64,000 nt of DNA from Lachnospiraceae bacterium (GTDB taxonomy: Bacteria > Bacillota > Clostridia > Lachnospirales > Lachnospiraceae), in contig JAAUZX010000026.1 in assembly GCA_014804365.1 (NCBI GenBank), forward strand, positions 41,730 to 105,729, read 5' to 3'. Under the pieces are notes generated by a model. That model searched no databases. It had not been told where the DNA came from and saw nothing but the letters and a program-made list of their open reading frames with translations. A program made the position numbers and the translations under genes. Shown here one piece after another: positions 1 through 64,000 of this stretch. The first letter of the stretch is position 1; every line of letters starts with the position of its first letter.

Positions 1-407
1 ACTCTGATACATTCGTTCATACAACGGTTTCGCTGCTCTTCCGATATTAGGTGATAAAAAGGTCCCATATTTAACACAACGTCGAAGGACTCGTCAGCAA
101 AAACAGACAGGTCCGTGGCATCTAAAACGGCGGTTTTCATGTTGTATTGTTTATCAGCTAAATTTTGATTAATAATATCAATGTGCCGTGGTGTGATATC
201 TGTTGCGGTAACATCATGTCCCTTCTCGGCAAAATAGAAGGCATAAATTCCGGTTCCTGCGGCACAATCAAGTATTTTGCTATTCTTTTGTATATGTTCG
301 TCCAGAACTTTAACCGTATTTACAAACTCTATTCTTCTTGCATTATTTGTTGTGAGTCTGTCTTCTTCCTTATAATTTTCATAACTTTCTATGACATAAT
401 TTTTCAT
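1..407 (-). CDS. Class I SAM-dependent methyltransferase (3' part outside window)
   Basis: This gene is missing from the ORF track because it runs off the left edge. Read on the minus strand from an ATG at 407, about 135 codons stay open to base 1. The ribosome binding site GGAGGG lies just upstream (CGGAGGGATTTCA before the ATG). The start of the protein is MKNYVIESYENYKEED. A glycine-rich SAM-binding motif I (ILDCAAGTGIYAF, about residues 44-56) is followed by an acidic strand end (TATDIT) and a motif resembling FDVVLNMGPFYHL, the usual order in class I (Rossmann) methyltransferases of the Methyltransf_11/25 type. The substrate cannot be told. The gene sits behind a complete T-box leader with its own promoter (see those entries), so its expression is probably tied to tRNA charging. 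It points away from the glycan locus and is probably not part of it. Confidence 0.88.
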   Translation of the reverse strand, partial: MKNYVIESYENYKEEDRLTTNNARRIEFVNTVKVLDEHIQKNSKILDCAAGTGIYAFYFAEKGHDVTATDITPRHIDIINQNLADKQYNMKTAVLDATDLSVFADESFDVVLNMGPFYHLISEEQRNRCMNECIR

Positions 408-452
408 TGAAATCCCTCCGTAATTTTATCTTCAATTTTCAGTTTTCTTATA

Positions 453-501
453 GAACAATCGTAACTGCGAAGAACAGGGTTCTGAACAGTTACGAACAAT
501 C
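453..501. repeat. 33-bp palindromic mini-element with 8-bp flanking direct repeat
   Basis: The core 461-493 reads GTAACTG...CAGTTAC, with an inner GAAC-AGG-GTTC palindrome, so it folds as one continuous hairpin. It is flanked exactly by GAACAATC on both sides (453-460 and 494-501), as expected for a target-site duplication. It lies in the leader of the minus-strand methyltransferase, between the T-box terminator and the start codon. Related copies are at 1049-1081 and 30665-30691. Confidence 0.8.
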
Positions 502-537
502 CATGTATTTTATCTCCAAATATGAATTTTATATAAT

Positions 538-580
538 AAAAAAGCTACCCTCCTTAAATTAAATTTAAGGACGATAGCTC
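538..580 (-). terminator. T-box intrinsic terminator
   Basis: On the minus strand, AGCTATCGTCCTTAAATT pairs with TTTAAGGAGGGTAGCT and is followed by a run of six Ts. It overlaps the 3' part of the T-box module, as expected for mutually exclusive terminator and antiterminator folds. Confidence 0.88.
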
Positions 581-807
581 CAAGCTTCGTGATACCACCT
601 TAGTTCATCTGTATTTCACAATACAGACCTCTGCAAGTACGGAATTACTTCGATACTCTGACGCTGTAATGGGCGCTCCCAGTGTAGCCTGTTGTCTATA
701 CAATCGGTACACAGCTCCAAGACCGGTTCAATTTTTATCCTCTGAAGTTTTCCACCAGCCAACTTCTCTCTGTGAGATTCAAAATATTTACTATCTCTTT
801 TCATCGC
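538..807 (-). promoter_or_regulatory. T-box riboswitch leader, proline-type specifier (CCG)
   Basis: On the minus strand this region has the ordered hallmarks of a T-box. Near the 5' end is GCGATGAAAAGAGATAGTA, then the stem I distal motifs AGAGAG and GGCTGGTGGAAA. Next comes the specifier segment TTGAA-CCG-GTC followed by TTGGAGCTG, then the T-box antiterminator sequence AAGGTGGTATCACG (complement at 588-602), and finally an intrinsic terminator. Aligned with other leaders by the GAA that precedes the specifier, the codon is CCG, so tRNA-Pro is the predicted ligand. The T-box bulge base is U, which suits a tRNA with discriminator A. Uncharged tRNA would stabilise the antiterminator and let transcription reach the methyltransferase at 407. 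The 62-aa ORF listed at 616-804 is only a shadow of this RNA. Confidence 0.9.
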
Positions 808-825
808 TTTTATTGATTTTTTAAG

Positions 826-854
826 ATACTACAATTAATTCAATATTTTGTCAA
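826..854 (-). promoter_or_regulatory. Sigma-A-type promoter of the T-box leader
   Basis: On the minus strand a perfect -35 TTGACA (854-849), a 17-bp spacer and a -10 TAGTAT (831-826) place the transcription start about 10-20 bases before stem I of the T-box. Spacing and position fit a housekeeping promoter for this leader. Confidence 0.85.
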
Positions 855-1012
855 GCCCGAGCTCGCCTCACAAATCCAATATTTGCAATTTCTCTGCTTC
901 TTGTGTTAAAATATAATAATATTTTGTAATTATTCAGAAGGTGCTTCCGCGAGGTGTTTTTTGTGAGTGAAGCGTAAGCGGAAGTCACAGAAAACCCGAG
1001 GCAGACTTGTGC

Positions 1013-1037
1013 GAAATTATGCAGAATGCATAATTTC
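1013..1037. repeat. Perfect 11-bp hairpin with GAA loop
   Basis: GAAATTATGCA - GAA - TGCATAATTTC is a perfect inverted repeat in the leader of the first ABC flippase gene. It lies 11 bases before a copy of the mini-element at 1049-1081. No U-tract follows, so it is not an obvious terminator. Confidence 0.75.
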
Positions 1038-1048
1038 TGTGCATCTTC

Positions 1049-1081
1049 GTAACTGTGAAGAACAGGGTTCTGAACAGTTAC
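1049..1081. repeat. Second copy of the 33-bp palindromic mini-element
   Basis: GTAACTGTGAAG...CAGTTAC is almost identical to the copy at 461-493 (one base different). No flanking direct repeat is visible here. It lies in the leader of the ABC flippase. The ORF-track start at 967 reads through it, which is one reason for preferring the start at 1141. Confidence 0.8.
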
Positions 1082-1140
1082 TGATATTTTATGTATTTTG
1101 CAGTCAGGCGCTTGGATTTTGGAAAGGGCATACGGCAGTT

Positions 1141-2907
1141 ATGATGAAAATATACAGAAAACTGATGGTTTTATTGGACAAGCAGCAGAAGCAGAAAATG
1201 GTGTTGCTTGTTTTTCTCATGCTGATCGGGGCGGTCTTAGAGACATTGGGGGTTTCCATGATCTATCCGGTCATGAATATCGTGTTGGAGGAAAATGCGA
1301 TAGAGAATCATGCATATCTGCAGATCATCTGCCGGATTTTCCATACGGACAGCAGCAGGGATCTGACGATTATCGTTATGGGCGGATTGATTCTGATATT
1401 TGTTATTAAGAATATATTTCTGTTCATTCAGCAGAAGATTCAGCTCCGCTTCGTCTATACGAATCAGTTTGCTACTTCCAGAAGGATGATGATCAATTTC
1501 ATGGAGCGTCCCTATGAATATTACTTGAATGCCGATACCGCGGTGATCCAGCGGAATATCACGTCGGACGTGAACAACATGTACGGGCTGATCTTATCGC
1601 TGTTACAGCTGATCAGCGAGAGCATCGTCTTCGTCTGCCTGGCTATTGTCAGTCTGGTGACGGATGTTTGGATGAGTATAATAGTGACAGTACTTTTGGT
1701 GGTTGCCCTGCTTGTCATTAAGTGTATTTTGAAGCCGATTATGAGGAAGGCAGGAGAAGAGAATCAGGAATTTTACAGTGGATTGTATAAATGGATCGAG
1801 CAGTCGGTTATGGGAATCAAGGAGATCAAGATCGCCTGCAAAGAGAATTATTTTATCAATGAATACTCCAAATGCGGAGCCGGATATGTGAGTGCGGTAC
1901 AGCGGTATAATCTCTATAATGCGACACCCAGGCTCTTAATCGAGACGATGGCGATTGCGAGCATGGTGCTGTATCTGATGGTACAGATTATCGGAGGAAC
2001 CGAGGCGACAGATATCTTACCACAGATCGGGTTGTTAGCGGTGGTGGCGATGCGACTGATTCCGTGTGCCAACAGAATCAACAATCACCTGACCTCGATC
2101 TCCTATTTTGAACCGTTTTTCATGGGTGTGAGTGATAATCTGCAGGAGGAGATACGGGACGAGAATATCGACTATGGGGAAGAAGCGTACCAGAATAAGG
2201 TCGATGTAGAGAAACTTGCGATCAGGAAGGATATCGTATTGAAAGATATCACCTATAAGTACCCCAACACGGATGTGCTGATTTTCGATCATGCCGATAT
2301 GACCATACCTATCGGTAAATCGGTGGGAATCGTGGGAACCTCCGGGGCCGGTAAGACTACAGTGGTGGATATTCTGTTAGGGCTTCTCGAGATCGAGAAT
2401 GGCAGTATCCTCGCGGACGGTGTGGAAGTGAGAGACCATTATGCATCATGGCTTAAGAATATCGGTTACATTCCGCAGACGATCTTTATGATCGACTCTA
2501 CGATCCGTAAGAATGTGGCATTCGGCTGTCCGGATGAAGACATAGATGACAACAAAGTGTGGGAGGCGCTCAGGGAAGCACAGCTTGACGAATTTGTGCG
2601 AGGGCTGCCGGAGGGCCTGGATACGAGCATCGGTGAGCGGGGCATTCGTCTGTCGGGCGGACAGAGGCAGCGAATTGGCATCGCCAGAGCGCTTTTCGAA
2701 GATCCGGAGGTGCTGGTGTTAGACGAGGCCACGTCTGCGCTTGACAATGAGACGGAGGCGGCCATTATGGATTCCATTAACAGACTGCATGGGCGCAAGA
2801 CGCTGATCATCATTGCCCACAGACTGCAGACTATCGAGAAGTGCGACATGGTCTACCGGGTGGCGAACGGCAAGGCGGTCATAGAAGAAAACAGAAAAAC
2901 GCACTAA
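1141..2907 (+). CDS. ABC transporter, permease-ATPase fusion, PglK-like lipid-linked glycan flippase
   Basis: About 589 residues with an N-terminal transmembrane exporter domain (roughly residues 10-330, first helix LVFLMLIGAVLETLGVS) fused to an ATPase domain. Walker A GTSGAGKTT lies near residue 399, the signature LSGGQRQR near 504, Walker B VLVLDEATSALD near 524 and the switch His in IIIAHRL near 560. A half-transporter of this layout is typical of the PglK/MsbA group, where a dimer flips an undecaprenyl-diphosphate-linked oligosaccharide. The track extends the ORF to a GTG at 967, but that stretch crosses two hairpin repeats and has no family-like sequence. The ATG at 1141 gives an N-terminus matching the paralogue at 57530 and has GGAAAGG upstream, though the spacing is long. 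Start uncertain, family secure, substrate inferred from the locus. Confidence 0.9.
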   Translation: MMKIYRKLMVLLDKQQKQKMVLLVFLMLIGAVLETLGVSMIYPVMNIVLEENAIENHAYLQIICRIFHTDSSRDLTIIVMGGLILIFVIKNIFLFIQQKIQLRFVYTNQFATSRRMMINFMERPYEYYLNADTAVIQRNITSDVNNMYGLILSLLQLISESIVFVCLAIVSLVTDVWMSIIVTVLLVVALLVIKCILKPIMRKAGEENQEFYSGLYKWIEQSVMGIKEIKIACKENYFINEYSKCGAGYVSAVQRYNLYNATPRLLIETMAIASMVLYLMVQIIGGTEATDILPQIGLLAVVAMRLIPCANRINNHLTSISYFEPFFMGVSDNLQEEIRDENIDYGEEAYQNKVDVEKLAIRKDIVLKDITYKYPNTDVLIFDHADMTIPIGKSVGIVGTSGAGKTTVVDILLGLLEIENGSILADGVEVRDHYASWLKNIGYIPQTIFMIDSTIRKNVAFGCPDEDIDDNKVWEALREAQLDEFVRGLPEGLDTSIGERGIRLSGGQRQRIGIARALFEDPEVLVLDEATSALDNETEAAIMDSINRLHGRKTLIIIAHRLQTIEKCDMVYRVANGKAVIEENRKTH

Positions 2908-2996
2908 AAACCATGACGATGCGACTGCAGTGGCAGATGGTGTACAGCATGGAGCTTCTGAGATGGCAATGAGAAACAGAGAGGAACAGGATAATT

Positions 2997-3425
2997 ATGA
3001 AAAAACTTTGGGATTTTGGATGGGGGATGTATAAGAAATACGAGGAAGGGATCAATTATCTGATTTTCGGATTCCTTGCTTTTGCGTTGAATTTGGTGCT
3101 TTACTATCTGTTTTTTGAAGTGCTCAGTCTGCATTATCTGGTTGCCACGGGGCTGTCATGGGCACTGACGGTGGTGTTTGCGTATTGGACAAACCGGACT
3201 TTTGTCTTTAAGAGTAAGAATCAAGATATGAAGGCGCTGTTTGAAGAGTTTGTTTCTTTTTTCGGTGCCAGAGTTGCAACGGAGCTTTTGGAAATGGCGC
3301 TTATGTTCCTGATGGTGGGCTGTGCGAATCTGGATGAGTATATCTCTAAGTTTGTATGTCAGGTGATTGTGATTGTGGCCAATTATTTTCTCAGTAAACT
3401 ATGGATATTTAAGGAAAAGAAGTAG
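2997..3425 (+). CDS. GtrA family small membrane protein (putative polyprenyl-phosphate-sugar flippase)
   Basis: 142 residues with four predicted membrane helices (about 20-40, 46-66, 85-105 and 115-135). The family pattern includes an N-terminal NYLIFG and FAYWTNRTFVFKS between helices 2 and 3, the conserved region of GtrA proteins. GtrA proteins are thought to move polyprenyl-phosphate-linked monosaccharides across the membrane, usually with a GtrB/ArnC-type transferase. A candidate partner is the GT2 gene at 10841. A ribosome site (AGAGGAACAGG) precedes the ATG. It is 89 bases after the ABC gene and 86 bases before the acyltransferase, so probably in one transcript. Confidence 0.9.
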   Translation: MKKLWDFGWGMYKKYEEGINYLIFGFLAFALNLVLYYLFFEVLSLHYLVATGLSWALTVVFAYWTNRTFVFKSKNQDMKALFEEFVSFFGARVATELLEMALMFLMVGCANLDEYISKFVCQVIVIVANYFLSKLWIFKEKK

Positions 3426-3511
3426 CCCGGTGGGAAATCTTGCCGACAATCGTTCATGCGGGTATTGCGTGGGGCATGGAGTGTGTGCGGCAGAAAATAG
3501 AGGATAAATCT

Positions 3512-4579
3512 ATGCAGGCAAAAAGACAGGCTAATTTTGAACTGCTGCGTATTGTGGCGATGCTGATGATCATCGTCCTTCATTATCTGAATAAAAGTGA
3601 TCTGATCCTGCTATATACACAGGAGCATTCCGCGGTGAATTATGCGGCGCATTTCATTGAGGCTTTCTGCATCGTCGCGGTGAACTGCTATGTCTTGCTT
3701 AGCGGGTATTTTCTGGTGGAGTCTGCATGGAAACCGGAGCGGGTGGTGTCTTTGGTGGCGCAGATTCTTTTTTATTCCGTACTGATACCGATCGTGTTGA
3801 TCTGTGTGGGAGTGATTTCCGCAGGTGATCTGTCGGTTTATGACTGGTTGAATTATGTGCTCCCGATCGAGACGGAGCATTACTGGTTCGCCACGGCGTA
3901 TCTGATCATGTACCTGTTCGCGCCTCTTTTGGCGGCGGGCGTCAAGGCGGTGGAAAAGCGGACGCTGGAGATCATTATTGGTATCATGGTACTTTTTTTC
4001 TCTGTATGGAAATCTCTGTTGCCGGCGTCGCTTGCCACTGATCGGTATGGATATGATTACGGCTGGTTTCTGTGCCTGTTCCTGATCGCGGCGTATATAC
4101 GGTTGTACGGTCTTCCGAAACTGGAAAAGAAAAGGAACGCGGCGTTTCTCTATGTGGTCATGAGTCTGGGGATTTTTCTGCTGACGATACTATCGGGCAT
4201 TCTGGCGGAGGTGCTGGCGCCTTTTGCCTATTATATGGACATGCCTGATACTTACAATCATATTTTGTGCCTGCTCGGTTCGGTGGGATTTTTCATGCTG
4301 TTTAAAGACATGGGGCCGTGGGAAGGCAGAGTGGCTGCGGTGATCAGATGGGCGGCACCCTATACGTTCGGAGTGTACCTGTTGCATGAGCATATACTGG
4401 TTCGGTATCGGTGGATGAGATGGCTGCGCGTGGAGGCCGTGTGGGGAAGCTGGAAATTCATACCGCATATGGTTGGCTGTGTGTTGATCGTATATGTGGT
4501 TGGTACAGCGGTAGACTGCGCGAGGGCGTGGATATTCCGCAGGGTAAAAGCCTTGTACAAGAAAGTGTGGAGTAAATGA
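3512..4579 (+). CDS. Acyltransferase family 3 membrane protein
   Basis: The ATG at 3512 (AGAGGAT just upstream) gives 355 residues starting MQAKRQANFELLRIVAML, the usual N-terminus of acyltransferase-3 proteins: a basic segment, then FELLRI..., then a His in the first helix (IIVLHYL). About ten membrane helices follow. These integral enzymes transfer acetyl or other acyl groups to sugars of surface polysaccharides. The longer ORF start at 3440 adds about 24 residues unlike the family. The stop overlaps the next start by 4 bases (ATGA), showing translational coupling with the membrane protein at 4576. The exact acyl donor and sugar are unknown. Confidence 0.88.
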   Translation: MQAKRQANFELLRIVAMLMIIVLHYLNKSDLILLYTQEHSAVNYAAHFIEAFCIVAVNCYVLLSGYFLVESAWKPERVVSLVAQILFYSVLIPIVLICVGVISAGDLSVYDWLNYVLPIETEHYWFATAYLIMYLFAPLLAAGVKAVEKRTLEIIIGIMVLFFSVWKSLLPASLATDRYGYDYGWFLCLFLIAAYIRLYGLPKLEKKRNAAFLYVVMSLGIFLLTILSGILAEVLAPFAYYMDMPDTYNHILCLLGSVGFFMLFKDMGPWEGRVAAVIRWAAPYTFGVYLLHEHILVRYRWMRWLRVEAVWGSWKFIPHMVGCVLIVYVVGTAVDCARAWIFRRVKALYKKVWSK

Positions 4580-6354
4580 AAAGTGTGACCGCCGCGTACG
4601 GCAGATGTCAAAACTTCATAGAGCGTATTGTATTTCCTTTCATTCTGGTGATCTATCCACTGCTTCGGATTCGGCTGGGGATTGATATGGCGGACACCAC
4701 ATACAGTCTGTCGAATTTCCAGTATTTTCCTTCTATGGACGGCACGTGGATGGTGGCGACGTTCCTTGCAAACGTGGTGGGGAATCTGTTCATGCATCTG
4801 CCTTTCGGAGATAAGCTGATGGGGATGTATTTCTACACGTCGCTTATACAGTCGATGACTGCGCTGGCAGTATATGCAGCATTCCGCAGAAGTGACAGGT
4901 CTGCGGGGCGGATTCCGATGCCGCTTGTGTTTGCGGGTGAGATCATCGCGTTGGGACTGTGTTGGTGCCCATCTACGATTTTATATAATTATTTGACTTA
5001 TCTGCTTATGACGGTGGGGATACTTCTTCTCTACCGCGGTATTCTGAAAGAAGACCGGAGATATTATGTGGCGGCGGGCGTGTGCCTGGGAGCCAATGTG
5101 GCGGTGCGCATGCCGAATGTGATGCAGGCGGCGCTGATCGTGGCGGTGTGGTATGGCACGGCGGTCTGCGGACGGAAGTGGCAGCAGGCAGTTCGTGATA
5201 CGCTGTGGTGCATTGCGGGGTATGTTGTCGGATTCGGTGTACCTCTTGCGGCAATATGTATTAAGTACGGTGCAGGCGCTTATCCCGCCATGATTCAGAC
5301 GATGTTTGCCATGACGGAGAAAGCTACGGATTATAAACCGTCGGCTATGCTGACGGGGATGTTTAGCGATTATATCACAGGTCTTTTCTGGATGGTCTTT
5401 GCGGGAATCTGCATGGCGGGCGGCTGGATGCTCTTTATGCTGCAACGAAGATTATTTCCGGGGAAAAAAGGCGTAGCGGGATTGTGCGGATTTGTCTATG
5501 CGGCGGTGCTGCTGGTACTGTTGCGCTTCTATTGGGGCAGAGGGGTATTTAATTTTCTGTATTATGATTTCGGCAGTATATATTATCCGGCAGTGTTGTT
5601 TCTCCTGACAGCAGTTTATGCAGCGGTATACTGTCTGTGTAGGAAAAGTGTCGGGGCGGAGCAGAAGATTCTGGCGGTGTTGGTGCTTGTACAGATTCTG
5701 ATAACGCCGCTTGGCGGTAACAATAAGTTGTATCCGATTATCAATAATCTGTTTATTGTCGTGCCCTTTGTGTTGTGGGTAGGGTACGGGAAGTTGAAAG
5801 CTGTGGTGGGAATGCCGCATATACTGCTTGTGGTGTTTCTTCTGATTCAGAGTGTGGGCTTTCACCTGAGTTTTTCTTTTCAGGATGGAAGAAACGGTGA
5901 GGCACGTGACACGATTCTGACGGTGCCTGACAAGGTGGCGGGAATCTACACGAATCAGGACAATGCGGCGTGTCTGGAAGAACTGGCCGAGTATACACAG
6001 CAGGAACAGCTTACCGGCAGGGAAGTGATTCTGTACGGAGAGGTTCCGGGTTTGGGGTATTTTCTGGATATGCCTTCGGCGTTATCTACTTTCTGGCCCG
6101 ATCTGGATTCCTACCGCATGGTGGAATATGAGCGGGACATGGAACAGCTGGGAACACCGCCGGTTGTAATCGTGTCTTCTTCTATAGCCGCATATTTGAA
6201 TGAGGATGCCGACGGCATGAACTGGTTCGGTGTAGAGAAGGAAAAGCTGGATCAGGATGAAAAATTGCAGATATTGGGTGAGTATATGAAAGTCCATTCC
6301 TATCAGGAAGGATTCAGTAACGCACGGTATGTAGTATATGTGACAGAAAGCTGA
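4576..6354 (+). CDS. Large multispanning membrane protein, possible GT-C glycosyltransferase
   Basis: 592 residues with roughly 12 hydrophobic helices and a soluble C-terminal part of about 150 residues. After the first helix comes an acidic loop (LGIDMADTTYSLSNFQYF), similar in position to the catalytic Asp loop of GT-C (PMT/ArnT/GT39-type) enzymes, which use polyprenyl-phosphate sugars on the outer face. I cannot assign a named family with certainty. It starts inside the acyltransferase stop codon. A promoter-like sequence (6340-6368) overlaps its 3' end. Best reading: a donor-specific extracytoplasmic transferase or an uncharacterised membrane protein of the glycan locus. Confidence 0.7.
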   Translation: MKSVTAAYGRCQNFIERIVFPFILVIYPLLRIRLGIDMADTTYSLSNFQYFPSMDGTWMVATFLANVVGNLFMHLPFGDKLMGMYFYTSLIQSMTALAVYAAFRRSDRSAGRIPMPLVFAGEIIALGLCWCPSTILYNYLTYLLMTVGILLLYRGILKEDRRYYVAAGVCLGANVAVRMPNVMQAALIVAVWYGTAVCGRKWQQAVRDTLWCIAGYVVGFGVPLAAICIKYGAGAYPAMIQTMFAMTEKATDYKPSAMLTGMFSDYITGLFWMVFAGICMAGGWMLFMLQRRLFPGKKGVAGLCGFVYAAVLLVLLRFYWGRGVFNFLYYDFGSIYYPAVLFLLTAVYAAVYCLCRKSVGAEQKILAVLVLVQILITPLGGNNKLYPIINNLFIVVPFVLWVGYGKLKAVVGMPHILLVVFLLIQSVGFHLSFSFQDGRNGEARDTILTVPDKVAGIYTNQDNAACLEELAEYTQQEQLTGREVILYGEVPGLGYFLDMPSALSTFWPDLDSYRMVEYERDMEQLGTPPVVIVSSSIAAYLNEDADGMNWFGVEKEKLDQDEKLQILGEYMKVHSYQEGFSNARYVVYVTES

Positions 6355-6368
6355 GAGTGTGGTATAAT
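6340..6368 (+). promoter_or_regulatory. Candidate promoter reading into hairpin element A and the GNAT gene
   Basis: GTGACA, then 17 bases, then a perfect TATAAT (6363-6368) overlaps the end of the membrane-protein gene. A transcript started about seven bases downstream would begin just before hairpin element A (6380-6591), so the element would be made as RNA, either alone or as the leader of the GNAT gene at 6616. Confidence 0.6.
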
Positions 6369-6379
6369 ATTCACGCTTT

Positions 6380-6591
6380 ATCTAAGCCGTTCGCGCAGAT
6401 GGAAGCTAATATCTACGGAGCCGCGCTCTCGCTCCGTAAAAAGCATAGCAGACGCTAAACTCGTGAGTTGCTTTGCAACTCTTAACCTCGTTAAGCGCTG
6501 ACCAAAGTTAATTTCGAAGAAATTTACTTTTTTTATGGGGCTCCTTAAGAAATTAGCTTCCATCTGCGCTAGGTATTGGATTATGACGGAA
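6380..6591. repeat. Long hairpin element, copy A
   Basis: The outer arms 6393-6422 (GCGCAGATGGAAGCTAAT...) and 6537-6569 (...ATTAGCTTCCATCTGCGC) pair almost perfectly over about 30 bp. Weaker pairing extends outwards (ATCTAAGCC with GGTATTGGAT). The interior holds a conserved core: GCGCTCTCGCTC, a small hairpin GAGTTGC-TT-TGCAACTC, and the flanks CGCTAAACTCG / CCTCGTTAAGCG. This copy has one extra stem (AATTTC-GAA-GAAATT). The 61-aa ORF on the minus strand is a shadow. Copies B and C lie at 51515 and 51711. Confidence 0.85.
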
Positions 6592-6615
6592 CGGTGACAA
6601 ATAGGGAATTATATT

Positions 6616-7059
6616 ATGAAAATCAGTGAAGTGACTGCAAATCGGAAAAAATATATAGATTTACTTTTTCTGGCCGATGAGCAGGAGGAGATGATAGACC
6701 GTTACTTGGAAAAAGGAACGATGTATATTCTTGATGATAACGGGGTAAAAGCCGAATGTGTTGTTACCGATGAATCAGACGGAGTTTTGGAAATAAAGAA
6801 TATCGCTACTGATCCGAACCATCAGGGAAAAGGCTATGGGAAAATGTTGATTGATTTTATCATAGAGAGGTATTCGGGACAGTACACTGTTTTGCAGGTC
6901 GGTACGGGCGACAGTCTTTTAACGATTCCGTTCTATGAGAAATGCGGATTTACCCGTTCACATATTGTAAAAGATTTTTTTATTGATCATTACGATCATC
7001 CGATTTATGAGTGTGGTGTACAGCTTGTCGATATGGTTTATTTGCAAAGAAAATTGTAA
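6616..7059 (+). CDS. GNAT family N-acetyltransferase
   Basis: 147 residues with a single GNAT domain. The acetyl-CoA pyrophosphate-binding motif is DPNHQGKGYGKMLIDF (about residues 72-87, R/QxxGxG/A type), preceded by the strand VLEIKNIAT and followed by ITIPFYEKCGFTRSH, the usual motif B region. The C-terminal YDHPIYECGV...DMVYLQRKL is typical of small stand-alone Firmicutes GNATs. It lies 24 bases after hairpin element A and 56 bases before wecE. A role in acetylating the WecE product is possible, but nothing in the sequence fixes the substrate, and it could equally be an unrelated small-molecule acetyltransferase. Ribosome site AGGGAA before the ATG. Confidence 0.85.
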   Translation: MKISEVTANRKKYIDLLFLADEQEEMIDRYLEKGTMYILDDNGVKAECVVTDESDGVLEIKNIATDPNHQGKGYGKMLIDFIIERYSGQYTVLQVGTGDSLLTIPFYEKCGFTRSHIVKDFFIDHYDHPIYECGVQLVDMVYLQRKL

Positions 7060-7115
7060 ATATGCTGCTTTCGAGTGGGTTTGTGTTACGGCAGTAAACA
7101 GAGAGGAATATAGAT

Positions 7116-8246
7116 ATGATTAATTTTAACGTACCTCCTTATACGGGAAATGAAATCGAATATATGAGGGAAGCTATCGGGAATCAGAAGATCTGCGGGG
7201 ATGGACCTTTTACTAAAAAATGCAGTGAGTGGATCGAGCGGCAGACCGGCACGGCGAAATGCCTGCTCACCACATCGTGCACCCATGCTACGGAGCTGGC
7301 GGCGCTGCTGGCGGATATCAAGGCGGGTGACGAGGTGATCATGCCTTCCTATACATTCGTGTCCACGGCGGATGCGTTTGTGTTGCGCGGAGCTACGGCG
7401 GTATTTGTGGATGTCAGACCGGATACCATGAATATAGATGAGAAACTGATTGAAGAGGCCATTACGGAACGAACCAGAGCCATTGCACCGGTGCACTATG
7501 CGGGTGTGGGCTGTGAGATGGATACGATCATGGATATTGCGAAGCGGCACAATCTGATGGTGATCGAAGACGCTGCGCAGGGAATTATGGCATCTTATAA
7601 GGGGAGACCTTTGGGAACTTTCGGAGAATTTGGCTGTTTCAGCTTTCATGAGACGAAGAATTTCAGTATGGGCGAAGGCGGGGCGCTGCTCATACGGGAT
7701 GAACAATATATTGAGACTGCGGAGATCTATCGGGAGAAGGGGACAGACCGCAGTAAATATTTCCGCGGGCAGGTGGACAAGTACCGCTGGCAGAATTACG
7801 GTTCTTCCTATCTGCCAAGCGACATGAATGCCGCCTATCTGTATGCACAACTGGAGCTGGCGGATGAGATTACGCAGGCAAGGATAGACAGGTGGAAGCA
7901 GTATAGAGAACTTCTGGCACCTCTTGCGGAAGCGGGGATGATTGAACTGCCTTATGTACCGGAGTACTGCACTCACAACGGGCATATGTTTTATATTAAG
8001 ACGAAGGACATGGAAGAGAGAACCAGACTGATCAACTTCTTGAAAGAGAAAGAGATCATGGTGGTATTCCATTATGTACCTCTGCATTCGGCGCCTGCGG
8101 GGATGAAATTCGGCAGATTCCACGGCGAAGACCGTTATACGACAAAAGAGAGCGAGAGACTTCTGCGTCTGCCCATGTTCTATAATCTGACGGCAGATGA
8201 GGTAGAGTACATTACGGATCAGGTGAAAGCATTCTACCGCCTATAG
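7116..8246 (+). CDS. wecE: dTDP-4-amino-4,6-dideoxygalactose transaminase WecE (RffA)
   Basis: 376 residues, the full length of the family. The sequence closely follows enterobacterial WecE, with N-terminal INFNVPPYTGNEIEYM, GDEVIMPSYTFVSTA, FVDVRPDTMNIDE, APVHYAGVGCEMD and the PLP lysine K181 in SFHETKNFS, then the DRYTTKESERLLRLP end. The enzyme transfers an amino group from glutamate to C4 of dTDP-4-keto-6-deoxyglucose, giving dTDP-4-amino-4,6-dideoxy-D-galactose (Fuc4N). The dTDP-sugar supply genes (rmlA/rmlB) are not in the window. GNAT genes lie on both sides (6616 and 10315), and an ArnC/GtrB-type transferase follows at 10841, suggesting acetylation and loading of the sugar on polyprenyl phosphate. 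Good ribosome site (GAGAGGAA). Confidence 0.93.
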   Translation: MINFNVPPYTGNEIEYMREAIGNQKICGDGPFTKKCSEWIERQTGTAKCLLTTSCTHATELAALLADIKAGDEVIMPSYTFVSTADAFVLRGATAVFVDVRPDTMNIDEKLIEEAITERTRAIAPVHYAGVGCEMDTIMDIAKRHNLMVIEDAAQGIMASYKGRPLGTFGEFGCFSFHETKNFSMGEGGALLIRDEQYIETAEIYREKGTDRSKYFRGQVDKYRWQNYGSSYLPSDMNAAYLYAQLELADEITQARIDRWKQYRELLAPLAEAGMIELPYVPEYCTHNGHMFYIKTKDMEERTRLINFLKEKEIMVVFHYVPLHSAPAGMKFGRFHGEDRYTTKESERLLRLPMFYNLTADEVEYITDQVKAFYRL

Positions 8247-8274
8247 AGTAAATATGATTGAGGGCATGTAGTTC

Positions 8275-10254
8275 ATGGAATATGGTAAAAGAATAAACAA
8301 GTGTGAAAAGAAAGTCTGTAAATCAGCTCTGCGCACTTGCTGCGCTGAGCGTACACGCGCCATGCTGCTTGCAGCATGTGTGCATCAAGTACTTGTGCCC
8401 GGCTTTTCAAGAAATGTTTGTGTCCAGGAAGACAAGGGGCACAAGTATGAGAACTGCATACCGGCGTTGATTTTCATAGTGGTCAACGTGATTCTGATGG
8501 GAGTCTGTTTTGACTTCTATTATGATTTAAATGACGACACGATGATGCATGACATTATGTCGGGCGTATACAGCGGAACGCCCGATGGACATAATATGCA
8601 GACACTGTATCCGCTGGGGGCATTAATCGCACTATGCTACCGATTATGCAGAAGCGTACCGTGGTACGGGTTGTTTCTGTGTCTGTGCCAGTTCGGCTGT
8701 TTCTACCTCATTGGTGTGAGATTGTGTGAGTTATTTGGCAGCGTGCACAGAAGGTTTCTGTTGCTGTTAGAATTGTCCTTGTGTATGTGGGGAATATGTC
8801 TGCCACATCTTGTCAGCATACAGTATACCATCACTTGTGCGCTGCTTTCGGCGGCAGCAGTTTTTTTATTCCTGACGACACCGGACGGACTGGGTACACG
8901 ACAATTTGTTGTAAAAAATATTCCGTCCGTTATTCTTGTGGTGGCGGCATACCAGCTCCGGTCAGAAATGCTGCTTCTCACGTTTCCGCTGATCTGTCTG
9001 GCGGGACTGTATCGTCTCGTGGGGGAGAAGAAGATATTCTTAAAAGAAAATCTGGGGAAATACGCTGGTGTGTTGGGCATGATATTAGTCGGAATGCTTT
9101 TGTCCTTTGCGGCGGATGAAGTGGCATACGGCAGTGCGCAGTGGAAAGAGTTCAGGGATTTCTTCGATGCCCGGACGACGGTCTACGACTTCTATCCGGA
9201 GCTGATTACCGATGAGAACTACAGTGAGGCGCTTACGGAGCTTAGCGTGGCGCCGTATCAGCAGACTTTACTGAATAATTATAATTTTGGACTGGACGAT
9301 TTGATCGATACGGAACTTATGACGAGGCTGGCGGATTATGCCGTGCATACGATCGGTGCATCAAAGGATTGGGGTGAAATCTTTCGCGAAAAGTTCGGTT
9401 TCTATCGGTATCGGACTTTTCACAGCGGGGATGCGCCTTATAATGTGATGGTGCTCTGGGCGTATGCGGCAGTATTTCTGGCGGGCTTTCGTGAAGCACG
9501 ACGCGCCGGCATGGTGCGGGACGGAAACGGGCAGGGAGTGCTTCTTCGATATGCTTTTGTGTGGCAGCTTATATTGTTGATTGTGGTGCGCAGTGGACTC
9601 TGGATGTTTATCCTTATGAGAGGACGTGACCCCGTGCGGATTACGCACTCTCTATATCTTGCAGAATTTGCCCTGCTGACGGGAATGCTGGTTCTTAGGC
9701 TGCAGACAGGCCGGATCGACACAGGCAGTGCGGTACGCGGCAGTACCGTGACAGGGAGCGGCGTGGCGCGCGGTATGGCAGTCCTGGCGGGACTGATTCT
9801 GGCGGGAGCGCTGACGGGCAATTTGACTGCAGTGCGGGAGGATCAGTCCTGGCGGGAGTGGGTCAACACCGATTGGAATGCGATCGATGCTTATTGCAGG
9901 GGTCATGAGGAGAATTTCTATTTTGAGGATGTGTACTCCACCGTGTCGTTCTCGCGCAGACTGTTTGACGGTTCTGATAACAGTTATGCTAATTATGATA
10001 TAATGGGTGGATGGATGTGTAAGAGCCCGCTCTATTATGAGAAGTTGCAGCGATCAGGGATCGAGGACGCAGGAGAGGCGCTGTGCGAGGGTGAAAACGC
10101 GTATTTGATTATGTCTGACTTGGAGGCGGCAGAGCGCGGACTCGACTGGATCACAGATTATTACGCGGCGCAGGGTACCACGACACGGACAGAAGAGGTG
10201 GACGTGATCGGAGAAAATGTACGATATCATGTCTATCGGATCGGAACAAAATGA
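8275..10254 (+). CDS. Multispanning membrane protein with unusual N-terminal extension, possible GT-C enzyme
   Basis: 659 residues as called. From about residue 60 the protein is a typical polytopic membrane protein: IPALIFIVVNVILMGVCF, then a periplasmic-type loop YYDLNDDTMMHDIMSGVYSG whose acidic pair is placed like a GT-C catalytic loop. About ten more helices and a soluble tail follow. The first 60 residues are Cys-rich and charged and do not look like part of the fold. Their DNA contains a perfect hairpin (CATGCTGC-TT-GCAGCATG, 8361-8378) and GCGC repeats, so they may stem from an inserted repeat. No better in-frame start with a ribosome site follows before the first helix, so the ATG at 8275 (TGAGGGC upstream) is kept. 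Function not recognised. Confidence 0.7.
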   Translation: MEYGKRINKCEKKVCKSALRTCCAERTRAMLLAACVHQVLVPGFSRNVCVQEDKGHKYENCIPALIFIVVNVILMGVCFDFYYDLNDDTMMHDIMSGVYSGTPDGHNMQTLYPLGALIALCYRLCRSVPWYGLFLCLCQFGCFYLIGVRLCELFGSVHRRFLLLLELSLCMWGICLPHLVSIQYTITCALLSAAAVFLFLTTPDGLGTRQFVVKNIPSVILVVAAYQLRSEMLLLTFPLICLAGLYRLVGEKKIFLKENLGKYAGVLGMILVGMLLSFAADEVAYGSAQWKEFRDFFDARTTVYDFYPELITDENYSEALTELSVAPYQQTLLNNYNFGLDDLIDTELMTRLADYAVHTIGASKDWGEIFREKFGFYRYRTFHSGDAPYNVMVLWAYAAVFLAGFREARRAGMVRDGNGQGVLLRYAFVWQLILLIVVRSGLWMFILMRGRDPVRITHSLYLAEFALLTGMLVLRLQTGRIDTGSAVRGSTVTGSGVARGMAVLAGLILAGALTGNLTAVREDQSWREWVNTDWNAIDAYCRGHEENFYFEDVYSTVSFSRRLFDGSDNSYANYDIMGGWMCKSPLYYEKLQRSGIEDAGEALCEGENAYLIMSDLEAAERGLDWITDYYAAQGTTTRTEEVDVIGENVRYHVYRIGTK

Positions 10255-10314
10255 TTCATATAACATGTGCAGGATGACAGCATATCAAATGTATGGAAGG
10301 TTTTGGATAAAACA

Positions 10315-10848
10315 ATGCAGGATGTGATTTATCTGCGCCCGATGACGGTGGAAGATACGGACAGAATCGTCACATGGCGCAACCGGGATTTTGTACGTAG
10401 AAACTTCATTTATCAGGAGCCCTTTACAAGAGAAGGACACTTGTCATGGATTCGGAATCAGGTGCAGACGGGGCATGTGGTGCAGTTTATGATTTGTCTG
10501 CCGGACGACAGGGCGATCGGCAGTGTCTATTTCCGCGATATTGACAGGCAGGATGGCAGCGCCGAGTACGGTATTTTTATCGGGGAAGAGGAGGCTCTCG
10601 GCCACGGTTACGGTACGGCGGCGGCACGGCTGGCACTTAAATTTGCGTTCGGGGACTTGCAGCTGCGCACGGTATTTCTGCGTTTTCTGGCAGATAATAT
10701 TGCGGCATGGAAGAGCTATGAGCATGTCGGTTTCTGTATGACAGACCGGAAAGAAACCGTAATGACGAAGCAGGGTGTGCGGGAAGTATGCTTTATGGAG
10801 ATCGACCAAAGGCGGTTTATGGATATATGTGGAGGAAAACATGGGTAA
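10315..10848 (+). CDS. GNAT N-acetyltransferase, RimJ/PseH-like
   Basis: 177 residues from the ATG at 10315. The motif EALGHGYGTAAARLALKFAF (about residues 94-113 of this start) is the acetyl-CoA-binding loop. N-terminal IYLRPMTVEDTDRIVTWRN and IGSVYFRDID fit the RimJ/RimL-type branch, which includes amino-sugar acetyltransferases such as PseH. The track begins at a GTG (10267). The shorter start places the family N-terminus at the beginning, but its ribosome site (GGAAGG, spacing about 14) is weak, so the start is uncertain. It overlaps the next gene by 8 bases. Placed between wecE and a polyprenyl-phosphate transferase, the likely substrate is the 4-amino group of dTDP-Fuc4N, giving a Fuc4NAc-type sugar; this is inference. 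Confidence 0.82.
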   Translation: MQDVIYLRPMTVEDTDRIVTWRNRDFVRRNFIYQEPFTREGHLSWIRNQVQTGHVVQFMICLPDDRAIGSVYFRDIDRQDGSAEYGIFIGEEEALGHGYGTAAARLALKFAFGDLQLRTVFLRFLADNIAAWKSYEHVGFCMTDRKETVMTKQGVREVCFMEIDQRRFMDICGGKHG

Positions 10849-11818
10849 ACTTGTCAGTTTTGTAATACCGTGCTACCGTTCGGCGCAGACCATCGGTAAG
10901 GTAGTGGAAGAAATTGATACGGCGATGGAGAAAATGCCGGAGTATGAGCATGAGATTGTGCTTGTCAACGACAGTTCACCGGATGATACATTCGAGGTGA
11001 TCCGTGAGCTTTGCGCACGGCGCAAGGATGTATGCGGCATTAATTTGGCAAGGAATTTCGGTCAGCATGCGGCGTTGATGGCCGGATTTCGCTACATCTG
11101 CGGAGAAATCGTGGTGTGTCTGGATGATGACGGGCAGACACCCGCCGATGAAGTAGGTAAGCTGCTTCGTGAGATAGAGGAAGGCTATGACGTAGTCTAT
11201 GCGAAGTATTCCCATAAACAGCATTCGGGATTTCGCAATTTCGGCAGCAAGATCAATGAGCTTATGACGAGGATTATGCTGGGAAAACCGAAGGAACTGT
11301 ATCTGTCAAGCTATTTTGCGGTTCGGAGATTTGTGGTGGATGAGATGCTGCGCTATACGAATCCGTATCCCTATGTGATCGGACTTGTACTGCGCACCAC
11401 TAAGAATATTACCAACGTGGAAGTGTCACATAGAGAGCGTGAAGTGGGAACTTCGGGCTATACCATCGGTAAATTGCTGGGACTGTGGTTTAACGGTTTT
11501 ACGGCGTTCAGCATCAAACCGCTTCGTGTGGCGACGGCGATGGGGTGTGTAACGGCATGCGTGGGATTTCTATACGGTATTTATACAATCATTAAGAAAT
11601 TCGTCAATCCCGATGTACCGATCGGATTCAGCGCCATGATGGCGGCGCTTGTGTTTATCGGAGGCATGATCATGCTGATGCTTGGACTGATAGGGGAATA
11701 TATCGGCAGAATCTATATTTCACTCAACAATTCACCGCAGTATGTTATCAAAGAATGTATTGGTGAAAAGCATAGAGGTGAAGAACTGTCCGGAACAGAG
11801 CATGAATTACCCACTTAG
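10841..11818 (+). CDS. GT2 polyprenyl-phosphate glycosyltransferase (ArnC/GtrB/DPM1-like)
   Basis: 325 residues starting at the ATG after a perfect GGAGG (10831-10835). The N-terminal GT2 domain has VSFVIPCYRSAQTI, the NDSSPDDT nucleotide motif and D95-D96-D97 in VVCLDDDGQTP. Two C-terminal membrane helices (about 233-257 and 265-290) are followed by GLIGEYIGRIYISL, a hallmark of the ArnC/GtrB group. Such enzymes transfer a sugar from a nucleotide donor to undecaprenyl phosphate at the inner face of the membrane. Upstream acetyltransferase and WecE suggest an amino-dideoxysugar donor, GtrA (2997) a flippase, and one of the GT-C-like proteins the final outer-face transferase. The family assignment is firm and the donor is inferred. 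Confidence 0.92.
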   Translation: MGKLVSFVIPCYRSAQTIGKVVEEIDTAMEKMPEYEHEIVLVNDSSPDDTFEVIRELCARRKDVCGINLARNFGQHAALMAGFRYICGEIVVCLDDDGQTPADEVGKLLREIEEGYDVVYAKYSHKQHSGFRNFGSKINELMTRIMLGKPKELYLSSYFAVRRFVVDEMLRYTNPYPYVIGLVLRTTKNITNVEVSHREREVGTSGYTIGKLLGLWFNGFTAFSIKPLRVATAMGCVTACVGFLYGIYTIIKKFVNPDVPIGFSAMMAALVFIGGMIMLMLGLIGEYIGRIYISLNNSPQYVIKECIGEKHRGEELSGTEHELPT

Positions 11819-11846
11819 AATGTCTTAACGGAATTGAGAACAGATT

Positions 11847-13658
11847 ATGAATGAGAACGAATTCAGAATAAAACTGAAATTGAGTACTGTCGCATTTTTG
11901 ATTGCGACGTCGGGTACGCTGTGTTTTCCGCAGGTTCTGAATCTTAAGGAAAACACTCTTGGTTTCACCAACAGTATTTTTGCCGTTTTCGTGTGGCTGT
12001 TGTGTTTGTATGCGGTGAACCGATCATTGCAGACGATTAATTTGAAGGACAAAAGAGGATGGATAATTGCGGGGATTCTCTCCTTTTTATTTACTACGGC
12101 AATGCTGTTCGGTGTTCGTCTGGATGCCGTCGGAAACGTTGACTTCAAAGATTGGAGATTATGGATATCCCTGCCTGTATTGACATGCCTCTTTGCGATC
12201 CTTGTCAGGAAATTCTGGGATTTCTTAAGCGGCATGGAGGACCGGAAAAAAAGACTTGCAGAACATATCAAAATGCCCGGCGTGCCGAAAAAAACGGCGG
12301 AGTATGTGAATATACTTACGTTTCTTTTTATGCTTCTATGCTGGTTGCCGGTGCTGTTGGCGGTTTATCCGGGGTTCTTTGTGTACGATGCACAGGAGGA
12401 GTGGCTGCAGGTCGCATCCAGAACATTTACTACCCATCATCCGCTTGTTCATGTGTTAATGCTGGGCGGCATCATCTGCGCGGTGCACAAGGTGACAGGC
12501 TCTTATAATCTCGGAATCGCCTGCTATATGATGGTGCAGATGATGGTGGTGTCGGGTGTATTCACATATTTACTTTCCTTTATGAAAAAAAGGAAAGTCT
12601 CTAAAGCAGTGAGGCTGATCTCTCTGTTCTACTTTGCTTTTTTCCCGGTTATTGTCATGTTTACGCTTTGTTCCGCCAAGGATGCGTTGTTTACGGCGGC
12701 GCTTCTGCTGCTTCTATTGGCGCTTCTGGATATGGGAAGCGATGAGAAAGTGTTTTTTGATTCCAAGAGTAAAATGATTTTTTTCATTCTCAGTGCGATA
12801 GCAATGATGCTGCTTCGCAAAAACGGTGTCTATGCATTTGCGGTAATGGTGCCTATTCTTTTGATCTGTCATAAAAAATATTTGAAAAAAATAGCGGTTC
12901 TGCTGGCAGTCATATTTCTGTCGTATTTCGTGATTAATACCGGGCTTACGGTGGTGTTTCACGCGGAAAGCGGGGAAAATCAGGAAATCCTCACTGTTCC
13001 CATACAGCAGCTTGCCAGAACCTATAAGTTCAACAAAGAGGTTTTCACGGAGGAGGATATCGCCGCGCTCCATGAGATTCTGTCGGAGGAGGCGCTTGTC
13101 TTGTATAATCCCAAATTGTCCGATCCGGTAAAAGTCCATTTTCAGAATGAAGTGTTTGCCGCCGACAAATCCAAATATGCCGGGCTTTGGGTGCGGATCG
13201 GTTTGAAGAAGCCTTTATCCTATATCAATGCATGGCTGATGAATTCCTACGGATTTTGGTATCCGGATACGGTGATTGATGTCTATTCCGGTAATACGGT
13301 GTTTACTTTTACCTATGAGGACAGCTCCTATTTCGGATACGAAGTGGAGGAGCCGGGATTTCGGGACAGCAAGATTCCGTGGCTTGATGAGGCGTATCGC
13401 GAGCTGGCGCTGGAGATTTCCCAGGAAAAGATTCCCATATATTCCATGCTCTACTCCCCAGGCGGAATCTTCTGGTGCATTGCTTTCGTGTTTGCTTATG
13501 TGCTGTATCGGAAAAAGTATCATGTTGTGATTCCTTATATGATGGTGCTGCTAGTCTGGCTGACAGTTATTTTGGGGCCTACATATCTGCCGCGGTATGT
13601 GCTGATCTTTTGGTATGGGCTGCCGCTGTTTGCGGCCATGCTATTGGAAGAGGTGTAG
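11847..13658 (+). CDS. DUF6020-like multispanning membrane protein
   Basis: 603 residues with about 12 helices. A conserved-looking stretch after the third helix block, AVYPGFFVYDAQEEWLQ followed by TTHHPLVHVLMLGG, recalls the DUF6020 family of Firmicutes membrane proteins (PG-x-D-x-Q then HP), which looks GT-C-like. A large extracellular loop lies between about residues 385 and 535, then three final helices end in PRYVLIFWYGLPLF. The ribosome site is weak. It follows the GT2 gene by 28 bases, consistent with a role as the outer-face partner of the lipid-linked sugar made there. Family naming is from memory and moderately sure; function is inferred. Confidence 0.72.
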   Translation: MNENEFRIKLKLSTVAFLIATSGTLCFPQVLNLKENTLGFTNSIFAVFVWLLCLYAVNRSLQTINLKDKRGWIIAGILSFLFTTAMLFGVRLDAVGNVDFKDWRLWISLPVLTCLFAILVRKFWDFLSGMEDRKKRLAEHIKMPGVPKKTAEYVNILTFLFMLLCWLPVLLAVYPGFFVYDAQEEWLQVASRTFTTHHPLVHVLMLGGIICAVHKVTGSYNLGIACYMMVQMMVVSGVFTYLLSFMKKRKVSKAVRLISLFYFAFFPVIVMFTLCSAKDALFTAALLLLLLALLDMGSDEKVFFDSKSKMIFFILSAIAMMLLRKNGVYAFAVMVPILLICHKKYLKKIAVLLAVIFLSYFVINTGLTVVFHAESGENQEILTVPIQQLARTYKFNKEVFTEEDIAALHEILSEEALVLYNPKLSDPVKVHFQNEVFAADKSKYAGLWVRIGLKKPLSYINAWLMNSYGFWYPDTVIDVYSGNTVFTFTYEDSSYFGYEVEEPGFRDSKIPWLDEAYRELALEISQEKIPIYSMLYSPGGIFWCIAFVFAYVLYRKKYHVVIPYMMVLLVWLTVILGPTYLPRYVLIFWYGLPLFAAMLLEEV

Positions 13659-13737
13659 AACAAATATTTTAATCATGAGGAAAACACGTTAAAGAGAAAT
13701 CCAACTGGATAATTTTCAGGATAAGGAGAATTAACTT

Positions 13738-16700
13738 ATGAAAAAATCAAAAAGAAGATTACTAACGGGATTATTATGTATCGCATTGCTTGGAGCAGAC
13801 ATTATGTCGTCAGGGATTCAAGTGTTTGCGGCAAACCCTGCAATAGAGCTGGAGGCGGAGTATGAAGAAAGTAGTGAAGATTCAAATGAAAATGATATTG
13901 TAGATGATGATTCTACGGATAAATCTGACAGTAATGTCATAGAGGCAGAAGAAGAGGATGAATCCGAAGACGAGCAGGAAAAAGAAAATTCACAAGAACA
14001 GGACACAGATGAAGATAATGTGGATAGAATAAACGAGGATGAAAGCAAGGATTCGGCTGATGAAGCGGAAAGTGGAAGCACCGATGAAGACAAAATAGTG
14101 GAGAACATTGGGGCTGACGGAGTAGCTTCTGAAAGCGTGGTAGAGATACTTGCGCGGATTTCTTCGGAGGATGATCTTGAAAGAGGAGTTGTTGATGAGG
14201 ACTATGGGCATATTGCGTGGGTTATCGATGTTAATGGGAAACTCAAGGTTGAGGGAACTGGGGATTATTGTAATCCCGATCCTGCATCTTCCAGCCTTCC
14301 TCCGTGGTATTCACCTAGGTATTGTATTTTATCTGCGGAAATTAATGTGAAGGGTATGACAAATTCTTCTTATATGTTTACGCAATGTGAAAGATTGAAG
14401 AGCGTAGATTTACGTGGTTTGGATACGACAAATGTGACGGATATGTCAAGGATGTTTTTTAAGTGTGAGAGTCTCACAAACTTGGATTTAAGGAACTTTA
14501 ATACAAGAAATGTGATAAATATGTATAACATGTTTTTTGGATGCGATAGTCTTACGAGTATAAACGTAAGCAGTTTTAATATCGAAAATGTAGTAGATAT
14601 GGGAGGTATGTTTGAAGGGTGTGAGAGCCTGACAAGTTTGGACATAAGTAGTTTTAGCATAGCGAATGCAACAGATATTAATATGGGAAGGATGTTTGAG
14701 GGCTGCAGCAGCCTGACGACCTTAGATTTAAGCAGCCTTGATACGGCAAACGCAACAGATATGGGATATATGTTTGAGGGCTGCAGTAGTCTTACCAGAT
14801 TAGATGTAAGCGGCTTTGATACGGTAAATGTAAAAAATATGACAGGTATGTTTAGTAATTGTACTAATTTAGCCAGCTTGAATTTAAGTGACTTTAATAC
14901 AGTGAACGTAACAGATATGGGATATATGTTTGACGGGTGTAGCAGTCTGACCAACTTGGATTTAAGTAACTTTGATACGGCAAACGTAACAGATATGGGA
15001 TATATGTTTCACAATTGTAGCAGTCTGGTCGGCTTGGATATAAGTAGTTTTGATACAGCGAATGTAACAACTATGAGAGATATGTTTAGTTGGTGTGGGA
15101 ATTTAATTGGTTTGGATGTAAAAAACTTTGAAACAGTGAATGTAGAAAGTATGTTCTATATGTTCGCTGGGTGTGAGAATCTGACACACTTAGACGTAAG
15201 TAACTTTATAACCACCAATGTCAAAAATTTTGATAGTATGTTTGCTGGTTGTAAGAAGTTAACAAAACTTGATTTGAGAACTTTTGATATGCTTGATATC
15301 GATGCGGGTGGTTCATTTTATATGCTTGATGGGTGTTATGGGCTTAATGAAATATATACACCGATTATTGGATCAGATCGTAGAATATCTCTTCCAAAAG
15401 AAACGGATTCAGATGTTTGGTATATGCATGATGGAACAAAAATCGATTATATATCTGACCTTTCGGAAAGTGTTCACATCATGAAAAATGAAATTCCCGG
15501 GAAATATGGTATTACGTTTGATCCGCAGGGAGGAAAAATAAATTATAATGAACAGACCGGTCTATCGACTCTTATTTTAAGTACCGGAGCAGAGGATAAA
15601 ATAAAAAAATTGCCTGATGGAGTAAAGGACGATTATTTATTTGTTGGCTGGTACACAGCTGTGGAAGGGGGGACTCGCGTCACTGAGGATTATATTTTTA
15701 CTGAGAATACAACTCTTTTTGCGCGTTATGAGGAAAAGCCACTTACGGCAGAGCAAAGCGCAATAAAACCAAAGAGTGTTACATATAAGTATGCTTATGA
15801 GAAAATAGACGTTCTTAAGAAGGCTCATAGTATTGAATCTGATCATGAACCTTTTACTTTGGTATGCACATCGGTAGTTCAGACCAAGGTGCGTAATTAT
15901 ATTTTGTACTATAATGAAGAAGTAATCGCTGAAAGTGCCAATGGTGCATTTATAGATATTGATCCGTCAAAATATGATACCGGAGGTGTCTTTTATCTTG
16001 AGACCGTAGGTGCAGATAATGGAAAAACTGCAGAGCGTGTTAAAGTAAAGCTATTATTGCAAATAAAGAACAAAAATATTGCAGTTCCAAGCTCTATTAG
16101 TTTATTTGGGAGTGGTTTTTCTGTCACCTTGGATGAGGACGTGCCTATTGTAGGCGGTCAGAAGATTAGTCTGGCTTTCCCGGATATCCCTTTTAGTTGT
16201 GTGGTCGAAGATAATAAGATTAAATTGGGATTAAATTTAAAGGAGAAGACGTTATATAGTGCTGATTCGTATAATGGAGAGACGACATCAACACCGCCCA
16301 AATCTTTATCACAACAGGTGGAGGAGTGGAAAAAAGACTTAAGAAAAAGTCGTGATATCAAAAAAGATGTGAAGGGCTATCTCGAAAAAGACGATTTGGA
16401 TGCAGATATTCCCGGCATGGAAAAGAAATGCAAATTGACTGTATTTGGATATTTGGAAAGCGAATTTTATCGTTCTTATGCTACGGGTGCACACGAATTT
16501 AAGACTGTGTCCGGAGAAATTGTAGTTGCGATTTCCGGATCACGGACGACGCAGAAGCAGAGTGCAATACCTATTGGATTTTTAACGATTCCTGTTACAT
16601 TTAATTGTTCTTATACTGGAAATGGAACGCTGACCGGTAAGCTTAAGTGGGATTTTACCAGTGCCTCGTTTTTTCCATTAGACGCAGATGTTACCGGATC

Positions 16701-19700
16701 GGTAAGCGTTGCGGTCGAACCCTATGGCGGAGTAGGCGTTGGCAAGTGGGTCAGTGTTGGTCTTTATGGGAAAGCCGAAATCGGAACAAATTTCACCGTA
16801 GCCAGTACTGCTACTACTCGCGGGCTTGATGATGTCTATTTGTATGGAGAGGCAGGCATAAAAGCATATTTTGCCAAAAAAGAAGGAAAAGTGAGCCTCA
16901 TATCAATGGCAACGCTTGAGAAAAAATGGCCGACATATTTTGATAATAAAAATCATTTGCTCCTATGGTCCCGAAAGCAGGATTCGCTGATGAATAAGGT
17001 GGATTCATCAGACGTATCAAGAAGTGCGCCCGGCATGGAATTAATGGATATCCAATTTGCAATGAGCGAGGTTGAGAATTCCAGCGTTGTCAGAGGTTTT
17101 GTGGATTTAGGGAAATATATTGATAATGCTTATGCGGGTGCCGAACCTCAGATTGCGTCATCTGATGCGGCGACAATTCTCGTCTATATTGATTATGACA
17201 CATCGCGGGCGGAGGCTAATCAGACCGTAGTGAAATACGCACTGATAGCTGATGATGGAACCATATCAACCCCTGTGATTATGTTTGATGACGGGACGGC
17301 GGATACGAACCCGGTACTTTATTCTACCGGCAATGACATATATTGTGCATATCTGAATTCAGATAAGGTATATGATGATAATGATGATCCAGATATTGAT
17401 GCTTACGTCGGCACGTTTGGTGTGTCTGTAAGCAAATACGACAGTGAAAAGGGAGCTTTCATTGATCTGGGCAGAGTCAATAAGAATCACTGTTATTGCT
17501 ATGCGCCGCAGTTGACAGAAACGGAAGAGGGTATAAAGTTGGTTTGGGCGGAAAATATGGATAATGATATTTTTGGTCTGACTGGTCATAATACAATTTA
17601 TTCATCTGTATATTCCGGTGGTGAATGGAGTGTTCCGGACAATGTGGCAGAAAATGTGAACAGCATTACTTCATTAGCGGTTTCTCCGACAGGGTTCGTT
17701 GCATGGGCTGTAGATGAGGATAATGACCTGACTACCGACATACAGAGTATTTATGTCGATAATGTGTTACAGGCGCATGATTCTGCTTCTTACTTGACAT
17801 GGACCAACCTTCCGGGAGTTATGGGAACCGTGCTTGCGTGTAATATAAATGGTGGTTTGGCATACATAGACGGATCATCTTTCGTGGAATATTTTGAAGA
17901 AGGCATCATGGACAGCAGCAGCCCGTTTGTTGTTTATAATGGAAGCATTTATTTCCTGAAAACATCTGGGGGCCAGCGTAATGTCTTGGCGGCATTTTCC
18001 GATAACAACAACGAAACGGGAATAGGACAGCTTACAATAACTGATGATTATGTAGATGCATTTTCACTTAGTAATGGCAAGCTCGCAGCGCTTATAACGA
18101 AGGTCTCTGCGAACGAAGAAGATGGTAACATGTCTACTTCATCTTCCATCTATATTTATGATGACGAGCGATATGATCTGGTTCTGGATGAGGCGAACTA
18201 TGATCTTGATTTTGCAATGCCGGGAAAGAGAATGCCTATAAATCTGGCGGTGTCTAACGCTGGCACTAAGACGATAAGTTCATTCAATGTCACCTTGGAA
18301 TCCGGAGAGTCTCAGGAGGTAGACTGCATCTTGGCACCGGGTGAGAGTAAAACACTTACGGTATACATGACTGCTCCGGATAGTTTTGCAAAAGATGTTA
18401 TCATTAAGGTTTCTGAAACTGATGGTGTGGATTCAGATGAAAGTAATAATGAGCAGATATTGAAATTGAGTCGTACGGAGCTATCTGTGGTTACTAAATT
18501 TCTTATTGAGAATGATGCGAGATATCTGGAAGCGACAGTTACCAATGACAGCTATATTGATGCATCCATGACACTTACTGCATATGATTGTGATGATAAT
18601 GAAATCAACAGTGTAAGTGAAGATGTCGAGGCTAAGTCTGCTAAAATATATACGATTGATATTTCTTCTTATATACCGGAGGATGATACGGATTCGTTTG
18701 TATATGTTACGGTTCGGACGGATCAGGAAGAATATTATGAAAGCAATAATACGGATTCTGCCGGCATATGGAATATGGATCCGGGTGAAATTACTGTAAC
18801 CGGATCGGATACAGAGAACAGCAGCGATGTAGGAGGATATACAGATGGTGTATTGTGGATCCTTGACGGTGATGGAAATGCTGTGATCGGTATTCGCTCA
18901 GAAGAGGATAATACAAATACTGAACTGACAGAAAGTGTCTGGACAGATACTTCGGCTGAAAGAGTAACTAACATTATCGTAGAAGAGCTTGTAACTTCAA
19001 TAGGTGAAAATGCATTCAGTAATTGTAATAATCTCGAGAATATCACAGTACTGAATGATGAATGCCGTTTGGCTGCCGGTGCGATTCCTTCCGGGACAAC
19101 CGTATATGGAAATTATGGCTCAACAGCATATGAGTATGCAGTCGATAACGGATTGAAATTTGAAGCATTGGATGAACTTACACATGATCATAGATGGGAT
19201 GATGGAAGTATCACAGTTGAGCCGACTTATGAAGCGGACGGAATAGAAGTATATACTTGTGTATATTGTGGAATTACATGTGAAAAAACACTTCCAATGT
19301 TGGGAAGTGCTAATGAGACAGTATATTATCTGGTGACATTCGACAGTTGTAACGGGGATATAGGAATCATATCAAAAAATATAGTATATGAAGGAATCTG
19401 TGGAGAATTACCGGTTCCAACAAAAAAAGGATATGAGTTTGGTGGATGGTATACTGAAGAAGGGGGAAACGGAGAATTATTTACTAAAGATACGGTTGTC
19501 ACTGACAATATAACAGTATATGCATATTGGTATTATCAGGGAATGGCTGTTGAAGGTGTTGAATCTGATTATATATATACCGGGGCACAGATAAAGCCGG
19601 TGGCAACAGTATATGATGGTGCGAATCTCCTCGCTAACAAGAAGGACTATACCGTAACATATAAGAACAACACCAAGGTCTACACTCTTACTGAGGCTGA

Positions 19701-21693
19701 CGAAGGTTTTGATGCGGCTAAGGCGCCGACTGTAATTGTTACCGGAAAAGGAAATTATAAGGATAAAGAGAAAGTTTATTTTACTATCAGCCCGAAGAAT
19801 ATTACAGATGAAGATATTACTGTTTCGGATATAGCACCATCTTTGCCGACCAATAAGAATCAGACACCTGTACCTAAGGTAACCTGGGGCAAGAAAAAAC
19901 TGACCAACAAGACTGACTATACGGTTACCTACTATTCTGACGAGATGTGTACACAGACGGTAATACCCAGGGATCCGGGGACGTACTATGTGAAAGTATC
20001 GGGAAAGGGCAATTACACCGGAGAAAGAGTTTTGACGTTTGTAATTGCCGAAAGTACACAGAAGCTTGTCAGCAAGTTATCTGTAGGAAAAATAAAAGAT
20101 AAGCCATATACAGGTTTACCAATAGAACTTGCCTCCACGGAACTTGTTGTTATGGATGGAAAAAATGTGTTGACGGCAGGGAAAGATTATATAGTCACAT
20201 ATCAGGATAACCATACTGATATAGGAACGGTCACTTTGACCATTACAGGTGTTGGGGAGATCTATGTGGGTACGAAGACTGTCACTTTCAAAATTACCGG
20301 AGCAACACTTGGCAAAGCTTCTATGACAGGGTTTAAGGCATCCTTATCTTATGCATATGGAAGCACGGTAAACCAGTCGGTATCATTTACGTATGATGGT
20401 GTAATGCTAAGCGGTATTTCTGCGTCCGAATATGCAGAATTAACTGATGTCGATACGAAAAGAAGTTATGACTATACTTACGAATATACAAACAACATTA
20501 ATCCGGGAAGGGCAACTGTCGTATATACAGGTATCAACAGGTTCACCGGAACTATAAGGAAGACCTATACCATTACCGGAACAGCACTCAGCAAGGCAAA
20601 AATTGAAACGGCCATATCTTCCTTTACATATGATGGCACTGCCAAAACGCAGGATATTCTTAAGCTGACATACACAGCTTCTGGGACGGTGGAGCCTGTG
20701 GAACTTAACGGGATACTTAAGAGTGATTATGATAAGCTTGGGACAACAGAACAGCTTAAATATGATTACATTATTGATTACCAGAATAATGTAAGGGCTG
20801 GAACTGCTAAAATTATACTGACAGGTGTCAACGGCTATACTGGAACGGTAACGAAGACATATAAGATTGCTCCATTTGATATTTCAAAGGATGCTTCAAA
20901 TACGTTTAAAATTGCTCTGGATAGCAGTGCCGTTTATTATTCAAAAGCAGGTGCAAAGCCTGAACCGGTAGTGACCTTCAACGGAGAAGTACTTAAAAAG
21001 GGAACGGACTATACGGTAAGCTGGTCAAATAATAAGGCAGTGAATGATGGAACCGGAACAAAAAAGCCGACAATAACAGTAAAAGGAAAAGGTAATTTCA
21101 AGGGTACTGATGGGACAACCACGTTTACTATCTCACAGCGACTTATTGACGACGGTAGTATTAAGGTGTCTGTTTCGGATAAGGTATATTCCACTAAGAA
21201 GAATGCATGGAAATCATCAGTTGTTGTTATTGATGCGGATGGTAAAAAACTTTCAATGGGAACAGATTATGAAAAGGCGGTGGTTTATACTTATAAGGAC
21301 AGCGGAGCGCTGGTTGCTGACAGTGACGTAGTTCCTGCTGGAACTACAATTGTTGCCACTGTTACAGGCAAAGGTAACTATATCGGAGCTCTGTCAGGGG
21401 AGTATAGAGTCGTTACGAAGGATATAGGTAAGGTCACAGCCACCGTGTATCCCAAGACTTATACGGGTAAAGAGGTAAAACTTTCCGAGAGTGATATCAT
21501 TTTTAAGTCTGGTAAAGATCTTTTGACCGGTGTGACCTATACTATTGACGAGTCAACCTATAAGAACAATATTAATAAAGGCAAGGCAACAGTCGTAATT
21601 AACGGAACAGGAGATTATGGTGGTGCCAAGAAGATCACATACACCATTGGAGCAAAAGGCTTCCTATGGTGGTGGAGGAACCTGAGCAATTAG
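13738..21693 (+). CDS. Giant secreted surface protein with DUF285/BspA repeats, InlB-type repeats, CARDB-like and Ig-like repeats
   Basis: 2651 residues. A signal peptide (1-31, ending VFA-AN) is followed by a very acidic low-complexity stretch (about 35-125). Next come about 13 tandem 25-residue DUF285 repeats of the type NVTDMGYMFEGCSSLTSLDL (about 205-545), and an InlB/Listeria-Bacteroides-type repeat (about 590-666, FVGWYTAVEGGT). A long unassigned region includes a beta-rich segment (about 880-1080). Two CARDB-like domains (about 1482-1675), a BspA-type LRR_5 unit (about 1700-1812), a THDHRW...CVYCG motif, a second InlB-type repeat (about 1862-1935) and eight Ig/MBG-like repeats (about 1945-2640) follow. 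There is no LPxTG motif or hydrophobic anchor. The protein ends in GAKGFLWWWRNLSN. Strong ribosome site AAGGAG. The gene is clearly more AT-rich than its neighbours. Likely an adhesin or surface-layer-type protein; ligand unknown. Confidence 0.92.
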   Translation: MKKSKRRLLTGLLCIALLGADIMSSGIQVFAANPAIELEAEYEESSEDSNENDIVDDDSTDKSDSNVIEAEEEDESEDEQEKENSQEQDTDEDNVDRINEDESKDSADEAESGSTDEDKIVENIGADGVASESVVEILARISSEDDLERGVVDEDYGHIAWVIDVNGKLKVEGTGDYCNPDPASSSLPPWYSPRYCILSAEINVKGMTNSSYMFTQCERLKSVDLRGLDTTNVTDMSRMFFKCESLTNLDLRNFNTRNVINMYNMFFGCDSLTSINVSSFNIENVVDMGGMFEGCESLTSLDISSFSIANATDINMGRMFEGCSSLTTLDLSSLDTANATDMGYMFEGCSSLTRLDVSGFDTVNVKNMTGMFSNCTNLASLNLSDFNTVNVTDMGYMFDGCSSLTNLDLSNFDTANVTDMGYMFHNCSSLVGLDISSFDTANVTTMRDMFSWCGNLIGLDVKNFETVNVESMFYMFAGCENLTHLDVSNFITTNVKNFDSMFAGCKKLTKLDLRTFDMLDIDAGGSFYMLDGCYGLNEIYTPIIGSDRRISLPKETDSDVWYMHDGTKIDYISDLSESVHIMKNEIPGKYGITFDPQGGKINYNEQTGLSTLILSTGAEDKIKKLPDGVKDDYLFVGWYTAVEGGTRVTEDYIFTENTTLFARYEEKPLTAEQSAIKPKSVTYKYAYEKIDVLKKAHSIESDHEPFTLVCTSVVQTKVRNYILYYNEEVIAESANGAFIDIDPSKYDTGGVFYLETVGADNGKTAERVKVKLLLQIKNKNIAVPSSISLFGSGFSVTLDEDVPIVGGQKISLAFPDIPFSCVVEDNKIKLGLNLKEKTLYSADSYNGETTSTPPKSLSQQVEEWKKDLRKSRDIKKDVKGYLEKDDLDADIPGMEKKCKLTVFGYLESEFYRSYATGAHEFKTVSGEIVVAISGSRTTQKQSAIPIGFLTIPVTFNCSYTGNGTLTGKLKWDFTSASFFPLDADVTGSVSVAVEPYGGVGVGKWVSVGLYGKAEIGTNFTVASTATTRGLDDVYLYGEAGIKAYFAKKEGKVSLISMATLEKKWPTYFDNKNHLLLWSRKQDSLMNKVDSSDVSRSAPGMELMDIQFAMSEVENSSVVRGFVDLGKYIDNAYAGAEPQIASSDAATILVYIDYDTSRAEANQTVVKYALIADDGTISTPVIMFDDGTADTNPVLYSTGNDIYCAYLNSDKVYDDNDDPDIDAYVGTFGVSVSKYDSEKGAFIDLGRVNKNHCYCYAPQLTETEEGIKLVWAENMDNDIFGLTGHNTIYSSVYSGGEWSVPDNVAENVNSITSLAVSPTGFVAWAVDEDNDLTTDIQSIYVDNVLQAHDSASYLTWTNLPGVMGTVLACNINGGLAYIDGSSFVEYFEEGIMDSSSPFVVYNGSIYFLKTSGGQRNVLAAFSDNNNETGIGQLTITDDYVDAFSLSNGKLAALITKVSANEEDGNMSTSSSIYIYDDERYDLVLDEANYDLDFAMPGKRMPINLAVSNAGTKTISSFNVTLESGESQEVDCILAPGESKTLTVYMTAPDSFAKDVIIKVSETDGVDSDESNNEQILKLSRTELSVVTKFLIENDARYLEATVTNDSYIDASMTLTAYDCDDNEINSVSEDVEAKSAKIYTIDISSYIPEDDTDSFVYVTVRTDQEEYYESNNTDSAGIWNMDPGEITVTGSDTENSSDVGGYTDGVLWILDGDGNAVIGIRSEEDNTNTELTESVWTDTSAERVTNIIVEELVTSIGENAFSNCNNLENITVLNDECRLAAGAIPSGTTVYGNYGSTAYEYAVDNGLKFEALDELTHDHRWDDGSITVEPTYEADGIEVYTCVYCGITCEKTLPMLGSANETVYYLVTFDSCNGDIGIISKNIVYEGICGELPVPTKKGYEFGGWYTEEGGNGELFTKDTVVTDNITVYAYWYYQGMAVEGVESDYIYTGAQIKPVATVYDGANLLANKKDYTVTYKNNTKVYTLTEADEGFDAAKAPTVIVTGKGNYKDKEKVYFTISPKNITDEDITVSDIAPSLPTNKNQTPVPKVTWGKKKLTNKTDYTVTYYSDEMCTQTVIPRDPGTYYVKVSGKGNYTGERVLTFVIAESTQKLVSKLSVGKIKDKPYTGLPIELASTELVVMDGKNVLTAGKDYIVTYQDNHTDIGTVTLTITGVGEIYVGTKTVTFKITGATLGKASMTGFKASLSYAYGSTVNQSVSFTYDGVMLSGISASEYAELTDVDTKRSYDYTYEYTNNINPGRATVVYTGINRFTGTIRKTYTITGTALSKAKIETAISSFTYDGTAKTQDILKLTYTASGTVEPVELNGILKSDYDKLGTTEQLKYDYIIDYQNNVRAGTAKIILTGVNGYTGTVTKTYKIAPFDISKDASNTFKIALDSSAVYYSKAGAKPEPVVTFNGEVLKKGTDYTVSWSNNKAVNDGTGTKKPTITVKGKGNFKGTDGTTTFTISQRLIDDGSIKVSVSDKVYSTKKNAWKSSVVVIDADGKKLSMGTDYEKAVVYTYKDSGALVADSDVVPAGTTIVATVTGKGNYIGALSGEYRVVTKDIGKVTATVYPKTYTGKEVKLSESDIIFKSGKDLLTGVTYTIDESTYKNNINKGKATVVINGTGDYGGAKKITYTIGAKGFLWWWRNLSN

Positions 21694-21783
21694 ATTGTTG
21701 ACGATGATGCGTAGTTTATTCCTATACATATTATCACCAATAATAAGAGAAGTTATATTTAGCGGAGCGGCATCGTACCTTAG

Positions 21784-21812
21784 TTGTAAAAAATATACAA
21801 TCGTGATATACT
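21784..21812 (+). promoter_or_regulatory. Candidate promoter for the O-antigen ligase-like gene
   Basis: TTGTAA, then 17 bases, then TATACT (21807-21812) lies 37 bases before the start at 21850, in the 156-base gap after the giant protein gene. It could start the transcript of the Pgl-like operon that follows. Confidence 0.55.
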
Positions 21813-21849
21813 AAGCAATGATATTTTTGAAAAAGATCAGGAATGGATA

Positions 21850-24417
21850 ATGAACAGGATACTCAATAGAAGACAGGCAATCTGTGGAACGGTCTGGATC
21901 ATTGTACTGTGCGCGATGTTTGCACTGTGGCCGGTGCGTCTGATCAAGGAGACGGTGACTGCCAACAGTAAGACGTTGCCCGGGACTGTTATGGAATCTG
22001 AGGAGATTACGTCAGGCTATGTGGTACAGCAGATGTTCATCGCTCAGTATGACAGATTAAAAAATATTGATATTTACCTCCATGAGGGAACGACAGGGGA
22101 AGAGTTCAATTTCGTGCTGTATGATGCTGCTATGCATGTGATCATGCAGCAGGTGATCGATACGGAAGATATGAAGACTATTCCGGGCTTCTGTACTGTG
22201 CAGGTCAATATCGATACACAGGTCGGCAGGGAATATTATTTCCTGCTGCAGGGGATTGAAGCGCCGTTTCGTGTGGCGTATCAATATACGGCGGATTCGG
22301 GAAATATTTATAACGGTACGCTGTATTATGGCAATGTGGAAGACACAGAGCGCTGCATGATAGCCGTGTATGAATATGAGGTACCGCTTCGCAAGGGCAA
22401 AACACTACTGTGTGCTGCTCTGTTTGTGTTGTCTGCGGTTCTGGTCTCTTATTTTACAAGCAGGTACTATCGGAGATATCCGGAGAGAAATGCACTGGTC
22501 ACGGTGGAACAGACTGTCAAGGCTGTGTGTAATCCGCTTATTATACTTGCAGGCGGTGTGGCGTGCGCGGCGGTGTGGCCCTGCAAATTGTTCACGACAA
22601 ATACTGTGTCGATTTTCTTCTATGAAGGGGGTATTCTGTTTACGGCCGCACTGCTGCTCTATGCGGTTAATCATGACAGGACAGGCTGTGCCACGGACAG
22701 GACGGTCTTTGATGTTCTGAAAACAAATATGCCGGGCGGGTTGCAGTCAATGATGTTTGCAGGAGCGATCTGGGCTTGCTGTAACTATATGAACGGGCTG
22801 TATGAGATCCATCATACCATGGCGTACAGACAGCAGTTGATTTTCTTTGCGCTGGCGGTGATTGTGACTTATAAGCGCAAGGATATTCTAAATATAATAA
22901 ACTTCGTGTATCTCATCGCGGCGGCTTTTATCGGTATGCGTTATTATCACAGTGCCGTGGCGGCGCTGACAGACCCGGAAGAGCTTCAGATTCTCGTGGT
23001 GAAGCTTACCGTGTGGGCCGGTATTCTGGCTGGGCTTGTGGTGATTGGCACCATACGGGTTCTGGTACGGGGGCGGGTTAGAGGTATATGTATTCCGTAC
23101 TGTGTTTTAGTGACGGTGTTTTTTGCAGCGATTATCTTATATCGCAATACGAGAGGATGGCCGGTCTATCTGGTATGTTCTTTTGTTCTGTTTTATCTGA
23201 ACATGGCAGCATGGGATGGGAAGGCGCAGTTGCTTCGGAATATCTGTAATGGCATCCTGCTTCACTTCGGGGTGATGGTGGTGTACTGTCTGTTACACAG
23301 GCCGTATATGTTTTTTCAATACTACAGATATCCCTTCATCTTCCATACGGTGACGATGTCGGCGGTATATCTTGCCTTGGTAGTGGGCGCCGCACTGGTG
23401 AAGTTTTTAGACGTATACAGGAGAGAACAGAGATTGGCGGTTGTCCATAAAGAGCTGTTTATGTTCGGCGTATCGGCAGTGTATCTGCTGTTTACGTTAT
23501 CCAGAACGGGATATCTGGCGGTTTTAGTCATGTCGGTGGTGATGATTCCGGTGCTATGTTTCTCCATGCGGAATAGATGGCGCGGTATGCTGCAAAGCAT
23601 TGGTATGATGCTGCTTGCGACCGCAGTTTGTTTTCCGGTGGTATTTACGGCTCAGAGGATGGTTCCGGCGGTAGTCGCCAGACCGCAGATGCATGAGATC
23701 GAAGAACTTCCCGTAGAGATCGTGCACGGCAGGGATATGGATTCTTATTATTACATTACCATCCAGCGGTTCATACAGGTATTTCAGATGAAGGTGCTTG
23801 GCATACCGGAGGAGGAGAGCCTGCAGGCAATGGATATGGTTGCCGATGCGAAGGAGGAGCTGTCCGGCGATCCGTATGTTCTGGAGGGAGAGGCGATTCT
23901 GCTTGCATCGTTACGGGATACGGCGTCGGGAGCAGAGGGCTTGATAGCCGACGGGCAGATAATGGATATGGCATCTGCGGATACGCAGCCGGAGGGCGAA
24001 ACCGGGGATGATGAGGATAGTGAGGAAGAATATTCCTATACAAACGGAAGATTAGAAATATTCAGACTGTATTATAATAATCTCAACAAGGTTGGGCATG
24101 AAGACATGGGTATTATGGAGCCGAACGGTCATTATAACGTTCATGCACATAATATCTACCTGCAGGCTGCCTATGATCACGGGATCTATGTGGGCATGAT
24201 ATTTATTCTGTTGGGCGTCGGCACGCTGGTGCAGGCGGCAGTCTATTTTCACAGACACAAAGAGGATAGAGCTTGTGCGGCGCTGCCGCTTGCCCTGTTG
24301 ATTCTTTTTGCGGTTGCGGGGCTGACGGAATGGATTTTCCATCCCTGCAGTTCGATTGCGTATTGTTTACTGTTGACAATGGCACCGCTTTTGATCGATA
24401 GAAAAAAAGCGGTGTAG
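21850..24417 (+). CDS. O-antigen ligase/polymerase (Wzy_C/WaaL)-like protein with N-terminal extracellular domain
   Basis: 855 residues. One N-terminal helix (about 10-30) is followed by an extracellular beta-type domain of about 130 residues. About 12 helices then include SRTGYLAVLVMSVVMIPVL, and a large outer loop (about 600-755) ends in GHYNVHAHNIYLQAAYDHG, the His-containing signature of the Wzy_C/O-antigen ligase family, before two or three last helices. Such proteins polymerise lipid-linked repeat units or move the glycan to its final acceptor. The outer loop contains an acidic low-complexity stretch (ETGDDEDSEEE). It is directly upstream of the pglF-like gene with only 9 bases between. 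No STT3/PglB was found in the window, so this is the best candidate for the transfer or polymerisation step. Confidence 0.85.
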   Translation: MNRILNRRQAICGTVWIIVLCAMFALWPVRLIKETVTANSKTLPGTVMESEEITSGYVVQQMFIAQYDRLKNIDIYLHEGTTGEEFNFVLYDAAMHVIMQQVIDTEDMKTIPGFCTVQVNIDTQVGREYYFLLQGIEAPFRVAYQYTADSGNIYNGTLYYGNVEDTERCMIAVYEYEVPLRKGKTLLCAALFVLSAVLVSYFTSRYYRRYPERNALVTVEQTVKAVCNPLIILAGGVACAAVWPCKLFTTNTVSIFFYEGGILFTAALLLYAVNHDRTGCATDRTVFDVLKTNMPGGLQSMMFAGAIWACCNYMNGLYEIHHTMAYRQQLIFFALAVIVTYKRKDILNIINFVYLIAAAFIGMRYYHSAVAALTDPEELQILVVKLTVWAGILAGLVVIGTIRVLVRGRVRGICIPYCVLVTVFFAAIILYRNTRGWPVYLVCSFVLFYLNMAAWDGKAQLLRNICNGILLHFGVMVVYCLLHRPYMFFQYYRYPFIFHTVTMSAVYLALVVGAALVKFLDVYRREQRLAVVHKELFMFGVSAVYLLFTLSRTGYLAVLVMSVVMIPVLCFSMRNRWRGMLQSIGMMLLATAVCFPVVFTAQRMVPAVVARPQMHEIEELPVEIVHGRDMDSYYYITIQRFIQVFQMKVLGIPEEESLQAMDMVADAKEELSGDPYVLEGEAILLASLRDTASGAEGLIADGQIMDMASADTQPEGETGDDEDSEEEYSYTNGRLEIFRLYYNNLNKVGHEDMGIMEPNGHYNVHAHNIYLQAAYDHGIYVGMIFILLGVGTLVQAAVYFHRHKEDRACAALPLALLILFAVAGLTEWIFHPCSSIAYCLLLTMAPLLIDRKKAV

Positions 24418-24426
24418 GATGAAACT

Positions 24427-26310
24427 ATGAACAAAGAGAGAAAACCCTTTAATGTAAAACTGTTTTATAGGAGAACCTGTCTGATCATATATGATGTGAT
24501 CAGTGTGATTCTGGCGAGTTATCTGGCGATTGTGATGCGTTATGAATTCCGCGTGGACGCGATACCGGAGCATTTTCTGAGTCCGATTGAACATGTGATG
24601 CCGTTAAACATCGTGGTGACGCTGGCAATTTTTTACGTGTTCCGTCTGTACAGCAGTCTCTGGGCTTTCGCGGGTGAGTCAGAATTACAGAATATTGTGG
24701 TATCCTGCGTACTGTCTACTATTGTAAACAGTATATGCCTGCAATTTTTTAAGACTACGTCCAGTGCGGTGCCCAGAAGTTACTATTTCCTTTATCTGTT
24801 CCTGTTGATCACATGTATATTCAGCAGCCGTTTCTCATACCGATTCTTCCGGAGCCTGAAACATAAGCAGCAGAATAAGAAGAACAGGATTGCCGTTATG
24901 GTGATCGGAGCGGGGGAAGCAGCGAATCTGATAATTAAGGAGATCGTCAACAGCAACTTTTCCACTATGGTTATCAAATGTATTATTGATGATGACAAGG
25001 GAAAATGGGGAAGATATATTCAAGGTATCAAGGTCGTGGGAGGCCGTGACAAGATCGTGGAATGTGCCGATATCTATGAGGTGGACGAGATTATCGTGGC
25101 GATGCCGTCGGCCACCAGGGCAGAGATTAAAAGTATTCTGGAGATCTGTAAGGATACAAACTGTAAGCTGCGTTCCCTGCCGGGCATGTACCAGTTGGTG
25201 AACGGTGAAGTTAACGTCAGTAAACTGCGGGATGTAGAGGTGGAGGATCTGCTGGGCAGAGATCCGATCAGTGTAGATCTGGATTCCATTCTCGGCTATG
25301 TGCAGGGTAAATCGGTGCTGGTCACCGGAGGAGGCGGCTCCATCGGCAGTGAGCTGAGCCGGCAGATTGCGTCACACAGGCCAAAGAGGCTTATTATTGT
25401 AGATATTTATGAGAATACGGTGTATGATGTGCAGCAGGAATTGAGGGCGAAATATCCTGAGCTGGATCTGGTAGTGCTGATTGCATCCGTGCGGAATACA
25501 AACCGCATGAACTATATATTCTCGGAATATCGTCCTGATATTGTATATCATGCGGCGGCGCACAAGCATGTGCCGCTTATGGAGGACAGTCCTACCGAGG
25601 CGATTAAGAATAACGTGTTCGGAACTTTTAAGACCGCACAGGCAGCCGCTATGAGCGGTGTGCAGCGCTTCGTTATGATCTCCACCGATAAGGCGGTAAA
25701 TCCGACTAATATAATGGGAGCCAGCAAACGGATCTGCGAGATGATCATACAGACTTTTGACAAGCATTACGAGACGGAGTTTGTGGCGGTTCGGTTCGGC
25801 AATGTGCTAGGCAGTAACGGCAGCGTTATTCCTCTGTTTCGCAAACAGATTGCTGCGGGCGGACCGGTAACCGTGACCCATCCGGATATCATCCGTTATT
25901 TTATGACAATCCCGGAGGCGGTGTCGCTTGTCCTGCAGGCAGGCGCTTATGCTAAAGGCGGGGAGATCTTTGTGCTGGACATGGGAGAACCCGTGAAAAT
26001 ACTGGATCTGGCGCAGAATCTGATCAAATTGTCGGGCTATCGTGTTGGGGAGGATATCCAGATTGAATTTACGGGGCTACGACCGGGCGAGAAGCTGTAT
26101 GAAGAGCTGCTCATGGACGAGGAAGGCATGAAGGATACGGCGAATAAGATGATCCATATCGGAAAGCCGATTGAACTCAATGAACATGAATTTTTTGCGC
26201 AGCTAAAAGAGCTTAAAGATGAATGTCAGGTCGAAAATTCGGATATCAGACCGCTTATTAAGAAGATTGTTCCGACTTATCACAGTCAGGATGAGGAGAA
26301 CCAGAAATAG
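24427..26310 (+). CDS. pglF: UDP-GlcNAc 4,6-dehydratase, PglF/CapD type membrane protein
   Basis: 627 residues. Four N-terminal helices (about 15-135) are followed by a CoA-binding-like Rossmann domain (VMVIGAGEAANLII, about 157-170), then the SDR catalytic domain with TGGGGSIGSELSRQI near residue 300, YHAAAHKHVPLMEDSP, and STDKAVNPTNIMGASKR near 419. These are hallmarks of the PglF/WbpM/CapD dehydratases, which convert UDP-GlcNAc to UDP-2-acetamido-2,6-dideoxy-4-keto-hexose. The end FTGLRPGEKLYEELL is also typical. It is followed by the matching aminotransferase (26412), and together they give the 4-amino precursor of bacillosamine-type sugars. Ribosome site AGGATG. Confidence 0.92.
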   Translation: MNKERKPFNVKLFYRRTCLIIYDVISVILASYLAIVMRYEFRVDAIPEHFLSPIEHVMPLNIVVTLAIFYVFRLYSSLWAFAGESELQNIVVSCVLSTIVNSICLQFFKTTSSAVPRSYYFLYLFLLITCIFSSRFSYRFFRSLKHKQQNKKNRIAVMVIGAGEAANLIIKEIVNSNFSTMVIKCIIDDDKGKWGRYIQGIKVVGGRDKIVECADIYEVDEIIVAMPSATRAEIKSILEICKDTNCKLRSLPGMYQLVNGEVNVSKLRDVEVEDLLGRDPISVDLDSILGYVQGKSVLVTGGGGSIGSELSRQIASHRPKRLIIVDIYENTVYDVQQELRAKYPELDLVVLIASVRNTNRMNYIFSEYRPDIVYHAAAHKHVPLMEDSPTEAIKNNVFGTFKTAQAAAMSGVQRFVMISTDKAVNPTNIMGASKRICEMIIQTFDKHYETEFVAVRFGNVLGSNGSVIPLFRKQIAAGGPVTVTHPDIIRYFMTIPEAVSLVLQAGAYAKGGEIFVLDMGEPVKILDLAQNLIKLSGYRVGEDIQIEFTGLRPGEKLYEELLMDEEGMKDTANKMIHIGKPIELNEHEFFAQLKELKDECQVENSDIRPLIKKIVPTYHSQDEENQK

Positions 26311-26411
26311 AGAAATTGTAACTATTCAGCGCAGGTCGAAGCATTTACTGCTGAGACCGTAAGAATATGATTAGAGAAATTCTATAAATCCGGAAAGGTA
26401 AAGAGGCTGTT

Positions 26412-27548
26412 ATGGAGAAGAAAAGGATATACTTATCGTGCCCGACCATGCACGGGGAAGAACAGAAATATGTACAGGAGGCATTTGACACGAACTGGGT
26501 TGCGCCGCTTGGCCCTAATGTCAGTGCTTTCGAACAGGAGATAGCGGCATATACGGGCTGCGGTCACGCGGCGGCGCTCAGTGCGGGAACGGCGGCGATC
26601 CATCTGGCGCTTAGGTTGATCGGGGCAGAACAGGGCGATATCGTGTTTGTGTCGGATCTGACCTTCTCGGCAACCTGTAATCCGATCGCGTATGAGGATG
26701 CGACACCGGTATTTATCGATGCGGAACCGGATACATGGAATATGTCTCCGGAGGCGCTTAAGCGGGCTTTTGAGAAATATCCGCATCCGAAGGCGGTGAT
26801 CTGTGTGCATTTGTACGGTACTCCCGCAAAATTGGATGAGATCATGGCAATCTGCGAGGAACACGGTGTACCGATGATCGAGGATGCGGCGGAGTCTTTG
26901 AGCAGTACTTACAAGGGACGGCATACGGGCACTTTCGGTAAATACGGCATTTATTCTTTTAACGGAAATAAGATTATCACCACTTCCGGCGGTGGTATGC
27001 TGGTATCGGCAGAGGAAGAGGCAACGAAACGTGCTACCTTCCTGGCTACACAGGCAAGGGATCCCGCCAGACATTATCAACATTCCCAGATTGGGTATAA
27101 TTATCGTATGAGCAATGTCACGGCAGGAATCGGTCGGGGACAGCTTCTCCATATAGAGGAGCATAAGGCAAAGAAGAAAGCGATCTATAAACAGTATCAG
27201 GAAGCTTTCGCGGATATGCCGCAGATCAGCATGAATCCGCTGAATCCGGAGGGAGATGCAAACTGCTGGCTGTCCTGTATTACAATTAAAGACGGGTGTA
27301 ATGTAACACCTGATATGATAATGGACGCATTGGCGGAAGAGAATATTGAGTCGCGTCCGATCTGGAAACCGATGCATTTGCAGCCTGTTTTTGAGAAATG
27401 TGATTTCATCGCTCACAATGAGGACGGAAGCAGTGTGGGCGAGGATATATTCAATAGAGGGCTCTGTCTGCCCAGCGATATTAAGAACACGGATGAGGAT
27501 ATGGAGCTGATCATTCGTACGGTTCGCGGGTGTTTCGGAAGGAAATAG
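26412..27548 (+). CDS. pglE: UDP-4-amino-sugar aminotransferase, PglE-like (DegT family)
   Basis: 378 residues beginning KRIYLSCPTMHGEEQKYV, as in PglE-type enzymes. HAAALSAGTAAIHLALRL, GDIVFVSDLTFSATCNPI, MIEDAAESLSSTYKG and the PLP lysine K187 in YSFNGNKIITTSGGGM mark the DegT/DnrJ/EryC1 fold-type I aminotransferase. It would aminate the 4-keto product of the PglF-like enzyme to UDP-4-amino-4,6-dideoxy-GlcNAc. No PglD acetyltransferase (left-handed beta-helix) is found beside it, unlike in Campylobacter. Ribosome site GAGG six bases before the ATG. About 100 bases separate it from the upstream gene. Confidence 0.92.
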   Translation: MEKKRIYLSCPTMHGEEQKYVQEAFDTNWVAPLGPNVSAFEQEIAAYTGCGHAAALSAGTAAIHLALRLIGAEQGDIVFVSDLTFSATCNPIAYEDATPVFIDAEPDTWNMSPEALKRAFEKYPHPKAVICVHLYGTPAKLDEIMAICEEHGVPMIEDAAESLSSTYKGRHTGTFGKYGIYSFNGNKIITTSGGGMLVSAEEEATKRATFLATQARDPARHYQHSQIGYNYRMSNVTAGIGRGQLLHIEEHKAKKKAIYKQYQEAFADMPQISMNPLNPEGDANCWLSCITIKDGCNVTPDMIMDALAEENIESRPIWKPMHLQPVFEKCDFIAHNEDGSSVGEDIFNRGLCLPSDIKNTDEDMELIIRTVRGCFGRK

Positions 27549-27576
27549 AATAATACGGGTATAATTGGAGAAATAT

Positions 27577-27816
27577 ATGTATTCTTTTGAGGATGAAGAA
27601 AAGCGATCGATGTGTGAGGAAATTGCTCATTTTTTTAAGGAAGAGCATGATCTGGATCTCGGAATTATCGGAACCGGAAAGGTGCTGGATTTTTTTCAGG
27701 AGATGCTGGGAGACAGAGTTTATAATAAGGCACTGGATGATGCAAAGAAGTTTTATGAGAAGTATGCGGATAATATGGAGACGGATTATTACGCTTTGTA
27801 TAGGGACGTGAGATAA
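27577..27816 (+). CDS. Small DUF2164-like protein
   Basis: 79 residues from the ATG at 27577 (GGAG six bases upstream; the track's earlier TTG start at 27565 would include the ribosome site). The pattern of charged N-terminus, CEEIAHFFKEEHDLDLGIIG, VLDFFQEMLGDRVYNKALDDAKKFYEKY fits DUF2164 (small alpha-helical proteins with the GxxxYNxAixDA pattern). Function unknown. Its position inside the Pgl-like operon, 13 bases before the pglC gene, shows co-expression but may be accidental. Confidence 0.8.
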   Translation: MYSFEDEEKRSMCEEIAHFFKEEHDLDLGIIGTGKVLDFFQEMLGDRVYNKALDDAKKFYEKYADNMETDYYALYRDVR

Positions 27817-27829
27817 AGAGGAACTGCGT

Positions 27830-28465
27830 ATGTATAAGAAGTGTATCAAGCGATGGTTGGATTTTCTTTTGTCATTATGCGGGATTATTGTACTCAGTCC
27901 GGTTTTGCTGGTGCTCTGTATGTTGGTGCGTGTGAAGCTGGGAAGCCCTGTATTATTCCGGCAGGAGCGGCCGGGGAGGGACGAGAAGATCTTCACATTG
28001 TGTAAATTTCGCACAATGACGGATGAAAAGGACGAGAACGGAAAGCTTCTGCCGGATGCGGTTAGACTGACAAAGTTCGGTAAGTTCCTGCGTGGGACAA
28101 GCCTAGATGAATTGCCGGAACTTTTTAATATTCTAAAGGGCGATATGAGTATTATAGGTCCCAGACCGCTGCTGGTGTCGTATCTGCCCTATTACAGTGA
28201 GCGGGAGCGGCTTCGTCACAGTGTGCGGCCGGGACTGACGGGGTTAGCGCAGGTCAGCGGACGCAATTTCATTGATTGGGACAGGCGGCTTGCCAAGGAT
28301 GTGGAGTATGTGGAGAATCTTACCTTCGGCATGGATGTGAAGGTGTTGTGGATGACAGTGAAGACGGTGCTTGGGCATGCCGATGAGGTGGCGGAGGATA
28401 CCAATGCGGTGGAGGGCAATTTTGCCGAGATACGCCGGAAGAGGCTGGAAGAAGCGGGAGAATAG
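27830..28465 (+). CDS. pglC: Undecaprenyl-phosphate sugar phosphotransferase, PglC-like monotopic PGT
   Basis: 211 residues. A single N-terminal re-entrant hydrophobic segment (about 8-32) is followed by VLFRQERPGRDEKIFTLCKFRTM and the catalytic Asp-Glu pair D93-E94 in SLDELPELFNILKGDMSIIGPRPLL, the signature of bacterial sugar transferases (Bac_transf). The lengths and RPGLTGLAQVSGRN motif agree with the small PglC class rather than the larger WbaP class. It transfers a phospho-sugar from UDP-sugar to undecaprenyl phosphate, the first membrane step. The substrate is presumably the PglF/E product. Ribosome site GAGGAA. Confidence 0.94.
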   Translation: MYKKCIKRWLDFLLSLCGIIVLSPVLLVLCMLVRVKLGSPVLFRQERPGRDEKIFTLCKFRTMTDEKDENGKLLPDAVRLTKFGKFLRGTSLDELPELFNILKGDMSIIGPRPLLVSYLPYYSERERLRHSVRPGLTGLAQVSGRNFIDWDRRLAKDVEYVENLTFGMDVKVLWMTVKTVLGHADEVAEDTNAVEGNFAEIRRKRLEEAGE

Positions 28466-28485
28466 AGAAAGGTGCGGGTAGCGGG

Positions 28486-29469
28486 TTGAATATATTAATT
28501 TTGAGCGCAGGTACGAGGAATAAGGTAGTACAGTACTTTAAGAAAGAGTTAGAGGGCAGGGGACGGGTCATTGCCACGGACTGCAGTAATCTGGCTCCGG
28601 CGGTATATGATGCGGATGCTTTCTATCTGGTGCCGCGAATTACAGCGCCGGGATATTTGGATGTGATTTTGGATATCTGCAGGAAAGAAAAAATAACAGG
28701 TGTATTTTCACTTATTGATCCGGAGCTGAGTATGCTGGCGAAGGAGCGGGAGAGATTCCTTGCAGTGGGTACGACACCGATCATATCGGATTATGATCTG
28801 GTGGAGACATGTTTCGATAAATACAGAATGTATGAATTACTCTGTAAAATGCAGATCCCTACGGGAAAATGTTATACCGACAAGGAGCGTTTTTATCAGG
28901 CCGTGGCAGACGGTGAGATCTCATATCCGGTGTTTGTCAAACCTGTGAGAGGCAGCGCAAGTCTGCATATCAACAAGGTCGGCGGACGTGAGGAGATCGA
29001 AGTTTTGTATGGTCTCCATGAGGATTTGATGATACAGGAGTACATGGACGGGCAGGAATACGGCGCGGATGTGTATATCGATATGATAAGCGGTAAGTGT
29101 ACTTCGATCTTTGTCAAGAAGAAGGTCAAGATGCGCGCAGGAGAGACGGACAAATCAGTGTCCTTCAAGGATGAGAGGCTGTTTGAGCTGATACGCGGTT
29201 TTGTGGAAAAATGCGGATTCCGCGGCATGATTGATATTGATATCTTTGAGATCGGCGGTGAATATTATATTTCTGAGGTCAATCCCCGGTTTGGCGGCGG
29301 TTATCCTCACGCCTATGCCTGCGGCGTCAATATGGCGGCATCGGTGCTCCGTAATCTGGAGGGACAGGAGAATAAAGCAGAAATTGGGAATTATTTGGAA
29401 AATATCTGTATGATGAAGTATAATGAAATTGCGATACGCGATATGAACGGGGAAGAAATCGTTCCATGA
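28486..29469 (+). CDS. ATP-grasp enzyme in the Pgl-like operon
   Basis: 327 residues from a TTG start (no ATG fits; the N-terminus NILILSAGTRNKVVQYF is where relatives begin). A Rossmann-like N-terminal domain is followed by an ATP-grasp domain: YPVFVKPVRGSAS (about 140-155), MIQEYMDGQEYGADVYID, and the metal-binding FEIGGEYYISEVNPRFGGGYPHA (about 251-275, E and N ligands). ATP-grasp enzymes of this PylC/carbamoyl-phosphate-synthase-like type join a carboxylate to an amine. In this operon it stands between PglC and the first glycosyltransferase, where the 4-amino sugar made by PglF/PglE has no visible PglD acetyltransferase. A plausible but unproven role is adding an amino acid or another acid to that amine. 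Confidence 0.88.
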   Translation: MNILILSAGTRNKVVQYFKKELEGRGRVIATDCSNLAPAVYDADAFYLVPRITAPGYLDVILDICRKEKITGVFSLIDPELSMLAKERERFLAVGTTPIISDYDLVETCFDKYRMYELLCKMQIPTGKCYTDKERFYQAVADGEISYPVFVKPVRGSASLHINKVGGREEIEVLYGLHEDLMIQEYMDGQEYGADVYIDMISGKCTSIFVKKKVKMRAGETDKSVSFKDERLFELIRGFVEKCGFRGMIDIDIFEIGGEYYISEVNPRFGGGYPHAYACGVNMAASVLRNLEGQENKAEIGNYLENICMMKYNEIAIRDMNGEEIVP

Positions 29470-29520
29470 TTTACGGAAGCTTCCGGAAAACGTATATGGA
29501 TTATAAACTTGTTAATGCGC

Positions 29521-29541
29521 TGTCTCAACAAAGTTGAGACA
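29521..29541. repeat. Perfect 9-bp hairpin in 99-base intergenic gap
   Basis: TGTCTCAAC-AAA-GTTGAGACA forms a perfect stem with a three-base loop, 28 bases before the GT4 start. No T-run follows, so it is not a standard terminator. It could be a processing or attenuation structure, or the remnant of a small repeat. Confidence 0.6.
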
Positions 29542-29568
29542 AGAGCGTGCGCAGAAATGAGGATTAAT

Positions 29569-30657
29569 ATGGGCAGAATATTGGTTTTGACAAATTCTTC
29601 CGGCGGGTTGTATGATTTCCGAAATGAATTTATGCAGGCGATGTTAGCGGAGCATGAGGTCTATGTCAGTATGCCTGATGATGTGAAAGAGAAGGAGCTG
29701 GCGGCGGAGGGATGCCGGATCATCAAGACGTCGATCAACCGCAGGGGAATTAATCCACTGGAAGATTTGAAGTTGTACCGCGCTTACGGCAGACTGATGA
29801 GAGAACTTAAGCCTGATCTGGTGGTTACTTATACGATTAAGCCGAATATCTACGGCGGTTTTGCGGCGGCGCGGCGTAAGATTCTGTATATTGCCACGAT
29901 CACAGGTCTGGGCGGCGCTTTTGACAGGACGGGGATTCTCCTGAAGGTGATCGTTGCCATGTATCGAACGGGGCTGAGACGGGCCGCATGTGTCTTTTTT
30001 CAGAATGAAGAGAACAGAGGTATATTCCAGAGACTCGGTATCACGGCGAAGAAGACACGCATGGTCATGGGATCGGGCGTAAGTCTGGAAAGGCACCGGT
30101 ATGAGCCGTATCCTGACAGCGGGGAGACGCATTTTCTCTTTGTAGGCAGGGTCATGAAAGAACGTGGTATACTGGAATATATCGAGGCGGCGAAGGAGTT
30201 ACATAGTGATAATGTCTTCTTTGATATTATGGGATACTGCGACGAGGATTATCAGGACATGCTGGATGAGTTGGAGAAGGAAGGCATTTTGCGTCAGATC
30301 GGATTCCACACGGAAGTACATCCGTATCTGGCGGCGGCCAGTGCGATTGTGGTGGCATCCTTCCATGAGGGAATGTCCAATGCGCTGATCGAAGGCGCGG
30401 CCACGGGAAGGCCGGTGATCGCTTCCAATATCAGTGGCTGTCTTGAGGCGTTCGAGGACGGACGCACCGGATTCGGATTTACGCCCGGACATGCAGAGGA
30501 ACTGATTGGCGCCATGCGGAAATTTTTGGATTTGTCTACAGATGAGCGTGCTGAGATGGGACGCAGGGGCAGAGAGAAGATGGAGCGGGAATTTGACCGA
30601 AGGCTGGTGACAGGAGCCTATATGGATGAAGTAAGACTACTGCTGGGACAGAAGTAA
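29569..30657 (+). CDS. GT4 glycosyltransferase, PglA-like
   Basis: 362 residues from the ATG at 29569 (GAGG six bases upstream); the track start at 29509 crosses a hairpin. GT-B fold, with N-terminal RILVLTNSSGGLYDFR, VTYTIKPNIYGGFAA, ATITGLGGAF, then the donor half with FLFVGRVMKERGILEYIEAA and the E-x7-E motif in EGMSNALIEGAATGRPVIAS (about 282-301). Arrangement and motifs follow PglA/CapM-type enzymes that add the second sugar to undecaprenyl-diphosphate-linked bacillosamine-type primers. It ends the Pgl-like operon; the mini-element at 30657-30699 touches its stop codon. Confidence 0.88.
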   Translation: MGRILVLTNSSGGLYDFRNEFMQAMLAEHEVYVSMPDDVKEKELAAEGCRIIKTSINRRGINPLEDLKLYRAYGRLMRELKPDLVVTYTIKPNIYGGFAAARRKILYIATITGLGGAFDRTGILLKVIVAMYRTGLRRAACVFFQNEENRGIFQRLGITAKKTRMVMGSGVSLERHRYEPYPDSGETHFLFVGRVMKERGILEYIEAAKELHSDNVFFDIMGYCDEDYQDMLDELEKEGILRQIGFHTEVHPYLAAASAIVVASFHEGMSNALIEGAATGRPVIASNISGCLEAFEDGRTGFGFTPGHAEELIGAMRKFLDLSTDERAEMGRRGREKMEREFDRRLVTGAYMDEVRLLLGQK

Positions 30658-30699
30658 CGTGATCGTAACCGTGAAGGTACTGAACAGTTACACGTGATC
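30657..30699. repeat. 27-bp palindromic mini-element with 8-bp flanking direct repeat
   Basis: The core 30665-30691 (GTAACCGTGAAGGTACTGAACAGTTAC) is a shorter relative of the 33-bp elements at 461 and 1049, lacking most of the inner GAAC stem. It is bounded exactly by ACGTGATC at 30657-30664 and 30692-30699. The left repeat includes the last base of the GT4 stop codon, so the element sits right at the gene end. Confidence 0.78.
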
Positions 30700-30794
30700 A
30701 TAATATTACAAGCGATACATCTTTATGTCTGTACTGCCTGAACAGAGGTCGGATAAAGCAGCGCAGAAGGGTATACGGAAAATGGAGGATAAAA

Positions 30795-32111
30795 ATGGAC
30801 TTATATGAGAAAATTGTAAAAGGCGAGGAAAAATTATCTCTCGTGGGACTGGGTTATGTGGGTATGCCGATTGCCGTTGCTTTTGCTAAGAAAATTAATG
30901 TGGTGGGATTTGATCTGAACGAGAAGAAGATCGAACTGTATAAGAGCGGCATCGATCCGACCAACGAGGTGGGAGATGAGGTGATCAGAAACACTAAGGT
31001 AGACTTTACTGCAGATCCTGCGAAGCTGCGAGAAGCGAAGTTTCATATCGTAGCCGTTCCCACGCCGGTGAATGATGACCATACGCCGGATTTAACGCCG
31101 GTGGAGGGAGCCAGCCGTATCCTGGGACAGAATCTGACGAAAGGATCGATCGTGGTATTTGAATCTACCGTGTACCCGGGTGTTACGGAGGATATCTGTG
31201 TGCCGATTCTGGAGAAAGAGTCGGGTTTAAAGTGTGGTGTGGATTTCAAGATCGGTTATTCGCCGGAACGTATCAATCCCGGCGATAAAGTTCATAGATT
31301 AGAGACTATCACAAAGATTGTGTCCGGCATGGACGAGGAGACGTTGGATATTGTTGCCAAGATATATGAGCTGGTTGTAGAGGTGGGAGTGTACCGCGCG
31401 GAGTCCATTAAGGTGGCGGAGGCTGCAAAGGTCATCGAGAACAGCCAGAGAGATATCAATATCGCGTTCATGAATGAGCTCTCTATGATTTTTCATAAGA
31501 TGGATATCGACACGCGGGCGGTGTTGGAGGCTGCCGGGACGAAGTGGAACTTCCTGAAATTTATGCCCGGACTCGTGGGAGGACACTGCATCGGCGTAGA
31601 TCCCTATTATCTGACTTATAAGGCGGAAGAGCTGGGCTATCACTCGCAGATCATTCTGTCCGGGCGCCGCATCAATGATGATATGGGGAAATATGTGGCG
31701 GAGAGCCTTGTGAAGAATCTGATCAAAGCGGATATCCCGGTGAAACATGCCCGTGTGGCGATTCTGGGCTTTACCTTCAAGGAGAACTGCCCGGATACGA
31801 GAAATACGAAAGTGATCGATATTTATAAGGAGCTGGGAGAGTACGGGATAGATCCCATGGTGGTGGACCCTGCAGCAGATGCAGAGGAAGCGAAGCGGTT
31901 GTACGGAATTACATTCCGTTCGATGGATGAGGTCAAAGACATGGATGCGGTAATTATCGCGGTAGCTCATAATGACTTCTTAAAGCTGGACAGAGAACGG
32001 ATCGATTCTTTCTACGCAGCGTCACATAAACGGAAGGTTTTATCGGACATTAAGGGTGTATTGAACAGAAAAGAGTATCTGACAGAGGATTATCTGTATT
32101 GGAGACTGTAA
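30795..32111 (+). CDS. tviB: UDP-GlcNAc/GalNAc 6-dehydrogenase, TviB/WbpO type
   Basis: 438 residues, close to Vi-antigen TviB. N-terminal NAD Rossmann motif LVGLGYVGMPIAVAF (about 17-31), VPTPVNDDHTPDLTPV, FESTVYPGVTED, GYSPERINPGD, AESIKVAEAAKVIENSQRD, and catalytic C265 in GGHCIGVDPYYLTYKA. The C-terminal FTFKENCPDTRNTKVIDI is also family-typical. The enzyme oxidises C6 of UDP-HexNAc twice with NAD to the uronic acid. With the epimerase at 33519 it would yield UDP-GalNAcA. Strong ribosome site GGAGG. The gene after it starts 13 bases inside its end. Confidence 0.93.
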   Translation: MDLYEKIVKGEEKLSLVGLGYVGMPIAVAFAKKINVVGFDLNEKKIELYKSGIDPTNEVGDEVIRNTKVDFTADPAKLREAKFHIVAVPTPVNDDHTPDLTPVEGASRILGQNLTKGSIVVFESTVYPGVTEDICVPILEKESGLKCGVDFKIGYSPERINPGDKVHRLETITKIVSGMDEETLDIVAKIYELVVEVGVYRAESIKVAEAAKVIENSQRDINIAFMNELSMIFHKMDIDTRAVLEAAGTKWNFLKFMPGLVGGHCIGVDPYYLTYKAEELGYHSQIILSGRRINDDMGKYVAESLVKNLIKADIPVKHARVAILGFTFKENCPDTRNTKVIDIYKELGEYGIDPMVVDPAADAEEAKRLYGITFRSMDEVKDMDAVIIAVAHNDFLKLDRERIDSFYAASHKRKVLSDIKGVLNRKEYLTEDYLYWRL

Positions 32112-33478
32112 TAAATAGAAAAATATCAATTAAATCATGGTGCATTCTTGCAGCGCTGCTTCTGTTCTTCTTAGGGATGCTGGCGGCCTGCGGGGTGGGT
32201 GTCTACAATGACTCGGAGCAGTATATTACGATGCATATACACAGAGAGCCGTTATATCCGTTGTTTCTGGCCTTTTTTCGGAAATTATGCGGTGACGGTT
32301 ATCTGACTGTGGCGGCAGTGGCGCAGAATGTGCTGACGGCAGTAGGAATATGGATATTTACGGAGTATGTCGCAGTGCACTTTCGTCTGCGGTTATGGGA
32401 AGAGCTGCTTGTTGTGCTGTTGCAGGTTGTGCCGCACGCGATGACGCGATATGTGTCCGCATTGCATATATTTCTGGAAAATTCGGTGATGAGTGAGGCA
32501 CTGTGCATTCCGCTGTTCCACTTTTTTATGTATTATCTGCTCCGTATGGTGTTTGAGCGGCGTAGACGGGATCGGATTATAAGCCTGGTGTTTTCTTTCC
32601 TGTTGTCTATGACCAGGGGACAGATGATGACTACGATCCTTATATGGATGGCAGTATTACTGATACAGATGTTATTTTACAAAAAATACCGCACGTTATT
32701 GATTCCGATAATAGCTGTAATTGCGGTATTTGGTTTGCGCAGCCTGGCGGTTCATATATACAATTACGGCGTTACGGGATATTTTATGGGAAATACTTAT
32801 GCGCAGGTCAATACGCTGACCAATGTGATCTATGCCTGTGACAGAGAAGACGGCGAGGTGCTTGAAGATGGCAGTCTTGAACGGGAATTTTTTGAGCGGT
32901 TCTACGATGAGGCAGATGCCATAGAGGCTAACTATCGGTACGGAGGCAGCACGTTTGCACAGCGGGCGGCACATCTGGAGGAGCATCATGATGAGTTGAA
33001 ATTTCAGGTGTTGGAAGCCGATATGTCTGCTTATTTCTTTGGGCTGGGTGAAGTGGATTATTATCAGCAAAGCAGTATGTCGGACGAGCTGGCAGGGCGT
33101 ATGTTTGTAAAACTTCTGCCGGTCTGTTTCGGGCAGTGGCTGTATGATTATATATTGTTATGTGTCTATGGGTTTATCAGAAGTGTCGCGGTGGTACATC
33201 CGGTGCTCAACTGGCTGGCGCTTCTTCTGTATGCCGTCGCGATCGGACTTGCCGCGCGACAGATACTTTGCAGAAGGCGGCGGAAGAACATGGAGGTGAC
33301 TCTGAGAGAGGGCTGTCAGGACGCCGCGTGGGTGATGGGGGTAGCGCTTCTTTTTATTGCGGCTAACGTATGCGCCACATCCATAACAATCATGTGCCTG
33401 TCGCGGTATATGATCTATGGTTTTTCATTGTTTTATACAGCTCTGTTTCTTTTAGTCAGAGAAAATATAAAATTTTAA
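32099..33478 (+). CDS. Polytopic membrane protein, GT-C-like, inserted between tviB and tviC
   Basis: 459 residues with about nine helices. The first extracellular loop has GVYNDSEQYITMHIHREPLYPLFLAFF, an acidic motif after the first helix followed by a REPLYP motif, seen in GT39-like proteins of this type. A soluble loop (about 235-325) precedes the last helices. It begins with TTG, overlapping the end of the dehydrogenase gene by 13 bases, so it is translationally coupled; GAGG lies about 11 bases before. No named family recognised. It separates two genes that normally act in sequence. Confidence 0.68.
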   Translation: METVINRKISIKSWCILAALLLFFLGMLAACGVGVYNDSEQYITMHIHREPLYPLFLAFFRKLCGDGYLTVAAVAQNVLTAVGIWIFTEYVAVHFRLRLWEELLVVLLQVVPHAMTRYVSALHIFLENSVMSEALCIPLFHFFMYYLLRMVFERRRRDRIISLVFSFLLSMTRGQMMTTILIWMAVLLIQMLFYKKYRTLLIPIIAVIAVFGLRSLAVHIYNYGVTGYFMGNTYAQVNTLTNVIYACDREDGEVLEDGSLEREFFERFYDEADAIEANYRYGGSTFAQRAAHLEEHHDELKFQVLEADMSAYFFGLGEVDYYQQSSMSDELAGRMFVKLLPVCFGQWLYDYILLCVYGFIRSVAVVHPVLNWLALLLYAVAIGLAARQILCRRRRKNMEVTLREGCQDAAWVMGVALLFIAANVCATSITIMCLSRYMIYGFSLFYTALFLLVRENIKF

Positions 33479-33518
33479 TTGCGGAATTTGCGGCAAGCAA
33501 CGCAGAAATGAGGAGAAA

Positions 33519-34496
33519 ATGGGATATCGTGATGTTAGGTTTAGCGAAGGAAGTGTGTTTTTGGTAAGCGGTGGCGCCGGTTTTATCGGTTCCAATATCT
33601 GTGACGCATTGATCGACATGGGTTATACCGTGCGCTGTCTGGACGACTTGTCTACCGGAAAGTATGAGAACATTGAGCATTTGGAGGGAAATGACAGGTT
33701 CACATTTATCAAAGGTGATATTAGGAATCTGGATACTTGTATGGAAGCTTGTAAGGGCGTAGATTACGTACTCAATCAGGCGGCATGGGGCAGTGTGCCG
33801 CGAAGCATCGAGATGCCCCTTTTGTATGAGGAGATCAACATACGCGGTATATTGAATATGATGGAAGCGGCCAGAGAGTGCGGTGTTAAGAAATTTGTGT
33901 ATGCTTCCAGTTCTTCCGTTTACGGAGATTCCACTATACTGCCAAAGAAGGAAGGGCAGGAGGGCAAAGTGCTTTCTCCCTATGCGCTGACGAAGAAAGT
34001 GGATGAAGAATACGGACGGCTGTACAAGGAGCTGTACGGCCTGGATACTTACGGACTGCGGTATTTCAACGTGTTCGGACGCAGACAGGATCCCAACGGT
34101 ATGTATGCCGCTGTTATTCCGAAATTTATTAAACAGCTTCTTCACGGGGAAGTGCCTACCATCAACGGTGACGGCAGACAGTCCAGGGATTTCACATATA
34201 TTGACAATGTGATCGAAGCGAATCTGCGCGCATGCCAGGCTTCTTCCGAGGCGGCAGGACAGGCATATAACATCGGTGCCGGCGGCAGATTGTTCCTGAA
34301 TGACATATACAGCCATCTCTGTAAGGCGCTGGATAAAGACGTGGAGCCGAATTACGGACCTGCCCGCAAGGGTGATGTACGGGATTCCAACGCAGATATC
34401 AGCAAGGCAAGAGAATTGCTGGGCTACGATCCGGAGTATGATTTCGAGAAAGGGATCGCGCTGGCTATCGACTGGTATAAGGAGTATCTGAAATAA
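33519..34496 (+). CDS. tviC: UDP-HexNAc(A) C4-epimerase, TviC/WbpP type
   Basis: 325 residues, extended SDR. NAD motif SGGAGFIGSNI near residues 17-27, then LDDLSTGKYENIEHL, QAAWGSVPRSIEMP, SSSSVYGDST, catalytic Tyr155-x3-Lys159 in SPYALTKKVDEEYG, LRYFNVFGRRQDPNGMYAAVIPKF and DGRQSRDFTYIDNVI. The AWGSVPRS and GRRQDPNG patterns match TviC/WbpP 4-epimerases acting on UDP-GlcNAc or UDP-GlcNAcA. With the dehydrogenase at 30795 it makes UDP-GalNAcA. Good ribosome site GAGGAG. Confidence 0.92.
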   Translation: MGYRDVRFSEGSVFLVSGGAGFIGSNICDALIDMGYTVRCLDDLSTGKYENIEHLEGNDRFTFIKGDIRNLDTCMEACKGVDYVLNQAAWGSVPRSIEMPLLYEEINIRGILNMMEAARECGVKKFVYASSSSVYGDSTILPKKEGQEGKVLSPYALTKKVDEEYGRLYKELYGLDTYGLRYFNVFGRRQDPNGMYAAVIPKFIKQLLHGEVPTINGDGRQSRDFTYIDNVIEANLRACQASSEAAGQAYNIGAGGRLFLNDIYSHLCKALDKDVEPNYGPARKGDVRDSNADISKARELLGYDPEYDFEKGIALAIDWYKEYLK

Positions 34497-34586
34497 TGAT
34501 AAGTTAGGAATCAGGATAAATCAGAAATAATGAGAGATCAGTAATACTGATAGATGATACGAGGACAGCGACACTGAGGGACCGGT

Positions 34587-35510
34587 ATGGAGTTAAAGAT
34601 TGGGGGCTATCGGATACAGATAGCCAGAGAATATGACATTGATGGTACAATGCCGAGAATATACAACGCGGAGGGGCAGCCTCTTGAGACCTATTTCATT
34701 AAGAACAGGCACTCAAGACATGCCCCTTTTGGGCACGAGGGGAAATATTTCTTCTGGGACCGATACAATTACGGTCTGGATACGCACTTCTACGGATCGG
34801 AGTCCATGGCACATCCGCTGGGAAAACCGCGGGTAAAGTATGGCATGCTGACAGAATCCCGAACAATCGTGCCGCAGGACTATGAAGTGTTCCGTAAACA
34901 CAGAGGCCTGGAAAAAGAGTTTCGTTATGTTTTTACTTACGATGAGAGAATACTGAATGAGATAGAGAACGCCAGATTTTATCCTGTTGCGGCGGGCATA
35001 TGGAATCGGGAGATGAAGGAAGGACTGTATCTGAAGAAAGACCGCGATCTGTCCATCCTGTCCTCAGATAAGACTATGTGTGAACTGCACAAATTTCGTC
35101 TGGAACTCGCCAGAACGTGCAAAAAAGAACAGTTAGCCGACACATACGGCAGATTCGACGGCGGAGACTATGTACAGAGCGTGGATGAGACGCTGGACCG
35201 CTATCGTTTTTCGCTGATCATCGAGAATGACGTGTCGGATTATTATTTTTCGGAGCGCCTTACAAGCTGTCTGGCAGCACAGACTATACCGGTGTATCTG
35301 GGGGCTCGTAAGATTGGCGATTTCTTTAATACGGATGGTATGATCCTGCTTAAGAAGCCGGATATTGAAGAAGCGAAGCGCAGAATCAGAGAGTGTACGA
35401 AGGAGACTTACGAGGCGAAGCTTCCTGCAGTGCTGGATAATTATGAGCGGGTGCAGGAGTATGTGAATATGCAGGATTATCTGTATGAGCATTATCTGCG
35501 TGGGGAGTGA
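34587..35510 (+). CDS. GT10 fucosyltransferase-like glycosyltransferase
   Basis: 307 residues. The C-terminal half carries the GT10 donor-binding pattern: YRFSLIIENDVSDYYFSERLTSCLAAQTIPVYLGARKIGDFF (about 210-252), which parallels the FucT motif (F-x-ENS-x-YxTEK-x-G-x-PVY-x-GA). The N-terminal half is less conserved, with GKYFFWDRYNYGLDTHFYGSESM. GT10 enzymes are alpha-1,3/1,4-fucosyltransferases using GDP-fucose. GDP-fucose genes (gmd, fcl) are not in this window. Here the lysine of the usual TEK is an arginine (SERL). It is preceded by a short perfect palindrome ATCAGTA-A-TACTGAT. Confidence 0.85.
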   Translation: MELKIGGYRIQIAREYDIDGTMPRIYNAEGQPLETYFIKNRHSRHAPFGHEGKYFFWDRYNYGLDTHFYGSESMAHPLGKPRVKYGMLTESRTIVPQDYEVFRKHRGLEKEFRYVFTYDERILNEIENARFYPVAAGIWNREMKEGLYLKKDRDLSILSSDKTMCELHKFRLELARTCKKEQLADTYGRFDGGDYVQSVDETLDRYRFSLIIENDVSDYYFSERLTSCLAAQTIPVYLGARKIGDFFNTDGMILLKKPDIEEAKRRIRECTKETYEAKLPAVLDNYERVQEYVNMQDYLYEHYLRGE

Positions 35511-35598
35511 ATCAGGGTAAAAACGAAGTTTACACCAAAGATAAACTGTTTTGGACGCAATGGCATTTAATCACTAATTTAACGCTGGGAGAATGTGT

Positions 35599-37470
35599 AT
35601 GAAAAAGGGCATTAGTCAGAATTTAAGTATGGTGGTACTGACAGTTATCTTTATACATGTAGTATTGACAGATTGTATGGTATACTTTGTTTCCATGGAG
35701 TATATAGCGGCGAATGTTGTCGTGGCAGGTGTTGATGTAATCCTTTTTATTTTCCTTTTAAAAAAGAAAATTGTAAGGATTACAAACGGATATTGCAGGT
35801 GGGACATATTTTTTTGGATGATTCTTGCAGCGGCGTGTGTTCTGGGCATAGGGTTTGCAGATGAAAGCTATGATACATACAGCTATCACATTTATTTACA
35901 GGAGAATCCGTTTACGGATAAAATATATGGAGATTATTTCCCGGGAAGGACGCTTAATTCATTTATATATCCCCTTGCGGACAGAGTATTTTACCTGTTT
36001 CGGGGTGTACTCGGTTATCGTTTGGGAACTCTGCCCTCCTATCTTATTTTGATTCCTATGTTTTATGGGGTCAAGAAACTGCTTCGCCTTTTGGCTCCGG
36101 CGATGAATCGGAGATTTTTATCTGTTATTTCCATGGCACCCTTATGTACATTTATTATATTGCAGCAGACGGGTACCTATTATATTGATAATTTTTCGAT
36201 TGTGCTTTTATTGGAGTTTACTTATGCGGTGATGGCGGATGGGGAAAATCTTTTGGAAAATAGAGCGCAACTGTATTTCTTAGCGCTTCTTGCCGGAATA
36301 ACGGTCTGTATAAAATATATTAATGGGATTTTTCTTATAGGGCTAGTTGTATATCTTTTTATAAAAAATATCAAAGAGCTGCGTGCCTTAAAATGGTTTG
36401 ATTATATCTTGGCGGTGTTGTTTTTTCTTGTGCCGATGCTGCCTTATGGAACGGACGCTGTAAGGCAGACGGGAAGCCCGGTTTTTCCATATTATAACAG
36501 CATATTTAAGTCCCCGTATTTTGCGGAAAATAATTGGCTGGATTTGCGGTGGGGTCCGAATAATTTATGGCAGCTTTTGATTTGGCCGATTTATATTATA
36601 TTTCATCCTGATAAAGCCTATGAATATAAGATTGGGTTGACTTACATCGGTTTTGCGGCAGGGTATATCTTATCTCTCATCTGTTTTGTGAAAGGACTGT
36701 ATGCCCATATTCGTAAAGCGAAAAATATTGATAAAGGAAAGTGGTGTTTGTCCTGTATTTTGCTGTATGATTGTCTCGCATGGGGAAAGTTTATGATCGG
36801 GTATACCCGCTATGCAGGGATTATACCGGTGCTTGGGATGATATTTGTTATATGGTTTTTGTGGGAAGGAGTCGTGGAAAAGGGAAGATGGCGAAAAATT
36901 GTGTGTATTGTTGCCGTAAGCCTTTCTGTTTTAGCAGGAGGGCTGCAATACTGCAGACATTGCGCACCGAGATGGTATGCTTTTTATCTGATACCTGCTA
37001 AAACACAAAGCGGAATATTGAAGAAAGAGGTTTTAGCATTAAAAATCAGGCAGGCGTTTGCCATGTTGGGTAAGGACAGGGACAATTTAACTTATGATAT
37101 TGATGGAATCTGGGGTGTGGTCGGAAGTGACAGTTTGTCGCCGCAGCTTTTATCTACAGATGACAGAATTGTTTATCTGGTGTATGGTGTTGATACAGGA
37201 GAAACGGAAAAAGCACAGCAGATATACTGGGAGAATGTATTAAATAATAATATTTATATTCCGTTGTTCGGAAGTATGGCAGAGAATAAGTTGAGAATCC
37301 TGGATGAAAATCATTTTGAGATCTCCGAAATTACAGATATCCTTTACGACGTGCCGTTTATTCAGGGAGAACAGACGATGTATATCGTCAAGGTGCAGTA
37401 TAATACAGAGCATAGCGGCGGAAATTCGGAGATATTTGAGAATTTGAAAGGTATGGCGGAAACGTTGTAG
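35599..37470 (+). CDS. Multispanning membrane protein, putative GT-C glycosyltransferase
   Basis: About 623 residues from the second ATG, which has GGGAG seven bases upstream. At least eleven helices. The loop after the third helix has FADESYDTYSYHIYLQENPF, with an acidic residue in the place of a GT-C catalytic Asp, and a later loop has RQTGSPVFPYYNSIFKSPYF, a pattern seen in GT39-like and polymer-building membrane proteins. The C-terminal 170 residues are soluble. This gene and the next (MBL) are visibly more AT-rich than most neighbours, suggesting separate acquisition. Function not established. Confidence 0.7.
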   Translation: MKKGISQNLSMVVLTVIFIHVVLTDCMVYFVSMEYIAANVVVAGVDVILFIFLLKKKIVRITNGYCRWDIFFWMILAAACVLGIGFADESYDTYSYHIYLQENPFTDKIYGDYFPGRTLNSFIYPLADRVFYLFRGVLGYRLGTLPSYLILIPMFYGVKKLLRLLAPAMNRRFLSVISMAPLCTFIILQQTGTYYIDNFSIVLLLEFTYAVMADGENLLENRAQLYFLALLAGITVCIKYINGIFLIGLVVYLFIKNIKELRALKWFDYILAVLFFLVPMLPYGTDAVRQTGSPVFPYYNSIFKSPYFAENNWLDLRWGPNNLWQLLIWPIYIIFHPDKAYEYKIGLTYIGFAAGYILSLICFVKGLYAHIRKAKNIDKGKWCLSCILLYDCLAWGKFMIGYTRYAGIIPVLGMIFVIWFLWEGVVEKGRWRKIVCIVAVSLSVLAGGLQYCRHCAPRWYAFYLIPAKTQSGILKKEVLALKIRQAFAMLGKDRDNLTYDIDGIWGVVGSDSLSPQLLSTDDRIVYLVYGVDTGETEKAQQIYWENVLNNNIYIPLFGSMAENKLRILDENHFEISEITDILYDVPFIQGEQTMYIVKVQYNTEHSGGNSEIFENLKGMAETL

Positions 37471-37565
37471 GGGACGTAATGTGGTGGGATATGCAGCTTT
37501 AGAGTATTTTGGTAGGGCGTTCGGAACAAACCGGACAAGAATATATCAAACACGGAGGAGATAAC

Positions 37566-38291
37566 ATGTACGAATACACCAAAATAAGTGATAACATCTG
37601 GCAGATTGCAGAAGATAACGGCGTATACTGCACGCTCATTAAAGGAAGCGAACTGGCGGTATTGATAGATACCGGCTTCGGTAAGCGCGATCTTCGGGCG
37701 TTTGTGGAAGAAAATATTTCTACACCATATATTGTGATCAACAGCCACGGGCATCCGGATCATATCGGAGGAAACTACAGATTCGAGGCAGTCTATGCAC
37801 TTAAAGAGGAATGGGATTTGATCAGGTACTTTGAGGAAAAGGATCACAAACCTTATGATTTGAAGGAAATACAAATTGGACAGCAAATTTCGTTAGGGAA
37901 TCTCAATATAGATGTCGTTCCCTTAACCGGACATACGAAAGGTTCTGTCGGTTTTATCATACCGGAGGAGCTGATTCTGATCGCCGGGGACGCTTTAAAT
38001 GAATGTCTGTGGTTGTTTAATTACGGCTCCTTGTCAATGGAACATTTATATGAGACAATTAGGTCGACTATGGAGCTGCCTTTTGACTTATATCTTTGCG
38101 GCCATAGCGACAAACTATATAAAAAGGAAAAGCTGCTTTCGCATATAAAGAATATTGAGAATCTGAAAACAGATGAGAATACAAAACAGAATATGCTTGG
38201 GTTTGAGACTTATTGCAGTACATATGAAGGTGCTGAAGGAAAGTCGGAGATTATTTTTACGATAGATAAAATTAAAAAAGAGAATGCATGA
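37566..38291 (+). CDS. MBL-fold metallo-hydrolase
   Basis: 241 residues from the ATG at 37566 with GGAGGAG just upstream. The metal-binding motif H61-x-H63-x-D65-H66 in INSHGHPDHIGG, a second His in LTGHTKGSVGF, an Asp in IAGDALNE and a His in LYLCGHSDKLY give a complete glyoxalase II/beta-lactamase-type metal site. No signal peptide, so probably cytoplasmic. Such proteins hydrolyse thioesters, lactones or phosphoesters, and the substrate cannot be told. It is unusual in a glycan locus and is AT-rich like the gene before it. Confidence 0.88.
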   Translation: MYEYTKISDNIWQIAEDNGVYCTLIKGSELAVLIDTGFGKRDLRAFVEENISTPYIVINSHGHPDHIGGNYRFEAVYALKEEWDLIRYFEEKDHKPYDLKEIQIGQQISLGNLNIDVVPLTGHTKGSVGFIIPEELILIAGDALNECLWLFNYGSLSMEHLYETIRSTMELPFDLYLCGHSDKLYKKEKLLSHIKNIENLKTDENTKQNMLGFETYCSTYEGAEGKSEIIFTIDKIKKENA

Positions 38292-38429
38292 ATTACACAA
38301 TGAATTCAAATTTTGAGGGAAACAACTATTCATGCCGGTGTTTTTTAAAACAATAATCCGAAAAATTAGCACGTTATTGAGTGCATATAAACTTGAAAAT
38401 CGGAAGATAGAAGGATGAGGAGGAATAAG

Positions 38430-39350
38430 ATGAAATACAAAGTAGTGGTATTCGGCGTAAAGGATACTTCAGAAAATATCGTGAACTTCATACAGGAGCA
38501 GATCTGTCCGGTGGATCTGGTGATCACCATCAGCCCGGAGGTGACGAAGAAAAATCAGGTGTCGGGGTATAAGGGGTTGGCGATTCTGACAGAGAAATAC
38601 GGGATTCCGGTGCATGAGGCGGACAGCTATTTTCTGACGGATGAAAAGACGCAGAAGTTTATACAGGAAAATGAATTTGATATCGGTATTTCCATGGGAT
38701 GGCAGAGACTGATACCGCCATCTGTTCTGGATGCGTTCAAATATGGTATCTACGGATTTCATGGGAACTGCGGGTATCTTCCTTTCGGCAGAGGGCGGTC
38801 GCCGCTGAACTGGTCTATCATTCTGGGGGACACAAGATTCAATCTGAATATGTTCCGCTATGATGAGAAGGCGGACAGCCCCAATGTATTTGCAACGGAG
38901 ATGTTTTCCATCACGCCCCATGATGATATTCGGACGGCGCAGTATAAGAACATGATCTGCTCCAAGAATCTGATCCGGAAACTTCTGAAGGCCTATGAGG
39001 AGGATAATATCGTGATACGCACGGAGTCTAAGGACTATGACTCGTGGTATAATAAACGGACGGCGGCGGACGGCAAGATCGCCTTCCATGCAAGAACAAG
39101 GGAAATCTACAATCTGATCCGCGGTGTGGCGGCGCCTTTTCCGGGGGCATATGCCATGATCGGAGAAGAGAAGGTGACGGTATGGGAAGCGCATCCTTTT
39201 GATGAGATGATCGACTTCTCTGCATATGCGCCGGGCGAGGTGATTGATATTTTCGACGGTAAACCGATAGTGCGTACGGTGGACGGTTCATTGCTGATTG
39301 ATCGGTACGAGTGCGCAAGACAGATCGCTGTGGGGGATGTACTGGCGTAG
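38430..39350 (+). CDS. Sugar N-formyltransferase-like protein (Fmt/ArnA/WbtJ fold)
   Basis: 306 residues from the ATG at 38430 (GAGGAGG upstream). The formyl-transferase core is visible: YGIYGFHGNCGYLPFGRGRSPLNWSIILGDTRF (about 105-137), where H111 and N113 resemble the HxS/N...LP..RGR.P catalytic segment of ArnA and sugar N-formyltransferases. A C-terminal domain of about 100 residues (FPGAYAMIGEEKVTVWEA) resembles the Formyl_trans_C region. Such enzymes use 10-formyl-tetrahydrofolate to formylate 4-amino sugars (for example WbtJ or VioF). Likely acceptors here are the WecE or PglE products. The catalytic set should be checked, since the HGN spacing differs from classic Fmt. Confidence 0.85.
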   Translation: MKYKVVVFGVKDTSENIVNFIQEQICPVDLVITISPEVTKKNQVSGYKGLAILTEKYGIPVHEADSYFLTDEKTQKFIQENEFDIGISMGWQRLIPPSVLDAFKYGIYGFHGNCGYLPFGRGRSPLNWSIILGDTRFNLNMFRYDEKADSPNVFATEMFSITPHDDIRTAQYKNMICSKNLIRKLLKAYEEDNIVIRTESKDYDSWYNKRTAADGKIAFHARTREIYNLIRGVAAPFPGAYAMIGEEKVTVWEAHPFDEMIDFSAYAPGEVIDIFDGKPIVRTVDGSLLIDRYECARQIAVGDVLA

Positions 39351-39415
39351 GTTAAATAATAACATGTGAAATGTAACACCCGCAATTAAATTATCAAAGA
39401 TAGAAAGGCATTAAT

Positions 39416-40576
39416 ATGTCAGAGGCGATTCGAGTTCTGCATGTGCTGGGCGGCGTGGGTCTGGGCGGCGCGGAGAGCCGCATCATGGATCTGTATCGGC
39501 AGATGGACAGGAACGAAATACAATTTGATTTTCTCGTTCATAGCGAAGCTATGAACAAGAGCATTAGCTCTGCTATGAACAAGAGGAAGCCGGAATTTTA
39601 TGACGAAGATATTCTGAGTCTGGGCGGACATATCTACGTGCTTCCCAAGTTTAAGGTATATAATTACTTAAGCTACAGGAAAGCGGTGCAGGACTTTTTC
39701 AGACAGCACCAGGAGTTCCGTGTGGTACAGGGGCACATGACCAGCACGGCGGGTATTTATCTGCCGATTGCGAAGAAATACGGGATTCCCGTTACGGTGG
39801 CACATGCCAGAAACGCGGGAGTGGTCAAAGGTTTAAAGGGAATCGCGACGAGATTTTTCAGACGAGGTCTCGCGCAGAAAGCGGATTTCTGCTTTGCATG
39901 TTCCAAGCTTGCCGGAGAAGATGTATTCGGGGAAGCGGCGATGGATGGAGGAAGGGTGAAGATCATTTACAATGCCATTGATGCCGCCGAATTTACTTAT
40001 GATCCCAAGGTGCGTGCGCAGGTGAAGGAGCGGTTGGGACTGAAGGAGGAGCTGGTGATCGGACATGTGGGGCGGTTTAATTATCAGAAGAATCATCCAT
40101 ATCTGATCGATATTTTTGCCAAACTATGTGAAATAAGACAGAATGCAGTACTTCTTATGCTGGGAGAAGGTCCCGATCAGGAGAACATCAGGGAGAAGTG
40201 CCGTATGCTGGGAATCGAGGATAAGGTCAGATTCCTCGGCAATCAGAGGCGGCCGCAGGACTATTATCAGGCCATGGATATTTTTCTGTTACCCTCTTTC
40301 TTTGAGGGGCTTCCCGGTGTGCTGGTGGAAGCGCAGGCGGCAGGACTTAAATGTTTCGTGTCCGATACGATCACGAGAGAGGCTGCGGCAACAGATCTGG
40401 TGACGTACCTGAGTATTGAACAGCCTGCCGAGGCGTGGGCGGAGCAGATCGCCGAGGCGGCAGAGTATGAACGGCAGAATACTTTTCAGAGAATGAAATC
40501 TGCCGGATTCGATGTAAAGACGCAGGCGGCGGATTATCGCTTGTTTTATGAGAGAGGAGACAGTTCGGGGCTATGA
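39416..40576 (+). CDS. GT4 glycosyltransferase with in-frame repeat insertion
   Basis: 386 residues, GT-B fold, EpsF-like. N-terminal RVLHVLGGVGLGGAESRIMDLYR; donor half with VIGHVGRFNYQKNHPYLIDIF and the Glu-x7-Glu region FFEGLPGVLVEAQAAGL (about 294-310). Around residues 42-57 the sequence SEAMNKSISSAMNKRK interrupts the common FDFLVH...FYDEDI passage. At the DNA level it is a repeat with hairpins (see 39536). The stop overlaps the next start by 4 bases (ATGA). Donor and acceptor are unknown; it probably extends the lipid-linked chain in the cytoplasm. Confidence 0.9.
   Translation: MSEAIRVLHVLGGVGLGGAESRIMDLYRQMDRNEIQFDFLVHSEAMNKSISSAMNKRKPEFYDEDILSLGGHIYVLPKFKVYNYLSYRKAVQDFFRQHQEFRVVQGHMTSTAGIYLPIAKKYGIPVTVAHARNAGVVKGLKGIATRFFRRGLAQKADFCFACSKLAGEDVFGEAAMDGGRVKIIYNAIDAAEFTYDPKVRAQVKERLGLKEELVIGHVGRFNYQKNHPYLIDIFAKLCEIRQNAVLLMLGEGPDQENIREKCRMLGIEDKVRFLGNQRRPQDYYQAMDIFLLPSFFEGLPGVLVEAQAAGLKCFVSDTITREAAATDLVTYLSIEQPAEAWAEQIAEAAEYERQNTFQRMKSAGFDVKTQAADYRLFYERGDSSGL
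39536..39585. repeat. 24-bp in-frame tandem duplication with hairpins inside a GT4 gene
   Basis: GTTCATAGC-GAA-GCTATGAAC is a perfect hairpin (39536-39556) whose centre is the very stable GCGAAGC mini-hairpin. The 14-base unit GCTATGAACAAGAG recurs 24 bases later (39548 and 39572), with GAGC-ATTA-GCTC between. Translated it adds about 15 residues (AMNKSISS-AMNKRK) without breaking the frame. Confidence 0.7.
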
Positions 40577-41682
40577 AGAAACTGTTATTGATCGTGCCGT
40601 CCCTGCATCAGGGCGGATTAGAGAAGGTATGCGCGGCGACTGCGAGGCTTATGAAGCCGTATTTTGATGTACAGATCGCCATCTTTGATTCCCGTAATGT
40701 GGCGTATGATATCAAAGGAATTCCGGTGGCAGATCTGCGCCTGCCCAGCCGTCCGGACAAGCTCGGTAAGATTATCAATGTATTAAAACGCGGCTGGAAA
40801 CTGCGCAGCCTGAAGAAGAAAGAGCAGATCGACATTGCTTACAGCTTCGGTCCGACCGCGAACCTTGCAAATATTGCGTCCGGCGGCAGAGGACACCGGT
40901 GGCTTGGTATCAGAAGCTATATGGATATGGGTAATCCGAGACAGATCCGCCTGTTCTGTAAGAGCGCGGACAGAGTGATCTGCTGTTCGGAGACCATTTG
41001 CCGTGAAGTACAGGATAAATATCATTGCAATAAAGCGGTGACGCTGCAGAATCCCTTTGACATGAAGGAAGTGAAAGAGCTGTCCGAGCGGGAGGAGGCG
41101 GAGATTCCTTGGAGTGATGGGCGAATTCTTATTTCCATGGGACGTGAGGACACGGTCAAGGGCTTCTGGCACCTTATGAAAAGTTTTGCCCTGGTGCATA
41201 GGAAACTGCCGGATGTGAAGCTCATGATCATCGGAAAAGGAGAATTTACAGATTACAGAGAGCTGGCGGTCGGGCTTGGCATTGATGATGCCGTCTATTT
41301 TACCGGTCTTAAGAAGAACCCGTATCCCTATCTGAGAAAGGGAAGCATGTATGTGTTGACGTCTTATTATGAAGGATTCCCCAACGCCATGGTGGAAGCG
41401 ATGTCCATGGGACTTCCCGTGATTGCAACAGACTGTATGACAGGTCCGAGAGAGATACTGGAAGACAAATATGGTATTCTGATTCAGAATATGAGCCCTG
41501 ATGTGGATTTTGATCCTGAAAATATCACAGATGAGGAGAAAAGTCTGGCGCAGCAGATCATGACGCTTCTGGAAGATCGGGATAAGATGGAACATTATCG
41601 GGAGATGGCACGTAGGCGCGCAGCGGACTATACTGCGGAATCTTACGTGGAGAAGATACGGGAGTGGGCCAAAATGCAATAA
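40573..41682 (+). CDS. GT4 glycosyltransferase
   Basis: 369 residues, GT-B fold. N-terminal KLLLIVPSLHQGGLEKVCAATARL, middle IAYSFGPTANLANIASGG, then LISMGREDTVKGFWHLMKSFA and YYEGFPNAMVEAMSMGLPVIATDCMTGPREIL with the conserved E-x7-E (about 274-300). It starts inside the stop codon of the previous GT4, so the two are probably made in equal amounts and act in adjacent steps. Sugar specificity not predictable. Confidence 0.9.
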   Translation: MKKLLLIVPSLHQGGLEKVCAATARLMKPYFDVQIAIFDSRNVAYDIKGIPVADLRLPSRPDKLGKIINVLKRGWKLRSLKKKEQIDIAYSFGPTANLANIASGGRGHRWLGIRSYMDMGNPRQIRLFCKSADRVICCSETICREVQDKYHCNKAVTLQNPFDMKEVKELSEREEAEIPWSDGRILISMGREDTVKGFWHLMKSFALVHRKLPDVKLMIIGKGEFTDYRELAVGLGIDDAVYFTGLKKNPYPYLRKGSMYVLTSYYEGFPNAMVEAMSMGLPVIATDCMTGPREILEDKYGILIQNMSPDVDFDPENITDEEKSLAQQIMTLLEDRDKMEHYREMARRRAADYTAESYVEKIREWAKMQ

Positions 41683-41728
41683 AGAATTTTTTGCGGAGAA
41701 TGAGGATGGGAAGGTAAGTAGGGAAGTA

Positions 41729-43531
41729 ATGCAGAAAGAGACAGTGAAGAGAAAAGCGGCGTTATTCGGCTTGATTATCTTAATGCTATATACCAATTTT
41801 ATAACATTGCAGGCGAGCTGCCATGTTGCCAGAAGGCTGTTAATGACGAAACCTGCATATATATTATGCAATTTGTTGTTACTGACGGCTGTTTACTGCA
41901 TTATAGCTTCTTTTTCGCCGTCGCCATGGATAGCGGGCGTTATATTCAGTACGGCATGTACCGTATGGGCCTTGGTAAACGACTACGTATATGCGCTGCA
42001 CGGACAGGTATTTACATTAGCGGAGATTTCCAACGCAAAGACGGCGCTGCATGTGATGGATGTGACATTGCTGCTGAAGAAAACACCGTTGATTTTCGGT
42101 ACGGCGGTTCTGATCATATACGGTTCCTCTATTGTGCTATGTTATTTGCAGAAAAGAGTTGTTGCGGGGGAGGAAAAAATATCCGGGAGAAAAGCTGTGA
42201 TATGCAGAATTGCGCTTTTGATCGCCGGTGGGTGTATTCTGTGGGTGGTGTCGTTTCCGGCAAAGAATCTGCAAAGTGTGATATTAAGGGATTGGACATC
42301 CAGAAATACTTGTATTGAAGAAGGATATCCCTTGTATGTGTATGCCAATGTCTTCTTGAATGATATTAAAATTACACAGCCTGACGGTTATGATGAAGAG
42401 CTTCTGACTGATTATGAGGATTATAAGGATGACAAGGAAGATGTCGGTGAGCAACTGCCGGATATTATACTGATTTTAAATGAATCCTTCTATGATTTGT
42501 CAATTTTGGGTGATCTGCAGACTGATGTACCTTATATGGAAAATTATTACAGTATAGACAATGCGATCAGAGGAAATGCGGTAACATCCGTGATTGGCGG
42601 GGCGACGAACCGTTCGGAGTTTGAGCTGCTGACAAGCAATACAAACTACTTATTAGGGGAACTTACGCCCTTTAATGTTCTGGATATGTCCTATACGAGC
42701 AGCATCGTAACGAATTTAGAGGAGTGCGGATATTACACAATGGCGGCACATCCGGCGGACGGCGGGAATTATAACAGGATTGAAAGCTATTCCGCTATGG
42801 GATTTGACGAAAGATTTTTTAAAGAAGATTTTGAAAACTATATGTATTATGGAAAACGAGAATGGATGATGGATGAAGGCGCTTATCACAATTTGATCAC
42901 ATGGTATGAGAGCAGAAAAGCCGATCATGACAAAATTTTCACATATTTGCTTACCATGCAGAATCACGGTGATTATATGATGAACGATGCGGAGGAAGCA
43001 CTCGTTCATGTTTCCGGGTACAGCGGTGATCTGGAAAAGGAATTAAACGAATACCTTTCCTGCGTACGTCTCAGCGATATTGCGTTTAAGAAACTTACAG
43101 AGTATTACTCAGGGAAGGAACAGCCCGTCATCATATGCATGGTAGGGGATCATGCACCGAATTTTATACGGGAAGTTGCGGAAATTGATTCTCCTAAGCA
43201 GGAGATTCTGGCGCGGGCAACGCCGTTTATTATATGGGCAAATTATGATATTGACAGTGAGGATATGGGAGTGATCAGCGTAAACGGATTGGTTCCGCTT
43301 TTGTTAGAAAAGGCGGGAGTGGAGAGTCTGCCGTATTATCACTATATAAACCGTATGCGGGAAACGGTTCCGGTGACGGGAAGCTTCGGAATGATCATGG
43401 ACGCAGAGGGAGAAATATTTTCTTATTACGACGATATGGAGCACTCTGACATGGTTTGGAAATATTTGTATCTATCCTATAATAATTTGCAGGAAGAGAG
43501 CGTACAAGGCTGGTTTCATCTTGAAAATTAA
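41729..43531 (+). CDS. LTA synthase-like membrane phosphoglycerol/phosphoethanolamine-type transferase
   Basis: 600 residues. Five N-terminal helices (about 10-190) are followed by an extracellular alkaline-phosphatase-superfamily (sulfatase-like) domain: ILILNESFYDLSIL (metal ligand Glu), likely nucleophile T293 in GGATNRSEFELLTSN, HPADGGNYNR, and VGDHAPNF (late Asp-His metal ligands, about 475-481). This layout is that of LtaS and related enzymes, which move glycerol-phosphate from phosphatidylglycerol to a glycan. Within this locus a role in phosphoglycerol decoration of the polysaccharide is likely. Ribosome site AGGGAAG. Confidence 0.87.
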   Translation: MQKETVKRKAALFGLIILMLYTNFITLQASCHVARRLLMTKPAYILCNLLLLTAVYCIIASFSPSPWIAGVIFSTACTVWALVNDYVYALHGQVFTLAEISNAKTALHVMDVTLLLKKTPLIFGTAVLIIYGSSIVLCYLQKRVVAGEEKISGRKAVICRIALLIAGGCILWVVSFPAKNLQSVILRDWTSRNTCIEEGYPLYVYANVFLNDIKITQPDGYDEELLTDYEDYKDDKEDVGEQLPDIILILNESFYDLSILGDLQTDVPYMENYYSIDNAIRGNAVTSVIGGATNRSEFELLTSNTNYLLGELTPFNVLDMSYTSSIVTNLEECGYYTMAAHPADGGNYNRIESYSAMGFDERFFKEDFENYMYYGKREWMMDEGAYHNLITWYESRKADHDKIFTYLLTMQNHGDYMMNDAEEALVHVSGYSGDLEKELNEYLSCVRLSDIAFKKLTEYYSGKEQPVIICMVGDHAPNFIREVAEIDSPKQEILARATPFIIWANYDIDSEDMGVISVNGLVPLLLEKAGVESLPYYHYINRMRETVPVTGSFGMIMDAEGEIFSYYDDMEHSDMVWKYLYLSYNNLQEESVQGWFHLEN

Positions 43532-43616
43532 GTGAAATCTTTTACAACACGGCGGCATTTATGTGCCAGAGTTTTGATGCGGCAAGTAAAGTATATAGAA
43601 GAGACGGGTTGATTCC

Positions 43617-44717
43617 ATGAGAAAGATTGCATTTCATTTAAATTGTTTAGAGCAGGGCGGCGCGGAGCGTGTGGTCACGAATCTGGCGAATCAGTTTGCG
43701 AAAGAGGGATATGAGGTCATGATCGCCACGGAATGGTACGGCGAGAATGAATTTCAGATTGATTCTAAGGTGAGACGCGTTCATGTGGGACTGCGCGAGG
43801 GGGATGATAAGAAACACCGTCTCGTTCAATTCATGCTCCGCGTGAAGTATCTGAGGAAGTTTCTGAAAGAGGAGAAGCCGGATATTCTGATTCCTTTTGC
43901 GAGGAAAGCGCTCTACAGAGGTTTGATGGCAGCGTATTTTATCAAAATACCGGTGCTTATTTCTATCAGGACGGACCCGGCGGGACATTATGAGGAGCGG
44001 TCTGATAAGATACAGATTCCGCTGCTGTTTCCGCGGGCGGACGGGTGTGTCTTCCAGACAGAGGGAGCGAGAGACTTTTTCGCCCCAAGATTACAGAATA
44101 ATTCGCGGATCATCTTAAATCCTATTCATGATAAATATATCGGGGTGCCGATTCCGAAGGCACGGACCAAGACAGTGGTGCAGTCCGGCAGGCTGGTGGA
44201 CTTTAAGAATCAGCCTATGCTGATTCGGGCGTTTGTCAATGTGCACGCGAAGCATCCGGACTATGATATGAAAATATACGGTGGAGATTCCTTCGACGGA
44301 ACGAAAGAGATTCTGGAAGGGCTGATCGAGGAATACCATGCACGGGACTATATCCACCTTATGGGTGCCAGTGACAGTCTGGAGAAAGAGCTTACGGACG
44401 CTGCGCTGTTTGCCTTTACCTCGGACTGGGAAGGGCTTCCCAATGCCCTTATGGAAGCCATGGCGCTGGGGCTTCCCATTGTAGCCACGGACTGTCCGTG
44501 CGGCGGACCGCGGACGATTATGACTGACGGGGTGGACGGTCTGTTGATTCCCATCAAAGACCAGCAGGCGTTAGAGGACGGAATCAATCGTTTGATTGAG
44601 AATCCCGAACTGGCAGAGCAGCTTGGCAGCAATGCGCGCAAGATTGCAGAGAGGGCGAACAGCCAGGCGGTCTTCGAACAGTGGAGAGATTATATCGAGG
44701 AATTGTGCAAGGCTTAA
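43617..44717 (+). CDS. GT4 glycosyltransferase, PglH/PglJ-like
   Basis: 366 residues, GT-B fold. N-terminal KIAFHLNCLEQGGAERVVTNLA, KTVVQSGRLVDFKNQPMLIRAF, and DWEGLPNALMEAMALGLPIVATDCPCGGPRTI with the E-x7-E motif (about 268-285). The GGAERV start and CGGP region are found in PglJ/PglH-type HexNAc transferases of N-glycan and capsule clusters, so a HexNAc donor is a reasonable guess. The 3' end faces the minus-strand SGNH gene with only 12 bases between and no terminator visible. Confidence 0.88.
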   Translation: MRKIAFHLNCLEQGGAERVVTNLANQFAKEGYEVMIATEWYGENEFQIDSKVRRVHVGLREGDDKKHRLVQFMLRVKYLRKFLKEEKPDILIPFARKALYRGLMAAYFIKIPVLISIRTDPAGHYEERSDKIQIPLLFPRADGCVFQTEGARDFFAPRLQNNSRIILNPIHDKYIGVPIPKARTKTVVQSGRLVDFKNQPMLIRAFVNVHAKHPDYDMKIYGGDSFDGTKEILEGLIEEYHARDYIHLMGASDSLEKELTDAALFAFTSDWEGLPNALMEAMALGLPIVATDCPCGGPRTIMTDGVDGLLIPIKDQQALEDGINRLIENPELAEQLGSNARKIAERANSQAVFEQWRDYIEELCKA

Positions 44718-44729
44718 ACTGCGCAAGAC

Positions 44730-45698
44730 TTACTGAAGCATCCATTGCTTAAGATCATAAACCAGTTGTCTCGTGCGGAGGTCTGCGCCTTCATTAGTAA
44801 GATGATATTCCGTATCGTAGAAGTAATCATAATCTATAAAATAATCTCTGTAATCGGAAATGACGGGGCAGTCTACTGCTTCTTGCAGTTTGGTCTGAAA
44901 CTGTACATATTCTTCTGCGGGCGGCGTAAACTCACCATGGGCAATGGGGTATGCTGCGATCACCAGAGAGGCGCCGTGGTCTGACACGTATCGATTCAGT
45001 TCATTGAGCCGGTTAGTACATATTTCATTGACTTTGGGGACGCAAACGGATTTTTCGGTAAATGTGTAGCTTCTGGTTTTTCGTTCAAAAGTGACATCTC
45101 CATATTCATTAAAAGCAAACCGGCTGTAAACAGTTCCGAGATCCTGCTCATTTCCCTCTTTAGAAGCCCAAAGTGTCAAGGCTCTTTTGGCATATGTTGG
45201 GAATGAGAAATACATATCAGGGACGTCTTTCGGGCGTATAAGCCGCCATAACTGCGGGTGATTTTCAACAGCCAGCCATGTCGTGACCGGATCGGTAATT
45301 TTATCATGATCGGAGTATTCGGTATGTGCCACAATAATGATATCGCCTTCATTCAGATTCACTTTAGCCATTTCTTCGTGAAAAGCATTCCCCATACTGC
45401 CATGTAATCCCATATTGACTACAGGCATATCAAATGCCTCTTCCAGAATCTCAGAATTGATGCCAAAGGTGAGATTGGAATTGCCAATCAGTATGATTTT
45501 AGGTTCATCAATAGATTTCAGCCGTTCCATTTTATCGCATAAGGAAGCGGTGTAAGTGTAGCGGTACTGGGGCATGACAACAACGCCCATAAAGAAGACG
45601 AGCACTGTCAGAACACATAGTAGTTTCATGAGAAAACCAAGGGCTTCCGGCAACCTTTTTTTGTTAGAATTGGAAGTAGATAAATTGTGTCTGTTCAT
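44730..45698 (-). CDS. SGNH-hydrolase-like membrane-anchored protein, partner of MBOAT
   Basis: About 322 residues from the ATG at 45698, which has GGAG six bases upstream; the track start at 45719 is less likely. One N-terminal helix (about 20-42) is followed by an extracellular SGNH-like domain: IILIGNSNLTFGIN (Ser of block I) and a C-terminal DTEYHLTNEGADLRT (Asp-x2-His pair). DltD/AlgJ/AlgX-type proteins of this form complete O-acylation by taking the acyl group passed across the membrane by an MBOAT protein. The gene overlaps the MBOAT end by 35 bases, so they are coupled. Confidence 0.82.
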   Translation of the reverse strand: MNRHNLSTSNSNKKRLPEALGFLMKLLCVLTVLVFFMGVVVMPQYRYTYTASLCDKMERLKSIDEPKIILIGNSNLTFGINSEILEEAFDMPVVNMGLHGSMGNAFHEEMAKVNLNEGDIIIVAHTEYSDHDKITDPVTTWLAVENHPQLWRLIRPKDVPDMYFSFPTYAKRALTLWASKEGNEQDLGTVYSRFAFNEYGDVTFERKTRSYTFTEKSVCVPKVNEICTNRLNELNRYVSDHGASLVIAAYPIAHGEFTPPAEEYVQFQTKLQEAVDCPVISDYRDYFIDYDYFYDTEYHLTNEGADLRTRQLVYDLKQWMLQ

Positions 45699-47136
45699 AA
45701 GTATCTCCATAAGCTCCAAAGAAAATAATCATGCATAATGCCGCAATACTGATTAACCAGCGGAAAGCCGAACTCTGTTTGAAGAAAAAGGCTGTATAAG
45801 ATATTTTCTCCCGATAAATGATCGTATCAGTCCATAGCAGGATAAGCAGTGAGAGCGTGATGACAGCAAAAGTTTTTATGTCCGGAAAAAGGTCAAGGAA
45901 TCCGAAATTGAACAATTCCCGAATGCCGGGCTGTGTAACGGCATGACGGATCATGCTAAGAGCAGATGAAAGGTTCGGCATACAGAAGAACAGCCATGCG
46001 AAATCAATTAGGAGAAAAGTAATGACCCGGCTGCGCAAATGTGTGCTGAAACGGTTCTTTGCAGGCAGCTCGTGTCGGGACGCTTTTTTTATAACATTCT
46101 CTGCTATGATATAGAGGCCGTTCAGACCGCCCCAGATTACAAACGTCCATTCAGCACCGTGCCACAGACCGCTTAATAGAAAGACGATCATAGTATTGAC
46201 ATATTTGCGAAGAGTACCCTTTCGGTTGCCGCCAAGGGGAATATACAGATAATCTCTTAACCAGTTATTTAATGTGATATGCCATCTTGTCCAGAATTCA
46301 GACACACTTTCAGCGTGATATGGGGATTCAAAGTTATTACTTAATTGAAAACCAAGTATTCTTGCACTGCCGAGCGCAATATAGGAATAGCCGCCGAAAT
46401 CTCCGTAGATCTGGAAAGCGAAGAGTACCACGGCGAGAGCAATTTGCAGTCCGGAATAGTCCTGCCATGAGGCAAAGACAGGGTTGATAATGGCGGCAAT
46501 GTTATCTGATAACACCAATTTGAGAAACAAGCCCATAAGAATCAGGCTCAATCCCTCTTTTAAGTCAGACAGATGCAGATGAATCGGGGTGCGGAGCTGA
46601 TCTAAAATGGTTCCGGCACGCTCAATCGGTCCGGATACGAGTTTCGGGAAAAAAGCCAGATAGAAAGCAAATTTTATAGCATTTCTTTCAACGGGAATCG
46701 TCTGTCGATAAATGTCCACAGTATAACTGATAGATTGAAAAAGTATGAAAGAAATCCCCAGCGGTGGCAGAATACCTTCAATAACTGTAAGGATATCTGT
46801 TTGAAATAATGCTGTAATATGTTTTAGGTTATCCAAAAGAAAACCTGTATACTTGAAATAGCACAGAATTCCCAAATCAATAATAATAGTAAGCACAAAC
46901 AAGCTTTTTGCCAGGATAGCTTTGTTACGGCGCCTCGCTTGGTCGATTCCGATGCCGCTCAGCCAAGCCAGGAGAGTAATTCCTAGTAGTAAAGGGACAT
47001 AGCACGCATTTGCACAATAATAAAAGAAATAGCTGGCAGCCAGCAGCCAAATATACCGAAATTTATTTGGAAGTACTATATATATGGTATAGACGACCAA
47101 AAAAAATAGGAGATATTGAAAAGAATGAAATGCCAT
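45664..47136 (-). CDS. MBOAT O-acyltransferase (AlgI/DltB-like)
   Basis: About 490 residues. The ATG at 47136 is preceded by GGAG at seven bases; the track GTG at 47154 is upstream of that site. About ten or eleven helices. PPLGISFILFQSISYTVDIYRQ, FFPKLVSGPIER, YGDFGGYSYIALG, FWTRWHITLNNWLRDYLYIPLGGNRKG and the catalytic His in LLSGLWHGAEWTFVIWG (near residue 330) are classic MBOAT motifs. It moves an acyl (usually acetyl) group across the membrane for O-acetylation of the glycan with the SGNH partner encoded next. This two-gene unit is the only complete minus-strand block and has its own promoter. Confidence 0.93.
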   Translation of the reverse strand: MAFHSFQYLLFFLVVYTIYIVLPNKFRYIWLLAASYFFYYCANACYVPLLLGITLLAWLSGIGIDQARRRNKAILAKSLFVLTIIIDLGILCYFKYTGFLLDNLKHITALFQTDILTVIEGILPPLGISFILFQSISYTVDIYRQTIPVERNAIKFAFYLAFFPKLVSGPIERAGTILDQLRTPIHLHLSDLKEGLSLILMGLFLKLVLSDNIAAIINPVFASWQDYSGLQIALAVVLFAFQIYGDFGGYSYIALGSARILGFQLSNNFESPYHAESVSEFWTRWHITLNNWLRDYLYIPLGGNRKGTLRKYVNTMIVFLLSGLWHGAEWTFVIWGGLNGLYIIAENVIKKASRHELPAKNRFSTHLRSRVITFLLIDFAWLFFCMPNLSSALSMIRHAVTQPGIRELFNFGFLDLFPDIKTFAVITLSLLILLWTDTIIYREKISYTAFFFKQSSAFRWLISIAALCMIIFFGAYGDTYEQTQFIYFQF

Positions 47137-47167
47137 ACGCATGCTCCGATTCACATTTTATATTTAT

Positions 47168-47195
47168 ATTTTATCAGATTTCCGTAAAATGACAA
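47168..47195 (-). promoter_or_regulatory. Candidate promoter of the MBOAT/SGNH unit
   Basis: On the minus strand TTGTCA (47195-47190), a 16-base spacer, and TAAAAT (47173-47168) lie about 30 bases before the MBOAT start. It is one of a back-to-back promoter pair in this divergent gap. Confidence 0.62.
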
Positions 47196-47224
47196 TATGA
47201 GTTTAGGCGCTTCGACGTAACTTC

Positions 47225-47253
47225 TTGCCACATTTAAGGATAACGGGTATAAT
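47225..47253 (+). promoter_or_regulatory. Candidate promoter of the deacetylase-like/asnB unit
   Basis: TTGCCA, 17 bases, then a perfect TATAAT (47248-47253) about 85 bases before the start at 47338. It matches a housekeeping promoter well and is divergent from the MBOAT promoter. Confidence 0.75.
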
Positions 47254-47337
47254 GAAGTAATATCATAGGTGGTTTTATGATATGTGTGGTGTGTATAGTA
47301 TAAATCGGCACAATATAGAACAAAGAGGGAAAATACC

Positions 47338-48096
47338 ATGTTTTCATACGACGATTACAGACAGATTATCAGGATCATACAGTCTACCGGGAGGCAATGC
47401 GGCTATGCGGATGCTCTTGGAAAAGACAAATTCATCATTATGCGCCACGATGTGGAATACAGCGTGGACAGGGCTTATCAGTTGGCTAAGGTGGAACAGA
47501 GTATGGATTTCGTCTCCACATTCTTTTTCCAGTGGACAAATAATACTTATAATATTCTTTCCAGAAAAAATATGGATATGATCAAGGATATGCATGAGAG
47601 AGGACAACATATCGGGCTGCATTTTGCATTAAACGGTATGACGAATATGCAGCAAATTCGCGGACGCATTAAGATGGAGATGGAGATCTTAAGCGAGATG
47701 TTCGGATTCGAGATCACGGAATTCTCGGTGCACAGGCCGTCTAAGGACATCCTGCGGGAGAATATTAAGCTGGACGGTATTTTAAATGCATATCAGGATG
47801 ACTTCTTTACGTTCGCGGACAGAATCGATGAGAGTACATCTTTAAATGTGAAATATATGTCAGACGCAAATCATATTTGGCGTTACGGATATCCGGATGA
47901 GGAGAATATCAAGGGGTACGATAAGGTGCAGATCCTGACTCATCCTTTCGCATGGAGTAAGAAGGGATGCGGTAACTTCGACAACTACAGGGATCTGCTG
48001 CAGGAGAAGTACATAGAACTGGTAGAATCCGTGGATAATGAATGTAAAGATTTCGGTGAGTATCGGGAGTATTTCTTGGAGAAGAATGTACGTTGA
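47338..48096 (+). CDS. Polysaccharide deacetylase-like (NodB-fold) protein
   Basis: 252 residues without signal peptide. KFIIMRHDVEYSVDRAYQLAKVE (about 31-53) carries the HD start of a NodB/CE4-type barrel, FVSTFFFQWTNNTYN and GQHIGLHFAL (about 96-105) correspond to later barrel strands with a His, and ILTHPFAW near 201-208 provides another His. Several canonical CE4 catalytic residues cannot be clearly placed, so activity is uncertain. Proteins of this kind are often found in polysaccharide clusters next to AsnB-type genes. Ribosome site AGAGGG. Confidence 0.75.
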   Translation: MFSYDDYRQIIRIIQSTGRQCGYADALGKDKFIIMRHDVEYSVDRAYQLAKVEQSMDFVSTFFFQWTNNTYNILSRKNMDMIKDMHERGQHIGLHFALNGMTNMQQIRGRIKMEMEILSEMFGFEITEFSVHRPSKDILRENIKLDGILNAYQDDFFTFADRIDESTSLNVKYMSDANHIWRYGYPDEENIKGYDKVQILTHPFAWSKKGCGNFDNYRDLLQEKYIELVESVDNECKDFGEYREYFLEKNVR

Positions 48097-48144
48097 TAGG
48101 GTAAGATGTAATGTGATAATTAAGTGATATCGGATGGGAAATAT

Positions 48145-50055
48145 ATGTGTGGAATATGCGGTTATATCAGTAAAAAGAGGATAACAATAAATCAGTTGAT
48201 AGACATGAACGATACGATGTATCACAGAGGACCGGACGACAGCGGCGCGGAAGTCTATGAGATGACGGGGGGACGGAGGGTCGGGTTTGCGCAGAGGCGG
48301 CTTTCCATTCTGGACCTGTCTGCGTTGGGGCACCAGCCCATGCATTCTGTGGATCAGCGGATCAGCGTAGTATATAATGGTGAAATTTATAATTATAGGG
48401 AACTGAGAGAAGAATTGGCGGACTATCCCTTCCGGTCCAACTGTGATACGGAGGTCATCATAGCCGCCTATTTAAAATGGGGCATTCGGTGCGTGGAGCG
48501 TTTCAACGGAATGTTTGCGATCGCGTTGTTTGACAGGCAGACACAGGAAGTATATCTGATACGTGACCGCATTGGCAAGAAGCCCCTTTATTATTGGTAT
48601 GAAGACGGTAATCTGGTATTTGCCTCAGAGTTAAAACCGATCATGAAATGTCCGGGTTTTACGGGTGAGATTGATCGCCGCGTATTGTCCCGCTATCTGT
48701 TCCAACAGTATATCAATGCGCCGGAGAGTATTTACCGGAATGTATATAAGCTGGAGCCAGGGGCGGTCCTGCGGTTTACGGAGGGAAATATCAACACATG
48801 GAAATACTGGGATGTCAGTAAAGTGTACCGGGAAGCTGTGGGAAATCAGATCAAAGATTACGAGGAAGCGAAGGCATGCTTGAAGGAAGCGCTGCAGAAG
48901 TCCGTGCGTGCCCGTATGATCGCTGATGTGCCGTTAGGGTCTTTCTTAAGCGGCGGATATGATTCTTCGCTGGTCACTGCCATTGCGCAGGAATGCTCGG
49001 ATAGTCCGGTGAAGACTTTCTCCATCGGTTTTCATGAGGAAAAGTATAATGAGGCCAAGTATGCCAAGGCAGTAGCGGATTATCTGGGGACAAACCACAC
49101 GGAGCTCTATATTGATGAGCGGGACATGTTTGATCTGGTGGAGAGCATACCGGTGTACTATGATGAGCCGTTTGCAGACAGTTCGCAGATTGCCACAATG
49201 ATGGTGTCCAAACTGGCAAAAGAGCATGTGACGGTGGCACTGTCGGGAGACGGCGGCGATGAGTTCTTCTGCGGTTATAATATTTATCAAAATGTGGCGC
49301 AGGCGCAGAAGCTGGATGTACTTGGAGCAATGGTGCACGGTGTGTGTCATCTTCCGATACTGAAGCAGCTGCATATGGCGGACAGGCTGCCCTTCAAGGT
49401 GCGCGTAATCGCGGGCAACAGGGAGAGAGAGAGTAAGACTCAGTTTGGTGCGGGCAATTATCTGGTTCGTGCAAAAGCGATGGTACAGGAAACGCGAGGA
49501 GGAAAGAACGGTCAGAGAGAAGAAGCGCTTCCCATCCATTATCTGTTTGAGAGCCGTTACAATGTGAAGGACTGGCAGATCAGGAGAATGCTTCTTGATA
49601 TGGACACATATCTTCCGGGGGACATTCTCTGTAAAGTGGATCGAGCTTCCATGAAATATTCTCTGGAAGCTCGCTGCCCGATTTTAGATACAGATGTTAT
49701 GGAATTGTCTTACAGGATTCCGCATGCATTTAAATATGCCGATGGAGATAAAAAACATATCCTGAAAGATATCGCCTATGATTATATTCCGAAGGAACTT
49801 TTGGAGAGACCTAAAGTGGGATTCGGGGTTCCGCTGGACAAATGGCTGCGGGGACCGCTTAAAGAACAGCTGTTAGGTTACAGCAGTTACGATTATTTGA
49901 AACGACAGGATATTTTCGATGCGAAGTATGTTTCAGACATGATCGAGCAGTATGTCAGGACAGGAGATGCGGGTCCCGCGACGGGAGCGAACTACTCCAA
50001 ATTGACATGGTCCTTCTTCGTATTCCAACAGTGGTATCAGACGTATCACGAGTGA
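48145..50055 (+). CDS. asnB: Asparagine synthetase B-type glutamine amidotransferase
   Basis: 636 residues from the ATG at 48145, giving the mature N-terminal Cys2 (MCGICGY) needed as the glutaminase nucleophile. HRGPDDSG, AQRRLSILDLSALGHQPM and YNGEIYNYRELR mark the glutaminase domain (about 1-210). The synthetase domain has LGSFLSGGYDSSLVTAI (PPi loop) and ALSGDGGDEFFCGYN. AsnB-like genes in surface-glycan loci (WbpS/WbtH type) often amidate hexuronic acids such as GalNAcA, and UDP-GalNAcA genes are present at 30.8-34.5 kb. Either cellular asparagine synthesis or sugar amidation is possible. Confidence 0.9.
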   Translation: MCGICGYISKKRITINQLIDMNDTMYHRGPDDSGAEVYEMTGGRRVGFAQRRLSILDLSALGHQPMHSVDQRISVVYNGEIYNYRELREELADYPFRSNCDTEVIIAAYLKWGIRCVERFNGMFAIALFDRQTQEVYLIRDRIGKKPLYYWYEDGNLVFASELKPIMKCPGFTGEIDRRVLSRYLFQQYINAPESIYRNVYKLEPGAVLRFTEGNINTWKYWDVSKVYREAVGNQIKDYEEAKACLKEALQKSVRARMIADVPLGSFLSGGYDSSLVTAIAQECSDSPVKTFSIGFHEEKYNEAKYAKAVADYLGTNHTELYIDERDMFDLVESIPVYYDEPFADSSQIATMMVSKLAKEHVTVALSGDGGDEFFCGYNIYQNVAQAQKLDVLGAMVHGVCHLPILKQLHMADRLPFKVRVIAGNRERESKTQFGAGNYLVRAKAMVQETRGGKNGQREEALPIHYLFESRYNVKDWQIRRMLLDMDTYLPGDILCKVDRASMKYSLEARCPILDTDVMELSYRIPHAFKYADGDKKHILKDIAYDYIPKELLERPKVGFGVPLDKWLRGPLKEQLLGYSSYDYLKRQDIFDAKYVSDMIEQYVRTGDAGPATGANYSKLTWSFFVFQQWYQTYHE

Positions 50056-50294
50056 AAAATGGCGATTGTATAACTTTCGGAATACTATAAAAGATAAAAT
50101 AACGCAATAAAATAGTGATTTTTAGCGAAATAAGCGGTCAGAAAACGGGATAAATTGTCGATGCAATTTAAAATCCAAAAATAAAAATAAATTTAACAAA
50201 AGTGTTGTTTTAAAAGGATTTTGCAAGAAAAAAGAAGAAAAAATGCAGAAAAACTCTTTTTAGATAAAATTATGAAGGATTTTATTCAAAACGC

Positions 50295-51410
50295 ATGAAA
50301 ACGAGTCTGGAAAAAAAACACATTGCTTTTTATATTGGGTCTTTGCATAAGGGAGGAGCCGAAAGAGTCTTCGTAAATCTGGCAGAATTTTTCCTGGGAG
50401 AGGGATATCGAGTGACAATGGTCACCCAATATCAGTATCCGAGTGAGGAAGAATATATTTTGCCGGGAGAGATCAAACGGGTGCTCTCCGACCTGACTTT
50501 AGAAGAATTAAATAACAGTCGAATCTTGAATTTTATAAATCGGGTCCGTAAACTGCATCGAATTTGGAAAAATGAAAACCCGGATCTTGTACTTTCCTGT
50601 ATCGGTAAAAATAATTTCATGACAGTTGTTACTACCATGTTTACCAAGACCAGACCGGTAGTGTCGGTGGTGGGTGAGGCGAAAGAGGAGTACCCGAACC
50701 GATTGATGCGTCTGCTCGCCAATTTATTATTTCCTCTTGCGGATGGTATCATCTTACAGACGACGCGATCAAAATTCTTTTTTAATAAGAAGATACAAAA
50801 TCTGGCGGTCATTCTGCCCAACTCTCTGAACCCTGATTTTATCAGACCCAGATATGAGGGAGAGCGGGATAAGCGTATCGTTTCGGTTGGACGTCTGGAC
50901 GCCAATAAGAATCATGAGATGATGATACGTGCCTTCGCGGCGATTCAGGACAGATATCCGGAATATACGCTGACCATATACGGAGAAGGCGAGCTGCGGA
51001 CTTATCTGGAGAATCTGGCAAAAGAACTGGGAGTATCCGGCCGCGTATCGCTGGCGGGAGTGATTCCCGATGTGGCGGTGCAGATCGAGCGGGCATCGCT
51101 TTTCCTGCTGACATCTTATTCCGAGGGTGTGTCTAATGCGCTGATTGAAGCGTTGGCGACGGGGCTGCCGGTGATTTCTACGGATGTACCCAGCGGCGGA
51201 ACGGTGGAATTAATGGAGGATGGAGTGAATGGGGTGATTATTCCGACTGGGGATCAACGGGCGTTGGAAGTGGCGATGGATCGGGTGCTTAGTGATCCGG
51301 CATATGCGGACAGGCTTGGCAGGGAGGCGGCTAAGATTCAGGAGAGGTTGGAGCCTGATAGGGTGAATCGGATGTGGATGGAGTATTTTGAGGGGATTAT
51401 GGAGAAATAA
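50295..51410 (+). CDS. GT4 glycosyltransferase
   Basis: 371 residues, GT-B fold. N-terminal HIAFYIGSLHKGGAERVFVNLAEF, IVSVGRLDANKNHEMMIRAFA, and SYSEGVSNALIEALATGLPVISTDVPSGGTVEL with the E-x7-E motif (about 277-300). Similar to the GT4 at 43617 and to PglJ-like enzymes. A 239-base AT-rich gap without recognisable gene precedes it, and the ribosome site is weak (AAGGA far upstream). It is followed by the hairpin elements B and C, a break in the operon. Confidence 0.88.
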   Translation: MKTSLEKKHIAFYIGSLHKGGAERVFVNLAEFFLGEGYRVTMVTQYQYPSEEEYILPGEIKRVLSDLTLEELNNSRILNFINRVRKLHRIWKNENPDLVLSCIGKNNFMTVVTTMFTKTRPVVSVVGEAKEEYPNRLMRLLANLLFPLADGIILQTTRSKFFFNKKIQNLAVILPNSLNPDFIRPRYEGERDKRIVSVGRLDANKNHEMMIRAFAAIQDRYPEYTLTIYGEGELRTYLENLAKELGVSGRVSLAGVIPDVAVQIERASLFLLTSYSEGVSNALIEALATGLPVISTDVPSGGTVELMEDGVNGVIIPTGDQRALEVAMDRVLSDPAYADRLGREAAKIQERLEPDRVNRMWMEYFEGIMEK

Positions 51411-51514
51411 CGCGCAATATATTGAATTGTGAATTAACTTATTGACTGCTATAGCGGGCGTTATGGGATGTGCTGTATAAAATGGTGGTTTGTATTGGAA
51501 TGGATAGTTGGGTT

Positions 51515-51691
51515 ATCTAAGCCGGACGCGCAGATGAAAGTTAATATCTACGGAGCCGCGCTTTCGCTCCGTAAAAAGCGTAGCGGACACTAAGCTCGAA
51601 AGTTGCGTTGCAACTTTATACCTCGCTAAGTGCCGACGCTTTTTAAGGGGCTCCTTAAGATATTAACTTCCCTCTGCGCTGGGTATTGGAT
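51515..51691. repeat. Long hairpin element, copy B
   Basis: Outer arms 51528-51557 (GCGCAGATGAAAGTTAAT...) and 51647-51679 (...ATTAACTTCCCTCTGCGC) are complementary. Compared with copy A, the arm pair C-G in gaagCtaat/attaGcttc becomes T-A in aaagTtaat/attaActtc, a compensatory change. The core has GCGCTTTCGCTC, the small hairpin AAGTTGC-GT-TGCAACTT (also compensatory against copy A), flanks CACTAAGCTCG / CCTCGCTAAGTG and the inner pair AAAAAGCGT / ACGCTTTTT. It lies in the 650-base gene-free gap 51411-52060. Confidence 0.85.
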
Positions 51692-51710
51692 GAGCATAGG
51701 GCATTAGATT

Positions 51711-51880
51711 AAAACGGACGCGCGGAACAGTATATATTTACCCTAAGGACGCGCTTTCGCTCGGTTCCAAACGCAGCGGTACTAAGCTCGTGAGTTGCGC
51801 TGCAACTCATAACCTCGCTAAGTGCCGGTGTTTTCCAACGGTCCTTATGGTAAATATATACTGCTCCACGCTGTATACCT
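51711..51880. repeat. Long hairpin element, copy C, with unrelated arms
   Basis: The core is shared with A and B (GCGCTTTCGCTC, TACTAAGCTCGTGAGTTGC, CCTCGCTAAGTGCC). The outer arms are a different sequence: 51720-51750 (GCGCGGAACAGTATATATTT...) pairs with 51841-51871 (...AAATATATACTGCTCCACGC), with only three mismatches or G-T pairs. It follows copy B after about 20 bases in the same orientation. The rest of the gap (51881-52060) is AT-rich, with no gene and no clear promoter. Confidence 0.83.
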
Positions 51881-52060
51881 AAAAAAATTTTAGTGGGATA
51901 ATGTCTTATCTGAATGATACTTATACAATTATTGTAAAGAGCTATCTTAGATATGATTTTGAAAGATTATGACGGCATAAATTGGCGATTGAAAGTGTTA
52001 TATAACAATAGAAATATTAAAATTACATTTAATATTCTGGAGAAAACGAGAAAATAACGC

Positions 52061-53173
52061 ATGGAACAAAAACAAGAGATTGGAATCGGAGAACAGAATA
52101 GAGTTAGGATTGTCTTGCAGATCGTCGGCTTTATTGCGATTTTCTTCGTGTTGCTGTTGGTGGTGTCTTATATGGTAAGGACAAACGGGGATGTGAAGGA
52201 TCGGTTTGCAGGATTTTATGCTGAGAAGAAGGATTCTCTGGATATCGTGATGATCGGTTCCAGTCCGGTTTTTCCTTATTATGCAGCTCCTAAGCTCTGG
52301 GGAGAGAGCGGTATCGCAATGTATCCGTTGTCTTCCAATGTACAGCGGCCTGTGGCGATGAAGTATCTGGTGGAGGAAGCGGAGAAATCTCAAGATCCTG
52401 AGCTGTATATTTTCGAGATGAGAATGTTTACTATGGAAGACGCGGGACTTCGCGAAAATATGGCGTATACTCGGGGCGTGACGGATAATCTGCGGTATTC
52501 GGGACTCAGGAATAAGACGATACAGGCGATGGTTCCGGAAGACGATGAGGAAGGAAGGATCAGCTTCTATCTGGATATCATGAAATATCACACGAACTGG
52601 AAGATGCTGGCGCTTCCGTCGGAGTGGGCGAATATGCTGTACTACAATCCGCACCCGCTCAAAGGGTATACTTTCAAGGATGAAGTGGGACCGCTGCCCA
52701 TGCCGGATTGTGGTAATGCGGATGGGACGAAAGCGATTCCGGAGGAGCAGGAGGCGTATCTGCGGGATTTATTGGATTATTTGGAACAGGGGAATCGTGA
52801 GGCGCTGTTTATCGTATCGCCCTACGGGGAATCGTTAGAAGACCAGCAGATGTACAATTATATAGGAGAGATTGTGACATCCTGCGGCTATCGATTTCTG
52901 AATATGAATGATTATTATGAGCAGATCGGCATAATATTCGAGGAAGATTTCGCAGATTACGGCAGTCATACGAACGCTGTCGGGGCGGAGAAGTGCACGG
53001 ATTTTCTGCAGACGTATTTGCTGGAAAATTATGATTTTACGGATAAACGGGGCGAGGCGGCATACGAGTCGTGGGACGAGGCGTATGTAAGGTGGCAGGG
53101 CGAGATGGAGACTGCAAGGCAGACGATCGCTGAACGGATCGTGAACGAGGAGTATGCTGTTGTGGAAGAGTGA
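52061..53173 (+). CDS. SGNH-hydrolase-like membrane-anchored protein (DltD-like)
   Basis: 370 residues. One helix (about 16-40) is followed by an extracellular domain with DIVMIGSSPVFPYYAAPKLW (Ser of block I, about 65-80), LYIFEMRMFT, REALFIVSPYGESLED and DYGSHTNAVGAEKCTDF (Asp/His region, about 303-320). The fold resembles DltD/AlgJ-like proteins that act in O-acylation of surface polymers, but no MBOAT lies beside it; the MBOAT at 45664 or the acyltransferase at 3512 could supply it. Preceded by hairpin elements B/C and followed by repeats. Confidence 0.75.
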   Translation: MEQKQEIGIGEQNRVRIVLQIVGFIAIFFVLLLVVSYMVRTNGDVKDRFAGFYAEKKDSLDIVMIGSSPVFPYYAAPKLWGESGIAMYPLSSNVQRPVAMKYLVEEAEKSQDPELYIFEMRMFTMEDAGLRENMAYTRGVTDNLRYSGLRNKTIQAMVPEDDEEGRISFYLDIMKYHTNWKMLALPSEWANMLYYNPHPLKGYTFKDEVGPLPMPDCGNADGTKAIPEEQEAYLRDLLDYLEQGNREALFIVSPYGESLEDQQMYNYIGEIVTSCGYRFLNMNDYYEQIGIIFEEDFADYGSHTNAVGAEKCTDFLQTYLLENYDFTDKRGEAAYESWDEAYVRWQGEMETARQTIAERIVNEEYAVVEE

Positions 53174-53214
53174 AGTGATATGAGCGAAGCAAATCTCGCA
53201 ACCCCGCGAAGCCT

Positions 53215-53325
53215 AACTAAGAAGAGGACAAGGCATAATTATGCGAAACTCAACTAAGAAGAGGACAAGACACAATTGAGCGAAGCGCAACCATGAAGAA
53301 GACAAGCCACAATTGAGTGAACTTA
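53215..53325 (+). repeat. Three imperfect 37-bp tandem repeats in the asnB leader
   Basis: AACTAAGAAGAGGACAAG recurs at 53215 and 53252, with a diverged unit AACCATGAAGAAGACAAG at 53289, each followed by a CA-AATT-GA-type tail. GCGAAGC, a known extra-stable mini-hairpin sequence, occurs at 53184, 53206 and 53280. Each unit contains a short open stretch ending ...HN and a stop or tail, but none has a convincing start site. The last unit abuts the GGAGAGG of the next gene. Confidence 0.7.
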
Positions 53326-53346
53326 ATTTAGGAGAGGAATGGATAA

Positions 53347-55269
53347 ATGTGTGGAATTGCCGGATTATGTAATTGGGGTGACAACTGGCAGCGGAATATA
53401 GAGAGAATGAATGAGAAGATGTATCACAGAGGACCTGATGCTTCCGGCATCTGGGCATCTGAAGATCATGCGGTTGTTCTGGGACACAGAAGGCTCTCTA
53501 TTGTGGATCTGACTCCATCGGGTGCGCAGCCCATGGAATCTCATGACGGGCGTTACGTGATAGCCTATAACGGAGAAATCTATAATTATCGGACGATTCG
53601 GGACAGGCTGCTGCAGGAGCACAAGACAGCGGATTTTCGGGGGACATCTGACACGGAGATACTTCTGGAGGCAATCGCGGCATATGGAATGGAAGAGACA
53701 CTTCGCATGGCAAAGGGAATGTTTGCCATGGCCGTATATGACAAAAAAGAACAAATGTTATTTATTGCCCGCGACAGAGTGGGAGAAAAGCCTTTGTACT
53801 ATGGATTCGTGCGGGGAGACAAGTTTGTATTTGCTTCCGACCTGAATTCCATTGCGGCGTTGGAAGGTTTTGAAAACCCCGTTAATGCAGGGATTCTGGA
53901 GCAATTTTTTCGATATGGCTACATTCCGGCCCCCTATTCTGTTTATCAGAATATTTATAAATTAGAGCCGGGGGAATGCCTAGAAATTAAATTTCCATTT
54001 AATAAATATGATGTAAAAACCTACTGGTCCATGCGTGAGGCAGCGGTTTACGGGCAGTCGCATCTTTTTACGGGAAGTGAGACGGAGGCGGCGGAGGAAT
54101 TGGAACGTCTGCTGAAAGAATCCATTCGTGGCCAGATGGTGGCGGATGTGCCGGTGGGGGCATTCCTCTCAGCAGGAATTGACAGTAGCACGGTGGTATC
54201 TCTTATGCAGTCCATAAGTGACAGGAAAGTACGCAGCTTCACGATCGGTATGTGGGACGAGAAATTCAATGAAGCGGACATTGCCGGACAGATTGCGGCA
54301 CATTTGGGAACGGAGCATACTGAACTGTACATTACGGAAGAAGATGCCCGCGGGGTGATTCCCCATCTGGCGCATATGTTTGGGGAACCCTTTGCGGATT
54401 CGTCTCAGATTCCCACGTATCTGGTCAGTAAGATGACCAGGGAGCATGTGACGGTATCCTTAAGCGGAGACGGAGGCGATGAGCTGTTCTGCGGTTATAA
54501 TACCTACACCTCTATTGACAAAATCTGGCAGAAAACGCGAAAGATTCCTTATGGGCTGCGTAAGCCGGCCAGCGCACTTCTTGGTGCGGGGAGTGCCGGG
54601 AGTCACGGTGCCATGGCAGTCAGGGCCGGGCTTCTGGGTGCGCGAAGTATTGAGGATATGTATCTGCGATCCGAGATCGGAGAAGGGTTCCGGCTTGTGA
54701 GGAGGCAGAAGGGCGCGGCTAAAACTGAGGGAGAGTTATGCGCGCTGGCAGAGCGGTATGATACAATTATGGACACTTATCCGTCAGGACTTCTCAAGGA
54801 ACCGCAGCATAATTTGATGTTGATGGATCTGTTGATGTATCATCCTGACGACATTCTGTGTAAGGTGGACCGCACTGCCATGGCGGTCTCGCTGGAGACA
54901 AGGGTGCCTATGCTGGATCGGGATGTGGTAGAGTTTGCATGGACGCTTCCGCTGTCCTATCGCAAGCAGGATGGTGTGACCAAAAAGATTCTGCGTGATA
55001 TTCTCTATCGCTATGTGCCGCGTGAGTTGATGGAGCGGCCGAAGAAGGGATTCAGCATTCCCCTGCATAAATGGCTGAAGGAACCGGAACTGCGCGAGTG
55101 GGCAGAGAGTCTGATTGACAGGAAAACACTGGATGAGCAGGGCATATTGGAGACTGGTGTAGTATGGCAGTTGTGGGACGACTATATTAAGCGGGATATC
55201 TGGCGTGTGCAGATCTGGTATGTGTTGATGTTTCAGGAGTGGATGCGCACGTGTTATTTGCAGAAATGA
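53347..55269 (+). CDS. Second asparagine synthetase B-type amidotransferase
   Basis: 640 residues starting MCGIAGLCNW, with Cys2 as glutaminase nucleophile. HRGPDASG, LGHRRLSIVDLTPSGAQPM and YNGEIYNY mark domain one; VGAFLSAGIDSSTVVSLM (PPi loop, with SAG in place of the usual SGG) and SLSGDGGDELFCGYNTY mark the synthetase half. Two AsnB genes in one glycan locus suggest that at least one amidates a sugar carboxylate, for example GalNAcA made by TviB/TviC. Strong ribosome site GGAGAGG. It is followed closely by a GT2 gene. Confidence 0.9.
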   Translation: MCGIAGLCNWGDNWQRNIERMNEKMYHRGPDASGIWASEDHAVVLGHRRLSIVDLTPSGAQPMESHDGRYVIAYNGEIYNYRTIRDRLLQEHKTADFRGTSDTEILLEAIAAYGMEETLRMAKGMFAMAVYDKKEQMLFIARDRVGEKPLYYGFVRGDKFVFASDLNSIAALEGFENPVNAGILEQFFRYGYIPAPYSVYQNIYKLEPGECLEIKFPFNKYDVKTYWSMREAAVYGQSHLFTGSETEAAEELERLLKESIRGQMVADVPVGAFLSAGIDSSTVVSLMQSISDRKVRSFTIGMWDEKFNEADIAGQIAAHLGTEHTELYITEEDARGVIPHLAHMFGEPFADSSQIPTYLVSKMTREHVTVSLSGDGGDELFCGYNTYTSIDKIWQKTRKIPYGLRKPASALLGAGSAGSHGAMAVRAGLLGARSIEDMYLRSEIGEGFRLVRRQKGAAKTEGELCALAERYDTIMDTYPSGLLKEPQHNLMLMDLLMYHPDDILCKVDRTAMAVSLETRVPMLDRDVVEFAWTLPLSYRKQDGVTKKILRDILYRYVPRELMERPKKGFSIPLHKWLKEPELREWAESLIDRKTLDEQGILETGVVWQLWDDYIKRDIWRVQIWYVLMFQEWMRTCYLQK

Positions 55270-55296
55270 TTAGCAGACGCAAAGCGAGGTCACAAG

Positions 55297-56388
55297 ATGA
55301 AAGTTATAGAGCACTATCATCCGGCTATCAGTATAAGAGAGCAGACGGATCTGATTTCGATCATTATAGCGGCTTACAATATAGAAGAGTATATTGAGCG
55401 GGGGGTAGAGTCTGTCCGTAATCAGACTTACGGGAATCTGGATATCATTGTGGTGGATGACGGTTCTACGGACTCTACCGGGGCAGTCTGTGACCGTCTG
55501 GCAGCTAAAGATGCACGGATCAGAGTCATCCATAAGAAGAACGGTGGGCTCTCCGACGCAAGAAATGTTGGGATTGCTGCCGCGAAGGGCGGCTATATCG
55601 GATTTGTGGACGGCGATGACTGGATCGATCCCGACATGTATGAGAAGATGCTCGGCGTTATGAAGGAACAGAATGCGGAAGCGGCAATCTGCCGTTATCG
55701 CCGGATATACAGAACGAATACCGTGGATCAGTCGAAGGACAGGGTGGTCCTGTTTGAAGGGCAGGAAGCCCTGCAATATTATGTACAGGAAACGCCGGAC
55801 TACGATATTCAGAACGCCGCATGGAATAAACTATATAAGAAAGAGGTCCTTGCGGGAATCAACTTTCCGGTGGGAAAATGGTACGAGGATATCATGTTTA
55901 CCACCAGGGCGCTTGGCCGTGCGGCTAAGTGCATTTACCTTGACAGTGCCTGTTATAACTATATAATAGACAGAGAGGGAAGTATCATGAATGCGCAGAT
56001 CAATTCGCACACTTTTACGGATCAGATCCCGGCTTATTATGAGAAGACAGAATTTCTCAAGAGTCTGGGGAGAGAGGATCTGGCGGATATTCATGATTAT
56101 TTTTTTTATAAAAGATTACTGCAGTTCTACGTACAGGTGTATAATGCGGACATGCCGGAACGGGACAGCTACTTAGAGCAGCTTACGCAGATCATACGGG
56201 ATAACAGGGAACATTACAGCAAAGCCTATAGATGTGCGGTGGCTGACCCGCGGGATTATCGGAAGATGAAGCTCTTCTTACGTTCTCCGAAGCATTATTT
56301 GTGCAGAGTACGTCTGGACGAACGGGTGATCATACCGCTTAAGGTCAGGGTGAAAGCGGTATTAAGAAAAATAAAGCACAGTCAATAA
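55297..56388 (+). CDS. GT2 glycosyltransferase, EpsJ-like
   Basis: 363 residues. N-terminal GT-A domain: LISIIIAAYNIEEYIERGVESVRNQTY, DIIVVDDGSTDSTGAVCD, and the metal-binding pair in IGFVDGDDWIDPDMYEKML (about 106-124). The C-terminal half is helical and basic and ends with a peripheral membrane-type segment. Found commonly in capsule and EPS clusters. Donor sugar unknown. Ribosome site GAGGT. It is 27 bases after the second asnB. Confidence 0.9.
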   Translation: MKVIEHYHPAISIREQTDLISIIIAAYNIEEYIERGVESVRNQTYGNLDIIVVDDGSTDSTGAVCDRLAAKDARIRVIHKKNGGLSDARNVGIAAAKGGYIGFVDGDDWIDPDMYEKMLGVMKEQNAEAAICRYRRIYRTNTVDQSKDRVVLFEGQEALQYYVQETPDYDIQNAAWNKLYKKEVLAGINFPVGKWYEDIMFTTRALGRAAKCIYLDSACYNYIIDREGSIMNAQINSHTFTDQIPAYYEKTEFLKSLGREDLADIHDYFFYKRLLQFYVQVYNADMPERDSYLEQLTQIIRDNREHYSKAYRCAVADPRDYRKMKLFLRSPKHYLCRVRLDERVIIPLKVRVKAVLRKIKHSQ

Positions 56389-56447
56389 ATAATAACAATT
56401 ATTATTGATTGGATTTGTGCGACCAAGAGGACAGAAAGCATTATAAT

Positions 56448-57434
56448 ATGGTCATCATACAGCTTGCAGGCGGGCTGGGCAATCAGATGTTCCAGTATGC
56501 CTTATATTTACAACTGAAAAGTCTGGGCAAAATCGTCAAAATTGATGATGTGGCAGGATTTGCACAGGACGCGCAGCGCGATCCGGCGCTTAAGTATTTA
56601 GGCATCGGGTACGAGCGGGCGACTGCGGAGGAGCTAAGGCAGATGTTGGATTCCTCCATGCTGCCTTGGGCGAGAGTGCGCAGGAAGCTGTTTGGCAGGA
56701 AGAAGAAATCTTACTTCGAGGCGGACAAGCTTTTTCACCCGGAGATCATGGAGTGGGATGATATTTATTTAGAGGGATATTGGCAGACGGAGAAGTATTT
56801 TGCCGGGGTGTCACAGGAAGTCAGGGCGGCTTATGATACGGACAGATTGTTACAGTTTGCCGATGCCGCCATGCGGGATAACGGGGAGCGGTGCACAGTG
56901 GCCGAATGGCTGGCACAGATCAACGCTACCGAGTCTGTCAGTGTGCATATCCGCAGAGGCGATTATCTTCTGCCGGAGAATCAGGAACTGTTCGGCGGAA
57001 TCTGCACGGCATCGTATTATCTAAGAGCGATGGAGCAGATGAAACGGGAACATCCGGAGTGCATGTTTTATATTTTTACAAATGATAAGCAATGGATCAG
57101 GGAACAGATCGCCAAAGCCAAGATGGCAGCTAATGCAGAAGCATCGGAAGAAGCGAAAGCGGCAGACAGGGCAGAAACAGTAGAGAGATCCGTAACAGCG
57201 GATCGTATAAAAATAGTAGAACTACCGGAAACAGCAGGCACGCCAGAGCAGAGGGATTACGCGGAGTTTGCCTTGATGAGCAAATGCAGGCACCATATAC
57301 TGGCAAACAGCAGTTATAGCTGGTGGGCCTCCTACCTGTGCAGGAATCCCCATAAGACGGTGCTTGCGCCCGAACGGTGGCTGAACGGCTGGGATTGTAC
57401 GGATATCTACAGGGAAGATATGCAGCGCGTGTAG
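56448..57434 (+). CDS. GT11 alpha-1,2-fucosyltransferase-like with Ala/Glu-rich insertion
   Basis: 328 residues from the ATG at 56448, where the family motif IIQLAGGLGNQMFQYAL begins. VSVHIRRGDYLLP (HxRRGDY, about residues 164-176) and HHILANSSYSWWASYL (about 281-296) are the GDP-fucose-binding and C-terminal motifs of GT11. Between them, about residues 222-268, lies an Ala/Glu-rich low-complexity stretch (AKMAANAEASEEAKAADRAE...) not usual for the family. The short EGYWQTEKYF segment is normal. Ribosome site weak. GDP-fucose genes are not in the window. Confidence 0.88.
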   Translation: MVIIQLAGGLGNQMFQYALYLQLKSLGKIVKIDDVAGFAQDAQRDPALKYLGIGYERATAEELRQMLDSSMLPWARVRRKLFGRKKKSYFEADKLFHPEIMEWDDIYLEGYWQTEKYFAGVSQEVRAAYDTDRLLQFADAAMRDNGERCTVAEWLAQINATESVSVHIRRGDYLLPENQELFGGICTASYYLRAMEQMKREHPECMFYIFTNDKQWIREQIAKAKMAANAEASEEAKAADRAETVERSVTADRIKIVELPETAGTPEQRDYAEFALMSKCRHHILANSSYSWWASYLCRNPHKTVLAPERWLNGWDCTDIYREDMQRV

Positions 57435-57529
57435 GCAAGCGATCTGCTGTAGAGAATGGCAGGCGTGTGCGAGGCCGAAGGAAAAAGGAACGGGCGGGCA
57501 TGCGACAGTACGAAAGGAATTAATGATAC

Positions 57530-59350
57530 ATGAGTAAACAGGCAGTTGGAGAAGATAGTCATAGAGACAGCGATCAGGCAGGGAAGAAAGTTACTCTGCT
57601 TCATAAAGTAGGATATCTGTTTGATCAAAAGCAGAAGAAGCAGTTAGTGGGTCTGGCGGTGTTAATCCTGATCGGCGGCTTGCTGGAAACACTGGGCGTG
57701 TCCATGCTTCTGCCGGTAGTGACGGCAATTATGGACCCGGAAGCCATCATGGAGAAAGAGCCGGTGCGCGATGTGGCACAGATGCTGCACATTCAGACAA
57801 GCAGAGACCTGATTATGTATATGCTCATTGTGTTGATCGTGCTGTATGTGTTTAAGAATGCCTATCTGTTGTTCCTGACTTATGTACAGAACACTTTCGT
57901 AACGCGTAACCGGAATCGCATGATCAGCCGCGTGATGAGAGAATTCTTAAACCGTCCGTATGAGGATTATCTGGGGGCGGATATTCCCACGGTATTCCGC
58001 CTGACAGATAATGATATTCCAAACGCTTTCCAGCTGATTCTCGTGATGATACAGATGATTACGGAGATCGTGGTTGCGGTTTCGCTGTGCATTGTGTTGG
58101 TGGTGAGCAGCCCGCTTATGTGCCTCTTTATCGTAGTGATCTTCTTAGGACTGACCCTGATTATCACGAAGCAGTTAAAGCCGCGCCTTAACAGAATCGG
58201 ACACAGGAATCAGACGATACAGTCGCGTATCGCCAAGTGGCGGATTCAGTCGATCTATGGGTTAAAAGATGTGAAGGTACTGCACAGAGAAGAGTTCTTC
58301 GTGCGCAATTATTACGAGAGCGGTGCCGTCGGTGCAAATGTGGCGAGAAATTATGCGGTGCTCAATAATCTGCCGAGGCTTCTGATCGAGACGATTTTTA
58401 TGGCAGCGATGTTTCTGTTTATGCTGCTGTATATGATACGGGGTGGTAATTTGACCGTGCTGGTTCCGCAGTTGACGGTTTTCGCCATGGCGGCGATCCG
58501 TATGCTGCCCGGTATCAACCGCATCAACACATACCTGTCGGAGATCGCATACGCGCAGCCCTGCCTGGATTATCTGTATGATAATCTGAATGAGAACATG
58601 AAGAAAGACGTGAACGGAAGCGTGACCGGGCTTACCGGTGATAAGCAGCCGGAGCTTCCGAAGCTGGAGCTGCAGGATAAGATCGTGTTAGATCATATCA
58701 CCTACGCTTATCCGAATACGGAGAAAAATATATTTACGGACGCGCATATGGAAGTGAAGAAAGGACAGTCCGTAGGTATTATGGGACCGTCCGGCGCGGG
58801 CAAGTCCACGATCGTGGATATTCTGCTGGGGCTTCTGCATGTGCAATCGGGAAAGATTACTTGCGACGGGATGGATATCTTTGACAATTATCCCGCATGG
58901 CTTGCCAAGATTGGCTATATTCCGCAGTCCATCTATCTGATCGACGAATCCATCAGGGATAATATCGCCTTCGGTATTGATGCGGATCGGATCGATGATA
59001 AACGAATCTGGGAAGTGCTGGAGGAGGCACAGCTTAAGGAATTTGTGGAAGAACTTCCGGAAGGGCTGGATACGACCATAGGTGACAGGGGTGTCAGAAT
59101 ATCTGGTGGACAGAGACAGCGTCTGGGCATCGCCAGAGCGCTCTACCACAATCCAGAGATTCTGGTCTTCGACGAGGCGACTTCTGCGCTGGATAACGAT
59201 ACGGAAAAAGCGGTTATGGATGCTATTAACAGTTTCCATGGCAGGAAGACCATGGTGATCATTGCCCACAGACTTAACACGATCGCTAAGTGTGATGTGA
59301 TCTATAAGGTAGAAGACGAGAAGATAACGGAGACGACGATATCATGTTAG
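57530..59350 (+). CDS. ABC transporter, permease-ATPase fusion, PglK-like (second copy)
   Basis: 606 residues. Exporter domain (about 25-340, starting with LVGLAVLILIGGLLETLGVS) and ATPase with Walker A GPSGAGKST near residue 419, signature ISGGQRQRLG near 524, Walker B ILVFDEATSALD near 545 and switch His in VIIAHRLN. It is a clear paralogue of the transporter at 1141 across the whole length (shared LLETLGVSM, EATSALDN). It probably flips a lipid-linked oligosaccharide. Its end overlaps the next gene by 7 bases, so it is co-translated with the GT11-like protein. Confidence 0.92.
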   Translation: MSKQAVGEDSHRDSDQAGKKVTLLHKVGYLFDQKQKKQLVGLAVLILIGGLLETLGVSMLLPVVTAIMDPEAIMEKEPVRDVAQMLHIQTSRDLIMYMLIVLIVLYVFKNAYLLFLTYVQNTFVTRNRNRMISRVMREFLNRPYEDYLGADIPTVFRLTDNDIPNAFQLILVMIQMITEIVVAVSLCIVLVVSSPLMCLFIVVIFLGLTLIITKQLKPRLNRIGHRNQTIQSRIAKWRIQSIYGLKDVKVLHREEFFVRNYYESGAVGANVARNYAVLNNLPRLLIETIFMAAMFLFMLLYMIRGGNLTVLVPQLTVFAMAAIRMLPGINRINTYLSEIAYAQPCLDYLYDNLNENMKKDVNGSVTGLTGDKQPELPKLELQDKIVLDHITYAYPNTEKNIFTDAHMEVKKGQSVGIMGPSGAGKSTIVDILLGLLHVQSGKITCDGMDIFDNYPAWLAKIGYIPQSIYLIDESIRDNIAFGIDADRIDDKRIWEVLEEAQLKEFVEELPEGLDTTIGDRGVRISGGQRQRLGIARALYHNPEILVFDEATSALDNDTEKAVMDAINSFHGRKTMVIIAHRLNTIAKCDVIYKVEDEKITETTISC

Positions 59351-60372
59351 GGATTGAGGTACAGGAAGGTTTCGGACTCGGAAACCAGTTGTTTTTCTAT
59401 ATTACGACCAGGTGCATTGCTCTGGATAAGGGGTATCAGTTCAGTGTGCTTGATCCGGAGCATTTTGCCAACAATATGCACAGCGACTGCGGGCTTTATT
59501 TCATGGACCCAGATATGGGAGTGCAATCTTCCAGGGAAGATTATAAGAAGGTCTTTCATGAGAAAGAAACCAGACTTTATGCGGGCAACTCCAAGCATGA
59601 TCTGACGCATGGCGTGTATGTGACGGATGCCGATGCGCAGTTGTTTGATATTGAAGACGATACGCTGATCTACGGCAATCTTCAGGCGGAGGACTATTTC
59701 ATTTCCCATAAAGAGGAGATCAAGAAGTGGCTTGCGGTCAAGCCGGAGTATGATTGTAAAGAATATAGCAGAGATAATCTCTGTATTCTGCACCTTCGCT
59801 GCAGTGATTATATGGGCTCGCCGGAATTGTATCTGCAGAAGAAATATTGGATTATGGGCATGAAGCAGATGCGCAGGATCAATCCTGACATGGAATTTAT
59901 GATCATCACCAATGATGTGAAGGAGGCGGGAAAGTTTCTGCCGGGTATACCTGCTTATAATTTTGATCTGGCGAAAGATTACAGTGTGTTGAAGAATGCA
60001 AAATATCTGTTGCTGGCGAATTCTTCATTTGCGTATTTCCCTGCGTTTACCAGTGATACGGTGCAGTATATCTTAGCGCCGAAATATTGGGCGCGACATA
60101 ATGTGTCCGACGGTTACTGGGCATCGGAGCAGAATATTTATGCAGGCTGGCATTATATGGACCGTAGGGGCAGGGTGTATACGGCCGAGGAGTGTAAGAG
60201 AGAGCTGGCGGAGTATAAGCGGACATCGAAGAAATATGCGGCGGTCAATGTGAAACCGACAGGAGTGCGTCTGGCGTTTGCGAAGCTGCGCGCACAATAT
60301 ATATATAAGAAAGCATATTTATGTAAGATCGCAAGAGGTGTGGCGAGAAGATTAAGAAAACTTCGGCAGTAA
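59344..60372 (+). CDS. GT11-related glycosyltransferase
   Basis: 342 residues. N-terminal GFGLGNQLFFYITTRCIALDKGY matches the GT11 GGLGNQ region. CILHLRCSDYMGSPELYLQKKYW stands where GT11 has HxRRGDY, but here it is LRCSDY, so one arginine and the glycine are changed. YLLLANSSFAYFPAF matches the NSSFSWW region. The basic C-terminal tail (about 300-342) probably binds the membrane. It may use GDP-fucose or another donor. It overlaps the end of the ABC gene by 7 bases. Confidence 0.8.
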   Translation: MLGIEVQEGFGLGNQLFFYITTRCIALDKGYQFSVLDPEHFANNMHSDCGLYFMDPDMGVQSSREDYKKVFHEKETRLYAGNSKHDLTHGVYVTDADAQLFDIEDDTLIYGNLQAEDYFISHKEEIKKWLAVKPEYDCKEYSRDNLCILHLRCSDYMGSPELYLQKKYWIMGMKQMRRINPDMEFMIITNDVKEAGKFLPGIPAYNFDLAKDYSVLKNAKYLLLANSSFAYFPAFTSDTVQYILAPKYWARHNVSDGYWASEQNIYAGWHYMDRRGRVYTAEECKRELAEYKRTSKKYAAVNVKPTGVRLAFAKLRAQYIYKKAYLCKIARGVARRLRKLRQ

Positions 60373-60426
60373 CGCCTGAACAGATAGAAATTTCCCGAAA
60401 AGTAACGGAAAAAGGATATAGATCGG

Positions 60427-62043
60427 ATGAGCAGTACGGAAAAGAAGAAGGAAAACAACATATATATCAGGTTTACGAGAGCCCTGCAGAGCATTTGCGG
60501 AAGGATCTCGGCACGCATTGATCGGATTCCCATGAAGCGGATGACAATATATGCGGGAATCCTGCTGCTTCTGTCTCTCATTCCGCTTTTGCTGCTGGGC
60601 AGATATAACGTGATGTGCATCGATGACTATGACTATGGTAAGCAGGTGCATGATACATGGATTGCCACAGGCTCTCTGTGGCAGTCGATCCGGACTGCAT
60701 GGAAGCAGAACATGGAATTCTATCAGGACTGGCAGGGCACTTATATATCCTGTTTTCTGATGGCACTTTGCCCCATGAACTTTCATTATGAGATCGCTTA
60801 CGTGGTTCCGATTCTGATGATCGGGATGTTTGCGGTATCGACCTACGTACTCGGAAGGCATATTCTGTGCAGATGGCTGGGAATTGACAGAACGGGCGGC
60901 AGCTTTATCATGTTTATGCTGCTCTTTGCCTTTTATCAGGTGCTGGAGGCGCCTTTTGAGGGAATCTACTGGTATAACGGCTCTACCCACTATATTTTGA
61001 TGGAGTCTCTGTGGTTCTTCACTCTGACGGCACTCTCGGCAAGCATGTGGGCGCAGGACAGAACGAGGGAAGCATTTCTATGCGGAATCGCGTCAGTGCT
61101 GGCGGTGATTGTGGGCGGCGGCAATCTGGTGACGGGATTACAGGCGGAGATCGTCATGGCGCTATTGGTTATTTATGTGATAGTGACGAACCGTAAGAAG
61201 ATTGCTGCGGCGGCAATTCCTTTTGTCACGGGCAGTATAGGATTTATGATCAACACGATGGCGCCGGGCAATGTCAGACGGGGTAGCATAGATATGGATG
61301 AGGGATATCCGGCGATGATGTCGATTCTGCTTTCTTTCTATTATTGTGTGGTATTCATCCTTCGCTGGACATCAGTGTTTGTGATTCTGGTTTGGCTGCT
61401 GCTTTTGCCTGTTATGTGGAAGCTTGTGAAGAAATCAGAGAGATCCTTTGCGCATCCTGTATGGGTGACGGCGGGGGCTTTCTGCGTGTTATCCGCCATG
61501 TTTACGCCGACACTTTATGCGGTCGGTATGGTGGGAATGTCCAGAGTGGATAATATTATTCAGATGGTATATTACCTGTGCCTGTTCATGGTGAGCGCCT
61601 ACTGGCTCGGGTATTTTGCGCATAGAGAGAAAATCCGGACAGGAACGCGGGAGAAGGGTTCGGAGAGTTTTATGGATAAAGCGGATCGGATGACGGCGGG
61701 TGAACTGTTCGGCGCTTTTTTGGAAAAAGCAGGGAACAGAATGACGGCAGGATGCCTCTTCCTAGTGCTTGTGGTGTGGGTCTGTACGGCGGATAAGAAT
61801 ACTTATACGAGTGTCTCGGCTGTGCGGTCACTGGTCAACGGGGAGGCGCAGACCTTCTACGAGGAAGCGATGGAACGGCACCGGATCTATACGGACGATT
61901 CGGTCATGGATGTGGAGGTACGTCCTTATTCCGCCAGACCGGAGCTGTTTGACTTTCAGGATCTGTCGGAAGATGCGGGAAACTGGCTGAATCTGGCGGT
62001 GTCGCGGTATTATCATAAGGATAGCGTGAAGGTGGTGAAGTGA
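60427..62043 (+). CDS. DUF6056-like multispanning membrane protein
   Basis: 538 residues. After the first helix comes RYNVMCIDDYDYGKQVHDTW, the acidic DDY-type loop seen in DUF6056-like and GT-C proteins, then SIRTAWKQNMEFYQDWQGTYIS and about ten helices, including a GFMINTMAPGN segment after the seventh. A soluble tail follows. The family name is given from memory of the DDY and APGN patterns. Probably a polyprenyl-phosphate-dependent sugar transferase on the outer face, but this is inference. It is 54 bases after the GT11-like gene; the next gene starts immediately. Confidence 0.72.
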   Translation: MSSTEKKKENNIYIRFTRALQSICGRISARIDRIPMKRMTIYAGILLLLSLIPLLLLGRYNVMCIDDYDYGKQVHDTWIATGSLWQSIRTAWKQNMEFYQDWQGTYISCFLMALCPMNFHYEIAYVVPILMIGMFAVSTYVLGRHILCRWLGIDRTGGSFIMFMLLFAFYQVLEAPFEGIYWYNGSTHYILMESLWFFTLTALSASMWAQDRTREAFLCGIASVLAVIVGGGNLVTGLQAEIVMALLVIYVIVTNRKKIAAAAIPFVTGSIGFMINTMAPGNVRRGSIDMDEGYPAMMSILLSFYYCVVFILRWTSVFVILVWLLLLPVMWKLVKKSERSFAHPVWVTAGAFCVLSAMFTPTLYAVGMVGMSRVDNIIQMVYYLCLFMVSAYWLGYFAHREKIRTGTREKGSESFMDKADRMTAGELFGAFLEKAGNRMTAGCLFLVLVVWVCTADKNTYTSVSAVRSLVNGEAQTFYEEAMERHRIYTDDSVMDVEVRPYSARPELFDFQDLSEDAGNWLNLAVSRYYHKDSVKVVK

Positions 62044-62044
62044 T

Positions 62045-62788
62045 ATGGCCGATAAATTGAAGCTGCCGAATGTCACGCTGGCGGCAATGACCAGTGTGGA
62101 TATTTATGAGACCATTAAGGCGATGAAATACAGCATGAGACAGATCGAGTTCGGCGATGTGGTGCTGGTTACCCACAGGAAGCCGCTTACGCTGCCGCGG
62201 TCCATACGATATTCCCATACGTCCAAACTGGATAATATCGATAAGTTTAACTACAAAATGGTGTATGAACTGGGGGAACATATTCATACGGATTATATGC
62301 TGTTAGTTCATGCGGATGGTTTCGTGGTACACCCGGAAAGCTGGCGGGAGGAGTTCCTTGATTATGACTATATCGGTTCGCCTTGGCCGCTTCCGGAAAA
62401 CGACTATTCTTATCGTGACGCGAAGGGACAAATCTGCCGCGTAGGCAACAGCGTTTCCATTCGAAGCAAGCGGCTGCTGGATTTCCCGAAGCAGGCGAAT
62501 TTGAAGTGGGAAAAGAATATAGAGGGAGATTATAATGAGGATGTCTTCCTGTGCTGTAAATACAAGAACGTGATCGAGGACGCGGGTATGCGGTTTGCGC
62601 CCATCGAAGTGGCCAAATATTTCGGACATGAGCATATGATTCCGGAGATCATGGATGTGGAGAAGCCCTTTATCTTCCATAAGTGGCGTGGCAGGAACGA
62701 ACAGTACCCGAGATTCATAAGTCCGTGGAAAGTCATATGGCGGAAGATAAAAGATATCATCAGACCGTTTCTGTTCTGGCGCAGATGA
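62045..62788 (+). CDS. DUF5672-like glycosyltransferase-fold protein
   Basis: 247 residues. N-terminal LPNVTLAAMTSVDIYETIKAM, LLVHADGFVVHPESW, DYIGSPWPLP, CRVGNSVSIRSKRLLD, EDVFLCCKY and VAKYFGHEH match the DUF5672 pattern (DYIGAPW, VGNGGFSLRS, ED-x-F). These cytoplasmic proteins look like GT-A glycosyltransferases. The DGF after the VHA strand and the E-D pair near residues 163-164 could bind metal and nucleotide sugar. The C-terminus is basic and hydrophobic. It starts two bases after the stop of the membrane protein, so they are coupled. Confidence 0.85.
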   Translation: MADKLKLPNVTLAAMTSVDIYETIKAMKYSMRQIEFGDVVLVTHRKPLTLPRSIRYSHTSKLDNIDKFNYKMVYELGEHIHTDYMLLVHADGFVVHPESWREEFLDYDYIGSPWPLPENDYSYRDAKGQICRVGNSVSIRSKRLLDFPKQANLKWEKNIEGDYNEDVFLCCKYKNVIEDAGMRFAPIEVAKYFGHEHMIPEIMDVEKPFIFHKWRGRNEQYPRFISPWKVIWRKIKDIIRPFLFWRR

Positions 62789-62939
62789 CATGCTTCAAAA
62801 TAGGATGTGTGAAATAATAGTAAAGCAGTGGTATGAGACAAAGTGACGAATACAAGTCATAACATGCACAATATATAATGTAGATATAATATTCGACACA
62901 TTGCGGATGTAACTTAGGCGGAAAAGGATAAAATAACGT

Positions 62940-63887
62940 ATGATATATGATTGCATACCCTTTTTTAATGAACTGGATATTCTAAAACTCAGAATGCAGA
63001 TCATGGCTCCTTATGTGGATAAATTCGTGCTGGAGGAAGCCACGGTGACTTTCTCCGGAGAACCGAAAGAAATGATCTTCGCGAAACACAGAGATATGTT
63101 TGCAGAATTTGAGGACAAGATCATTTACGTGGCGGTGGATGATTCGCCCTTAGAAGGCGTGACGACCCATGAGCGAGATAAATTCCAGAAAAACGGGCTG
63201 ATCCGTGGGCTGGCAGACTGTAAGCCTGATGATATCGTGATATTCAGCGATGTGGACGAGATACCGAATCCGCGGGTTTTAACAGAGATTCTGCAGAATT
63301 TTGATGCGGGAAAGGTCTATCATTTGGCGCAGCGGATGTTCTACTGTTTCCTGAATATTGAGGAAATATCGGGCAATCTGCTGTCCATTACCGGAGAATT
63401 CCCCGGAGTGGAACAGAAGAAATGGCTGGGAAGCAAGATCTGCAGCTTCGCCGCACTGCCTCCGGAGGGGATCGTGTATCTGCGCGAAGTACCGCCGGAA
63501 GATCCGCGCAGTGTGCGTGTGGCTGACGGCGGCTGGCATTTCGGCTATATGGGCGGTGACGGCGAGCGGGATGTGGCGAAGCGCATCGGAGTAAAAGTGC
63601 AGGCGGCAGCGCATCAGGAATACAACAAACCGAGTTATCTTAACGAGGCAGTAGACAGACTGCTGTGCGGTGAGGATATCTTTGGCAGAAATGCGAGATT
63701 TATCAGGGTTCCCATCGATGAGAGCTATCCGGACTATCTGCGGGAACATCAGGAAGAATATGATTTTCTCATCGCTCCTGAGGTGAGCGGAGCGGGAATC
63801 GCATGGAAGAAAACGAAGCTGGCGTGTAAGACGTGGCTGCGCAGAATACATGGAGCGGCGGCGCGAGTGATACATCGCGGAGGCTGA
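62940..63887 (+). CDS. GT17 family glycosyltransferase
   Basis: 315 residues. MIYDCIPFFNELDILKLRMQIM, VDKFVLEEATVTFSGEPKE, DIVIFSDVDEIPNPRVL (D104-x-D106, likely metal site) and VADGGWHFGYMGG are the ordered GT17 motifs (beta-1,4-N-acetylglucosaminyltransferase III-type fold). Bacterial GT17 proteins occur in surface polysaccharide clusters, and their linkage is mostly unknown. Ribosome site AAAGGAT. A TATAAT at 62885-62890 lies upstream, but no convincing -35 precedes it. Confidence 0.9.
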   Translation: MIYDCIPFFNELDILKLRMQIMAPYVDKFVLEEATVTFSGEPKEMIFAKHRDMFAEFEDKIIYVAVDDSPLEGVTTHERDKFQKNGLIRGLADCKPDDIVIFSDVDEIPNPRVLTEILQNFDAGKVYHLAQRMFYCFLNIEEISGNLLSITGEFPGVEQKKWLGSKICSFAALPPEGIVYLREVPPEDPRSVRVADGGWHFGYMGGDGERDVAKRIGVKVQAAAHQEYNKPSYLNEAVDRLLCGEDIFGRNARFIRVPIDESYPDYLREHQEEYDFLIAPEVSGAGIAWKKTKLACKTWLRRIHGAAARVIHRGG

Positions 63888-64000
63888 ACTCGGAACAGAG
63901 AAGGGGATTTGATCTGCATAGACAGGAAAATGATATATGCAGTTGCAGATCGTGAGACACCTAACAGTATACAGCGGTATACGATCAGAGTAGAAGGGGG
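63888..64000 (+). other. Gene-free tail with palindromes and a possible ribosome site at the edge
   Basis: No ORF is seen. The tail holds the inverted repeat GATCTGCA...TGCAGATC (63911-63951) and the palindrome GTATAC-AGCG-GTATAC (63969-63984). The last bases GAAGGGGG look like a ribosome binding site for a gene just outside the window. Confidence 0.4.

Follow-up and report, generated by a model that had tools for sequence, protein, structure and literature searches.

The three hairpin elements described here probably belong to a layered, palindromic, non-autonomous MITE family that occurs family-wide in the Lachnospiraceae and in which outer arms are re-wrapped, inner arms drift yet stay paired by arm-to-arm copying and core blocks pass from copy to copy. 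Mobility of the family was shown by terminal inverted repeats (TIRs) with target duplications, presence or absence of copies between congeners and insertion of one layer into another; block exchange of the core was shown at one locus. As is characteristic of MITEs, complete copies from several genera were short (~193–231 bp, within a range of 50–500 bp) with a structured non-coding core, were bounded by TIRs and target duplications (GTTACTRTTCAC with 8 bp; CAATGTCATTAAGTTAAG with 10 bp), and were multi-copy (54–68 copies) and polymorphic for presence and absence, with empty sites. Among the classes considered in a preliminary description of this DNA, the fold-back mobile element was the right one.

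The stretch analysed (64,000 nucleotides; hereafter the window) was searched with covariance model R1, which is based on an alignment of 64 different cores. Exactly three core matches were obtained in the window, all on the + strand, and were assigned to elements A, B and C with the following parts:

6361–6600 (approximately), + strand: complete element A; its outer inverted repeats are degenerate (GGTATAATATTCACG ... GACGGAACGGTGACA)
6393–6421, + strand: left inner arm of A, type 1
6422–6511, + strand: conserved core of A (R1, 52.4 bits)
6503–6533 (approximately), + strand: extra inner hairpin of A, AAGTTAATTTCGAAGAAATTTACTTT
6540–6569, + strand: right inner arm of A
51515–51691, + strand: element B, outer ends too degenerate for placing
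51528–51556, + strand: left inner arm of B, type 1
51557–51646, + strand: conserved core of B (R1, 83.5 bits)
51650–51679, + strand: right inner arm of B
51711–51880, + strand: element C, outer ends not placed
51720–51750, + strand: left inner arm of C, type 2
51750–51838, + strand: conserved core of C (R1, 70.5 bits)
51841–51871, + strand: right inner arm of C

All three previously proposed hairpins are therefore real. They lie at the places first given; the bounds of A have to be extended, its degenerate outer repeats lying beyond them. At the locus of A, congener G647 has the ends GGTATACTATTTACG ... GTAACAGTAACC; at the site of the extra hairpin of A, other copies have TTTAAATCCGAAGGATTTAAA or nothing. 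Arm complementarity was 28 of 30 (A), 27 of 30 (B) and 28 of 31 bases (C), far above a null obtained by pairing left and right flanks from different elements (median score 9, 95% point 20); the fixed core with self-pairing arms was confirmed. Folding z-scores of the three elements were -7.0, -7.1 and -7.9. As had been observed before, C has arms that pair with each other and bear no relation to the arm sequence of A and B; this arm type represents a second subfamily, to which copies L001, L010, L017, L024 and L027 belong as well.

A separates an ORF without Pfam match from a GNAT acetyltransferase. B and C share the interval between a gene for a glycosyltransferase and another ORF lacking a Pfam match, with asparagine-synthase genes in the region. 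Further features of the window are a T-box leader at 564–813 on the - strand (RF00230, 117.8 bits; the sole Rfam match in the window), a 37-base unit (AACTAAGAAGAGGACAAGACACAATTAAGCGAAACGC) present three times in tandem at 53215–53321, with 84% matches and a short way behind the ORF after C, and an ORF of 2651 aa at 13738–21693, which has a 78-base (26-codon) tandem repeat at 14681–15207 and looks like a large repeat protein.

R1 matched 133 of 299 sampled Lachnospiraceae genomes (~44%), with rough E-values and with several of the genomes being fragmented MAGs. Among 291 genomes sampled at class level (Clostridia), matches were found only within the Lachnospiraceae and in none of the other families. 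By the same model, three congeners carry 54 (G000, the genome of the window), 68 (G651) and 66 copies (G027), so that the genome of the window has far more copies than the three first noticed. A strict core pattern had recovered 10 copies in G000, 21 in G027 and a single one in each of two further congeners; the resulting picture of a rare, patchy repeat was an effect of the overly strict pattern and was corrected with the covariance model. With a looser pattern, at least 118 stretches were matched in named genomes, mostly of Lachnospiraceae, and carriers among the matches listed are Clostridium symbiosum, Butyrivibrio, Robinsoniella, Acetatifactor and MAGs. One record titled Bacteroides sp. 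MAG (L155, JAMPBO010000004.1) carries a copy and is probably mislabelled or a contaminated bin. The element had no match in Rfam 15 at gathering or permissive thresholds, in line with the earlier remark that no RNA family of this layout was known to its author. In the open-licence literature, no description of the family and nothing relevant on Lachnospiraceae MITEs was found.

Exact 8-bp target duplications were detected at L049, L084, L088, L091, L131, L151, L160 and L184; exact duplications of this length accompanying GTTACTRTTCAC ends were AACAGCTC, ACATAAAA, CATTTTTT, TAACAATT, GAACTGTT, CAACGGTT, CGGGAACA and GTTTAGCC. L203 and L274 (own genome) have an 8-bp duplication with one mismatch. 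Twelve of the 25 copies with recognisable ends lay above the 95% point of a null in which flanks of different copies were paired. About 130 copies in congener G023 carry the second layer CAATGTCATTAAGTTAAG with 10-bp duplications, which include the exact duplications GTTCAGGTGC, GTTCACAGGT, GGATTAAAGT and CCCATATGGC. CAATGTCATTAAGTTAA occurs 263 times in this genome (control, 2), mostly in pairs bounding hairpin elements of 158 or 189 bp.

Orthologous flanks were compared, as the preliminary description had proposed, and both filled and empty sites were found among congeners. In joined-flank searches, the empty site of L273 was recovered from G652, G647 and G668 (filled: G000, G649) and that of L277 from G651, G652 and G649 (filled: G000, G027). 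B and C have no recognisable target duplication or TIRs, the TIRs of A are degenerate, and the flanks of B and C were too diverged for a clean empty site to be obtained in congeners; alignments gave no decisive placement of the insertion boundaries of L006, L268 and L279. The left half of C is deleted in G027, G652 and G668, apparently at GCCGG microhomology, and B is wholly absent from G647. Individual copies are therefore dispensable.

Full insertion sequences of 1.6–1.7 kb share their ends with the G023 hairpin elements. Two of their transposases are DDE_Tnp_1 proteins above NCBI's cut-off for the IS4 family, and others are homologous to these two. Autonomous partners, i.e. IS4 elements with CAATG ends, were present in G023, G031, G651 and G652, whereas the genome of the window has no intact element of this kind and gave 0 matches to the IS4-type TIR with 2 mismatches allowed. 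The features of subgroup IS4 (definition, PMC2266710) were recognised in the TIR CAATG......WTW and 10-bp duplications of the G023 copies and in the transposase signature Y-(2)-R-(3)-E-(6)-K, and only the G023 copies combine such TIRs, ~10-bp duplications and an IS4 transposase in the same genome. The earlier proviso that the element might turn out to match a known IS end applies in part, in G023, where IS4-type inverted repeats bound it, and not to the window copies, which have no CAATG ends; complete copies elsewhere have GTTACTRTTCAC with 8-bp duplications. CAATG-ended copies would be mobilised in trans by IS4-family transposases and GTTAC-ended copies by another transposase that makes 8-bp duplications; an autonomous partner with GTTAC ends was looked for and not found.

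From the inside outwards, copies are composed of apical loop, stem, side hairpin, inner arm, internal loop (GGAC/TGG) and outer arm. The conserved core is ~75 bases long. Its apical loop frequently carries an additional hairpin (GAGTTGC...GCAACTC in the window copies, AAAA-like in most others), its stem is interrupted by an A·A mismatch (CTAAG...CTAAG) and by a bulge of two bases, and its side hairpin has the form CG[C/U]UYYC[G/A]C. In the core alignment, 92.9% of cells were paired, and covariation was strong: 218 double-change cells were counted, far above shuffled (61±10) and slid (16–30) alignments. At the B locus, congeners G652 and G649 have arms and flanks as in G000 and a different core block, that of L006; the orthologous copies L010 and L027 differ by one whole inner hairpin. 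Core blocks are thus exchanged between copies, and the core probably looks fixed in part as a contiguous cassette that is exchanged among them.

The covariation of the core favours the alternative of an incidentally mobile RNA or single-stranded DNA under selection for its structure, for which any arm sequence would do if paired, pairing being kept by compensatory mutation. We regard this alternative as possible and rather unlikely. It is supported by the inner arm, the left one being 28 or 29 bases long in 76 of 87 copies, and by the internal loops (GGAC/TGG boundary), which are conserved despite the free helix sequence. The elements are also slightly better conserved than their immediate flanks (six orthologous copies, 92–99% identical; flanks, 78–99%). 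It is opposed by the half-deletion or loss of copies in congeners, by an only slight preference for one orientation relative to adjacent genes (67 to 48), and by the mismatches. In the core, 21 G·T stood against 14 A·C mismatches; a clear +-strand RNA, read from these counts, was withdrawn since 8 of the 21 wobbles sit at one pair.

The arms of 172 copies fell into 96 families, nearly all self-complementary. Arms unique to each copy were rejected, as arms form subfamilies common to many loci. In the 91 measurable arm families, ~91% of inner-arm positions were Watson-Crick pairs, and G·T (G·U) made up merely ~1–2% of pairs on the + strand. Related inner arms showed 124 two-sided and 69 one-sided differences, with G·T accounting for 10 of the latter. 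Mismatches were counted on gap-free local arm alignments, with arm families taken as independent, although some may be related. Inner arms (5–28 bases from the core) had 78 A·C to 28 G·T mismatches (45 arm families to 9). The outer arms had the opposite polarity (40 A·C to 105 G·T), in part from conserved loop bases, which weakened the outer G·T excess as proof of RNA.

G-U was reported to take part in 78.5% of two-step changes (PMC8794818), and ordinary RNA compensatory evolution should accordingly show G·U as the commonest intermediate. The strong selection suggested in the preliminary description is not supported as selection for an RNA fold, in view of the rarity of G·U, of inner-arm mismatches that run the wrong way for the + strand, of orthologous copies half-deleted in three congeners and of a block-swapped core at one locus. 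Template switching, which is documented in bacteria (PMC8794818, PMC7202029), predicts two-sided changes without a G·U intermediate. The other suggestion made there, a copying of both arms from one template, is favoured for the inner arms, on the mismatch statistics. Template-switch hairpins (Monttinen and Loytynoja 2022, PMC8794818) likewise have multi-base paired changes and perfect stems and do without G·U intermediates; those are RNA genes, whereas here mobile-element arms with dozens of sequences are concerned.

The strand polarity of the inner-arm mismatches fits neither RNA selection nor template switching. Read from the minus strand, on which its mismatches are G·U-rich, the inner arm resembles a normal RNA helix, and together with the fixed length of the inner arm this keeps an RNA reading alive; inner and outer arms favouring opposite strands speaks against it. 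Strict inner-arm length, conserved internal loops and mismatch strand polarity are not accounted for by mobility. Conceivably, the core and its length-fixed, sequence-free helix are a functional RNA or single-stranded DNA that hitch-hikes in changing MITEs, with the inner helix constrained on one strand and the outer on the other, although we would not expect this to be the case.

Nesting of layers was directly seen. In G023, a 154-bp GTTAC-ended element with 8-bp duplications was found alone and also with a 189-bp hairpin element inserted (353 bp = 154 + 189 + 10). L203 still has the inner 10-bp duplication within the outer palindrome, and in L049, L131 and L160 the hairpin is directly and symmetrically wrapped in GTTAC ends with 8-bp duplications. 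IS4 insertions in the hairpin core occur in G651 (duplication TTACGGAGCG) and at the same site at four loci of G027, with only contig-end junctions visible; at L329, an IS4 copy lies inside a terminator-like hairpin (duplication GGGATATTGG). The nested elements and core insertions thus document insertion of palindrome into palindrome, a sufficient route to new and still complementary outer arms. Four further G023 elements (L336, L337, L339 and L340; 144–154 bp, structured) combine GTTACTATTCAC ends and exact 8-bp duplications with unrelated interiors, which are a second and third cargo for these ends.

Such insertions could also be extended to a capture-only origin, in which a mobile core inserts centrally into existing palindromes (terminators, MITEs) and all arms are former targets. 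Palindromes are indeed hit by IS4 elements and by the IS4-ended hairpin element, and TTCA(G/C) sites within the ends of other elements also served them as targets. This origin is nevertheless improbable: captured targets should vary in length, whereas inner arms are constant in length with a conserved GGAC/TGG boundary, arms are common to subfamilies over many loci, and the differences between related arms are paired and scattered.

Only 7 of 123 copies lie inside ORFs; the rest are near gene 3' ends (median distances 50 bp for copies behind + genes, 68 bp for those before the end of - genes and 114–163 bp from 5' ends). A role as transcription terminators acting in both directions or as stabilisers of mRNA 3' ends, for which the elements would have been retained after spreading by transposition, fits this placement but is highly improbable, as the core has no conserved U-tract, copies are freely lost, and insertion into terminator hairpins or promoter avoidance would equally lead to this placement.

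For the layered MITE family, the following course is proposed. A hairpin core of ~75 bases would be enclosed by an inner arm of ~28–29 bases with almost free sequence and then by one or two TIR layers. Outer arms would be swapped upon capture of the hairpin by another palindromic element. That inner arms drift and still pair would be due mainly to replication events in which one arm serves as the template for the other (template switching, quasipalindrome correction); selection on the fold may or may not contribute in addition.

Bacterial MITEs and palindromic repeats such as RUP, NEMIS/Correia, ERIC/RU-1, YPAL/RU-2 and QMITE2 are likewise short, non-coding and intergenic, with inverted-repeat ends, target duplications, a long predicted hairpin and dozens of copies, and YPAL inserts at or beside dyad symmetry (PMC2229807, PMC10969869). 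REP/BIME sequences, as targets of ISPpu9, ISPsy8 and other insertion sequences, are similar in that a dispersed palindrome receives an insertion sequence at one fixed position (PMC1525189). REPs are 20–40 bp long, whereas the present element has 160–230 bp and its own target duplications; compared with REP/REPIN, for which conserved terminal palindromes and a transposase of Y1 type are characteristic, its conserved part is central, its ends vary, and the associated transposases are of the DDE type. In contrast to RUP and the other families named with it, the centre is conserved here and the arms vary, at least two end layers are nested, and a whole bacterial family is covered. We know of no MITE family with a conserved centre and varying ends.

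A family that is abundant in a major family of gut bacteria is missing from Rfam. Since a mobile DNA repeat can show very strong covariation, caution is needed when RNAs are discovered from covariation alone. Dozens of unrelated self-complementary arms around one core provide an unusually large natural experiment on compensatory selection versus arm-to-arm copying. If the core does hitch-hike as a functional molecule, it would be a selfish or regulatory structure of the entire Lachnospiraceae family.
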